A stretch of 42,964 bases of DNA from Candidatus Fibrimonadaceae bacterium (GTDB lineage: Bacteria > Fibrobacterota > Fibrobacteria > Fibrobacterales > Fibrobacteraceae), in contig JAITFO010000048.1 in the NCBI GenBank assembly GCA_031281265.1, forward strand, positions 1-42,964, given 5' to 3'. The position numbers and the translations under genes were made by a program. Of the stretch, positions 1 to 42,964 are shown piece after piece. Positions within the stretch are counted from its first letter, which is position 1. Every line of letters starts with the position of its first letter. Below the pieces are notes generated by a model. The model made no database searches, was not told where the DNA came from, and was given only the letters and a program-made list of their open reading frames with translations.

Positions 1-1
1 C

Positions 2-319
2 ACTGGAATAATTTTGAGGCAAGTGTTTGGTGATATGCCTGGAGTTGTGGTTCGCCTTGGCGGGGACGAATTTGCGGTTTGCTTGGACGATATTGAGGGT
101 GAGCAAATTGTTGAAGATAAATGCAAGATTTTTAAAGAAGAACTTTCGCAGATAACTTATGCTCAAGATAAAACTGGTGTCAGCGCAAGCATAGGAGTTA
201 TCATAACTAAGTTTAGCGAAATTGCGCCTGTTTATGGGGAGATATTTTCCGCTGCCGATACCAATCTCTACAAGGTTAAGGCAAAAGGAAAGAATGGCTA
301 TTTGATTACGGAAATATAA
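2..319 (+). CDS. GGDEF-domain protein, C-terminal part (putative diguanylate cyclase)
   Basis: The reading frame is already open at the window edge, so this is the C-terminal part of a longer protein; the first in-frame TTG at 14 is probably not the real start. The active-site loop RLGGDEFAVCL is complete, and the downstream helix and strand pattern (SASIGVIITK, then AADTNLYKVKAKGKNGY) is the usual end of a GGDEF domain. Such domains make cyclic di-GMP from two GTP. The RxxD inhibitory site that often lies five residues before GGDEF is absent: the residues there are DMPG. Sensor or membrane parts would lie outside the window. It ends 12 nt from the convergent glyA gene. Activity is inferred from the intact motif. 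Confidence 0.85.
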   Translation, partial: TGIILRQVFGDMPGVVVRLGGDEFAVCLDDIEGEQIVEDKCKIFKEELSQITYAQDKTGVSASIGVIITKFSEIAPVYGEIFSAADTNLYKVKAKGKNGYLITEI

Positions 320-331
320 TCAATTATTTAA

Positions 332-1567
332 TCAACTGTACAGCGGTCTCTTTTTGCAAAGTGCCAAAATGCTCTCTCTTATGCTTTCCAGTTTTTTGTT
401 GTCGCTGTGATTTTCAATAGCCTGCGTAATTGCGCGGGCTACAGCACGGGAGTCCTCTGCATCAAAACCTCTGGTTGTGATTGCCGGAGTTCCAAGCCGA
501 ATACCGGATGGATCCATTGGTTTGCGAGGGTCAAAAGGAATTGTGGAGCGGCTTGTGGAAATGCCCACTAAATCCAAGACCCGTTCAGCTTCTTTGCCTG
601 AGATGCCCTTGCTAGTTACATCTACAACCATCAAATGATTATCCGTCCCGTCTGAAATTATTTTGAGGCCTGCTGCCATTAGCTCTGCTGCCATCGCTTG
701 GGCATTTTCTATGACGTTTTTTGCATAAGTTTGGAATTCGGGTTGCAACGCTTCGTGGAAAGCTACTGCTCTAGCTGCTGTTGCGTGGTCGTGAGGGCCG
801 CCTTGCATACCGGGGAACACGGATTTGTCGATGTCTTTTGCAAATTTTTCTTTGCACATTATTATTGCGCCGCGAGGGCCTCTTAAAGTTTTGTGCGTTG
901 TGGAACTCACAATATCAAAGTAGGGGATAGGGCTTTCTATGGCTTTGCCTGCTATCAAACCTGCTATGTGGGCTATATCCGCAAATGTTATGGCTCCTAC
1001 TTCGTCAGCTATTTCCTTAAATTTTTTCCATTCCAGATTTCTGCTATATGCCGAGAAGCCCGCCAAAATCATCTTTGGTTTTTCCTTTAAAGCTATTTCT
1101 CTAACCTTTTCCATGTTTATTCTGCCGGTTTCTTTATCAACTTGATATTGCGTGAAGTTGTAGAGCAAGCCGGAGAAGTTTACAGGATGCCCGTGGGATA
1201 AATGCCCGCCGTGGTCTAGCTGCAAGCCAAGAACTTTGTCGCCCGGTTTGAGGGTTGCAAAATAAACAGCTGCGTTTGCGGGGCTGCCGGAAAGCGGCTG
1301 GACGTTCACGTGCTCGCAGTTGAAAAGTTTTTTGCATCTCTCTATAGCGAGGCTTTCAACTTCGTCTATAACCTGATTGCCGCCGTAATAGCGTTTGCCA
1401 ACATAGCCTTCGCTGTATTTGTTTGTGAGCGAGCTGCCAAGGGCTTCCATAACCGCTTTTGAAGCATAGTTTTCAGAAGCTATAAGCTCTATGCCTTCTT
1501 CTTGCCGTTTGGTTTCTTTGCCTATCAGCTCTAGAATTGCGGGGTCTGTTTGAGAGAGAGTTTTCAT
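332..1567 (-). CDS. glyA: Serine hydroxymethyltransferase
   Basis: This enzyme interconverts serine plus tetrahydrofolate with glycine plus 5,10-methylene-tetrahydrofolate, using pyridoxal phosphate, in the cytoplasm. The 411-residue length is normal for bacterial GlyA. The protein starts with the helix ending in ELIASENY, carries the GGxxYYGG-type substrate loop (YYGGNQVIDEVE), the PLP-binding aspartate region FADIAHIAGLIA, and the Schiff-base lysine K226 in STTHKTLRGPRG. The ATG at 1567 has AGGAG a few bases upstream and lies one base after the stop of the DUF805 gene, so the two are probably cotranscribed. No unusual residues were seen. Confidence 0.97.
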   Translation of the reverse strand: MKTLSQTDPAILELIGKETKRQEEGIELIASENYASKAVMEALGSSLTNKYSEGYVGKRYYGGNQVIDEVESLAIERCKKLFNCEHVNVQPLSGSPANAAVYFATLKPGDKVLGLQLDHGGHLSHGHPVNFSGLLYNFTQYQVDKETGRINMEKVREIALKEKPKMILAGFSAYSRNLEWKKFKEIADEVGAITFADIAHIAGLIAGKAIESPIPYFDIVSSTTHKTLRGPRGAIIMCKEKFAKDIDKSVFPGMQGGPHDHATAARAVAFHEALQPEFQTYAKNVIENAQAMAAELMAAGLKIISDGTDNHLMVVDVTSKGISGKEAERVLDLVGISTSRSTIPFDPRKPMDPSGIRLGTPAITTRGFDAEDSRAVARAITQAIENHSDNKKLESIRESILALCKKRPLYS

Positions 1568-1568
1568 T

Positions 1569-2072
1569 TTACACTCCTTTTGGGTTAGGGCCGTATTTAT
1601 TTTCGCCGGACTGGCTGTTTGTGCAAGTCCATATCAGAATGATAATCACTCCCACTATGGGAATAAATGCAAGAAGCCATAACCAGCCGCTTTTGCCCGT
1701 ATCGTGAAGGCGGCGGATTAGTACTGCGATGCCTGGAAGGGCTGTTGCAAAAATATATAAATAATATAGCACAACTCCCAAAGTTCCTTCATCATCTCCA
1801 GCTATGCCGCTTATAACGCCTCCGAAAAATGCCAGTGCAATGCCAATGATAAAATTAAAGAGAAAAAATCCCCAATATTCCTTTCTTCTTGCCCTGCCTT
1901 TGAAATTCACATAATTTTTAATAACTTTTATATAATATTCCCAGAGCGAAAGATTCCCAGCTTGCTCGCTGTCGCTGCTGGCGGATGAAGCGGCTTGTAG
2001 GTCGTTCCCGCACTTTGAACAGAATTTAACTTCTTCTGAAACTTCCGTCCCGCATTTAGAACAAAATGGCAT
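1569..2072 (-). CDS. Zinc-ribbon DUF805 membrane protein
   Basis: The first 25 residues hold two CxxC pairs (CSKCG and CSKCG) forming a small zinc ribbon, followed by a Ser/Ala-rich linker. Residues from about 45 are a DUF805 domain: the typical FKGRARRKEYW entry, then three or four hydrophobic segments, with RRLHDTGKSGW between the last ones. DUF805 proteins are small inner-membrane proteins of unknown function. The start at 2072 is supported by a strong AAGGAGG site seven bases upstream, and a TATATT box lies about 25 nt upstream of the ATG. It is the first gene of a two-gene unit with glyA; the functional link, if any, is unknown. Confidence 0.85.
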   Translation of the reverse strand: MPFCSKCGTEVSEEVKFCSKCGNDLQAASSASSDSEQAGNLSLWEYYIKVIKNYVNFKGRARRKEYWGFFLFNFIIGIALAFFGGVISGIAGDDEGTLGVVLYYLYIFATALPGIAVLIRRLHDTGKSGWLWLLAFIPIVGVIIILIWTCTNSQSGENKYGPNPKGV

Positions 2073-2097
2073 AAAGCCTCCTTTTATATTGTCAATA

Positions 2098-2128
2098 AAT
2101 ATAGTAATTATAGGAAAATAACTATATT
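2098..2128. promoter_or_regulatory. Divergent -10 boxes shared by the DUF805 and 79-residue protein genes
   Basis: An 8-bp inverted repeat, AATATAGT at 2098-2105 and ACTATATT at 2121-2128, places a TATATT hexamer facing each way. On the plus strand the box ends six bases before the ATG at 2135. On the minus strand it lies about 25 nt upstream of the ATG at 2072. Either the repeat is simply two facing -10 boxes or it is also an operator. Confidence 0.5.
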
Positions 2129-2134
2129 ATAACC

Positions 2135-2374
2135 ATGTTCAAATTTTCCGTGCCAATAAGCAATCCGCAAGAGTCATTTGAAAAAGCGAAAAATGCCATC
2201 AAGGAGGCCGGTGCAAGCATGAAAGGGGATTGCAATGCAGGGTCTTTTAGCGGCTCTGGGTTGGAAGGCTCTTATGTTTTTGAAAATGGCAGCTTGAACA
2301 TAACTATAAGTAAAAAGCCCTTTATAGCCCCGGAATCTTTGATAAAGAGCAAGGTCAAGGATTTTTTTTCTTGA
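2135..2374 (+). CDS. Small hypothetical protein, 79 residues
   Basis: A short soluble protein with no signal peptide or membrane segment. The first half is helical and charged (SFEKAKNAIKEAG). The second half alternates like beta strands and has the repeat-like phrases GSFSGSGLEGSYVFENG and LNITISKKP. The pattern 'GxFxGxGxxGxxxxxxxxxxxxIxxKP' loosely recalls small polyhydroxyalkanoate-granule-associated proteins, but this is only a weak resemblance and no function is assigned. There is no Shine-Dalgarno sequence. A TATATT box ends six bases before the ATG, so the transcript may be leaderless. The stop codon lies in a small palindrome shared with the convergent DUF2723 gene. Confidence 0.65.
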   Translation: MFKFSVPISNPQESFEKAKNAIKEAGASMKGDCNAGSFSGSGLEGSYVFENGSLNITISKKPFIAPESLIKSKVKDFFS

Positions 2375-2387
2375 GTCAACGACTCAA
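2371..2387. terminator. Short palindrome over two convergent stop codons
   Basis: TTGAGTC and GACTCAA form a 7-bp stem with an AAC loop. The stem contains the stop codons of both convergent genes (2372-2374 on plus, 2376-2378 on minus). There is no T run on the downstream side in either direction, so it is at best a weak terminator. Confidence 0.35.
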
Positions 2388-4466
2388 TAGCCCTTCTAAA
2401 ATCTTTTTCTGTTCAGAGGAAGGTTCTTTTTGCAGAGCTGTTTTTGCCAAATAGCGGTAAACGGCAAAGGTTTGCTCGTTTGCTTCTTGCCCTCTCGCTT
2501 TGAACTGGGAATAGCGGTAGTTTGCCGTTAAGTTTGCGAGGAGCAGGGAATCCGCTTTTTGCTGCTCCATACCTAAATTTCTCATAAGCCCGATTATCGG
2601 CATATTCTTGGAAAATTCCGCATAGTTCTCAGTTTTAACGCCAAGCATAAAATTAACACTTCCCCCAGCCCAATTGCCCTCTATTACTTTGCGCATAAAA
2701 CTTTCCTTGTTTTCAATTAAATCTCCACTTTCAATTAAATTAGGATGTTTTTTCAAAATCTGCTCTCTATACCATTCGCCGTAGGAAAGGATTTCATTTA
2801 TCACCACTACATCCGTGCGGTAATTTTCCGCCATCTGCATATACCACAGCGGGAATGTGTCGTTGTCTCCATAAGTTATTAAAATGCCATCTTGCGGAAT
2901 GCTGTTCAAAATGTTGACCGCAAAATCACGCGCCGTGAAATCCTTTGAGCGATTATTCGTTGGGAAGTTGCAGATGAAAGGTATCATCCATGCGAAGAGA
3001 AGCAGAGGTGCAATAAATTTATCCGCCTTGGGGTATTTTTGAAGAAGCGCGCTGCAAGCAACCGCAGCCATTATCGCAAAAAACAGAAAAGCTGGTGTGA
3101 AAAAATAATCCCTGTTACGCACTTCCCTACGGACGTTTTCCGGCGGAGAAGGCATTGTTTTACCCTGTTCTTCCAGAGCATCGTCCCAAGCCATATATGT
3201 CCTTATCCCGTCCGCTGCCGTTGCAGCGTTCAACCAGCCTCCGCGCATATTGCCGGGCAAGGCGTAGTAAAAAGAGAATTGCATATTTATCTGTTTAAGG
3301 CTTGGCAAATCCGGAATTGAATCCGGCACAAATTTTCGCAGTTCCTTTGTTTGCGAGTTCCATTGCTTTACATTATAGCTATCCGGCCTTGTGCCATCCG
3401 CCATATTTAGATAAAGCACCAAGCCAGCAGAACTGAGCAAAAACATGGAGCTTACCAAAACCACCGCAGAGTTTTTTCTGTGAAGCCATACACCTGCAAA
3501 TACGGCTATGAGCAAAAACTCAAAAATTATCCGGTGAAAGAATTGCAACTTTTCTATGGGATTTTCTCCCCAAGCTCCAAAATCCTGCGCTCCCAAAGGC
3601 GCTGGCACCCATTGGTTTAAATGATAGCCCAGATAACCTATGTTTGTTGAAAATCCAAATTGACCGATAAGAGGCGCTCTGCGATACAACGCCCGCTCAA
3701 ACATATTCATATTGCCATATTGCTTTCTGTTTAACACATCTAAAAAATTCTTGAATTCTGCGGGGTTGTTTTCGTTTAAAATGGGTTCCGTGGATGAGCG
3801 AATAGGTAAATATAATTGAGAGGACAATCCCAAAACGATTAAAAACGCAGCGGCAAAAAACAATTTAACCGAAAATTTAATTCTATTGAACAAAACAAAA
3901 ACAAAAATTACGGGCAAAGGCAGCAAGCAAAAAGTGTGAACGCCAAGCCCTAGAGATGCTATGTATAAAATAAAAAGCAGATATTTATTGCCACGGGTTT
4001 CCTTCCATTTTAAGACAGCCCAAACTTGCAGCATTATCAAGAGCATCGCGGGGGCGTAAGCCCCGGCTTCCACCGCGTTGAACCAAAAGGCGTTGCCAAA
4101 AAGGGAAATTGAAGCGGCAAAAAATCCCAGCAGGCAGCGTAAACTCTGTTTAAAGTAAATACGTTCGTCCAACTCTTTTGGCAAAATTTTAACGGTGATT
4201 TCAAAAACCAGCAGGCAGCACAGAATTGAACTTATGGCACTTATCAAATTAACTGCAAACGCGGGGCTATTCAGCCAGCCAAAGAGAATGATAAAAACAC
4301 GCCCCAGCAGAACAAAGAGCGGATTACCGGGTGGGTGCGGAATGCCAAGTACATTTGCTGCCGCTATATATTCCCCGCAGTCCCAAAAGCTCACGGAACG
4401 CGCCATTGTGATGGCATAGCCAATAACACCGAGTAAGATTGTAGCAATACGCCCTATTTGCAGCAT
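2376..4466 (-). CDS. DUF2723 family membrane protein (putative protein O-mannosyltransferase-like)
   Basis: A 696-residue polytopic inner-membrane protein. The N-terminus has the DUF2723 signature: a first membrane helix, then SVSFWDCGEYIAAANVLGIPHPPGNPLF, where the acidic pair after the first helix and the HPPGNPL loop are typical of GT-C glycosyltransferases. About ten hydrophobic segments follow up to residue 520, then a soluble C-terminal part (ILITYGDNDTFPLWYMQ). The family includes TMEM260-like O-mannosyltransferases and is common in FCB bacteria; acceptor and sugar cannot be told from sequence. It is the last gene of the six-gene minus-strand run, and its start overlaps the end of the preceding gene by 13 bp, so translation is probably coupled. 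Confidence 0.85.
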   Translation of the reverse strand: MLQIGRIATILLGVIGYAITMARSVSFWDCGEYIAAANVLGIPHPPGNPLFVLLGRVFIILFGWLNSPAFAVNLISAISSILCCLLVFEITVKILPKELDERIYFKQSLRCLLGFFAASISLFGNAFWFNAVEAGAYAPAMLLIMLQVWAVLKWKETRGNKYLLFILYIASLGLGVHTFCLLPLPVIFVFVLFNRIKFSVKLFFAAAFLIVLGLSSQLYLPIRSSTEPILNENNPAEFKNFLDVLNRKQYGNMNMFERALYRRAPLIGQFGFSTNIGYLGYHLNQWVPAPLGAQDFGAWGENPIEKLQFFHRIIFEFLLIAVFAGVWLHRKNSAVVLVSSMFLLSSAGLVLYLNMADGTRPDSYNVKQWNSQTKELRKFVPDSIPDLPSLKQINMQFSFYYALPGNMRGGWLNAATAADGIRTYMAWDDALEEQGKTMPSPPENVRREVRNRDYFFTPAFLFFAIMAAVACSALLQKYPKADKFIAPLLLFAWMIPFICNFPTNNRSKDFTARDFAVNILNSIPQDGILITYGDNDTFPLWYMQMAENYRTDVVVINEILSYGEWYREQILKKHPNLIESGDLIENKESFMRKVIEGNWAGGSVNFMLGVKTENYAEFSKNMPIIGLMRNLGMEQQKADSLLLANLTANYRYSQFKARGQEANEQTFAVYRYLAKTALQKEPSSEQKKILEGLLSR

Positions 4467-5524
4467 CTAAACCCTACAAAAGGATACTCGTTCTGAGGGT
4501 AAAAACTGAATTTGGTCTCTGTGCAGCTGCTCGCGTTTTGCGTGTTCCATGCGCCGCCAGCAACCAAAAACAAACCCTCTCTTTCCGCTGGCGTGCTTGT
4601 CCATTCCCACAGATTGCCGCTCATGTCGTACATGCCGTAATAGCTGCGACAATGCTCGGTGTGGCCGGAACGGTTCGGTTCCTTTGCGGATTTTAAATCT
4701 GTTGCGCATTTTGTTTGGTTGTAGGAATTTCCGTAAGGGTAGCGCGAGTTCTGATTACCCTGGCAAGCGGCTTGCCATTCCTCTACGGAGCACAATCTTT
4801 TGCCAGCATTTTCGCAAAGCATAACGGCAGCATTTTGGCTTACCATGTTGCGGGGTTTTTCTCCGTACTTATTGGGGAATTCGTAAGCGTCTATGCAAAC
4901 GGTTTTTCCTTTTACAGGAACGGGGTAAGAATTTTCTGAGCAGTTGTTGTCCCTTGCCATATCATAAGTGGCGGTTTGCCATTGGCTCACGTTGCGAGCG
5001 GAATCTGTAGCTCGGAAATATACTTTGCCAGTTTGGTTGTAGTTTTCGATTTTTCCTTTCACGGGGTTTAGCGAATCTCCTATGGAAATTTCCGTTTCGC
5101 ATTTGGGTTCGCCACATTCAACGTGTAAATCTATAGGTCTGAAGTAGCGCCCGGGCGGGGGAAGAATAGATGCTTGCGGCGGAGTTGAGTCTGCCACTGT
5201 TTCTACAGGGGGTGTTGCGGGGGTGCCCCCCGCAGAGGGGGTAGCCGAAGATGCGCTTTTGCGCATCGCAGGCGAGGGGGAAACTTCCCCTACCGTATCA
5301 GCTTTTTTTATGGAATCTTCTTTGATGAGCGAGTCCGCAATTCCTTGCGCTTTTTCTATGGCAATTTGGAGTTGCAGCTCCCGCTGCTCTTTTGCAATTT
5401 CCTCAAGCCTGCCGTTTCTCTCTTTTATTTGGCATTGAAAAATCAAAAACAGAAATATCAGCAAAAATAGCACTATAGCCAAAACCCGAACGCTCACGCG
5501 TTTTTGGTTTTTGTCATTTTTCAT
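4454..5524 (-). CDS. Membrane-anchored protein with chitobiase-like and formylglycine-generating-enzyme-like domains
   Basis: A 356-residue protein. Residues 10-28 form one membrane helix, followed by a charged coiled coil to about residue 75 and a Pro/Ala/Ser-rich linker to about 120. Residues 120-180 (PPGRYFRPIDLHVECGEP to VYFRATDSARNVSQ) look like the beta-sandwich found at the end of chitobiases (CHB_HEX_C). Residues 190-356 are an FGE-sulfatase fold: CIDAYEFPN, GKRLCSVEEWQAACQG, YDMSGNLWEWT and the terminal VGFRCC. Most bacterial proteins of this type are not true sulfatase activators, so no catalytic role is claimed. The C-terminal part should face the periplasm. It overlaps cdaA by 11 bp and the DUF2723 gene by 13 bp. 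Confidence 0.85.
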   Translation of the reverse strand: MKNDKNQKRVSVRVLAIVLFLLIFLFLIFQCQIKERNGRLEEIAKEQRELQLQIAIEKAQGIADSLIKEDSIKKADTVGEVSPSPAMRKSASSATPSAGGTPATPPVETVADSTPPQASILPPPGRYFRPIDLHVECGEPKCETEISIGDSLNPVKGKIENYNQTGKVYFRATDSARNVSQWQTATYDMARDNNCSENSYPVPVKGKTVCIDAYEFPNKYGEKPRNMVSQNAAVMLCENAGKRLCSVEEWQAACQGNQNSRYPYGNSYNQTKCATDLKSAKEPNRSGHTEHCRSYYGMYDMSGNLWEWTSTPAEREGLFLVAGGAWNTQNASSCTETKFSFYPQNEYPFVGFRCCK

Positions 5525-6320
5525 AGAGTTCTTTCCAGTGGCGTTTTATCTCTTCTTCCAATTCTTTTTTGCTCTGCCTTGTGCGGAAACTGCCGCGGTA
5601 TGCTATGGATATGTAGCCTGTTTCTTCGGATACAACTATAACGAGGGCGTCTGTTTCGGCTGCCAATGCTTTGGCGGCTCGGTGGCGCATTCCGCCGGAT
5701 TGCTCGGCTGCTGCTGCTCCTGTTGGCATGGGTAGCACGCATCCCGCTGCTAAAATTTTATCTCGCAAAATTACCACCGCTCCATCGTGCAATGCTGTGC
5801 CGGGGTAAAAAAGCGTGCATAAAAGTTTTTTGGAAAATTCGCCGTTTATAACCTCGCCTGAATCTATATAGGATTTTAAACCCACTCTTTTCTCAAGTAC
5901 AATCAACGCACCGTGCGTTTTTTTTTGCAGTTCCAAAACGGAATCCACTATTTGTTCGGTTATTTCCGAGAGTCCGCTGGATTTGAAGAATATGGTTTGC
6001 AGGCTTAAAGCATTTGCTATTTGCCCTATCCTTGTCAACATGCCGCGAATTTCCGGTTGGAACACTATCACTATTGCCACCACTCCCAAAGCTGCCAAAG
6101 TGCCTATCAGCTTGGAAAGCCCGCGCAAATCAAAGAATATCGATAAAAACCAGACTACCGCGACTAGCAGCAAGCCAAAGAACATCTGAACGGCGCGTGT
6201 CCCTTTAAAAAGCCAAAAAAAACAGTATATAACGCAGGATATTAAAAATATGTCTAGAAAATCCGAAAAGCGGACTTCTATGGTATCGAATAATTTTAAG
6301 TTTGATAATTCACTGAACAC
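5514..6320 (-). CDS. cdaA: Diadenylate cyclase (c-di-AMP synthase), CdaA type
   Basis: This enzyme joins two ATP into cyclic di-AMP, a signal linked in other bacteria to potassium, osmotic and cell-wall control. The 268-residue protein has three N-terminal membrane helices (residues about 18-95) and a DisA_N catalytic domain with both signature motifs: DGAVVILRD and RHRAAKALA, followed by VSEETGYISIAYRG. Length and layout match CdaA (DacA/YbbP). The usual partner cdaR is not adjacent; a membrane-anchored FGE-like gene overlaps the 3' end instead. The upstream metallophosphoesterase stops 10 bp before the ATG, so the gene sits inside the minus-strand operon. Confidence 0.95.
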   Translation of the reverse strand: MFSELSNLKLFDTIEVRFSDFLDIFLISCVIYCFFWLFKGTRAVQMFFGLLLVAVVWFLSIFFDLRGLSKLIGTLAALGVVAIVIVFQPEIRGMLTRIGQIANALSLQTIFFKSSGLSEITEQIVDSVLELQKKTHGALIVLEKRVGLKSYIDSGEVINGEFSKKLLCTLFYPGTALHDGAVVILRDKILAAGCVLPMPTGAAAAEQSGGMRHRAAKALAAETDALVIVVSEETGYISIAYRGSFRTRQSKKELEEEIKRHWKELYEK

Positions 6321-6330
6321 AAAAGAAAAT

Positions 6331-7449
6331 TTAGAAAATAAATAAAACTAACTCCGCTTTTGAGCCTATGCGCACGGGCGGCCCCCATTGACCTATGCCG
6401 CTGGTGACATACCACGGAATGCCGCTGAGTTCGCCTAAACCATGATTCAACGGCCACAATAGCTTTATGATAATAGTCACGGGAAAAAATTGCCCTGCGT
6501 GAGTGTGCCCGCTAAAGGCAAAGTCGGGTTTTCTAGTTAAATCTATATCCCTAACGTCCAATCCCTTTGGCTGGTGGTCTATCAAAAACCAAGGGACAGA
6601 GCTGTTCTCCGGCATAATTTCCGGGAGCGGAGTTCTGACTTTCCCGTTATGCCGGTCTGCATATTGATGGTCTAAGCGCCCCGTCACGCAGAAGAAATCA
6701 TTGCAAACGGTGCTATCCATCAGGAGAGTTACATTGTCAAAACTTTGCAGCCATTCGATGGTTCGCCCTTTTGGGTTCATATAGGCTTCGTGGTTGCCCG
6801 TGGTCACATAAAAACCGAGCGGTGCTCTTATTTGGCTGAACAGAGAATCATAACCTCTTTCTTGCAATTTATCTTTTGGGAGGTCGGCTAAATCGCCTGC
6901 GAAAAATATGGCATCTGGCCGCAGAATTATGAGGGAGTCCACAATTCTCTCCAATTTGTTTTGTTGAAAAAGAGCGTTGAAATGTATATCGCTGAACAGG
7001 GCTATTCGCAGCGTTTTTTTTGGCTCGGTTTGCAAAGTTTCTTTTACGGTTACCATCAAAAAATTGGAATGCAATGGCCCGCCTATTATAAAAAACGCCA
7101 ATGTTAAAGCTCCTATGCAGCTCGCGAACAAAGGTTCCCTTCGCATCCTCAGCCTTTTGTTTGAGAGCCTTTTTTTGCCCATGAGCCGCCTTATGCCCAG
7201 ATACAAATCCCAAAGCACGCAAAACACAACCCAATTTGCCAAGAACACCAAACACAATGAGCCTATTATAGCCAAGACTGCAATGATGGAATCGTTTCTG
7301 AATACCCGGTAAAGAAAGCTGGCCGCAAAGCCAAATACAAAGATACACGCTCCTATGCGGCGATATTTTTTTGGGAACACATAACGAAAACGTCGCCATG
7401 CATAGAAAAGAAGCAGCAGGATTAACGGAAAGAAAAAAAACATTTTCAC
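6331..7449 (-). CDS. Membrane metallophosphoesterase (YkuE-like)
   Basis: The first 140 residues carry about four hydrophobic segments. The rest is a calcineurin-like phosphoesterase domain with the expected metal ligands in order: FSDIHFN, FAGDLADL, TTGNHEAY, and FSGHTHAGQ. The closest familiar group is the YkuE/YaeI type, whose members hydrolyse phosphoesters, in some cases at membrane lipids; the substrate here is unknown. The stop is 10 bp before cdaA and the start overlaps the end of metG by four bases (ATGA type), so it belongs to the same transcription unit. Confidence 0.88.
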   Translation of the reverse strand: MKMFFFFPLILLLLFYAWRRFRYVFPKKYRRIGACIFVFGFAASFLYRVFRNDSIIAVLAIIGSLCLVFLANWVVFCVLWDLYLGIRRLMGKKRLSNKRLRMRREPLFASCIGALTLAFFIIGGPLHSNFLMVTVKETLQTEPKKTLRIALFSDIHFNALFQQNKLERIVDSLIILRPDAIFFAGDLADLPKDKLQERGYDSLFSQIRAPLGFYVTTGNHEAYMNPKGRTIEWLQSFDNVTLLMDSTVCNDFFCVTGRLDHQYADRHNGKVRTPLPEIMPENSSVPWFLIDHQPKGLDVRDIDLTRKPDFAFSGHTHAGQFFPVTIIIKLLWPLNHGLGELSGIPWYVTSGIGQWGPPVRIGSKAELVLFIF

Positions 7450-8960
7450 TTTTCTTCCATTATTCTAGGGAACAAAGCCTCTCCTTCACCTAAAGTTTCG
7501 CCGCCTTTTAGAACGCTATCACTTGCGCCCAGCATCAAACGCCCCTTCTCAGCTTTTTGAGGCATAACAGGGGAGAGCAGAGCTAGGGCAACCCTCAAAA
7601 CTTCTGCACCTGTGTATAAAACGGTGGCAAGTTTGTCCTTGTCTTTTTGCTCTGTACTTTTAGCGAGTTTCCAGGGAGCGGTCATTTCCAAATATCTGTT
7701 CAACGCCCTTACCGAATTTAAAATTTCTTCCACCACCAAGCTCAGCTTTGCTTCGCCCATATTTTCCTTTGCGAATTGAGTGGCTTTTTCCGAGTAGCCG
7801 AGCAATTCCTTTTCTTGCTCTCCGCTTTGAGCAGATGCGGGGGGCACGGGAATTTTGCCGCCAAAGTTGGTCAATATCAATTTGTGAATTCTGTTTAACC
7901 CATTGCCCAAATCGTTTGCCAAGTCCGAGTTTATTCTACGAACAAAGGAGTCGTGCCCGAATGTGGAGTCAAGCCCAACCACCATTTCCCGTATCAAGAA
8001 GTAGCGGAAAACATCAACGCCGTAGGTTTCCACATAGTCCATGGGGTTTACGCCTGTGCCGCTTGTTTTGCTCATCTTAGAGCCGTCTATCATCCACCAG
8101 CCGTGCGCTAGAATGTGTTTGGGAAGTTCCCAGCCCATTGCCATTATTATAGTAGGCCAATATATGCAATGCGTTGTCAAAATGTCTTTGCCTATTATGT
8201 GGAAGTCCGCAGGCCAAAGAGGAGTGCCGTCTTTGTGCTTTTTGTCTTGGACTCCGCTTATGTAATTTTCAAGGGCATCCACCCAAACGTAGGTTACAAA
8301 GTCTTCATCAAATGGCAACGGTATGCCCCACGAAAGCCGTGATTTGGGGCGGCTTATGCAGAGGTCGTTGAGCGGTTTTTTTAAAAAACCGAGCACTTCG
8401 TTCTTGCGAAAGTCCGGCAGGATCCAGTTTGGGTTAGCGTTTATGTGGTCGATTAGTTTTTGCTGATAACTGCTCATCTTAAAGAAGTAATTTTTTTCGC
8501 TCAACCATTCCACGGGGCGCCCGCTGATGGGGTCTTTGCCGTCCACAAGCTCCGATTCCTCAAAAAACCTCTCTTCGCCAACGGAATACCAACCCTCATA
8601 TTCCTTTGAATAAATTTCCCCTTTGTCGAATAAAAATTGCAAGGAGTCCCGCACAAATTTTTTGTGGTAATCATCTGTGGTACGGATAAAATATCCGTAG
8701 TCTATGTTCAATTTTGGCCATAGATTTCTAAAATGCTCGCTATACTCATCAACGTGTTCCTGCGGAGATATGCCCCTCGCAGCGGCCGCTTTTTGCACCT
8801 TTTGCCCGTGCTCGTCCACGCCTGTCATAAAAAATGCATCATAGCCAAACAGCTTATGATAGCGGGTTAAAACATCCGCTAGAACCGTGGTATAAGCGTG
8901 CCCTATATGGGGCTTGTCATTTACATAATATATAGGTGTTGTTGCATAAAAATTGGGCAT
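7446..8960 (-). CDS. metG: Methionyl-tRNA synthetase
   Basis: Charges tRNA-Met with methionine using ATP. The 504-residue class I synthetase has the HIGH motif (KPHIGHAY, residues 17-23) and the KMSKS-type loop as KMSKTSG. The insert after residue 120 lacks the CxxC knuckles of zinc-binding forms, and there is no C-terminal tRNA-binding (EMAP II) domain, so this is the compact zinc-free type. The ATG at 8958-8960 overlaps the TAA of the upstream secreted-protein gene by one base. That is odd company for a housekeeping gene and suggests read-through from the secreted-protein promoter. Confidence 0.96.
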   Translation of the reverse strand: MPNFYATTPIYYVNDKPHIGHAYTTVLADVLTRYHKLFGYDAFFMTGVDEHGQKVQKAAAARGISPQEHVDEYSEHFRNLWPKLNIDYGYFIRTTDDYHKKFVRDSLQFLFDKGEIYSKEYEGWYSVGEERFFEESELVDGKDPISGRPVEWLSEKNYFFKMSSYQQKLIDHINANPNWILPDFRKNEVLGFLKKPLNDLCISRPKSRLSWGIPLPFDEDFVTYVWVDALENYISGVQDKKHKDGTPLWPADFHIIGKDILTTHCIYWPTIIMAMGWELPKHILAHGWWMIDGSKMSKTSGTGVNPMDYVETYGVDVFRYFLIREMVVGLDSTFGHDSFVRRINSDLANDLGNGLNRIHKLILTNFGGKIPVPPASAQSGEQEKELLGYSEKATQFAKENMGEAKLSLVVEEILNSVRALNRYLEMTAPWKLAKSTEQKDKDKLATVLYTGAEVLRVALALLSPVMPQKAEKGRLMLGASDSVLKGGETLGEGEALFPRIMEEK

Positions 8961-10000
8961 TACTTCAACACCACTTTCACAGTCTGTTTTTGCGCACCGG
9001 AACTGACAACTGCGTAGTAAATGCCTTGTCTCTGTTTTCCCAAGCTGAGAATCGTTGTTCCGCTGAGTACTTTTTGGCTGAATACCTGCTTGCCTTGCAT
9101 ATCGAACAGAGCTACCGTTGCGTCTTTGCCGGAGGCTATCTGCAAACTGCGGGCAAAATGAATCACGCTCAAACCTACAACTGGTGCTTTGTTGTGGGAG
9201 ATAATCGGCGTATCATCTTCGGAAGACGAACTGTCGCCGCCAATACCGGAAGACGAGCTACCACCAACAACGGAAGACGAGCTACCGCCAGCAACGGAGG
9301 AGCTTGAGGCACCACTAGCGGCGGCTGAGGAAGAGCTGGCAGGATAGACAGGGGTAGAGGTAGGGCAGCCAGTACCGCTACTAGTGCATTCACCGTTCCA
9401 GAATTTATTGGTACCGCTTTTGCAATTTGAAACTTTAGTTTCTGCACCAGTCTCGTCAGACCATATTGTATGGCAATTTGTTTCTGTGCTGCTCCATAGG
9501 CAGCAACCTAAAGCAGTCCTACTGGGATCCCTGCCACCATCAAACGTAGAACAAGTGGCATCGCTATAGCTCGGTGCATTATCCTTGCAATTTTTAATTG
9601 CCGCTTCACAAGTGGCAAATTCTGAATCCATTTTTATTTCAGTACAACCTGTAGACCATTTACACCATTTGCCACAACCAGCACTATACTCCAATGTACC
9701 GCCGTTACCGCTACAAGTTTTGCCATTACCCCAAGGGGCAGCTTCCCATATTGAAGGTCTAGTAGCAAAAGAATACAATTTTCCATCTTTTTTGCAGGCA
9801 GTAATAAGCTGGTCGCAAGTACAATTAGGTTTTGTACATACTCCTGTAACAGAATTGGAATTTTCAGGGCTCATTGAATAACAGGCGGGATCACTGTACT
9901 CACAAGCTGCATAGCTAGTACCTATCATACACTCAGCAGCCCACGCCTGGGAAGCCAAAGCCATAACCGCGAGAAGCGGCAGAGATAGAATTTTTTTCAT
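8960..10000 (-). CDS. Secreted Cys-rich protein with type IX-like C-terminal sorting domain (paralogue 1)
   Basis: A 346-residue exported protein. Residues 1-21 are a clear Sec signal peptide ending ASQAWA. The middle (about 22-215) is rich in cysteine and contains a segment shared with paralogue 2 (SRPSIW/TRPSIW, APWG, CSGNGGTLEYS, GCxKWC). Residues 218-262 are a Ser-rich linker with repeats of SSSSVxGG. The last 75 residues (LQIASGKDATVALFDMQGKQVF to QKQTVKVVLK) match the fold-A C-terminal domains that target proteins to type IX secretion. The ATG at 10000 has GGGAGG eight bases upstream, and a TATATT box lies at 10038-10043. The function of the Cys-rich part is unknown. It heads the metG-cdaA run. 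Confidence 0.82.
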   Translation of the reverse strand: MKKILSLPLLAVMALASQAWAAECMIGTSYAACEYSDPACYSMSPENSNSVTGVCTKPNCTCDQLITACKKDGKLYSFATRPSIWEAAPWGNGKTCSGNGGTLEYSAGCGKWCKWSTGCTEIKMDSEFATCEAAIKNCKDNAPSYSDATCSTFDGGRDPSRTALGCCLWSSTETNCHTIWSDETGAETKVSNCKSGTNKFWNGECTSSGTGCPTSTPVYPASSSSAAASGASSSSVAGGSSSSVVGGSSSSGIGGDSSSSEDDTPIISHNKAPVVGLSVIHFARSLQIASGKDATVALFDMQGKQVFSQKVLSGTTILSLGKQRQGIYYAVVSSGAQKQTVKVVLK

Positions 10001-10069
10001 GGAAATTACCTCCCAGTTAATTTGTCCTATATAAGTAAATATATAAAAAAATTACCGAAAGAGTTGGCG

Positions 10070-10856
10070 ACGTCAACAACTGTTTGCAAAATGAAGCAAA
10101 TTAGCTTTTTTTGGCATATTTTGGTTAAAATTTGTTATATTTGGGGTTATGGCTTATACTTATAAACAGCTTATGGCTTCATTCAAAGAATCGCGTGAGG
10201 AAAGCAAACGCTTCCGACAGGATCTTGCCAAATCAAGTGCAGAGAGCAAACTCTTCTGGCAGAAACTTGCCAAAGAAAGTGCGGAAAGCAGGCGTGAATG
10301 GCGAGAGATAAAGCGATTATCGAGGGAAAGCGATAGACAAATGCAAGAAACTAAGAAAGTTGTTGAAGAAACCAGTAAAGTTGTTGAAGAAACCAGTAAG
10401 AAGGTAAGGGAAGTAAGTATTCAGCTTGGCGGTATAAGCAGTAGCAATGGCATGTATGCGGAGGAATATTTTTTTGATTCGCTGGAAAAAAAGATGGAAT
10501 TTGCTGGAATTAAATTTGACGATATTAGCAAGGATTTCAAACTTTTGAGAAAAACCCCTGATGGCAAAAGAGTTGAAGACCAGTTTGATATAGTTATGCT
10601 CAATGGCAATACGGTGGCTTTGATAGAGATTAAATACAAAGCGAGAAAAGATGACCCTAATGAAATGGTAAGCCAGAAAGTTTCCAATTTCAGGTTTTTG
10701 TTCCCTGAATATGCAAAGCACAAGATTTATTTGGGCTTGGCTGGTTTTTCTTTTGAAAAGAGTGCAGTCAAAAAAGCCAAAGAACTCGGTATAGGTTTGC
10801 TTAAACAAGTAGGCGAAACAGTAGAATGCAAGACTAGCTGGGTTAAGGCATATTGA
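10070..10856 (+). repeat. Duplicated block, copy A: promoter plus nuclease-like gene
   Basis: From ACGTCAACA at 10070 to the stop codon, this region is nearly the same as 13961-14738. The match covers about 80 bp of upstream DNA, including a TATATTTG box and a T-rich tract, and the whole gene apart from indels in the coiled-coil part. The two copies are direct repeats about 3.9 kb apart. Confidence 0.85.
10149..10856 (+). CDS. Coiled-coil protein with PD-(D/E)XK nuclease-like domain (copy A)
   Basis: A 235-residue protein. Residues 5-95 are a long, charged coiled coil (repeats of ESRxES and KVVEETS). Residues 100-235 form a restriction-endonuclease-like domain: MYAEEYFFDSL, then EDQFDIVML, then VALIEIKYKA, which supplies the D and E-x-K of a PD-(D/E)XK active site. 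This layout resembles DUF3782-type proteins, whose role is not established. A 21-bp unit is repeated in tandem at 10356-10376 and 10377-10397, adding one VVEETSK to the coil compared with copy B. There is no Shine-Dalgarno sequence; TATATTTG lies seven bases before the ATG. Nuclease activity is inferred. Confidence 0.85.
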   Translation: MAYTYKQLMASFKESREESKRFRQDLAKSSAESKLFWQKLAKESAESRREWREIKRLSRESDRQMQETKKVVEETSKVVEETSKKVREVSIQLGGISSSNGMYAEEYFFDSLEKKMEFAGIKFDDISKDFKLLRKTPDGKRVEDQFDIVMLNGNTVALIEIKYKARKDDPNEMVSQKVSNFRFLFPEYAKHKIYLGLAGFSFEKSAVKKAKELGIGLLKQVGETVECKTSWVKAY

Positions 10857-10877
10857 GGCAACCCGAAGGGTTGCCTC
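10855..10877. terminator. Strong hairpin between convergent genes
   Basis: A perfect 10-bp stem, GAGGCAACCC and GGGTTGCCTC, with a three-base loop. Read on the minus strand the loop is C-TTCG-G, a very stable tetraloop, and it lies seven bases after the stop of paralogue 2. There is no T run. Copy B of the nuclease gene has no such hairpin after it, so the hairpin probably belongs to the secreted-protein gene. Confidence 0.6.
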
Positions 10878-10883
10878 AGGAGA

Positions 10884-11852
10884 TTATTTCAACACAACTT
10901 TAACGGTCTGCTTTTGCGAGCCGGATTTTACTACCGCATAGTAAACGCCCTGTCTCTGCTTTTCCAAGCTGATGGAGCTATTGCCAGCGGCTACTTTGCT
11001 GCTGAATACTTTTGCGCCAGTCATGCTGAACAATTCCACCGTTGCATTTCTATCAGAGATGATATGCAAGATATTTCCATTTGGAACAATTGTCAAGCCA
11101 ACAGAACGCCCGCTTACGATAATTGGGGTATCACCGCCACAATTAGAGCCAGCAGGTCTATTTCCTGGAGGCAGATTGCAAACAGGGCATGAACTGACTA
11201 TTGTACCGCCTTCGCATCCTGTACTGCTTAGAGCATAGCAGCCACCACTTAAGCAACCATATTGGTTAGCAGGGTTTAATTCGCAAGGGCCATAATTGCA
11301 GAATTGATCGCCGCCGGGGGGAGGGTTAGGAGGATTGGGATTGCTACCGCTACAAGTGCTAGTGGTAAATGTCTTATCCGCTGGGCAATTTGCTTCTGCT
11401 TGTGCACAAGTAGTAGTTGGGTCTCCATATATACCATCCGGATCCGGTTTTATTTCGTTACAACCAGTATCGTATTGACACCATTTGTTGCAACCATCGC
11501 TATATTCTAATGTACCGCCGTTACCGCTACACGTAACATTTTCGCCCCAAGGAGCAGCAGTCCAAATTGAGGGTCTGCTAGTAAAAGAATAAAGTTTCCC
11601 ATCTTGTTTGCAGGCCGGGATAATATCATCATTACATTTACAGAGAGTAGTATTAGAAATAGTAGTATTCTGACTGCCTCTGCATTTGGTCCCATCCTGT
11701 GGAACATTGGTATACTCTTCGGTAAGTTCAAAACATCCAGACGGATATTCGCAACCTACTATTGATTTACCATTGTAGGAACACGCAGCACCCCACGCTT
11801 GTGAAACCATTAAACCCATTGCCAGGATTGGCAATAATAGAACTCTCTTCAT
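10884..11852 (-). CDS. Secreted Cys-rich protein with type IX-like C-terminal sorting domain (paralogue 2)
   Basis: I chose the ATG at 11852, giving 322 residues, because it has GGAGG seven bases upstream and opens a good signal peptide (MKRVLLLPILAMGLMVSQAWG). The longer open frame to 11951 runs through the promoter and ribosome site. The middle holds many cysteines and, in part, the segment shared with paralogue 1 (RPSIW, APWG, CSGNGGTLEYS, CNKWCQYDTGC). It then diverges into a Pro/Asn-rich linker and a second Cys cluster. The last 70 residues match the sorting domain of its neighbours, ending QKQTVKVVLK. The 5' end and leader are almost identical to paralogue 3. Function is unknown; surface or extracellular location is inferred. 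Confidence 0.82.
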   Translation of the reverse strand: MKRVLLLPILAMGLMVSQAWGAACSYNGKSIVGCEYPSGCFELTEEYTNVPQDGTKCRGSQNTTISNTTLCKCNDDIIPACKQDGKLYSFTSRPSIWTAAPWGENVTCSGNGGTLEYSDGCNKWCQYDTGCNEIKPDPDGIYGDPTTTCAQAEANCPADKTFTTSTCSGSNPNPPNPPPGGDQFCNYGPCELNPANQYGCLSGGCYALSSTGCEGGTIVSSCPVCNLPPGNRPAGSNCGGDTPIIVSGRSVGLTIVPNGNILHIISDRNATVELFSMTGAKVFSSKVAAGNSSISLEKQRQGVYYAVVKSGSQKQTVKVVLK

Positions 11853-11941
11853 AATATAACCTCCAGAAAGTGAAATTCCTTTATGGTTATAAATATAAAC
11901 TAAAAAAATGACAAAAGAATTACTTTTCTTACGTTTCGCGT

Positions 11942-11971
11942 AAAAAATCACAGCTTTTTGACAAAAAGCTG
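11942..11971 (-). terminator. Terminator-like hairpin downstream of paralogue 3
   Basis: CAGCTTTTT and AAAAAGCTG form a 9-bp stem (11951-11971) with a three-base loop. On the minus strand it is followed by TGATTTTTT, as expected for a factor-independent terminator of the gene at 12035-12931. It lies just upstream of the promoter of paralogue 2. Confidence 0.6.
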
Positions 11972-11990
11972 GAAAAACACCAAGATTTTA

Positions 11991-12023
11991 ACCGTTTACA
12001 TACTTTACATATATGTAAACGGT
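11991..12023. repeat. 11-bp perfect inverted repeat
   Basis: ACCGTTTACAT at 11991-12001 and ATGTAAACGGT at 12013-12023 are exact inverse copies around an 11-base AT-rich spacer. The repeat lies 11 bases beyond the stop of paralogue 3. It could be an extra 3' hairpin, or a binding site for a dimeric regulator. Confidence 0.6.
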
Positions 12024-12034
12024 GTATTACAATA

Positions 12035-12931
12035 CTACTTCAATATCACTTTCACAGTCTGCTTTTGCGAGCCTGATTTCACCACCGCGTAGTAAACGCC
12101 TGTTTTCTGATTTACTAAGCTGATGGTCGTTGTTCCGCTAAATACCTTCTGACCGAATACCTGTTTGCCGTGCATATCAAACAGAGCTACCGTTGCATCT
12201 TTGTCGGAGGCTATCTGCAAATTGCGGGCAAAGCTAACCACATTCAAACCTGTGACAGGTGCCTTGTTGTAAGATATGATTGGGTCTGTATCGCCGCTAG
12301 AGGAGCTTCCACCGGAGGAAGAACTCGGTTGTGGTTGGCCGCCGCCAACTGGTACACCACTATAGTCTGTGCATTGCTTGTTATCACCACTACCCATTGT
12401 TGTTTTATTGACATCAGTGTATAATTGACCAGCAGGGCAATCGTTAATAAGCTGAGTGCAAGTGCAACGAGTTCCAGTAGGTGAGCAAGTAGCAGATTCT
12501 CCCTCCCCAATAGAGGAATACTGAGTAGAAAGTGCCATGCAACCCCATGGCTGTTGACAGAATACCTGTTTGGTGCCCCCATTCTTACATTCGCCTTCGC
12601 CTACATCTTCAAGAGGGTCGAATGTTGGCGTACCGCTTACAGTGGCGAAACTCGTACAGTCGAAACTATAATCGTCTTTCTGCTTGGCTGAGAGATCCCC
12701 AGCAGGGGCTTGGCGCAAACCCGCACCACAAGCCGTAGCTCTAGCAGCACAAGTTTGGCTTGAATCAGGATTAGCCGAAAGCTTCCAGCAATTTGTGGTA
12801 AGGGTTGGGGCGTCCCATGCGCAAAGGTAGTTGATGGCTTTATTGCCACTAGTACACTCCACTGCCGCCGCCCCTGCTTGTGAAACCATTAAACCTATTG
12901 CCAGAATTGGCAACAATAGAACTCTCTTCAT
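12035..12931 (-). CDS. Secreted Cys-rich protein with type IX-like C-terminal sorting domain (paralogue 3)
   Basis: I chose the ATG at 12931, giving 298 residues. GGAGG lies upstream and the signal peptide (MKRVLLLPILAIGLMVSQAG) nearly matches paralogue 2; the extension to 12991 crosses the promoter and leader. The Cys-rich middle has little in common with paralogues 1 and 2, apart from a short CTCTQLINDC-type piece similar to paralogue 1. A Ser/Gly linker (SSSSGGSSSSGD) leads into the C-terminal sorting domain (LQIASDKDATVALFDMHGKQVF), which is closest to paralogue 1. Signal peptide and tail are thus constant and the middle differs. Function is unknown. Its leader carries the same box, TATATTTTATAACC, as paralogue 2. 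Confidence 0.82.
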   Translation of the reverse strand: MKRVLLLPILAIGLMVSQAGAAAVECTSGNKAINYLCAWDAPTLTTNCWKLSANPDSSQTCAARATACGAGLRQAPAGDLSAKQKDDYSFDCTSFATVSGTPTFDPLEDVGEGECKNGGTKQVFCQQPWGCMALSTQYSSIGEGESATCSPTGTRCTCTQLINDCPAGQLYTDVNKTTMGSGDNKQCTDYSGVPVGGGQPQPSSSSGGSSSSGDTDPIISYNKAPVTGLNVVSFARNLQIASDKDATVALFDMHGKQVFGQKVFSGTTTISLVNQKTGVYYAVVKSGSQKQTVKVILK

Positions 12932-12985
12932 AACATAACCTCCAGAAAGTGAAATTCCTTTATGGTTATAAAATATATAAAAAAT

Positions 12986-13009
12986 TGACAAAAGGATGAC
13001 TTTTTGTCA
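12986..13009 (-). terminator. Terminator-like hairpin downstream of cbiM
   Basis: TGACAAAA and TTTTGTCA form an 8-bp stem with an 8-base loop. On the minus strand it starts four bases after the cbiM stop and is followed by ATTTTTTA. The stem is AT-rich, so its strength is doubtful. It also lies just upstream of the promoter of paralogue 3. Confidence 0.5.
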
Positions 13010-13013
13010 TTTT

Positions 13014-13925
13014 TTAGGAAAAAAGCCGTTTTTTTGCTGTGGAAATCACAAAAGCGGTGAAAATTGCTAGCAAAAAGGTCAAAATTCCGCCCAAAATGCC
13101 CGCGATAGAGGTTCCAAAACCTTCTTCGTTTATAATAGGCTCCCTTACCTCAAATTGGGTTATTCCGGTTATTTTTTCAAGTGCCCATTCAAGCCCGTCC
13201 GGGTTTGAGGACGCGAAGATGGATAAAGCTCCGGCGGCTATCAACGCTGCAACGGCGAATACGGCAATGGCTGCATTGTTGGGGGAGTTTTCTATAACTT
13301 CCGGGCGCATTTTATGGACAAAGCAGAGAATGGCAGCGGTTGCAACGCCTTCTGCAACGCCAATTGCCAAGTGAATGGGCTGCATCAAAAGCACAAAGGA
13401 AGAGAAAGAGAGTTCAACTATGCCGGAAGCCAGGGTTTCCAGCACCACGCAGAACGCGCCGATTTGCAGGGCTATAATCGCCGCAGAGATAGAGGCTATG
13501 GTTAGTCTGCTCGGCGTTATGCCATTTTTTATAAACGGCTTGAAAATCAGCGGGTAAATTATAAGGCAGGGCACAACGCCCATGTTAAAGATGTTGCACC
13601 CAAGGGCGAGCAAACCGCCATCTGCAAAGAACAGACATTGAATTATGAGTATTGCGGACATGGAGAGGAGTGCGGGTGCGCTTCCTATCATGGCGGCAAG
13701 CAAAATTCCGCCGCTTAAATGCCCGCTTGAGCCGGTTGCAGGTATTGTGAAATTGAGCATCTGCACGGCAAAAACAAAAGCACCCATAACGCCCATCATG
13801 GGAACTTTCTTTTCGCAGAGGTCATCTCTTTTTACTTTAGCAACCGAATAAGCGATGGCTGCTGTGCTAACAATGCACATAGTGCTTCCCACAACAGGTG
13901 ATAATAATGCGTCCGCTATATGAAT
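13014..13925 (-). CDS. cbiM: Cobalt/nickel ECF transporter substrate-binding membrane protein CbiM with PDGLE domain
   Basis: An integral membrane protein of the CbiM family, the metal-selecting subunit of cobalt or nickel ECF transporters. The family's N-terminal metal-binding stretch appears as HIADALLSPVVG, and six or seven hydrophobic helices follow, including SGHLSGGILLAAMIGS. The C-terminus has SSNPDGLEWALEKITG, the PDGLE domain that in many species is a separate CbiN-like partner, so this is a fusion. The cbiO and cbiQ genes are not in the window. The start is a problem. Family members begin M-HIAD, but here that codon is ATT (13925-13923). The open frame runs back to a TTG at 13967, which falls in a likely -35 box. 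I favour ATT, tentatively. Confidence 0.85.
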   Translation of the reverse strand: MHIADALLSPVVGSTMCIVSTAAIAYSVAKVKRDDLCEKKVPMMGVMGAFVFAVQMLNFTIPATGSSGHLSGGILLAAMIGSAPALLSMSAILIIQCLFFADGGLLALGCNIFNMGVVPCLIIYPLIFKPFIKNGITPSRLTIASISAAIIALQIGAFCVVLETLASGIVELSFSSFVLLMQPIHLAIGVAEGVATAAILCFVHKMRPEVIENSPNNAAIAVFAVAALIAAGALSIFASSNPDGLEWALEKITGITQFEVREPIINEEGFGTSIAGILGGILTFLLAIFTAFVISTAKKRLFS

Positions 13926-13938
13926 ATCCGTACCCTCG

Positions 13939-13967
13939 TTTATGGGGAAAGTAGAAAACAACGTCAA
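13939..13967 (-). promoter_or_regulatory. cbiM: Candidate cbiM promoter
   Basis: On the minus strand TTGACG (13967-13962), a 17-base spacer and CATAAA (13944-13939) make a plausible housekeeping promoter, followed by GAGGGT and then the ATT proposed as the cbiM start. The -35 box lies inside the left edge of the duplicated nuclease block (copy B), so the cbiM promoter may have been formed when that block arrived. Confidence 0.4.
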
Positions 13968-14738
13968 CAGCTGTTTGCAAAATGAGGTTAATTCGTTTTT
14001 TTTGGCATATTCTGGTTAAAATTTGTTATATTTGGGGTTATGGGCAAGACAGCAACCTATACTTATGAACAGCTTATGGCTTCATTCAAAGAATCGCGTG
14101 AGGAAAGCAAACGCTTCCGGCAGGAACTTGCCAAAGCAAGTGCGGAAAGAAGGCGCGAAAGTGCGGAAAGCAGACGCGCAAGAGCGGAAAGTAGGCGTGA
14201 ATGGCGAGAGATAAAGCGATTATCGAGGGAAAGCGATAGACAAATGCAAGAAACTAAGAAAGTTGTTGAAGAAACCAGTAGGAAGGTAAGAGAAGTAAGT
14301 ATTCAGCTTGGCGGCATAAGCAGTAGCAATGGCATGTATGCAGAGGAATATTTTTTTGATTCGCTGGAAAAAAAGATGGAATTTGCTGGAATTAAATTTG
14401 ATGATATTAGCAAGGATTTCAAACTTTTGAGAAAAACCCCTGATGGCAAAAGAGTTGAAGACCAGTTTGATATAGTTATGCTTAACGGCAATACGGTGGC
14501 TTTGATAGAGATTAAATACAAAGCGAGAAAAGATGACCCTGTGGAAATGGTAGACCAGAAAGTTTCCAATTTCAGGTTTTTGTTCCCTGAATACGCAAAG
14601 CACAAGATTTATTTGGGCTTGGCTGGTTTTTCTTTTGAAAAGAGTGCAGTCAAAAAAGCCAAAGAGCTCGGTATAGGTTTGCTTAAACAAGTAGGCGAAA
14701 CAGTGGAATGTAAGACTAGCTGGGTTAAGGCATATTAA
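13961..14738 (+). repeat. Duplicated block, copy B: promoter plus nuclease-like gene
   Basis: Direct repeat of 10070-10856. Upstream DNA matches over about 80 bp with a handful of differences and keeps the TATATTTG box. The left edge falls within the 5' region of the divergent cbiM gene. The right edge is at or just after the stop codon, since the strong hairpin after copy A is not present here. Confidence 0.85.
14040..14738 (+). CDS. Coiled-coil protein with PD-(D/E)XK nuclease-like domain (copy B)
   Basis: A 232-residue near-twin of the protein at 10149. The nuclease-like domain is almost identical, with EDQFDIVML and VALIEIKYKA intact; I see only a few substitutions, such as DDPVEMVDQKV for DDPNEMVSQKV. 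The N-terminal coil differs in length and content: an Arg-rich tract (ERRRESAESRRARAESRREW) replaces part of copy A, and only one VVEETS unit is present. The first residues also differ (MGKTAT). TATATTTG lies seven bases before the ATG and there is no Shine-Dalgarno site. The Sua5 gene starts seven bases after the stop, so read-through into it is likely. Role unknown. Confidence 0.85.
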   Translation: MGKTATYTYEQLMASFKESREESKRFRQELAKASAERRRESAESRRARAESRREWREIKRLSRESDRQMQETKKVVEETSRKVREVSIQLGGISSSNGMYAEEYFFDSLEKKMEFAGIKFDDISKDFKLLRKTPDGKRVEDQFDIVMLNGNTVALIEIKYKARKDDPVEMVDQKVSNFRFLFPEYAKHKIYLGLAGFSFEKSAVKKAKELGIGLLKQVGETVECKTSWVKAY

Positions 14739-14745
14739 AAACGGA

Positions 14746-15672
14746 ATGATTCATATATCAATTGAAAAGGCTGCGGAGATTTTAAAGCGGAACGGAATAG
14801 TGGCAATTCCAACGGAGACGGTTTATGGGCTTGCTGGCAACGCTTTGAACGAAACCGCTGTGGCTAAAATTTTCGCGGCAAAGGAACGCCCTTTTTTTGA
14901 CCCTTTAATTGTGCATATAGCGGAATTTGGCGAGCTTGAAAATTTGGCGGCGGAAATTCCCCAAAACGCGAAATTGCTTGCGGAAAAATTCTGGCCGGGG
15001 CCGTTGACACTCGTTTTGCCAAAAAAGGAAAGAGTCCCCGACCTTACAACCGGTGGGCTTTCCACGGTAGCTGTTAGAATGCCAAAAAAACAAATTACAA
15101 GAGACTTGATAAAACTCGCTGGTTTTCCGCTCGCAGCCCCAAGCGCAAATATGTTCCAGCACCTAAGCCCAACAAACGCGGAGCACGTCGCTGAGCAGTT
15201 GAGCGGGCGAATAGATGGCATTGTGGATGGGGGAGTCTGCGAAATAGGAATTGAAAGCACCGTGGTAGGTTTTGAAAACGCTCTGCCAGTGATTTACAGA
15301 CCGGGAGCTGTGACTTATGAAATGATAGCGGAGATTTCTCAACTAGACAAGAGTGTAGGAAACGCCTCACCAGGAATGTTAGAAAAGCATTACAGCCCAA
15401 ATACTTCGCTTTGCTTGGAGTTGCCCGGCGAAGTTCCGCCAAATTCCGGCTTGCTCGCTTTTGGAGAATTGCCAGCAAATGCAAATGGTTTTGCTAAAAT
15501 TTTTAATCTTTCGCAAAATGCAAACCCAACCGAAGCCGCTGCGAATTTATATGGGATGTTGCACAAATTGGATTCTTGCGGTTTGGATAAAATTTTTGCT
15601 ACACTCCTGCCGGAGACGGGTTTGGGCAATGCTATTAACGATAGGCTGCTCAAGGCCCGTGGCATTGCTTGA
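14746..15672 (+). CDS. L-threonylcarbamoyladenylate synthase, Sua5 type
   Basis: Makes threonylcarbamoyl-AMP from threonine, bicarbonate and ATP, the first step of the t6A37 modification of ANN-decoding tRNAs. Residues 1-190 are the YrdC fold: [44 protein letters not shown], and [18 protein letters not shown]. Residues about 215-308 are the extra Sua5 domain, joined by the usual linker [11 protein letters not shown]. At 308 residues it is the long Sua5 form rather than the short TsaC form. It lies seven bases after nuclease copy B. Its last 23 bp overlap the convergent end of secA. Confidence 0.93.
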
Positions 15673-18421
15673 ATTTTTTGCCGCTTCCGCACGGGCAAGG
15701 GTCGTTTCTGCCCACTTTTGGCATTTGATTTACAACGGGTGCTGCTTTTGCGGCGGGGCGTTGCTGCTGCTGTTGCGGCCTTACGCCTTGCGGCGGAGCA
15801 ACTGCCTCGCCTCTGTTCTCAAAAGTCATGGTGGGTTTTTGCGGTGTGGGAATGGCAGCCAGCGGAACGGATTGCCCGTTTACCTCAACGCGAACGTTTA
15901 AAATGCCCATAATCGTTTTTGTTGCTATGGCTTCCAAGCACTCTTGGAACATTTTAAAGCCTTCGTTTTTGTACACAATAAGCGGGTCTTTTTGCGCATA
16001 GCCGTGAAAACGCGTTGCATCACGCAAATGATCCATTCCGTAGAGATGGTCTTCCCATTGCTTGTTTATAACGCTCAAAAGAACTCGGCGTTCAAAATTG
16101 GAAAGTTCTTCTGGTGGGAGCATCGCTCCGATTTTTGCATAGCGTTCCCTATATAGTTCTATAACCTCGTCCAGCACTTGCTCGGCAATCATGCCTGAGA
16201 GTTTTTCGGGACTGGGTTTATATTCAATGCCCATGCTAACTTTTAGGTCTTTTTCCAAACCTTCCATGTCCCAGGTTTCTGAATAGGAGTTAGCTGTAAC
16301 ATATTGGCTAACCTTGATATCTGCGGCATCTTCTATGCGGTTTGAAATTTCGGATGTTATATCCTCTCCCATGAGTATGCGGCGGCGCAGGGAATATATA
16401 ACCTTTCTCTGCTCGTTCATAACATTATCGTAATCTAGCAAGTGTTTGCGGGCTTCAAAATTTTGCCCTTCAATTCTGCGTTGTGCGTTGCGAACGCTCT
16501 TTGTAACCCAGGGATGTTCAATTACATCATCATCTTTGAACCCGAACCTGTCCATTATTCTCTTTACATTTTCTCCGCCAAAAATTCGCATCAAATCATC
16601 GTCTAGCGATAAATAGTATTGCGAAGAGCCGGGGTCTCCCTGCCTGCCGGAACGCCCTCTGAGCTGGTTATCTATGCGGCGGCTTTCGTGCCTTTCGGTG
16701 CCAAGAACGTGCAAGCCTCCAAGCTCAACAACGCCCGGCCCAAGAGCTATGTCCGTTCCGCGGCCAGCCATATTTGTAGCAACGGTAACCTTTCCCTTAT
16801 GCCCAGCAAACTGGATAATCTCCGCTTCGCGTCCGTGATTTTTTGCATTCAAAACATCGTGGGGAATGCCCTCTATGCGGAGCATTTTGGAGAGTTTTTC
16901 CGATTTTTCCACCGATATTGTTCCAACCAGAATAGGTTGCCCTTTTGTATGCCTCTCTTTTATATCCGTGATAATAGCCTTCCACTTTGCATCCGCTGTT
17001 TTATAAATCTGGTCTTGCATATCGTTGCGGACACAGGGTTTGTGCGTGGGTATAACCCATGTTGGCATATTGTAGATTTTCAAAAATTCTGTAGCTTCGG
17101 TTTCTGCGGTTCCAGTCATGCCGGAGAGTTTTTTGTACATGCGGAAAAGGTTTTGGAAAGTTATGGTGGCAAGGGTTTGGTTCTCTTTGCGAATCTGCAC
17201 ATTTTCTTTGGCTTCAATGGATTGGTGAATGCCCTCAGAATAGCGGCGTCCTTCCATCAGTCGGCCAGTGTTTTCATCAACTATCACAATTTCGCCATCA
17301 CGTACTATATAATCCACGTCTTTTGTAAAAATGCACTGAGCTTTGACTGCCTGCAAAATGTAATGCACCCAGTCCGCGTGTTCGCCGTAAAGCCCCTTTA
17401 TTCCCATTATGGATTCAATGTGGTTTACGCCCTTTTCGGTTAGCTGCACGTTTTTGTGCTTTTCTTCCACGGTGTAGTCTTCATCTCTCACAAGGCGTTT
17501 AACCAAGTCACAGGCTTTGCGGTATTTATCGGTTGCGTCTTCCGTTGGGCCGGAAATTATCAAGGGAGTGCGAGCCTCGTCTATTAAAATGGAGTCCACT
17601 TCGTCAACTATGCAATAATTCAAAACCCTTTGCACTAAATCTTCTTTTTGGAATGCCATGTTGTCGCGCAGGTAGTCAAAACCAAATTCGTTATTCGTTC
17701 CGTAAATTACATCGGCATCGTAACCCTCTTTACGCTGGGCATTGTTTAAGCCGTGAACTATAAGGCCAACTTTCAAACCCAAGAATTTATAGACCCTGCC
17801 CATGTTTTTAGCATCGCGGCCAGCCAAATAATCGTTGACGGTCACCACGTGAACGCCATCGCCGGAGAGCGCATTCAAATAAACGGGGCAAGCAGCCGCA
17901 AGGGTTTTACCTTCGCCCGTTGCCATTTCCGCAATTGCACCTTCGTGCAGAATCAAGCCGCCAACTATTTGCACAGGGAACGGCATCATTCTAAAAGGCT
18001 TAACGGATTCGGGATACATCTCCCTAATTTCCGCATAAAACTCTGCCGAGAGGTGAACCTCCCATTCATAAGTTCCGTTTGCCAAAAGTTCTTTTGCTGC
18101 CTCTGCTTCCCTTTGCCTAGCTTCCGAGAGTTTTGAAAAATCAAATTCGTATTGAGCATCAAAAACATTGAAGATACCAAGCCGTCTGTCGCAAGCCTCT
18201 TGGCAAACGGCAAAGGCCTCTACTTTTATGTCTTCCATCGTTTGCCCTTTTGAGAGCAGCTCTTTGAATTCCTCGCTTTTCGCGGCCAAATCCGTGTCGC
18301 TCAATTTTTGACATTCCAGCAGTTTTTCGCTTATAGCATTAAGCGTTGGATGCAAGCGTTTTACCTTCCTCGCGTGCGGAGTGCCAAACATCTTGTAAAG
18401 CAGTTTATCTAATACACTCAT
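15650..18421 (-). CDS. secA: Protein translocase ATPase SecA
   Basis: Drives preprotein export through SecYEG. The 923-residue protein has the Walker A motif in [12 protein letters not shown], the [20 protein letters not shown] segment, the preprotein cross-linking region, the second motor domain with [12 protein letters not shown] and [13 protein letters not shown], and a C-terminal zinc SEC-C motif ([13 protein letters not shown]) after a Gln/Pro-rich linker. The ATG overlaps the stop of the phosphatase-like lipoprotein gene (ATGA). It is the last of four tightly coupled minus-strand genes. The codons for the SEC-C end lie opposite the last Sua5 codons. Confidence 0.98.
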
Positions 18422-19716
18422 AAATTTCTCTTGGGTAAAGTTAGAAAATCAACCTGCTTGCCGGTAATGGTTTTAGTTGTTATGGTCATGGTTTTGCCAT
18501 TGACTTCAACTATCGTGTATTCCGGTTCTTGATTTTGCGTATGAGTGACCATTCCCGCAGGCCATTTTTGCGAATCGGGTGTTATAGAAGGCGGATAGAA
18601 TTTCAAACCGCTTGCGGTTGTGACAGTCATATATATTATGCCATCGCTGTCCTCAGTTCTGACAAATATATGGTCGTGCCCGGCTAACACCAAATCCACT
18701 CCATGCGTTGTCATCAGTCTTTCAAAACCAGCATCCACATAAGCCTGAATATCCGAGTCGTTGGCGTGGATACCCACGCTTTGGGTGGACTTATGATGGT
18801 GAACTATAATCCAATCGTATTTTCCAGCATTTGCGGCTTTGGCGGTTTTAATGGTGGCATCAAAAGCTGCTATATACCCATCCGCAGAACTTGCGTTAGG
18901 GTAAGGAGTTGTGTTGAGTGCAATAAAGAGAACTCTGTTGTATATATAATAATAATTGCTTAAATCGCTATTGGCAGCACTCCAAGCAGAACCCGAGGAA
19001 GAACAGTCCAGCGGTTTGGTATTCTGCTCATTTGGCAAATTGAAATGATATGCAAAGAGGCAGTTAGCATCGTGGTTGCCTATCGCTGGGGCAAAAGGGA
19101 GATTTCTAAGCCCTGCCGGAGCAAATAAATTATCATACTCCAGTTCATTGCCGTTAAAATTATCCACATGGTCGCCTGCGCTGACTATAAAATACGCGCC
19201 TTCCGAGACTATTTTACCAACGGTTGTAGCCCAACCCTCTGCGGTGGTTCTATCGGCAAAGATGCTGTTATGGTCTTGCGTACCGGTTGAAAGTTGCGGG
19301 TCCCCAACAACTGCGAACTTGAATGTACCTACTGGCACGGTTTTGTAATCGTAAGCCACGCTCCAATTAACGCTGTCGTTGGATATTTGATATTTATACG
19401 AAGTGCCTTGCTGCAATCCCTTCACAGTTGCTTTATGCCTAAATTTGGTTTCGCTCACGGGTTCCGATGTTCCCGTTGCAACTAACGCTGTTATTCTGTT
19501 GGGAGATAAAATACGGACAAAAGATTTTTTGCTAACCGTGTCGTTGCTGGAATACCAATTGAAATTTACCTCGGTGGCATTTGAGCCGGGCTGTAGCGTT
19601 ATAGTTTCAAAATTATTGGATTGTTCCGTGCTTGAGCTTGTGACAGTGCCTGTGCCGCACGCAAGAAGCGTGAGCACAAAAAATGTTGAAAGCGAAATGT
19701 AAATTTTTTTGAACAT
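18418..19716 (-). CDS. Purple-acid-phosphatase-like metallophosphoesterase lipoprotein
   Basis: A 432-residue protein with a lipoprotein signal (FVLTLLAC, Cys at about 20) and a Ser/Thr-rich start. Residues 40-130 look like the fibronectin-III-like N-terminal domain of purple acid phosphatases ([13 protein letters not shown]). The catalytic domain has the metal-ligand blocks in order: [29 protein letters not shown] and [10 protein letters not shown]. Such enzymes hydrolyse phosphomonoesters or related substrates; the actual substrate is unknown. The mature protein should sit at the outer or inner membrane facing the periplasm or surface. Its ATG overlaps the RNase R-like stop by one base, and its stop overlaps the secA start by four bases. 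Confidence 0.88.
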
Positions 19717-21290
19717 TATTTTCTCCCAAACCTGCGATTCTTTTTTTCATGTTTTTGTTTTTGCCACGGAGACGAAACTATTTCAAAATCATTTTCGCCT
19801 TTCACCGGGTTTACGTTTATCAATTTCACTGTGACCCTATCACCTCTTTTGAATGTTTTTCCTGTGCGTTTGCCAACTAAAATTCCCCTTGTCTCGTTGT
19901 ATAAATAAAAATCGCCGGGGATGTCGCGAAGATGCACCAAGCCGTCTGCAAGGGCAACTGTATCGCTGGAAATGGATATAAAAACCCCAAATTCCTCTAT
20001 GCCCTGAATTTCGCCTTTGAAGGTTTGCCCTATTTGATTTTGCAAAAGATAGCTTGCACAGAGTTTCATAGCCTTGCGCTCTGTTTTTTGATTTTTGATT
20101 TCCGCTTCGTTCAAATGCTCGCAAAGCTCATGCCCTATATTTTTAGCCCCGTGCCCCTTGTTCCCGCACAACTCCCTGTGGCACCATAAATCCGAGTAGC
20201 GGCGGATGGGCGAGGTGAAATGTGCGTAGTCCTTCCAATGCAAGGCAAAATGACCTAGGCTTTCCGGGGAATACTGAGCCTTTTTCATGCTACGCAAAAT
20301 TTTGTTTGTAAGAATGGGGCTGCCCTTTGCTTTTTTTACCAGGTGTTTATAGAGTTCAAAAATTCGCTTGTCTTGGCTGTTTTTATCGGTGTAGTTTTTC
20401 AAGAGTTTGCTTGGGTCAATGGGGGAGCCAAAAAAAAGATTCGGTTCGGTCTGCATCAATTCCGCTATGTCTTGTGGGGCAGGAGCTTCGTGAATGCGGT
20501 AAATTCCATTTAACTTTCGCTTTTGAAGTTCCAGCGCGCAGCATTTGTTTGCAGCCAGCATACACTCCTCTATCCAAGAATTGCTCTGAACGCTCTTTCT
20601 TGGAACTATGCGGAGCGGTTCGCCTTTTTTGCTGAATTCGCATTGGTATTCTGTGCTGTCCATTTCCATAGTTCCGCTCTCTTCGCGATGTCTTTTTAGG
20701 CCGGCCGCAACGCGGGCGAGCAGGCAAATTTCCCTGTCTTTTTTTTCAAAAAGATCCATCGCTTGCTTGTAAGTTATAGAGCGGCTAACTTTTATCAGGC
20801 CTTTTGTAAAGCGGTATTTGCGTATTTTGCATTTTCTGTCCAAACTTATTATGCAACTGAACGAAAAGCGGTTTTCATTTTCCTTTAGCGAGCACAAATC
20901 CGCAGAGAGGGTATCCGGCAGCATGGGGACAGCAGTCCAAGGCAGGTATTGGGTATAGCCTCGCTCCTTCGCTTCCGCGTCCAATGCGGAGCCCGCTTTG
21001 ACAAAATGGCTAACATCCGCTATATGCACTCCCAAAACATAACCGTCTTTTGTCTCTTCCACGCTTATCGCATCATCATGGTCTTTTGCGCCATCGGGGT
21101 CTATACACACTATATGCAGTCTGCGAAAATCCTCTCTTCTTTCTGCTGTAAAATTCTCTTTGGAAAATCTTTGAGTTTCCAAAAGCATTTGCTTTGAGAA
21201 CTTTTTTTCCAAATCTGCGTTTTGCATGAATTGCGTTTTAAGGGATTCAAAGGTTTGTGCGAATTTTTTCATAGATATCTGCCGTTTCAT
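19716..21290 (-). CDS. RNase R/RNase II family exoribonuclease, short form
   Basis: A 3'-to-5' exoribonuclease of the RNB family. The catalytic block CIDPDGAKDHDDAIS carries the acidic metal ligands, HFTSPIRRYSDLWCHREL marks the end of the RNB domain, and residues about 420-510 form an S1 RNA-binding domain (GEIQGIEEFGVFISI). At 524 residues it lacks the two N-terminal cold-shock domains of typical RNase R (about 700-800 residues), leaving only a short helical leader. The start at 21290 gives a four-base ATGA overlap with the outer-membrane-protein gene; a second ATG at 21272 is possible. I leave the symbol blank because rnr and rnb cannot be told apart here. Confidence 0.9.
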   Translation of the reverse strand: MKRQISMKKFAQTFESLKTQFMQNADLEKKFSKQMLLETQRFSKENFTAERREDFRRLHIVCIDPDGAKDHDDAISVEETKDGYVLGVHIADVSHFVKAGSALDAEAKERGYTQYLPWTAVPMLPDTLSADLCSLKENENRFSFSCIISLDRKCKIRKYRFTKGLIKVSRSITYKQAMDLFEKKDREICLLARVAAGLKRHREESGTMEMDSTEYQCEFSKKGEPLRIVPRKSVQSNSWIEECMLAANKCCALELQKRKLNGIYRIHEAPAPQDIAELMQTEPNLFFGSPIDPSKLLKNYTDKNSQDKRIFELYKHLVKKAKGSPILTNKILRSMKKAQYSPESLGHFALHWKDYAHFTSPIRRYSDLWCHRELCGNKGHGAKNIGHELCEHLNEAEIKNQKTERKAMKLCASYLLQNQIGQTFKGEIQGIEEFGVFISISSDTVALADGLVHLRDIPGDFYLYNETRGILVGKRTGKTFKRGDRVTVKLINVNPVKGENDFEIVSSPWQKQKHEKKNRRFGRK

Positions 21291-22462
21291 TTGCGGCGCG
21301 CACTTGTTCCCCAGTTGCCAACGCCTGTAAGGTTGAATCTGATTCCAAAGAAAGACTCATCCCAATAAGGATGTTTAGCAAATCTATAGCCACCGAACAA
21401 AGCCAAGCCAAGGGAAGTTCCTCTGTACCCAAGCCATAAATCGGAAAGCAGGGAGCCACCCAATTCTTTTACGTCTTTTAAATATTTTTCAGCATACCAG
21501 GCGTTTGCTCCAAAATTATTCCTTTTTAAAAAAGGGCTGTAATGAAGCCCAGTTCCTATGATTTTATATTCAGCAAGGTACGAGAAGGCTTTTTGCGTTT
21601 CTGCGGTAAGTTCTGCTTCCTCGTAATTTTGCAATTCATAAACAAGACTAATATTTTGGTTTTGCAAAAAGCGAAGATGGATTCCGCTGGCAAAATGATC
21701 GGGCAGTTTGAAAGTTTCGTTTTTTACCGTCGCAGCAAAATTGCTCGAGTTGCTATATTGTATACTCCTCCTTATTTTCTTTTGCATTTGAACTTCTGGG
21801 AAGTAGGAGATAAAATAATCTGCTGTTTTGCTGTGAAAATGCAAGCTGGTGCCAAAATTGCGCCACCAATCATCATCGGCTTCAAAATTCCCAGACTCCA
21901 TATTCGCTACCGTGACTCCCCTTGCCATCCAGGAACCATCACTGTTTCCGCGCTCTAGGGAAGAACTGAAATTTCCAAAGAAAATTCGGTAAGATACGCC
22001 AACTGCAAAATCGTTCAAAAAAAACGGAAGCCTTATAGAATAGCTCGGAGCAAGTTCATAAATACCGGTTCTCGCGGAATACAGCATATCTGCATTGAGA
22101 ACCGCGTCTGTAAGCTCCAAACGGTTGTGCGAAAAGAATTTCTCTTCCAAGCCAACGCCAAAAGTGCCCAAAAAACCAAGCGGCAAAACCATGGAGAGCG
22201 AAGGCACGGAGAAAAAAGTTGACTGCACAGAGTAATTATCTTTTTTTGCGGTTGTGCTCTCGTAGAGCATTGTAGCCCCAAATTTTGTTCTGGTTTCAAA
22301 TGCGTTTATGGCTGGATTTAGAGGCGTAAACCCGCTCTTTATAACAGTGGCGTTTTGGGGCGACTGATCCATGCCCAAAGCGTCCACGCCTATAAGCGAA
22401 GCCCCGTAGCTCGCACAAACTATTGAAAGAACTGCAAAAAATGAATTAAAAATAAAACGCAC
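21287..22462 (-). CDS. Putative outer-membrane beta-barrel protein
   Basis: A 391-residue protein with an N-terminal signal peptide (FFAVLSIVCASYG, probable cleavage before ASL). The rest is a chain of alternating, aromatic-rich strands (for example FAVGVSYRIFFGNF, ISLVYELQNYEE, LGLALFGGYRF) typical of an outer-membrane barrel. It recalls FadL/PorV-like barrels in general look, but I cannot name the family. The start codon is GTG at 22462. A TACATT box lies only six bases upstream and there is no Shine-Dalgarno sequence. It heads the four-gene run ending in secA. Confidence 0.65.
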   Translation of the reverse strand: MRFIFNSFFAVLSIVCASYGASLIGVDALGMDQSPQNATVIKSGFTPLNPAINAFETRTKFGATMLYESTTAKKDNYSVQSTFFSVPSLSMVLPLGFLGTFGVGLEEKFFSHNRLELTDAVLNADMLYSARTGIYELAPSYSIRLPFFLNDFAVGVSYRIFFGNFSSSLERGNSDGSWMARGVTVANMESGNFEADDDWWRNFGTSLHFHSKTADYFISYFPEVQMQKKIRRSIQYSNSSNFAATVKNETFKLPDHFASGIHLRFLQNQNISLVYELQNYEEAELTAETQKAFSYLAEYKIIGTGLHYSPFLKRNNFGANAWYAEKYLKDVKELGGSLLSDLWLGYRGTSLGLALFGGYRFAKHPYWDESFFGIRFNLTGVGNWGTSARRK

Positions 22463-22477
22463 GGGGGTAATGTAGAA

Positions 22478-22954
22478 AAATGTGTAGCCGTATTTGCATT
22501 TTGCGCGCGATACAAGGGGCGGTATAGCTTTAGCGATAAGGAAAAGAAGGAAGTATTTGTGAAAATGACGGAGATAATCAAAGGTATAGATATGGTGTTT
22601 GTCTAGAGCTTGCCGAGCGTCTTGAAAGTTTTGAGTATATTAAAATTCTCTCACCAGATACCGAAGACCGCATCAAAATGCTGGAAGATTTTTTGAAAAA
22701 AGAAAATCTAAGCCTGGAAAATCAGCAGCTTAAGGATAACTGGGTAAAAAATACGGAGAAGTGTCCGCTAGTGCGAATAGATGTATGGATTTTGACGAGG
22801 TGGGGAAAAAACTTGGCAGAAGCAAAACACGGCAAGGGTTGCCTGCGATGGCATAGAGCGTGCGTTAAACGGCAGCAAAGGACACTTCAACAAAATAAGA
22901 CCAGTCCAAATTATAGCAGATGTAAAGGAAATACGTCAACTTTTGCGAAATTAG
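22478..22954 (+). pseudogene. Decayed gene of unknown family
   Basis: This 646-bp gap between the barrel gene and the KilA-N gene holds no intact gene, but protein-like stretches appear in all three plus-strand frames. About 22478-22605 reads VFAFCARYKGRYSFSDKEKK and so on to a TAG. From about 22606 the next frame reads LELAERLESFEYIKILSPDT and continues to about 22770. A third frame reads MDFDEVGKKLGRSKTRQG from 22785. From 22847 a further shift gives DGIERALNGSKGHFNKIRP, ending LLRN at a TAG (22952-22954). At least three frameshifts are needed to join them. The family is not recognised. The 101-codon ORF at 22678 is only the middle part read past its natural frame. Confidence 0.5.
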
Positions 22955-22965
22955 TCATTTTTTTC

Positions 22966-22991
22966 TATATTCCCTGCCATTAGGGAATATA
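22966..22991. repeat. 10-bp inverted repeat upstream of the KilA-N gene
   Basis: TATATTCCCT and AGGGAATATA are perfect inverse copies around a six-base loop (gccatt). It follows the end of the decayed gene by 11 bases and lies about 120 bases before the KilA-N start. A T run precedes it on the plus strand rather than following it, so an operator or relic terminator are both possible. Confidence 0.5.
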
Positions 22992-23108
22992 TTTCACCTA
23001 CATTCCAGTCGCCCTAATACAAATAAGGATAACAGACACTTGGTAGAGCGTTTTTAGATGGGCGTTTTCCATTATTCTGGTTAAACCTCAAAATTTGGAG
23101 ATAGCGTT

Positions 23109-23924
23109 ATGGGCAAAAAAGAAACAGTCAATGTGCAGGGCAGGGAAATTGTCATTCAACAAAATACAAATGGTGATTATATCTGTATAACAGACATCGC
23201 TAAATTCAAAACCGCTGAGCCTAATGCGGTGATTTGCAATTGGATGAGAAACAGAAATACAATAGAATATCTAGGCGTTTGGGAATTCCTATACAATCCA
23301 AATTTTAAACCCCTCGAATTCGAAGGGTTTAGAAAAGAAGCTGGATTAAATGCCTTTACTCTTTCGCCACAGAAATGGATTGAAAAAACCAATGCTATTG
23401 GTTTAATTTCAAAATCAGGCCGTAACGGAGGAACTTATGCACACAAAGATATTGCTTTCAAATTTGCAGGTTGGATATCAATAGAATTTGAGCTATATCT
23501 TATCAAAGAATTTCAACGCCTCAAAGAAGAAGAGCAAAAACAACTAGGCTGGTCGGCAAAGAGAGAGCTTGCAAAAATAAATTACCACATTCACACCGAT
23601 GCCATTAAACATAATCTTATTCCCACAAAGCTCACTCCCCAGCAAACCTCCATTATTTATGCCAACGAAGCTGATGTATTAAATGTAGCTCTCTTTGGAA
23701 TGACCGCAAAGCAATGGCGGGATAAAAATAGCGATTTAAAAGGCAACATAAGAGATTATGCTTCTATAAACGAGTTAATTTGCCTTTCAAATATGGAAAA
23801 TATAAACGCTGTGTTGATAAATGACAGTATTCCTCAAAAAGAACGGCTGATAAAATTGAATGGAATAGCCATTCAGCAAATGAGTATTCTAAACGAAGCA
23901 GAGAATAAAAAACTTTTGAGATAG
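23109..23924 (+). CDS. KilA-N domain protein
   Basis: A 271-residue protein. Residues 15-150 fit the KilA-N fold: YICITDIAKF, VICNWMRNRNTIEYLGVWE, SPQKWIEKTNAIGLISKSGRNGGTYAHKDIAFKFAGWIS and FELYLIKEFQRLK. KilA-N is a DNA-binding domain common in phage and mobile-element proteins. The C-terminal 120 residues are helical and recur with this domain in bacterial genomes (NYHIHTDAIKHNLIP, FGMTAKQWRD); their function is unknown to me. The protein is cytoplasmic. No phage structural, integrase or toxin genes are nearby, so it looks like an isolated accessory gene beside a decayed one. Confidence 0.85.
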   Translation: MGKKETVNVQGREIVIQQNTNGDYICITDIAKFKTAEPNAVICNWMRNRNTIEYLGVWEFLYNPNFKPLEFEGFRKEAGLNAFTLSPQKWIEKTNAIGLISKSGRNGGTYAHKDIAFKFAGWISIEFELYLIKEFQRLKEEEQKQLGWSAKRELAKINYHIHTDAIKHNLIPTKLTPQQTSIIYANEADVLNVALFGMTAKQWRDKNSDLKGNIRDYASINELICLSNMENINAVLINDSIPQKERLIKLNGIAIQQMSILNEAENKKLLR

Positions 23925-23980
23925 AAATTTCTGCAACCGAACTAAACTGTTGGAGTTCAGACTTTTTCTATATTACCAAT

Positions 23981-24112
23981 ATGGCAAACAATCAATACAA
24001 TCCGCCGGTAAAAAAGCCTTTTAGTCAAGAGCAGCCAAAGCTGCTCAGCGAACAAGCCACAAAAAAAGTGGCAAACATTTTGCATTTGATGCTCAACGAC
24101 AAAAAAAGGTAA
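23981..24112 (+). CDS. Possible small protein, 43 residues
   Basis: Reads MANNQYNPPVKKPF and continues to HLMLNDKKR before a TAA. It is hydrophilic, basic and probably partly helical. Support comes from position: a TATATT box ends six bases before the ATG, just as for other apparently leaderless genes here, and the frame stops eight bases before the convergent dgt gene. No homologue is recognised. It could be a chance ORF behind a real promoter. Confidence 0.45.
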   Translation: MANNQYNPPVKKPFSQEQPKLLSEQATKKVANILHLMLNDKKR

Positions 24113-24120
24113 CAGCGCGG

Positions 24121-25302
24121 TTATCCAAAGCCGAATCCAAAAGATTTCGGTACCACAAGCTCGTTGTAGGAGCTCATCAGGAAGTCGTCCGTCATGCCGG
24201 AGAGATAGTCTGCTGCAATGCGTGCGTGGCCGTTTTCTTTGAAGTATTCCTTGTTTTGCTCGTTTTTCCATTTCTCGTATTGCAGTTTGATGTTCCCGCA
24301 CAGATTTTCAGTAGAAATGGAATTCAACATATAATTGAACATCGCTTGTATTTTGCCGTCTTCGGACATTTTTTTTGGGTTGTTGTATATGTTTTTGTAA
24401 TTCCAGCTTTTCAGTTTATCCAAAGCGTTGAAAACATCTTTTGAAAAAGCTATGTAGCCTTTGCCATAGCTGTTGTTTATTATGTCCAAAACTAGGGAAT
24501 TGACTATTTGCTTGTTTGTGTTTCCCAGAACCTCGCAAATATCAGCGGGAATATCCTCCCTGTTTATCAAGCTCACAGCTATTGAATCCTCTATATCCCT
24601 TCCTATATAGGCTATCACGTCGGAAACACGCACTATGCAGCCTTCAACCGTCATGCTGCGCAGATTTCTTGTCTCTTCCTCAACAAGGCATTTTTGGTAT
24701 TCCGCAAAGAGCATCTCTCCGGTTTTTTCCGGATTATGTATGTATTTCTCAACAAGCCACTCTCCGTTGTGGCAAAGTATGCCGTCCAGCGTTTGAATGC
24801 ATAAATTCACGTGCTCTTTAGCGTCGTTTTTCTCAATTTCGTGCAATTGCCTAAAGCTCTGAGCGTTGTGGCAAAAGCAGCCTTCCTTTTTCTCTTTCAA
24901 AAAAGCGGAAACAAACCTCTCGCCCGTGTGCCCAAAAGGGGCATGGCCAACGTCGTGCCCAAGGGCTATAGCTTCTATCAAATCTTCGTTGTATTTTAAG
25001 ATACGCCCAAGAGTCCTTGCTATTTTCGCAACGAGCTGCACGTGCAACACCCTATGCGTTAGATGGTCGTTTTTGCACAGGTAGAATACTTGCGTTTTGT
25101 CTATGTATCTGGTGTAGGTTTTTGAATGTATTATGCGGTCGGTGTCGTGAAAAAAGGGGGGGCGAATTTCGTTTTCGTGTTTTTCAGGGAAATATCTTTT
25201 GGCCTCTGAATTTTTTGCCGCGTTTTGGGAGAGCAGGGTATCTTCGGCAAAGCTGCCTCGTATTTCGGAAAGGATTTGCGGATTTAAGTCTTTTATAGGC
25301 AT
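24121..25302 (-). CDS. dgt: dGTP triphosphohydrolase-like HD protein
   Basis: Hydrolyses dGTP (or other dNTPs in some family members) to the nucleoside and triphosphate. The 393-residue protein begins with the family layout RYFPEKHENEIRPPFFHDTDRIIHSKTYTRY and has the HD metal site: LTHRVLHVQ, then ALGHDVGHAPFGHTGE. Later segments VEGCIVRVSDVIAYIGRDIEDS carry the final Asp ligand. Length is that of the type 2 (shorter) dGTPases. It is transcribed divergently from the DJ-1 family gene, with 72 bp between the two start codons and a TATATT box in the gap. Confidence 0.9.
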   Translation of the reverse strand: MPIKDLNPQILSEIRGSFAEDTLLSQNAAKNSEAKRYFPEKHENEIRPPFFHDTDRIIHSKTYTRYIDKTQVFYLCKNDHLTHRVLHVQLVAKIARTLGRILKYNEDLIEAIALGHDVGHAPFGHTGERFVSAFLKEKKEGCFCHNAQSFRQLHEIEKNDAKEHVNLCIQTLDGILCHNGEWLVEKYIHNPEKTGEMLFAEYQKCLVEEETRNLRSMTVEGCIVRVSDVIAYIGRDIEDSIAVSLINREDIPADICEVLGNTNKQIVNSLVLDIINNSYGKGYIAFSKDVFNALDKLKSWNYKNIYNNPKKMSEDGKIQAMFNYMLNSISTENLCGNIKLQYEKWKNEQNKEYFKENGHARIAADYLSGMTDDFLMSSYNELVVPKSFGFGFG

Positions 25303-25328
25303 GGCTGGAAGATAGAAAAGAAAATTAC

Positions 25329-25334
25329 TATATT
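25329..25334 (+). promoter_or_regulatory. -10 box for the DJ-1/tolB/pal/ybgF unit
   Basis: TATATT in the context ATTACTATATTATCAAT, the same context as upstream of 2135. It lies about 40 nt before the ATG at 25375, which has an AGGGAGAG ribosome site, so this transcript has a normal leader. Confidence 0.45.
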
Positions 25335-25374
25335 ATCAATATGGAAATTAAAAGTAAGTTTTAGGGAGAGTATA

Positions 25375-25926
25375 ATGGCTACAGCGCTTTTTCTTTTAGC
25401 AAATGGTTTTGAGGAGTTGGAATTTATTGCTCCTTTTGATATTTTTCACAGGGGTGGAGTTACCGTTAAAGCTGCTACCATAACTTCTAAAAAAGAAGTT
25501 GTTGGCGCTCATGGCGTAACGGTTTTGGCCGATTCGCTTTTGCAGGAATTTGAAGATTTATCTTTTGACCTGCTCGTATTGCCAGGCGGAGGCCCCGGAA
25601 CACAAAATTTACGAGAAAGCGATTCGGTGAAGAGTCTGCTTTTAAAGAGCTACGAGGCGGGGAAACAAATAGCGGCTATATGCGCTGCCCCCAAGGTTCT
25701 AGCAAGTGCTGGGATTCTACGCAATCATGTGGCAACAAGCTATCCCGATGTAAGAGCAGATGTTGAACCTCATTGCAAAAAATATTTGGATGTCCCTATT
25801 GTTATGAGTGAAAATATAATAACATCAAGGGGAGCTGGAACTTCTACGGAATTTGGTTTTTGCTTATTGTCTCAGATGGTAGGTTTTAAAGTAGCTACCG
25901 AAGTAAAAAGCAAAATGCTATTCTAA
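25375..25926 (+). CDS. DJ-1/PfpI family protein
   Basis: A 183-residue cytoplasmic protein of the DJ-1/ThiJ/YajL group. It starts MATALFLLANGFEELEF, where the Glu is the conserved acidic partner of the reactive Cys, and has LLVLPGGGPGTQNL and the nucleophile elbow AAICAAPKVL with the conserved Cys. It ends with the ITSRGAGTSTEFGF segment typical of YajL/DJ-1. Proposed roles in the family include protection or repair of proteins damaged by oxidation or glyoxal; the role here is open. It starts the plus-strand unit that runs into tolB, with a 26-bp gap holding a further TATATT box. Confidence 0.92.
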   Translation: MATALFLLANGFEELEFIAPFDIFHRGGVTVKAATITSKKEVVGAHGVTVLADSLLQEFEDLSFDLLVLPGGGPGTQNLRESDSVKSLLLKSYEAGKQIAAICAAPKVLASAGILRNHVATSYPDVRADVEPHCKKYLDVPIVMSENIITSRGAGTSTEFGFCLLSQMVGFKVATEVKSKMLF

Positions 25927-25952
25927 CGAAGTTTCTATATTTATTTCACGTA

Positions 25953-27209
25953 ATGCAGATTGCTTTTTCCATATTCTTACTCCTTTGCTCATATCTCTAT
26001 GCGCAACAGGATACCATTACTATGGATATAGCGGTTTCAACGGATAAAACCTTGCCCATAGGGGTTATCCATTTTGATGTTGACCGCAGTGATTGGAGCA
26101 AACTGGAAGAATTGCCTCATAAAACCATAGCCAGGGATTTTAATTTGAGCGGGCGTTTCTCTGCCATTGAATTGGAACAGTACAACTTGCTCACGCTTTC
26201 CCGTATGCTGGCAAAACATTATGTGTCTGGCAGGCTTTCTATGAGTGGCGGGCAGGTAAGATTGGAATGTAGGCTGTATACTACCAGTTCCAGAGATTTG
26301 GTAGCGAATTTTGTTTACACAAGTTCTATTGATCAAGTTCGCGCTTCGCTCCACAAATGCTCAGACAAAGTGGTACATCAACTTTGGGGTGCTCAAGGCT
26401 TTGCTTCTACTCAAATGGCATGGGTTAGCAAAATAGACGGCAGCAAGCAAGTTGTGATAGGCGATTACGACGGTTTTCGCAAAAAGCAATTGACCAAGCA
26501 TAGCAGCACTAATTTTATGCCAGCTTGGAGCGTGGATAATACAAAGATATATTTTGCAAGCCTTAGGAATGGTAAGTCTCAGATTTTTGAAAGAAATCTG
26601 CTAACCAACTCAGAAAAACTTCTCTTCCCCCAAATAGACCAAGCATTTAGCCCTTCTGTGAACCCGAAAGATGGAACATTGCTTTTCTCGATTATAGGGC
26701 AGAACGGCACGGATATTTGGCAAGGCGACCCTCAGACGGGCAAAGCGTCTCGCCTTATATTTTCAAAGGATATAGAGGTTAGCCCTTCTTGGAGCCCGCA
26801 AGGGACAGCTTTTTTGTTCTCGAGCGATAAGGGCGGGCAGCCGCAAATTTACATGGCTTTAAGAGATGGCAGCGACGTGCAGAGGATTTCTTTTGTTGGC
26901 AAATACAACGAAAGCGCGGTTTGGTCTCCAGACGGCGAGCGCATAGCTTACTGCTCAATGGATAGCGGAAAACTGAACATTTACACAAGTGCTATAGACG
27001 GCAGCGATGTTCGCAAACTTACATTTGAAGGCAACAACGAAAAGCCCACTTGGTCGCCGGATGGAATGTCCATAGCATTTTCCAGCGACCGCACAGGAAC
27101 TTCCCAAATTTACATCATGCGTCGAGATGGTAGCGGTGTAACTCGTATAACAAGTGCTGGCGAAAACACTTCGCCAGCTTGGTCAAACCTCAACAAAGGA
27201 GCCCCATGA
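25953..27209 (+). CDS. tolB: Tol-Pal system periplasmic protein TolB
   Basis: A 418-residue protein with a signal peptide (IAFSIFLLLCSYLYAQ). The N-terminal domain covers roughly residues 25-160. The rest is a six-bladed propeller of WD-like repeats: MPAWSVDNTKIYFAS, PSWSPQGTAFLFSSD, AVWSPDGERIAYCS, PTWSPDGMSIAFSS. TolB binds Pal and helps keep the outer membrane attached during division. The ATG is preceded by a TATATT box 11 bases upstream. Its TGA overlaps the pal start (ATGA). The motor genes tolQ, tolR and tolA are not in the window. Confidence 0.93.
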   Translation: MQIAFSIFLLLCSYLYAQQDTITMDIAVSTDKTLPIGVIHFDVDRSDWSKLEELPHKTIARDFNLSGRFSAIELEQYNLLTLSRMLAKHYVSGRLSMSGGQVRLECRLYTTSSRDLVANFVYTSSIDQVRASLHKCSDKVVHQLWGAQGFASTQMAWVSKIDGSKQVVIGDYDGFRKKQLTKHSSTNFMPAWSVDNTKIYFASLRNGKSQIFERNLLTNSEKLLFPQIDQAFSPSVNPKDGTLLFSIIGQNGTDIWQGDPQTGKASRLIFSKDIEVSPSWSPQGTAFLFSSDKGGQPQIYMALRDGSDVQRISFVGKYNESAVWSPDGERIAYCSMDSGKLNIYTSAIDGSDVRKLTFEGNNEKPTWSPDGMSIAFSSDRTGTSQIYIMRRDGSGVTRITSAGENTSPAWSNLNKGAP

Positions 27210-27733
27210 AAGCAATAATCCCTATTCTCGTAGCCGGTGCAACGCTAATTCTACTTGCTTGTGCCAAAAAACCAGAAGCCGTAGAGGTGGAACCACCACC
27301 ACCCAGAGCAGTGAGACCTCCTCCTTCTGAGCCTACAACTCATCAGGAAGATCCTCTTGAAGCAGAGCGCCGCCGCCTTGAGGAACTTATGAATAAAATA
27401 ATGAACGATGAGGTTTATTTTGAATTTGACCAGGCTACTTTAACTTCAAAGGCCAAAGACATTTTAACCGAAGTTGGCGATATTTTAAAACGCGAGCCAC
27501 GCTTTTCCATTTTAACAGAAGGTCATACGGATGAACGCGGAACCGAAGCCTACAATATGGGTCTTGGGATGCGCAGAGCAGATGCTGTGGTTAAGTTTTT
27601 AACCAATTACGGCGTCAGAAACCGCATGGAGAAGGTGAGCCTTGGCGAAGAGAGCCCAAAGGCTGGTGGCCATTCGGAAGAAGCGTACGCTCAGAACCGC
27701 CGTGCCGCGTTCAAAGTCAAAATAAATAACTAG
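27206..27733 (+). CDS. pal: Peptidoglycan-associated lipoprotein Pal
   Basis: I chose the ATG at 27206 (175 residues): AAAGGAG lies just upstream and it opens a lipoprotein signal (ILVAGATLILLAC). An in-frame start at 27179 would sit inside tolB and spoil the signal. After a Pro-rich linker, residues about 75-175 form an OmpA-like peptidoglycan-binding domain: VYFEFDQATLTSKAKDIL, TEGHTDERGTEAYNMGLGMRRADAV and the Arg-rich NRRAAFKV end. It anchors the outer membrane to peptidoglycan and partners TolB. The ybgF-like gene follows after two bases. Confidence 0.95.
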   Translation: MKAIIPILVAGATLILLACAKKPEAVEVEPPPPRAVRPPPSEPTTHQEDPLEAERRRLEELMNKIMNDEVYFEFDQATLTSKAKDILTEVGDILKREPRFSILTEGHTDERGTEAYNMGLGMRRADAVVKFLTNYGVRNRMEKVSLGEESPKAGGHSEEAYAQNRRAAFKVKINN

Positions 27734-27735
27734 CT

Positions 27736-28449
27736 ATGAAAATAATTTTTTCGCTAGTCAGTTTTGCGCTGTGCTTGTTGCTCTCTTCTTGCGGGAGCAT
27801 AACGGCTATGCGTACAAAGGAAATCAGGGAATCAACCGATAAGGTTAATGAACGCTTGGATTCGTTGATACAGGTCATGGATAGAAATGCGTCTCGGTCA
27901 AGTGCGGATATTTCGGAGCTAAGTGCCAGAATAACCGCTCTAGATGAAAAGACCGACTTGCGCATGGAAGAGATAATATATCGCCTTGACCGTATTCTTG
28001 GAATTGTGCAGCAAAAGAGCGTGGTTACAAAATCCGGTGCAGGCGAAAAGAGCGTAGAACATGAGCGAAAAAGCCAAGAGATGGAAAGCCTTTACAACGC
28101 TTCCCGTTCCGATTATTTGCGCGGCGAATATGCCGTTGCCTATAATGGCTTTAAGCAAATTTACGAATCGCTTAAGACCGGTGAAATGGCAGAAAATTCC
28201 TTTTACTGGATGGGTATGTGCATGTTGGATGCAGGCAGAAAGGAGAATGCGACAATTCTTTTCAAAAGCCTTTTGGATAATTATCCTAAAAGCCCAAAAG
28301 TTTGCACGGTTACTTTTAAATTGGCTAGCATAGCAGAAGCGGCTGGCAACAGAGAAGAGCAAAGGGCGTATTTGCAAAAACTTTTGGGAACGGGGCATTG
28401 CACAAATAGCAACGAATTCCAAAGAGCAGCAGAAATCCTCGCGCCGTAG
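27736..28449 (+). CDS. ybgF: Tol-Pal system protein YbgF/CpoB-like lipoprotein
   Basis: A 237-residue protein with a lipoprotein signal (FALCLLLSSC). Residues 30-95 are a coiled coil (TDKVNERLDSLIQVMDR, ISELSARITALDEK), the trimerisation region of the family. Residues about 115-237 are TPR-like repeats (YNASRSDYLRGEYAVAYNGF, NSFYWMGMCMLDAGRKENA, LDNYPKSPKVCTVTFKLA). In Proteobacteria CpoB coordinates cell-wall synthesis with outer-membrane constriction. Gene order tolB-pal-ybgF supports the call. It stops one base before the convergent psd stop codon. Confidence 0.9.
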   Translation: MKIIFSLVSFALCLLLSSCGSITAMRTKEIRESTDKVNERLDSLIQVMDRNASRSSADISELSARITALDEKTDLRMEEIIYRLDRILGIVQQKSVVTKSGAGEKSVEHERKSQEMESLYNASRSDYLRGEYAVAYNGFKQIYESLKTGEMAENSFYWMGMCMLDAGRKENATILFKSLLDNYPKSPKVCTVTFKLASIAEAAGNREEQRAYLQKLLGTGHCTNSNEFQRAAEILAP

Positions 28450-29319
28450 TCACACCATCAGTGCCTGACCCATAAGAACCTTTTTGCCCTCTAGCTCAAT
28501 GAAGAGGGGTTTGGTTCTTTGCAACACTGTTCTGTTGCAAACCAGTATTATTGTGCTTCCCGTTTCAAAGCGGGCTATTTCCTGCCCCTTTGTATAAGCG
28601 TAAGTTTGTTCGGGTTCCCATTTTGTGAAAAGGGCTTTGCGGCTTGCAGGTGGCGGCATTGAATTTGTGAACCAATCCTTTTTGTAGTCAACGGCAATGC
28701 GCCCCACATTTGTGGCTCCAACTTTAACGAGCAAAATTTCCCCGCCGTCGTAGGTGTTAATTTGTGTTATGAGTCTTTCGTTTATTGAAAAAAGCCCTTC
28801 TATCCGCTCCACGCTTCCAGCGTTTACGGGCCATAGCATTCCGGGGCAGTAGTATGCGGCGGTTACGTTCCCAGAAACAGGCGAGTGTATGCGGTGATAA
28901 TTATATGGGGAAAGATATACGGTAGCCCAAACCCCGCCGCTGAATCTTTTAGCCAACTCACTATTGCGAAGCAGGCTTTCCAAGCTGTAAAACTTCCCTT
29001 TTGCCTGCATATATTCGGGATGCTCGCCCGTGAGGAATCCGAATGCAGTTAAAACTCCATCCACAGGGCAAACAACCTCTGCGTTATCCTCTATTATCCT
29101 AGCATCTTTTTTCAGCTTTCTTGTAAAAAGCTCGTGAATATTCGCAAAACCCTTTTCTGGAATTTCCGCTTCGTTGAGATTTATTTTGTAATGCTCTGCA
29201 AACCAATTCATAAAAAATTTGCTAACCAGAGGGATTTTTGCCCTAGAGACCCCCCCAAACGCCCTGCTAACAGCATTCTTTGGCAGCAATTTCATAAAGG
29301 AATAGGTGATTGAGTTCAT
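28450..29319 (-). CDS. psd: Phosphatidylserine decarboxylase proenzyme
   Basis: Makes phosphatidylethanolamine from phosphatidylserine at the inner membrane. The proenzyme cleaves itself to create a pyruvoyl group. The 289-residue protein has the family blocks FTRKLKKDAR, VCPVDGVLTAFG, VYLSPYNYHRIHSPVSG, VGATNVGRI and the cleavage site in FETGSTIIL, with Ser at about 255, near the C-terminus as expected. The catalytic Asp and His are present in CPVDG and YHRIHSP. A TATATTTG box lies nine bases before the ATG with no clear Shine-Dalgarno sequence. Confidence 0.95.
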   Translation of the reverse strand: MNSITYSFMKLLPKNAVSRAFGGVSRAKIPLVSKFFMNWFAEHYKINLNEAEIPEKGFANIHELFTRKLKKDARIIEDNAEVVCPVDGVLTAFGFLTGEHPEYMQAKGKFYSLESLLRNSELAKRFSGGVWATVYLSPYNYHRIHSPVSGNVTAAYYCPGMLWPVNAGSVERIEGLFSINERLITQINTYDGGEILLVKVGATNVGRIAVDYKKDWFTNSMPPPASRKALFTKWEPEQTYAYTKGQEIARFETGSTIILVCNRTVLQRTKPLFIELEGKKVLMGQALMV

Positions 29320-29356
29320 CCTACAGCAAATATAGTAAATGTTCTATTTTTTCACA

Positions 29357-31072
29357 TCAATACGGGCACACTCCATTGCCAGCAAACGAATTGCCTATTC
29401 CTCCTCCCGCTACGGAAAATTCCTGGACTGTGAAATCCATAGTTGTTTGAATGTTTCCATCGGTTTGCGTTACAACTCTCCACTCGTTTTGACCTTCGGT
29501 TTTTACCACAATGCGCAATTTGTATTGTCCAAAGGCTACGGAGCTTGGAACTTTGCATTTTATTTTTTTGCCAGAGGCACGGTTGAGGTTTGCGTTTGAG
29601 GGTATATTCAATTCTCCCAGAATTGCCACTATTTCGTTATTTTCGTCTATTAACGCCACGCCCGATGTTACTTTAGGGAAACTTGTTGAGTTTACATCGC
29701 TCAACGAGAGGTCAACTGTGAATTCCTCGTTATGAGCAACGACGGTTTTATCATCGATGACGTTAAATCTCCTTAGCGATAAGCCCCAACCGCCGCCCTT
29801 CGCTCCGCGGAACTGCGACACGGCTATATTGATAGCCTTTGGAACACTTTTAGTAATATCGGATAATGTTATGATTTCCCAATCCTTGCCATCGGGTTTG
29901 GCTACAACCCTTAAACTGTATTGCCCCGGCTCTACCATCTCTGATGGAGTAAAGCTCGTTGAAAATGATTTTCTGAAATTAGTGGCTCCGACTACCTTCA
30001 CAATATTGCCTCTATTATCCACCAACGCCACAGCAACTTGACCAGCGGGGAAGGTGCCCTGTGGGTTTATTTTAGCGACAACCGTAACCTGTTCGTTTGA
30101 TAAGATTGATTTTTTTTCTATGGCAAAAGTGTCTAATGCTAGTTCGTAAGTTCCAACACCGCCCTCATCCGGTTTAAGGTTGATTGTGCACTTAAAATTA
30201 CGATTGTGAAAACCATTTTCTAAAGTGCGACCGTTGGGAGTCAACGAATCAATAGGATAATATCCATCAGCAGTGCCTCCCCATCCCCAGTTGACATGAA
30301 TTTTACCTCTATTGTCGTAACCATCCAGTACAAAACCGTGCCCGCTCGTTCCTGCCAAATTCTCTCCGTGACAATAAACAGGCAAGCCTAAATCCATTTG
30401 CTTTTTTATCTTTGCCGTCCAAATTGTCGCCCACTCGGAATCATCGTAATATTTACGATAGAGCGTCTGAATGCTTTTATCATACCCAAAATTTCCCTCA
30501 AATTTACGAGAGCCGTATCCAAGTGACAAGCTATGCATCAATGAAGTTATTGCTTTTCGTTGTTTCTCGGTGAGGTTGACATTTCTATATGAATCAAGCA
30601 TATTATCCCAATCAAAAATGACCCCTTTATAGGAATCGTGTCCAGTGCCTTGTGTTGGATATTTGTGGTGATACAGTATCTGTGCTATGGCAACGTTCAC
30701 GCAACCTATCCATCCTTTGCTCCCATCGGGTAAAGTATGGAATGGGTCATATGGGTTGCCTCTTCCCCAATTCGCTTTTAATAGTGGTCCAACGACTACC
30801 GCTCCTTGTGAGTTAGGTACAGATATGTTATCGTTATCGTCGGGAGGCTCAACGTTGCCTTCTTCATCGCCTGAACCGGAGCTGCTATCCGGCTCTGGAA
30901 TGTCAGCGGGGTCATAACCGGAATCTAGCAGATTGTTAGAGCAGTTGTCATTATTTAGCAAGTCTTCAACGGCACTGCAAGAAAAGGTTAAAGCCAAGGC
31001 AAGCCCTAAGATTGCCGTAAGTGCTAGTTTAGCGATGGGCAGGCTGACCCTGCCCGTACGATGTTGTCTCAT
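29357..31072 (-). CDS. C10 family (streptopain-like) cysteine protease lipoprotein
   Basis: A 571-residue protein with a lipoprotein-type signal (LGLALALTFSC) and an acidic, Ser-rich spacer to about residue 90. The protease domain has the Cys in GWIGCVNVAIAQILYHH and the His in GHGFVLDGYDNRGKIHVNWGWGG, which also carries the conserved Asn and Trp. In streptopain the oxyanion-hole Gln lies in a W-x-Q motif just before the Cys block; here the matching sequence reads NWGRGNPYD, so Arg takes its place. Two beta-sandwich-like repeats follow, each with the phrase GQYxLRVV or GQYKLRIV. The protein ends FAGNGVCPY. GGAG precedes the ATG. It follows the FISUMP gene by 25 bp in the same operon. Confidence 0.85.
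   Translation of the reverse strand: MRQHRTGRVSLPIAKLALTAILGLALALTFSCSAVEDLLNNDNCSNNLLDSGYDPADIPEPDSSSGSGDEEGNVEPPDDNDNISVPNSQGAVVVGPLLKANWGRGNPYDPFHTLPDGSKGWIGCVNVAIAQILYHHKYPTQGTGHDSYKGVIFDWDNMLDSYRNVNLTEKQRKAITSLMHSLSLGYGSRKFEGNFGYDKSIQTLYRKYYDDSEWATIWTAKIKKQMDLGLPVYCHGENLAGTSGHGFVLDGYDNRGKIHVNWGWGGTADGYYPIDSLTPNGRTLENGFHNRNFKCTINLKPDEGGVGTYELALDTFAIEKKSILSNEQVTVVAKINPQGTFPAGQVAVALVDNRGNIVKVVGATNFRKSFSTSFTPSEMVEPGQYSLRVVAKPDGKDWEIITLSDITKSVPKAINIAVSQFRGAKGGGWGLSLRRFNVIDDKTVVAHNEEFTVDLSLSDVNSTSFPKVTSGVALIDENNEIVAILGELNIPSNANLNRASGKKIKCKVPSSVAFGQYKLRIVVKTEGQNEWRVVTQTDGNIQTTMDFTVQEFSVAGGGIGNSFAGNGVCPY
29359..29441. repeat. 83-bp direct repeat, copy 1: 3' end of the C10 protease gene
   Basis: Matches 33404-33486 at 82 of 83 positions. 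It covers the last 27 or so codons of the protease gene; the stop codon position is also kept (TGA here, TAA in copy 2). Confidence 0.95.
31037..31061. repeat. 25-bp palindromic element, copy 1 (in the C10 protease signal peptide)
   Basis: GGGCAGG-CTGAC-CCTGCCC followed by GTACGA. It forms a 7-bp stem with a five-base loop, just after the start codon of the protease gene. The identical 25-mer is at 32026-32050 in the next gene but is read there in a different frame. The general look (GTA, then a G-rich palindrome) is like REP-type elements. Confidence 0.8.
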
Positions 31073-31097
31073 AATGTGTTCTCCATTTTAAATCCTG

Positions 31098-32063
31098 TTA
31101 ATCCTTTACGCAACGAACACTTCGCGAGAAGTCCTTTGTGTAGTCAAGCCAGCTGACAAGCGTGTAGTTATAGCTCATGCTCATGCTGTATGCCTTGTCT
31201 CTACCGACCTCGCTGGCACTCCACAAGTTGCCGTAGTAGCCGATACCGTAGAAATTGCCTTCCGAATAGCCGCCGCCCGGCAGAGCCGCAAAACCAAAGT
31301 TATCCGTACCACCATCTTCGTTCCAGCCGTTAGCCGCTTTCAGCTTGGCTCCAGCTTCTGCGCAATGGCTATTGTCTTTGCAGCTCGGATTGACGAACTT
31401 CATCAAAACATTCCAATCAGCATTGCTTGGTATGTGCCAGCCACTGGGGCATATTCCTCTGTGCTTTGCATTTACTTGCGAAGCGCAACTACTGGATTTG
31501 CAGCTTGCATCCAGAGCCATTGCTGTCACCCAATCGTAAAGCCTGCCGTAGATTGCGCAGTTGGCGGGGTTATTGTTGTAGCATCTGCTACCCGCCACAT
31601 TATAGTCTAGGTTCTCCGCCATCCAAGTTTGAGTACCTATTTGCTTGGTTTTATAATTCGCTATGCTGTTACCTTTCTCAGTATAGCTACCGTCGCTCGA
31701 ATTGCCAATCTGAGATGAACTGCTGCTCTGCTGCAAGCTGGAACTGCTGGAATCGCCAATCTGAGACGAACTGCTGCTCTGCTGCAAGCTGGAACTGCTG
31801 GAATCGCCAAGCTGAGATGAACTGCTGCTCTGCTGCAAGTTGGAATTGCTGGAAGTGCCAAGTTGAGATGAATTGCTACTGTTCTGCCGCAAGCTAGACG
31901 AGGAATAATATTCCTCGTCCTCGCTGGAAGAGCTGCCAAGCCCGAATATATCTTCCAAGCCGTGTTCGCCGCAAGCGGTGAGTGTGAGTGTTATGGCAAG
32001 TGCTATGGTTGCTAGTTTTATGATGGGGCAGGCTGACCCTGCCCGTACGACGATGCTTTTCAT
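31098..32063 (-). CDS. FISUMP-domain lipoprotein with Ser-rich repeat linker
   Basis: A 321-residue protein. The signal ends ALAITLTLTAC, with acidic residues soon after the Cys. Residues about 40-125 are a Ser/Gln linker built from a 17-residue repeat (SQIGDSSSSSLQQSSSS). Residues 135-321 are the Fibrobacter succinogenes major paralogous domain: IGTQTWMAENLDYN, CYNNNPANCAIYGRLYDW, GICPSGWHIPSNADWNVL, FAALPGGGY, NLWSASE and the final RSVRCVKD. The function of this domain is unknown; it is related to C-type-lectin or FGE-like folds and is a taxonomic pointer. The protein is probably displayed at the surface. GGAG lies before the ATG. A TTGACG-17-TATATT promoter lies about 40 bp upstream. It heads the operon with the C10 protease. 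Confidence 0.92.
   Translation of the reverse strand: MKSIVVRAGSACPIIKLATIALAITLTLTACGEHGLEDIFGLGSSSSEDEEYYSSSSLRQNSSNSSQLGTSSNSNLQQSSSSSQLGDSSSSSLQQSSSSSQIGDSSSSSLQQSSSSSQIGNSSDGSYTEKGNSIANYKTKQIGTQTWMAENLDYNVAGSRCYNNNPANCAIYGRLYDWVTAMALDASCKSSSCASQVNAKHRGICPSGWHIPSNADWNVLMKFVNPSCKDNSHCAEAGAKLKAANGWNEDGGTDNFGFAALPGGGYSEGNFYGIGYYGNLWSASEVGRDKAYSMSMSYNYTLVSWLDYTKDFSRSVRCVKD
31707..31904. repeat. 51-bp tandem repeat, about 3.9 units
   Basis: Units at 31707, 31758, 31809 and 31860 (the last incomplete) encode the 17-residue Ser/Gln repeat of the FISUMP lipoprotein linker. The first two units differ at only one or two bases; later ones have more changes. The unit length is a multiple of three, so copy-number change keeps the frame. 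Confidence 0.9.
32026..32050. repeat. 25-bp palindromic element, copy 2 (in the FISUMP lipoprotein signal peptide)
   Basis: Same 25 bases as 31037-31061. Here the element encodes VRAGSACP, while in the protease gene it encodes RTGRVSLP. An extra C next to the element returns the two genes to the same frame for the shared KLA that follows. Confidence 0.8.
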
Positions 32064-32106
32064 TGGTTTATCTCCGTTTTTTGGTCAATAGTCATATTTT
32101 GAAAAA

Positions 32107-32135
32107 AATATAGAAAAAAATGACAAAGCCGTCAA
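32107..32135 (-). promoter_or_regulatory. Promoter of the FISUMP-C10 protease operon
   Basis: On the minus strand: TTGACG at 32135-32130, a 17-base spacer, and TATATT at 32112-32107. Both boxes and the spacing are close to the housekeeping consensus. The stretch 32117-32137, holding the -35 box and most of the spacer, is repeated exactly at 33486-33506. Confidence 0.7.
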
Positions 32136-32154
32136 GGGCAGGCTAAAAAATTTC

Positions 32155-32160
32155 TATATT
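32155..32160 (+). promoter_or_regulatory. -10 box upstream of the rpn-like gene
   Basis: TATATT in the context TTTCTATATTTCCC, the same context as before the phosphofructokinase gene. The leader to the ATG at 32234 would be about 67 nt and contains a small stem (CGCTC/GAGCG, 32176-32192) followed by a T-rich stretch. Confidence 0.4.
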
Positions 32161-32233
32161 TCCCTTTTCTACATTCGCTCTGCAAGTGAGCGGTTTTATT
32201 ATATCACATAAATTTTTTTCCACGAGGATTATT

Positions 32234-33121
32234 ATGCCTAAAAAGCTTCTTAAGCCGAAGTTTGCTCCGCTTACTTTGGACTCCACTTTCAAAAAAGCCT
32301 TTGCCAACGAGCAAAGCACGGAACTCCTTTTGTTCCTTCTTAATACATTCCTTGCCGAGAAGCTGAAAAGCCCTATCAAAGAGGTTATCAACATTAACCA
32401 CGAATTGTTTGGAAAAACGAGGTTCAATAGAGATGCTGTATTTGATGTTTATTGCAGAGATGCCACAGGTACAAGGTTTGTAGTGGAAGTTCAGGTTAAG
32501 GGGCAGAAACATTTTATTAAGCGGACTTTCTTTTATCTTTGTATGGTTGTATGCAGTCTTGCGGTGAAAGGGAAAGAGTATGATTTCAATATTCCAAAGC
32601 TCTATTCTATCAGCTTTTTGGAGTTTAACCATAATTTTGGGAAGGACTGCACGGAGGTTATTCAGTATTTGTCTCTTAGGAACGATAAGCACCCCGAAGT
32701 GAGCTATGATTTTCTGCAAATGATTTTCGTTGTTTTGCCTAGATTTAAGAAGAAGGAGAGCGAATGTGAAACAATTATGGATAAAATTCTTTTTTCTCTT
32801 AAAAACGGTCATAAGCTCAAATGTGTTCCCAAGAGTTTCAGGGAGAAGGAGCTTTTGCAGATTTTCAGGGTTGCCGAAATTTCTAATTTTACGGAGAGAG
32901 AACTCAAACAATATGAGGTATCTATGATGAACAGACACGACCAGAAAGCGATACTTGCTTATGCCAAGGAGAAAGGCGAGGCTAGGGGTTTGGTAAGAGG
33001 TAAGAAAGAAGGTATTCTGCAAACCGCCAAGTCTATGATTAAAGATGGGCTTGAACTTGAACGTGTGGCTCGCATTACTAAACTTCCTAAGAAACAGATT
33101 ATTGCATTTAGTAATGGTTAA
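32234..33121 (+). CDS. Rpn family recombination-promoting nuclease (PDDEXK_2)
   Basis: I chose the ATG at 32234 (295 residues), which has GAGG six bases upstream; the frame extends to 32186 without support. The N-terminus has the family's LDSTFKKAFANEQSTELLLFLLNTFL, and the nuclease core shows FDVYCRDATGTRFVVEVQVKGQ, the D and E-x-Q of the PDDEXK_2 site. Rpn proteins cut DNA and have been linked to RecA-independent recombination and, in some cases, toxicity or phage defence. The C-terminal 60 residues (AYAKEKGEARGLVRGKKEG, then a short helix-turn-helix-like end) are the part that in known Rpn genes can be made separately. A possible internal start is at 32924. Confidence 0.88.
   Translation: MPKKLLKPKFAPLTLDSTFKKAFANEQSTELLLFLLNTFLAEKLKSPIKEVININHELFGKTRFNRDAVFDVYCRDATGTRFVVEVQVKGQKHFIKRTFFYLCMVVCSLAVKGKEYDFNIPKLYSISFLEFNHNFGKDCTEVIQYLSLRNDKHPEVSYDFLQMIFVVLPRFKKKESECETIMDKILFSLKNGHKLKCVPKSFREKELLQIFRVAEISNFTERELKQYEVSMMNRHDQKAILAYAKEKGEARGLVRGKKEGILQTAKSMIKDGLELERVARITKLPKKQIIAFSNG
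32924..33121 (+). CDS. Possible internal start: C-terminal Rpn fragment (RpnS-like), 65 residues
   Basis: Two adjacent in-frame ATG codons (32924 and 32927) follow GAGG with a five-base spacer, well inside the rpn-like gene. Translation from here gives MMNRHDQKAILAYAKEKGEA through to the same stop. Short products from internal starts that block the full-length nuclease are known for some Rpn genes, and the next gene downstream encodes a free-standing protein of the same kind. The internal start itself is inference. Confidence 0.4.
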   Translation: MMNRHDQKAILAYAKEKGEARGLVRGKKEGILQTAKSMIKDGLELERVARITKLPKKQIIAFSNG

Positions 33122-33136
33122 GGAGAAATGATTATT

Positions 33137-33382
33137 ATGCCTAAAACGAAAACTAAAATTCCTGGATTTACGAAGAGGGAAATTAGGGGATGGATAAGAA
33201 TACAAAAAATAATGCGTGAGTATGATCGCCAAGCGCAAGAGGCTTATGCTAAGGAGAAAGGTGAGGCTAGTGGCTTGAAAAGAGTTGCCCGCAATATGCT
33301 TGCAAAGGGATATTCCGTTGCTGAAATTATTGGAATAACAAACCTCCCTCGTGAGCAGGTTAGGGCGTTGAAGCGAGCTTAG
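33137..33382 (+). CDS. Small stand-alone protein matching the Rpn C-terminal region
   Basis: An 81-residue protein starting 15 bases after the rpn-like stop. The ATG at 33137 is chosen because its context, ATTATTATGCCTAAAA, is the same as at the rpn-like start; an earlier ATG at 33128 sits too close to AGGAG. Residues from about 35 (AYAKEKGEASGLKR, then KGYSVAEIIGITNLPREQVRAL) align with the end of the Rpn protein, but the nuclease core is missing. It looks like a copy that kept the start region and the C-terminal part. It may be a separate partner or inhibitor of the nuclease, or a deletion relic that is still open. Confidence 0.65.
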   Translation: MPKTKTKIPGFTKREIRGWIRIQKIMREYDRQAQEAYAKEKGEASGLKRVARNMLAKGYSVAEIIGITNLPREQVRALKRA

Positions 33383-33403
33383 GCGAGCTGTTCTTACCCT
33401 GTT

Positions 33404-33506
33404 AATACGGGCACACTCCATTGCCAGCAAACGAATTGCCTATTCCTCCTCCCGCTACGGAAAATTCCTGAACTGTGAAATCCATAAAATGACAAAGCCG
33501 TCAAGG
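33404..33506 (-). pseudogene. Scar: FISUMP operon promoter fused to the 3' end of a C10 protease gene
   Basis: 33404-33486 copies the last 83 bp of the C10 protease gene (82 of 83 identical). 33486-33506 copies exactly the -35 box and spacer of the FISUMP-C10 operon promoter (32117-32137). Both are in the same relative order and orientation as in the intact operon, but the roughly 2.7 kb between them is missing. There is no start codon or signal peptide, so nothing functional is encoded. The gap between the small Rpn-like gene and the phosphofructokinase gene otherwise holds only the next gene's promoter. Confidence 0.8.
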
Positions 33507-33562
33507 TTTTGCCAAAAAATAGCAGTTATTAAAAGGGCCATGCCCCCAAGGTTTTATTTTTC

Positions 33563-33568
33563 TATATT
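33563..33568 (+). promoter_or_regulatory. -10 box eight bases before the phosphofructokinase start
   Basis: TATATT in TTTCTATATTTTCCC. The start codon follows eight bases later with no room for a ribosome site, which fits a leaderless transcript. Confidence 0.45.
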
Positions 33569-33576
33569 TTCCCTCT

Positions 33577-34974
33577 ATGAACATAAACGAAATTTGTGCG
33601 AATCCAAAAAAGCACAGCATGAATGTCGCTTCGCTTGGCGGGCCAGTACTGGACTCACCGGTAAAAGGTCAATCCTTTCTAGACGAAAACAGCCGGATAA
33701 GCCTTGCCACTGAAATTTCACAGATAGAATCTTTAAAACATAAAACCATTCCCTCTTTGGAGGTTGCAGGCCCTCACAAAAAATTATTCCACGACCCTGC
33801 TCAGACAAGGGTTGCAATAGTCACTTGTGGAGGCTTATGCCCTGGGCTAAACAATGTTATAAAAGGCTTGGTTGAAGTTCTAAGCTACGATTACGGTGTT
33901 AGAATGATATTTGGCATTCGCTACGGTTATATGGGGCTTAATCCCCGCTACGGCTTAACGGCAATGCACTTAACGCCAGAAACTGTGGATAACATTCACG
34001 AATCTGGCGGTACAATGTTGGGCAGCTCAAGGGGAAACCAAGACCCAAAAGTTATGGTGGATACACTTTCCATGCAACTAAACGTAAACATTCTTTTTTG
34101 CGTTGGTGGTGATGGCACCCTGCGCGGAGCACAAGAGATAATAAAAGAAATCACCAAAAGAAAAGCCCCTATTTCCGTGGTTTGCATTCCAAAAACCATA
34201 GACAACGATTTGAACTTACTAGACCGCACGTTTGGTTTTGAGACCTGTGTTCAGTCCGCTAGCGAGATAATAAAGAGTGCTCATGTTGAGGCAAACGGGA
34301 TTCCAAACGGGATTGGTTTGGTGAAGGTTATGGGACGCGATTCCGGGTTTATAGCTGCTCACGCAAGCCTTGCTAGCTCTGTCACCAATTTTTGCATAAT
34401 TCCAGAAGTTCCGCTTGCGCTGGACGGGGAACACGGGCTTTTAAAGGCATTGGATAGGCGTTTTTTCAAGTATCGCAAAGACCATGTTGTTATGGTAGTT
34501 GCAGAAGGGGCGGGGCAGGATTTATTCAGCGCGGCTGCGGCAAAAGATGCCAGCGGCAATGTGCTAAAACACGATATAGGACATTTTTTGGTGGATAAAA
34601 TCTCGGAGTATTTCAAAAAAAGCGGCAAGGAAGTAAACATAAAATACATAGACCCGAGCTACATAATAAGGAGCATTCCGGCAAATAGTTCCGATGCCAT
34701 TTTCTGTTTTCAATTAGCCGAAAACGCCGTTCATGCGGCAATGGCTGGAAAAACAAGTGTGGTGGTAGGCAGTTTTAAAGGGGCATTTGTCCTAGTTCCA
34801 CTTGAATATGTGATTAGCGAGCGTAAAAAGATAGATACAGAAAGCGCGCTTTGGCACGCCGTTATAGGCTCAACAAGGCAAAACAGCTATTTCTTTGATA
34901 ATTCCTATGAAAACGAACTTCCAGGCCGTTCTGCGGGTATGGACTATCTGTCGGGAGAAAAGACGAGATTGTGA
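33577..34974 (+). CDS. 6-phosphofructokinase
   Basis: Phosphorylates fructose 6-phosphate to the 1,6-bisphosphate in glycolysis. The 465-residue protein is of the long group found in plants, trypanosomes and some bacteria. An extra N-terminal part of about 75 residues precedes VAIVTCGGLCPGLNNVI. The phosphate-donor motif is CVGGDGTLRGA (Gly after the Asp, as in ATP-using enzymes), while the next motif is PKTIDNDL (Lys where bacterial PfkA has Gly). This Gly/Lys pair is found in ATP-dependent members such as the trypanosome enzyme, whereas pyrophosphate enzymes have Asp/Lys. KVMGRDSGFIA and VVAEGAG complete the substrate site. The donor is therefore probably ATP. Confidence 0.92.
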   Translation: MNINEICANPKKHSMNVASLGGPVLDSPVKGQSFLDENSRISLATEISQIESLKHKTIPSLEVAGPHKKLFHDPAQTRVAIVTCGGLCPGLNNVIKGLVEVLSYDYGVRMIFGIRYGYMGLNPRYGLTAMHLTPETVDNIHESGGTMLGSSRGNQDPKVMVDTLSMQLNVNILFCVGGDGTLRGAQEIIKEITKRKAPISVVCIPKTIDNDLNLLDRTFGFETCVQSASEIIKSAHVEANGIPNGIGLVKVMGRDSGFIAAHASLASSVTNFCIIPEVPLALDGEHGLLKALDRRFFKYRKDHVVMVVAEGAGQDLFSAAAAKDASGNVLKHDIGHFLVDKISEYFKKSGKEVNIKYIDPSYIIRSIPANSSDAIFCFQLAENAVHAAMAGKTSVVVGSFKGAFVLVPLEYVISERKKIDTESALWHAVIGSTRQNSYFFDNSYENELPGRSAGMDYLSGEKTRL

Positions 34975-35054
34975 CTAATTTTTGACAAATAGTTGATTTT
35001 TTTGGAGATATAGCATTTTTTTTTGCAGAAAATCGCAAAATATGCGTTTACCTA

Positions 35055-35083
35055 TTGCCAAAATCGATAAAAAAAATTAAATT
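35055..35083 (+). promoter_or_regulatory. Candidate promoter of the sigma factor gene
   Basis: TAAATTTG (from 35078) fits the FCB-type TAnnTTTG box, with TTG about 20 bases upstream (around 35055). TAAATT ends six bases before the ATG at 35090, so the transcript could start at the A of the ATG. Confidence 0.4.
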
Positions 35084-35089
35084 TGTAGC

Positions 35090-35959
35090 ATGACTTTGAA
35101 GATAGTGAAAGAAGCAAAGCCAAAGGTGAAACGTAACGTGTATTTTCAGTATTTGAACGAAATATCGCAAATACCCCTGTTGACAAGAGACGAAGAAAAT
35201 TTATTGCTTCAAAGAGTTTCCAATGGCGATAAAGCTGCCCTTAACCATTTGGTTAAGGCGAATTTACGCTTTGTAATTAGAGTCGCTAATCTTTATAAAG
35301 GTCAGGGTTTGGATTTAAATGACTTGATAAACGAGGGTAATTTAGGGTTAATGGAAGCCGCTGTGCGGTTTGATTCCACCAAAAATATAAAATTCATAAG
35401 CTATGCGGTGTGGTGGGTTAGGCAAAACATAATAAAAGCCATCAACGAAAAAGCCCGTCTTGTGCGAATTTCTGCGGAAAAAGAGCTTATACTTCGCCGT
35501 TTTAACAGAAAAGGCGGCAAATTAAAACAGGTTGTTGGCGGGACTCAAGTTGTTGACCCAAAGTCGTTAGAGGGTTATAGCCGCTACAATGCGGAAGAAA
35601 TTGAGAAAATCCTGCAGATGGGCGTAAAATCCTCCAGTTTGGACGCTCCTGTAGGTGAAGACGGCGATACCAGCCTTATAAGCATAACCCCGGATACTGC
35701 GGAAGATGCCTCGAACATATTTATTCAAAAGAGCAGAAAAGGTTTGATAAAAAAACTGCTTTCCGAATACTTGACTCCAACAGAACTAAAGGTCATAAAC
35801 TTGTTTTACGGTTTTGACTCCGGTGCAAAAAACAACTTGCAGGAGATTGCCCAATACACAGGTTTAACAAAAGAGAAGGTGCGTCAATACAGGGAATCCG
35901 CTATGGCAAAGCTACGCACTGCAAAAGACCTAAGAGATATTCTAACGGAAGCATCTTAA
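35090..35959 (+). CDS. RNA polymerase sigma-70 factor, short primary type (RpoD/SigA-like)
   Basis: A 289-residue sigma factor. Region 1.2 starts at YFQYLNEISQIPLLTRDEE. Region 2 is LVKANLRFVIRVANLYKGQGLDLNDLINEGNLGLMEA followed by the -10-reading helix FISYAVWWVRQNIIKAI. Region 3 follows, and region 4 ends with LQEIAQYTGLTKEKVRQYRESAMAKLR. There is no long region 1.1 or non-conserved insert. This short form is the housekeeping sigma of Bacteroidota and relatives, and FISYAVWW is typical of that group. It may be the primary sigma here, but a second paralogue elsewhere cannot be ruled out. A zinc-ribbon gene follows after 13 bp. Confidence 0.9.
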   Translation: MTLKIVKEAKPKVKRNVYFQYLNEISQIPLLTRDEENLLLQRVSNGDKAALNHLVKANLRFVIRVANLYKGQGLDLNDLINEGNLGLMEAAVRFDSTKNIKFISYAVWWVRQNIIKAINEKARLVRISAEKELILRRFNRKGGKLKQVVGGTQVVDPKSLEGYSRYNAEEIEKILQMGVKSSSLDAPVGEDGDTSLISITPDTAEDASNIFIQKSRKGLIKKLLSEYLTPTELKVINLFYGFDSGAKNNLQEIAQYTGLTKEKVRQYRESAMAKLRTAKDLRDILTEAS

Positions 35960-35972
35960 TAGGGGCTTCACA

Positions 35973-36503
35973 ATGCTTTGCTCTTTCTGCTCAAAATCCG
36001 AGCCTGTGCGTATAGAGATAAGGTCGCTGAATTTGCGTATATGCCCAAACTGCCTAGCCACGTTTTTGCCAGCAGCTCAGTTCCCCGCGCTCCGCAGGGA
36101 TGTGGACAAGGAGACTAAAGGCGCTTGGATAAGGCGGCTCAATGCGGCTTTGCAGGCAGCCCCTGAAAACCTCAGCTCTGTGCCCGTCAATTGCATTGAA
36201 CACGGAACTCCCCTAGAAAGCGGAACAATCAAAGATTACAGTTTTGAAGGGCTTGTGCCCAAATGCTGCGATTTGCAGCATCTGCCGCCATCTTTGATGA
36301 TGAAGATTTTGGAGCTTGGCTTGGATTCTCCGCCTATGCCCGGTAGCGCTTCGAGGTCAAAAATTAATCCAGTGTCTCAATTCTTGGGCGGGATAGTTTT
36401 TTATTTTTGGGAAAAAAAACAGAAAAAAATAGACGATGGTTTAGACCGTTTGCAATACAATTTAAAATTCAAGGATGTTTTGGGCGACTGGATTCCTGAA
36501 TAG
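35973..36503 (+). CDS. Hypothetical zinc-ribbon protein
   Basis: A 176-residue protein. The first 30 residues carry CSFCSK and CPNC, a four-Cys zinc ribbon. A second Cys/His group lies at [10 protein letters not shown] and PKCCDLQHL. Near residue 135 is a moderately hydrophobic stretch ([12 protein letters not shown]) that could touch the membrane, then a basic tail. The family is not recognised. It is 13 bp after the sigma factor gene and probably cotranscribed, which hints at a regulatory role but does not show it. Its last 35 bp overlap the end of the convergent yidD gene. Confidence 0.7.
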
Positions 36504-36711
36504 GTGGAACGGGGTCAAAGCCGCTTTTGCAAAATGGCTGGCAGCGCAATATTCTAAAAATGGAAAGCCAAGTCCCTTTTATAATGCCGTGTTTTTCCAG
36601 AGCTTCTATGGCATAGTTTGAGCAAGATGGGTAAAATCTGCAACATCCGCTGAAAAACGCCGGATGAATTTTTTGGTATAGCTTTATGAATCCAATAAAG
36701 AAATTGCGCAC
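36469..36711 (-). CDS. yidD: Membrane protein insertion efficiency factor YidD
   Basis: A small membrane-associated protein that assists YidC-dependent insertion. I chose GTG at 36711 (80 residues): GAGGGAG lies eight bases upstream and the product starts [17 protein letters not shown], as in the family. A TTG at 36738 would add nine residues. The conserved core is [20 protein letters not shown] and [17 protein letters not shown]. It overlaps the end of rnpA by 28 bp, the usual rpmH-rnpA-yidD order. The oxaA/yidC gene, often next, is not here; a convergent zinc-ribbon gene ends the cluster. Confidence 0.93.
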
Positions 36712-37034
36712 TTCGCCGACTCCCTCAATCCTTCCCAATTTGCATTATCTTCGTTCATATCCACTATGACCATAATCCAAAGCGTTTTTTTGAAATTTTC
36801 CGTTGCTTCAAAAAATATGTTTCGCAAAATACGGCGGCAACGGTTGCGAAACGCAGCGCAGCCATTCTTTTTTTTTATTATAAAGCAAAATCTGTTGCAA
36901 GCATCAGATGCGGATAGCATCTTTATATTTAAAACCCCTGACCTCAATCTTTTGCCTTTTGAGGCTACCAGACTATAAGAAACTCGCGATGGAAAGCGGA
37001 ATTTTTTAAGCGAATTATTTTTTGTAGAGCTCAT
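36684..37034 (-). CDS. rnpA: Ribonuclease P protein component
   Basis: Protein subunit of RNase P, which trims the 5' ends of tRNA precursors. I chose the ATG at 37034 (116 residues); the open frame to 37136 runs through rpmH in another frame and is not needed. The protein has the N-terminal [23 protein letters not shown], then [26 protein letters not shown], the family's RNR-like signature (here [10 protein letters not shown]). No clear ribosome site is visible, so translation may depend on coupling with rpmH, which it overlaps by 20 bp. Confidence 0.9.
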
Positions 37035-37170
37035 CGCTAACGGTGAGTCTTTTTCTGCCTTTGGCACGCCGTCTGTTAAGCACATCACGCCCCCAACGGT
37101 CTTCCATACGGTGCATAAAGCCGTGCTTGTTGGCACGTTTGCGATTATGAGGTTGAAAGGTTCTCTTCAT
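37015..37170 (-). CDS. rpmH: Ribosomal protein bL34
   Basis: A 51-residue protein reading [19 protein letters not shown], then [28 protein letters not shown], the full bL34 pattern with a seven- or eight-residue tail beyond the usual end. It is part of the large ribosomal subunit. The start at 37170 has no Shine-Dalgarno site, and the -10 box ends nine bases upstream, so the leader is at most a few bases. It heads rpmH-rnpA-yidD and overlaps rnpA by 20 bp. The divergent neighbour is a lipoprotein gene, not dnaA. Confidence 0.97.
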
Positions 37171-37179
37171 AGATGGATA

Positions 37180-37208
37180 AATATAGCAAAATTTTGAGAG
37201 TTTGTCAA
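37180..37208 (-). promoter_or_regulatory. rpmH: Promoter of rpmH
   Basis: On the minus strand: TTGACA at 37208-37203, exactly 17 bases, then TATATT at 37185-37180. This is the best match to the housekeeping consensus in the window, as expected for a ribosomal protein gene. The predicted start point is about two bases from the ATG. Confidence 0.8.
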
Positions 37209-37283
37209 GGGGGACGCGAAAAATTAAAAAATTACTATATTTTCTAATATTTTGGGAAAAAATATGGTTAGTTGGAGGTGACT

Positions 37284-38255
37284 ATGAAAAAAATTTTTCT
37301 TTGCTTTTTTGCAATGTCATTTTTTTCCTGCCAGTCGTTGTTGGAAGAAGATAGGTACACAAAATGCGATGAATCCCGTTCTTATCCTTATTGGTCTGAA
37401 TGGACTGTCGGCGGGTTAATATCCATAGTTGATGATTCCTTGGCTGTTGTATCTGCTTATAGATACAAGACGGTATGCAATTATTATGAAGATATAGCTA
37501 GTTCCCGAGATGGGCTGTTCTTGGTCAATTACAGAGTTAAGCAAAAGCCTTTACGCGGAGATACTTTGGAATCGGAATACAAAATGTATAATTCTTATTA
37601 CATGGACCATGGTTTGAGAATACTTAACGGATACCTTTTTAGAGATACTTCCGCATTGGTATTTGATTTAATAAACAATAAATTTGGTTTTTGGAAAATA
37701 GGCGAAAAATCAATAAAATTCAGTGACCACGATAAAGCTGGCTATGAATACGCAAATACGGCTGGTTTACACGGCGCAACAAATGCCGGTCATTGGGAAA
37801 ACGGAAGCATAACATTCCAAACTCACGCCAGTATGAATATATTGGATGCAGAAAAAGGGCAAATAAAACAATTTTACTATTCTGTACGATACGATTGGAT
37901 GCCAGGACACGAATGGATGCAGAAATATTTGTGTAATTATATGTTTTTATCTTATGTTGGCGACAAAGTGGTTTGTGTTAATAATGGGTATGCTGATAAT
38001 GATAGTACATTTAATACTTTCCTGCTCGTAGATGGTATTCCTGTTGATACAATCAAACCTTACATAAATGGTACATCTATGTTTGGAAATTATTTTATTG
38101 CGCAAGATAGAATTTTCAAGATTGACACATTAAATCTAAAATTTGATAAAGATTTTTCATTATGGATTGATGAGAGGCCTCTTAAATTCTGCAAGAATAG
38201 CGATAAAAATCCAGATGATTGCGTGAGCTATTCTGGGCAAGATCTGTTTCAATAG
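37284..38255 (+). CDS. Hypothetical lipoprotein
   Basis: A 323-residue protein from the ATG at 37284, which has GGAGGTGA just upstream (an in-frame TTG at 37272 lies inside that site). The signal is short and ends FFAMSFFSC, a lipobox. The mature part is rich in aromatic residues and short strands, with repeats of the type LxxxxIPVDTIKPY and VVCVNNGYADND, which suggests a beta-propeller-like or beta-rich fold; I do not recognise the family. A TATATT box lies about 42 bp upstream, divergent from the rpmH promoter. Base composition is AT-rich compared with leuB next to it. Confidence 0.7.
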   Translation: MKKIFLCFFAMSFFSCQSLLEEDRYTKCDESRSYPYWSEWTVGGLISIVDDSLAVVSAYRYKTVCNYYEDIASSRDGLFLVNYRVKQKPLRGDTLESEYKMYNSYYMDHGLRILNGYLFRDTSALVFDLINNKFGFWKIGEKSIKFSDHDKAGYEYANTAGLHGATNAGHWENGSITFQTHASMNILDAEKGQIKQFYYSVRYDWMPGHEWMQKYLCNYMFLSYVGDKVVCVNNGYADNDSTFNTFLLVDGIPVDTIKPYINGTSMFGNYFIAQDRIFKIDTLNLKFDKDFSLWIDERPLKFCKNSDKNPDDCVSYSGQDLFQ

Positions 38256-38284
38256 CCATTCACTGCTCTTTAAAAAATTGCTAA

Positions 38285-39373
<1,089 letters not shown>

Positions 39374-39457
39374 GACTATTTTACAGTTTTCTTAAAAAAA
39401 TGCCCACTATTGCTAAAAAATAATGTAAATTAGTAGTGGTATTATAGGACAAAATTC

Positions 39458-40489
39458 ATGAAAATCATTTTTATAGTGGACGACAGCGCGGTTAACCTTA
39501 CCAAAGCAAAGCAAGCATTGGAAGGCAACTATAGGGTTTTAACTCTGCTCTCTGCGGCCAAGATGTTTGCACTAATTGAAAAAGTTACGCCAGACTTAAT
39601 CTTAATGGATATTGAAATGCCGGAGATGGACGGGTTCACCGCCTTGCAGAAATTGAGGGAAAATAAGAAAACGGAACATATTCCCGTTATATTTTTAACA
39701 GCTTTTGGGGACGAAGCCAGAGAAGCACGCAGTTTGGAGCTGGGTGCGGTGGATTTTGTTACCAAACCTTTTTCCACGTCGGTTCTGTTGAATCGCATTT
39801 CGCGCCATTTGCATATGGAAGAGCTTATTTTGGAACAAACCGTATTATTGAGGCAAAGAACTCAGCAGCTTGAGCAATTGAACACAAGCATTATATCCAT
39901 TATAGCTGAACTAGTAGAAGATAGGGATAAACTAACCGGTGGCCATATTGAGCGCACTTCAAAATATTTAAGAAAACTGGTTGACGCTATGCAGGGGCGT
40001 GGAATTTACGCAGATGAATTACAAGATTGGGATAAAGATATGATAATTGCCTCGTCCAGATTGCACGATGTTGGCAAAATTACAATTTCGGATTTGATTT
40101 TGAACAAGCCCGGCAAGCTCACTGATGAGGAATACGAACGTATAAAAACACATGTCAAGGCAGGGGAAGATATTATTGACAATATGATTATGCAAACCAG
40201 CGGAGGAGTTTTTCTGGACTATGCAAAACTTTTTGCTGGGTATCACCATGAACGTTGGGATGGTTCTGGTTATCCGCGTAAGTTGAAAGGTACTGAAATT
40301 CCTTTGCAAGGGCGTCTATTGGCATTAGTAGATGTTTATGATGCTCTTGTTTCGGAAAAGGTTTACAAACCAGCTTTCCCGCACGAAGAAGCAGTACGCA
40401 TCATTATGTCCGAAAAAGGCAAAAGCTTTGACCCGCAAATTACAGATGTGTTTTATGAAATTCAAGACCAATTCAGGGCTGCGGGGTAA
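39458..40489 (+). CDS. Response regulator with HD-GYP domain (putative c-di-GMP phosphodiesterase)
   Basis: A 343-residue protein. Residues 1-120 are a receiver domain with the acidic pair DD (8-9), the phospho-acceptor D51 in LMDIEMPEMDG and K103 in VTKPFS. A helical linker (QTVLLRQRTQQLEQLNTS) leads to an HD-GYP domain with HDVGK (H203, D204), and YHHERWDGSGYP near 262-273, all metal and signature residues present. Such proteins (RpfG-like) break down cyclic di-GMP when phosphorylated. A sensor kinase gene starts seven bases after the stop, so the two probably form one signalling pair. Confidence 0.93.
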   Translation: MKIIFIVDDSAVNLTKAKQALEGNYRVLTLLSAAKMFALIEKVTPDLILMDIEMPEMDGFTALQKLRENKKTEHIPVIFLTAFGDEAREARSLELGAVDFVTKPFSTSVLLNRISRHLHMEELILEQTVLLRQRTQQLEQLNTSIISIIAELVEDRDKLTGGHIERTSKYLRKLVDAMQGRGIYADELQDWDKDMIIASSRLHDVGKITISDLILNKPGKLTDEEYERIKTHVKAGEDIIDNMIMQTSGGVFLDYAKLFAGYHHERWDGSGYPRKLKGTEIPLQGRLLALVDVYDALVSEKVYKPAFPHEEAVRIIMSEKGKSFDPQITDVFYEIQDQFRAAG

Positions 40490-40496
40490 GAAATAG

Positions 40497-42964
40497 GTGA
40501 AAAGAGTTTATTCTAGGGCATGGAAAAGAATAAAAAATCTAAGAGCTGTTATTAGTCGTTTGCCTTACCTGCAAACTTTTTTTGTTCTGATCGCGTTTGC
40601 ATTGATGGTTACCGTAAGTTACTTTTTTGTGAGTGACATTGAGCGCAAACATTTACAAAGAGATATTGAAAGCGCTATCTCATATACGGAAGCTAATATC
40701 AAAGCCGATATGCTGGAACCAGAAACGATATTGGCTGGCATTTCAGAAACCATACGCAATATGATTTTAACAGGTGCTGATGCCAAAACGGTGAATAAAT
40801 ATATCCAGAATATAAATAATTATGTGCAAAATAACGAGGAAAAACGTCTTCTTGGTGTTCATGGTTTTTACGGGTTTTTCGATGTGTATGGCGGGGTATT
40901 TCTCTCTGGAGATCTGAATTGGAAGCCTTCGGATGATTATGATATGCAAAACCGCCCATTTTATACTGTGGCTGTTGAGGCAAACGGAGACATAGGAGTT
41001 ACGCCGCCATATTTTAATGTAGCCATAGAAAGAGAAACCATTACATTTGTGCGCCGCATTTTCAATGAAGTTAACCAACCCCTAGGTATTATATGCCTGA
41101 ATATATTTATTGACAGGGTAAAGCAGCTCGCCATTAATACGCAATTTGTAGAAAAAGGTTACGGATTTCTGTTAAATCAGAATATGGAATTAATCGCCCA
41201 CCCGGAACCTTCGATGTTGGGTATGCAGTTACGCGATGTGAAAAGCTACATAGCAGCTTATGAAGACAAATTGAAGCAGAAAGGTTATATTTATGAGATA
41301 ACAACAACTGACTACCGCGGTATCAAATCCATCGTCTTTATCCAAAGACTCTACAATGGCTGGTATATGGGAGTGGTAACTCCCAGAGCTGAATATTATA
41401 AAAGCACAAGAAATATGGCTATGTTTCTTATTGTGCTGGGTATGGTGCTGGCAACAATACTCATTATAATACTTGGGCGTATTTCTATGGAGAAAGACAA
41501 AGCAGATGAACGTATGCGGATTATGTTTAACGCTATGCCTTTGGGTGCCAATATTCACGATGATGATTTTAGTTATTTTGAATGTAATGACAGCGCACTC
41601 AATCTGTTTGGATTATCAAGCAAAAAGGAATATTTAGAGAAATTTCATCAACTTTCTCCGGAGTATCAGCCAGATGGGGTACTATCAAGTGAAAGGATGG
41701 CTCAAGTTGATGCAAAAGTTCTTGCAGATGGTTATATGCGTTTTGAATGGACGCACCAGAATCTTAAAGGTGAACAAATACCCTGCGAAATCATACTTGT
41801 ACGTGTTAAATTTGGCGAAGAATTTCATATAGCTGGCTATATACGTGATTTGCGTGAAATAAAAGAAGCGGATGAACGGGTACATATTATGTTTGATGCT
41901 ACTCCGCTTGGCGCAAACTTCTGGAACAATGATTATCAAGTTATAGACTGTAATTGGGAAACGGTAAGGTTGTTTGATATGCCGAATAAACAGGCATATC
42001 TCGATAAATTTTTCGATTTATCGCCTGAATATCAGCCGGACGGGAGTGTATCAGCCAAAAAAAGCATTGAATATGTCAAAGGAGCGTTTGAAGAAGGTTA
42101 CAAACGCTTTGAATGGATGCATCAAAAACTGAGCGGCGAGCAAATTCCATGCGAAGTCACTTTAATTCGCGTTAAATATAAAGAGGGTTATATTGTTATT
42201 GGATACACACGCGATTTGCGCGAGCAAAAAGCGATGCTTGAAGAAATACACAAGGAAAACGAGAAATCGCGGGCAATGGCCCATTGGTATAATTCAATCC
42301 TCAATTCAATCCCGCTACCCATATCTGTTACCGATTCTGATGCAAAATGGACTTTTATAAATACGGCGGTTGAAAAATTTCTTGGAATAACGCTCAAAAA
42401 CGCCGTTGGCAAGCCTTGCAGCAATTGGGGTTCGATTATCTGTAATACTAAGGACTGCGGCATAGCCTGCGTTAAAAAGGGTATTACGCAAACATATTTT
42501 TCCGATAAGAATTTGTCTTTTCAGGTTGATACAGCAATACTCAAGGACTTAAAAGGCGATACAATTGGGTATATAGAAATAGTACAGGATATCACCAACC
42601 TTAAACTCATGGCAAAAAAACAGGCGGATGCTGAAGCCGCCAGCCGTGCCAAATCCGCTTTCCTGGCTAGGGTAAGCCATGAGATACGCACGCCCATGAA
42701 TGCTATTTTGGGCATAACCGAGATTCAGCTTCAAGACGAGTCCATTCCTCCGAATATAAAAGAGGCGTTCAGCGAAATTTACAATTCCAGCGATTTGTTG
42801 ATAAGCATCATCAACGATATCCTGGACTTGTCCAAGATAGAAGCGGACAAGATGGAACTCAACATCGCCAAATACGAAACGGCAAGCCTTATCAACGACA
42901 TCGCTCATATAAATATGATGCGCAGCAGCAAATTTGTGGAATTTGAGCTTGAAGTTGACGAGAA
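40497..42964 (+). CDS. Sensor histidine kinase with dCache and three PAS domains (3' end outside window)
   Basis: Open from a GTG at 40497 to the window end, at least 822 codons. TM1 is residues about 24-46; residues 50-300 form a periplasmic dCache-like sensor (NRPFYTVAVEANGDIGVTPPYF is a typical ligand-site stretch); TM2 is about 306-326. Two closely similar PAS domains follow (each has MFxAxPLGAN, LSPEYQPDG and GEQIPCE), then a third with a cluster of four Cys (CSNWGSIICNTKDCGIAC). The dimerisation and phospho-acceptor site is FLARVSHEIRTPMNAILG, with His728. The ATPase domain and any receiver domain lie beyond the edge. It follows the HD-GYP regulator by seven bases. The start has no clear ribosome site and is the first sensible codon after that gene. 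Confidence 0.9.
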   Translation, partial: MKRVYSRAWKRIKNLRAVISRLPYLQTFFVLIAFALMVTVSYFFVSDIERKHLQRDIESAISYTEANIKADMLEPETILAGISETIRNMILTGADAKTVNKYIQNINNYVQNNEEKRLLGVHGFYGFFDVYGGVFLSGDLNWKPSDDYDMQNRPFYTVAVEANGDIGVTPPYFNVAIERETITFVRRIFNEVNQPLGIICLNIFIDRVKQLAINTQFVEKGYGFLLNQNMELIAHPEPSMLGMQLRDVKSYIAAYEDKLKQKGYIYEITTTDYRGIKSIVFIQRLYNGWYMGVVTPRAEYYKSTRNMAMFLIVLGMVLATILIIILGRISMEKDKADERMRIMFNAMPLGANIHDDDFSYFECNDSALNLFGLSSKKEYLEKFHQLSPEYQPDGVLSSERMAQVDAKVLADGYMRFEWTHQNLKGEQIPCEIILVRVKFGEEFHIAGYIRDLREIKEADERVHIMFDATPLGANFWNNDYQVIDCNWETVRLFDMPNKQAYLDKFFDLSPEYQPDGSVSAKKSIEYVKGAFEEGYKRFEWMHQKLSGEQIPCEVTLIRVKYKEGYIVIGYTRDLREQKAMLEEIHKENEKSRAMAHWYNSILNSIPLPISVTDSDAKWTFINTAVEKFLGITLKNAVGKPCSNWGSIICNTKDCGIACVKKGITQTYFSDKNLSFQVDTAILKDLKGDTIGYIEIVQDITNLKLMAKKQADAEAASRAKSAFLARVSHEIRTPMNAILGITEIQLQDESIPPNIKEAFSEIYNSSDLLISIINDILDLSKIEADKMELNIAKYETASLINDIAHINMMRSSKFVEFELEVDE

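Follow-up and report, generated by a model that had tools for sequence, protein, structure and literature searches.

Results

A nuclease gene followed by a small co-directional gene

The window, by which we mean the whole stretch of 42,964 nucleotides that was analysed, belongs to a 2.29-Mb draft genome of 120 contigs whose nearest relatives are Candidatus Fibrimonadaceae MAGs; by our reading of the isolate names, these MAGs are of termite-gut origin. It carries rpnL, a gene for a full-length Rpn-family nuclease that contains a well-supported internal start for its own C-terminal domain (RpnS), and a small gene, here called the twin, which codes for a protein resembling that domain (Table 1). 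The twin runs in the same direction as rpnL after a gap of 15 nt, which is the layout of a downstream RpnS gene (RpnS') as in rpnE-ypaA of E. coli. The rpnL stop codon lies at 33119-33121, and a second possible in-frame ATG at 33128 would extend the twin by three codons. We looked for a terminator between the two genes and found none. The preliminary description of this locus had reported a separate 81-codon gene from 33137 that begins in the same sequence context as rpnL, and both statements are correct: the coordinates were confirmed, and the two starts lie in a 17-bp exact repeat (32227-32243 and 33130-33146; self-BLAST E 6e-4).

Table 1. Positions of the features at the rpnL-twin locus within the window
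Feature	Positions	Strand	Basis
rpnL, full-length Rpn-family PD-(D/E)XK nuclease, 295 aa	32234..33121	+	PF12784, TIGR01784, catalytic residues, AlphaFold2 model
rpnL ribosome-binding site GAGG, 6 nt 5' of ATG	32224..32227	+	sequence; same context in paralogs
Internal ribosome-binding site GAGG with ATG ATG, for a predicted internal RpnS of 65/64 aa	32915..32929	+	sequence, relatives
Internal rpnS frame, tail type B, 20-aa repeat linker	32924..33121	+	tail comparison, AlphaFold2 model
Tail type B of rpnL, AKSMIKDGLELERVARITKLPKKQIIAFSNG, exchanged in comparison with paralog C29 (body 90% identical)	33026..33118	+	
252-bp segment without counterpart in the otherwise collinear paralog locus C29	33041..33292	+	
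rpnL start context, 17 bp, exact second copy at 33130-33146	32227..32243	+	self-BLAST
Copy of the rpnL start context at the twin start	33130..33146	+	self-BLAST
Twin, stand-alone RpnS-like ORF, 81 aa, tail type A, 12-aa repeat linker	33137..33382	+	
Tail type A of the twin, ARNMLAKGYSVAEIIGITNLPREQVRALKRA	33287..33379	+	tail comparison
19-bp exact direct repeat AATGACAAAGCCGTCAAGG, left copy beside the rpnL-twin unit	32119..32137	+	
19-bp exact direct repeat AATGACAAAGCCGTCAAGG, right copy beside the rpnL-twin unit	33488..33506	+	

The rpnL product matches PF12784 (E 7.5e-44) and TIGR01784 (E 9.3e-28), both above the curated cut-offs, which places it in the Rpn family (TIGR01784 / PDDEXK_2). 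In an alignment of 60 homologues, D71, E85 and Q87 are the same in every sequence, and D16 and R97 in nearly all. Residues D16, D71, E85, Q87 and R97 match D11, D63, E82, Q84 and R94 of RpnA, which were mutated by Kingston et al. 2017 (PMC5350276), and give rpnL the PD-(D/E)XK signature. The AlphaFold2 model (pLDDT 89.4) consists of a nuclease core, a 50-residue helix and two short helices, and its nuclease-like fold gave weak matches to McrC, EndoMS and BstEII (best E 8.6e-3). PADLOC applied to the locus returned a weak match alone and no confident defence family. With its domain matches and intact catalytic residues, the gene is the Rpn nuclease that had been proposed. That the enzyme is intact at its catalytic residues is well supported; cleavage, toxicity and an anti-phage effect are predicted at most. 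Several rpn-family genes per genome were found in all 12 of the genus genomes searched.

The 19-bp repeat that flanks the rpnL-twin unit extends to 35 bp at 86% identity overall. Among the matches listed, its 18-bp core has four genomic copies, two here and two on C29, the contig with the closest rpn paralog. On the minus strand at 31098-32063 lies a gene for a predicted lipoprotein that has serine-rich repeats and, at its C-terminus, a domain similar to those of Fibrobacter paralogous-domain proteins. Sequence matching the 5' end of this gene (32002-32084) is also present beside paralog C29.

A conserved internal start in rpnL

Within rpnL, a GAGG motif at 32915-32918 stands 5 nt ahead of in-frame ATG codons at 32924 and 32927, and initiation at 32924 would yield a C-terminal product of 65 aa. 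The preliminary description had pointed out this internal start; its coordinates hold, and Met is conserved at the position across relatives of the rpnL subfamily. A Shine-Dalgarno match of at least 4 nt precedes 29 of 47 such internal Met codons versus 55 of 452 other internal Met codons (Fisher p 1.7e-13), and the Glu codon that forms the motif is GAG in 18 of 21 cases versus 914 of 2186 elsewhere (p 6e-5), both p values being optimistic because the genes are related. Such a preference for GAG is the expected trace of selection for an internal ribosome-binding site. rpnL carries both elements of an intragenic RpnS in its sequence, namely an internal ribosome-binding site and a start that gives the C-terminal domain. 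We regard it as well supported that this start is conserved and held under codon-level constraint, and its translation is predicted.

The predicted RpnS nature of the twin

Over 80 aa, the twin is 36% identical to the C-terminal segment of its neighbour (E 3e-12). It matches the C-terminal positions 227-271 of TIGR01784 (E 4.5e-5), and the nuclease core is absent. A profile of these C-terminal domains matched the crystal structure of RpnA-S (PDB 7TH0) with an E-value of 4.2e-7. The AlphaFold2 model of the twin contains helices at residues 13-56, 61-68 and 72-80 and aligns with 7TH0 at a probability of 0.99 and an rmsd of 0.8 Å over 38 columns; the Foldseek E-value is weak (0.42), as can be expected of such a short domain. 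The twin thus resembles RpnA-S in having three helices, the first of them long and built of 4-residue repeats. RpnA-S is encoded only inside rpnA and its function has been demonstrated by experiment, whereas the twin is a stand-alone gene known from sequence and model. Together with the homology to RpnA-S, these features make the assignment of the twin to the RpnS domains well supported, as far as sequence and modelled fold can indicate. PF14261 (DUF4351) gave no match in the twin at E-values up to 10; this domain marks stand-alone RpnS proteins in some species and is hence not a strict requirement (Zhong et al. 2023, PMC10327210).

Two other origins of the twin were considered and rejected. 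A phage or virus origin was dropped, as the twin has no matches in phages or viral contigs. An assembly chimera or artefact is out, since an independent MAG (G008:C8) has the same junction: its rpn tail B, the sequence between the genes and the beginning of the twin match those of the window at 86% identity. In that MAG, the small frame stops after about 12 codons, beside a dispersed repeat, which indicates that the small gene is dispensable or can be lost there.

The twin differs from its neighbour in tail type and repeat number

Within its own genome, the twin is 41% identical to the C-terminus of its neighbour versus 53-61% to five other rpn copies, and so it lies closer to other paralogs than to the gene directly upstream. 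The last 31 residues, which form the two short helices, sort into types; the neighbour ends in type B and the twin in type A. The twin tail shares 29% identity with the neighbour tail versus 71-90% with type-A tails elsewhere, among them the tail of G008:C63 at 90%. The twin does encode a C-terminal segment without nuclease core, as described earlier, but the claim that it is the same short form as that of its neighbour is not supported.

The long helix contains the four-residue repeats that characterise Rpn proteins. From a conserved Tyr-Ala to the tail there are 20 residues in the neighbour and 12 in both the twin and paralog C54, against 16 in C93 and 20 in C29 and C68, so that the twin helix is two repeats shorter than that of its neighbour (12 vs 20 aa). 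The two adjacent genes are thus unequal in repeat number, as are the E. coli rpnE pairs. In RpnC, inhibition is lost when a single repeat is added to just one of the partners, and there is no cross-inhibition between RpnA-S and RpnB-S (Zhong et al. 2023, PMC10327210). By the RpnC rule, the repeat mismatch implies that the twin should not inhibit its neighbour. The rule for repeats comes from RpnC as its single case, and that for tails is our own inference.

Body and tail are incongruent across the genus

Positions 32002-33040 and 33293-33487 are collinear with the locus of paralog C29, and 252 bp are inserted between them. C29 lies in the same genome, is 90% identical in its body, and is a single gene that ends in a type-A tail and has the same 3' flank. 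The inserted segment covers the end of tail B with its stop codon, followed by a new start and the first helix of the twin. This collinearity suggests that the twin has kept the ancestral 3' end of an rpn gene and that the nuclease now has another tail.

Among 82 rpn genes, 66 pairs reach a body identity of at least 80%, and in 22 of these the tails fall below 45% identity; nine pairs with bodies below 55% identity have tails at least 75% identical. In one pair (L006 and L007), the bodies are 97% and the tails 15% identical. These comparisons indicate that tail swapping is general and widespread in these Fibrimonadaceae.

Adjacent RpnS-like ORFs are present at four of the 77 rpn genes with at least 250 nt of downstream sequence, in the window and in G009:C56, G002:C210 and G011:C143. 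The small gene has a tail unlike that of its neighbour in the first three, and a tail of the same type in G011:C143. The two-gene layout that the preliminary description had proposed to seek in relatives does recur at these loci, but the stub in G008:C8 shows a relative in which the small frame is not kept.

Further arrangements were noted. In G011:C52 (L171), a single rpn frame ends in two different serial tails, as if the stop between RpnL and RpnS' had been lost. Free-standing RpnS-type ORFs occur at L059 (G009:C71), L060 (G007:C7), L057 (G008:C81), L075 (G007:C51) and L135 (G001:C62, two ORFs), and no rpn nuclease core was detected within a few kb around each. L057, L059 and L060 retain the internal Met, preceded by GAGG or GAG. 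A uniform recombination boundary at ‘SNFT’ for the free-standing ORFs of the genus was dropped, as the boundaries span about profile positions 165-207.

Comparison with rpnE-ypaA of E. coli

Zhong et al. 2023 (PMC10327210) demonstrated RpnS antitoxins made from internal starts as well as RpnS genes that stand separately downstream (rpnE-ypaA, rpnC); they also found ypaA to be translated in K-12 and noted insertion, deletion and fusion of rpnS genes. The two-gene idea in general is therefore already published. K-12 ypaA, located 3' of rpnE, carries a pseudogene annotation. As in the window, rpnE-ypaA consists of a nuclease gene with an internal RpnS start and, 12-15 nt further on, a same-strand RpnS ORF, whose tail differs from that of the nuclease and is found inside the single-gene form. 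In three sampled strains that lack ypaA, rpnE ends in the ypaA tail (DNA identity 100% in two, 98% in the third) and the 3' flank is essentially that of ypaA; the rpnE body of the single-gene strain 127 is 98.8% identical to K-12 rpnE.

The repeat numbers of RpnL and RpnS' are unequal in K-12 and in all other two-gene E. coli genomes sampled, strain AREA_504 having been scored directly from its printed sequence. We rejected the explanation that equal repeat numbers are actively avoided: given the range of lengths observed, chance alone would produce only ~10% matches, and the mismatch shows only that the register is not maintained. Both the tail-type switch and the register mismatch in E. coli are tabulated here from public sequences. 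At least 80% of the rpnE-ypaA query is covered in 4763 genomes, a coverage that single-gene forms attain as well.

The two systems also differ. ypaA opens at the position that corresponds to the internal start and has a ribosome-binding site of its own, whereas the twin starts with a copy of the full-length start. The ypaA tail is clearly related to that of rpnE, whereas the twin and its neighbour share only 29% of theirs. Additionally, the nuclease belongs to PF12784 here and to PF04754 in E. coli (Kingston 2017, PMC5350276), both within TIGR01784/Rpn.

Discussion

We favour the reading that the window holds an RpnL/RpnS locus of known kind followed by a displaced RpnS' that is not the inhibitor of its neighbour and was left behind by a tail swap, and we give this about an even chance of being right. 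Recombination within the C-terminal domain would have replaced the type-A tail of the nuclease by a new one of type B, and the displaced type-A tail, provided with a copied rpn start, would have persisted as a small gene of its own. The change may have run in either direction, with a tail gained by RpnL or with RpnL and RpnS' fused by deletion. If translated, the twin would dimerise through its long helix with RpnL proteins that match it in repeat length and tail, C54 being the best candidate partner in its own genome. The role of the twin may thus be that of an orphan antitoxin to paralogs or of a spare tail cassette, and not that of an antitoxin to its neighbour, which is presumably restrained by its own internal RpnS. 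Expression and activity of the twin are predicted at most. The stub in G008:C8 and the G011:C143 small gene with the tail type of its neighbour speak against a displaced tail.

The main rival, which we consider rather unlikely, is that the twin is a functionless leftover from recombination among rpn genes, its frame open merely by chance. It would account for the 12-codon stub in G008:C8, a further stub at G008:C119, the many internally deleted rpn remnants across the genus and the rarity of adjacent RpnS-like ORFs (4/77). However, the 81-codon frame is intact, has GGAG upstream and a copied rpn start context, and is separated from rpnL by no terminator that we could find. Twin tail and related tails give dN/dS values of 0.15-0.45, from a small sample and with divergence that partly predates the twin, and E. 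coli ypaA is likewise called a pseudogene yet is translated (PMC10327210). The preliminary description had instead proposed that the twin supplies the neighbour's inhibitor a second time, from a gene split away from rpnL, and neutralises the adjacent nuclease. Adjacency, common direction, the 15-nt gap, the RpnS fold and the helix 1 residues partly common to both proteins are consistent with that model, as is the fact that E. coli makes the products of its downstream RpnS genes (PMC10327210). It is nevertheless disfavoured and in our view improbable, because the tail is of the other type (29% vs 71-90%), the helix is two repeats short (12 vs 20 aa) and a relative retains a mere stub; known RpnS proteins moreover fail to cross-inhibit (RpnA-S and RpnB-S) or lose inhibition through one extra repeat (RpnC; PMC10327210).

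In restriction systems, target-recognition domains are exchanged. By the same token, the tail and the twin could be HTH-type DNA-recognition or regulatory modules, such that a swap alters DNA targeting and the twin acts as a DNA-binding regulator or competitor; we hold this to be the least probable account. Both tails give weak HTH matches and structural matches to serine-recombinase HTH domains were obtained, and the variable tail has been proposed to set DNA preference (Kingston et al. 2017, PMC5350276). RpnS, however, acts through protein-protein binding (PMC10327210), and we found no evidence of DNA binding for RpnS.

A broader extension of the displaced-tail reading is possible, though on balance doubtful: RpnS' genes may be tail cassettes, such that the nuclease exchanges its tail, and with it the built-in antitoxin, whenever RpnL and RpnS' recombine, while the displaced tail persists as orphan immunity. 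If so, a swap would alter which partners recognise each other, and immunity would act against paralogs that still carry the displaced tail. The window would then represent one two-tail state, and E. coli rpnE would show both states in one species. In CDI/Rhs polymorphic toxins, displaced C-terminal modules lie 3' of the gene, and recombination shuffles the tails. Their orphan toxin-immunity modules are compared here by analogy only, with no homology claimed. Unlike in CDI/Rhs, the Rpn tail is itself the antitoxin, so that toxin tail and antitoxin would be swapped jointly.

The antitoxin of an Rpn system is encoded inside the toxin, and a change of specificity must therefore alter both together. 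The incongruence of bodies and tails and the paired single- and two-gene states suggest a route, in which whole tails are swapped and old tails persist as genes. Downstream RpnS copies thereby become a testable question, namely whether a given copy fits its neighbour, a paralog or no partner at all.

Repeat elements were also seen near some of these loci. The dispersed repeat TCTGAACCCCGATNNCCCCGATT occurs in L056 (G008:C8) at 389-411 and in L183 at 722-744 and 1814-1836; it sits at the end of the twin stub in G008 and on either side of the rpn gene of G002:C85. Exact copies among the matches listed number nine in the genome of the window, 41 in G002 and 28 in G007. Directly 3' of the truncated rpn locus in L056, at about 650-1200 on the minus strand, lies a probable reverse transcriptase gene, with an RYVDD-like motif recognised by eye.
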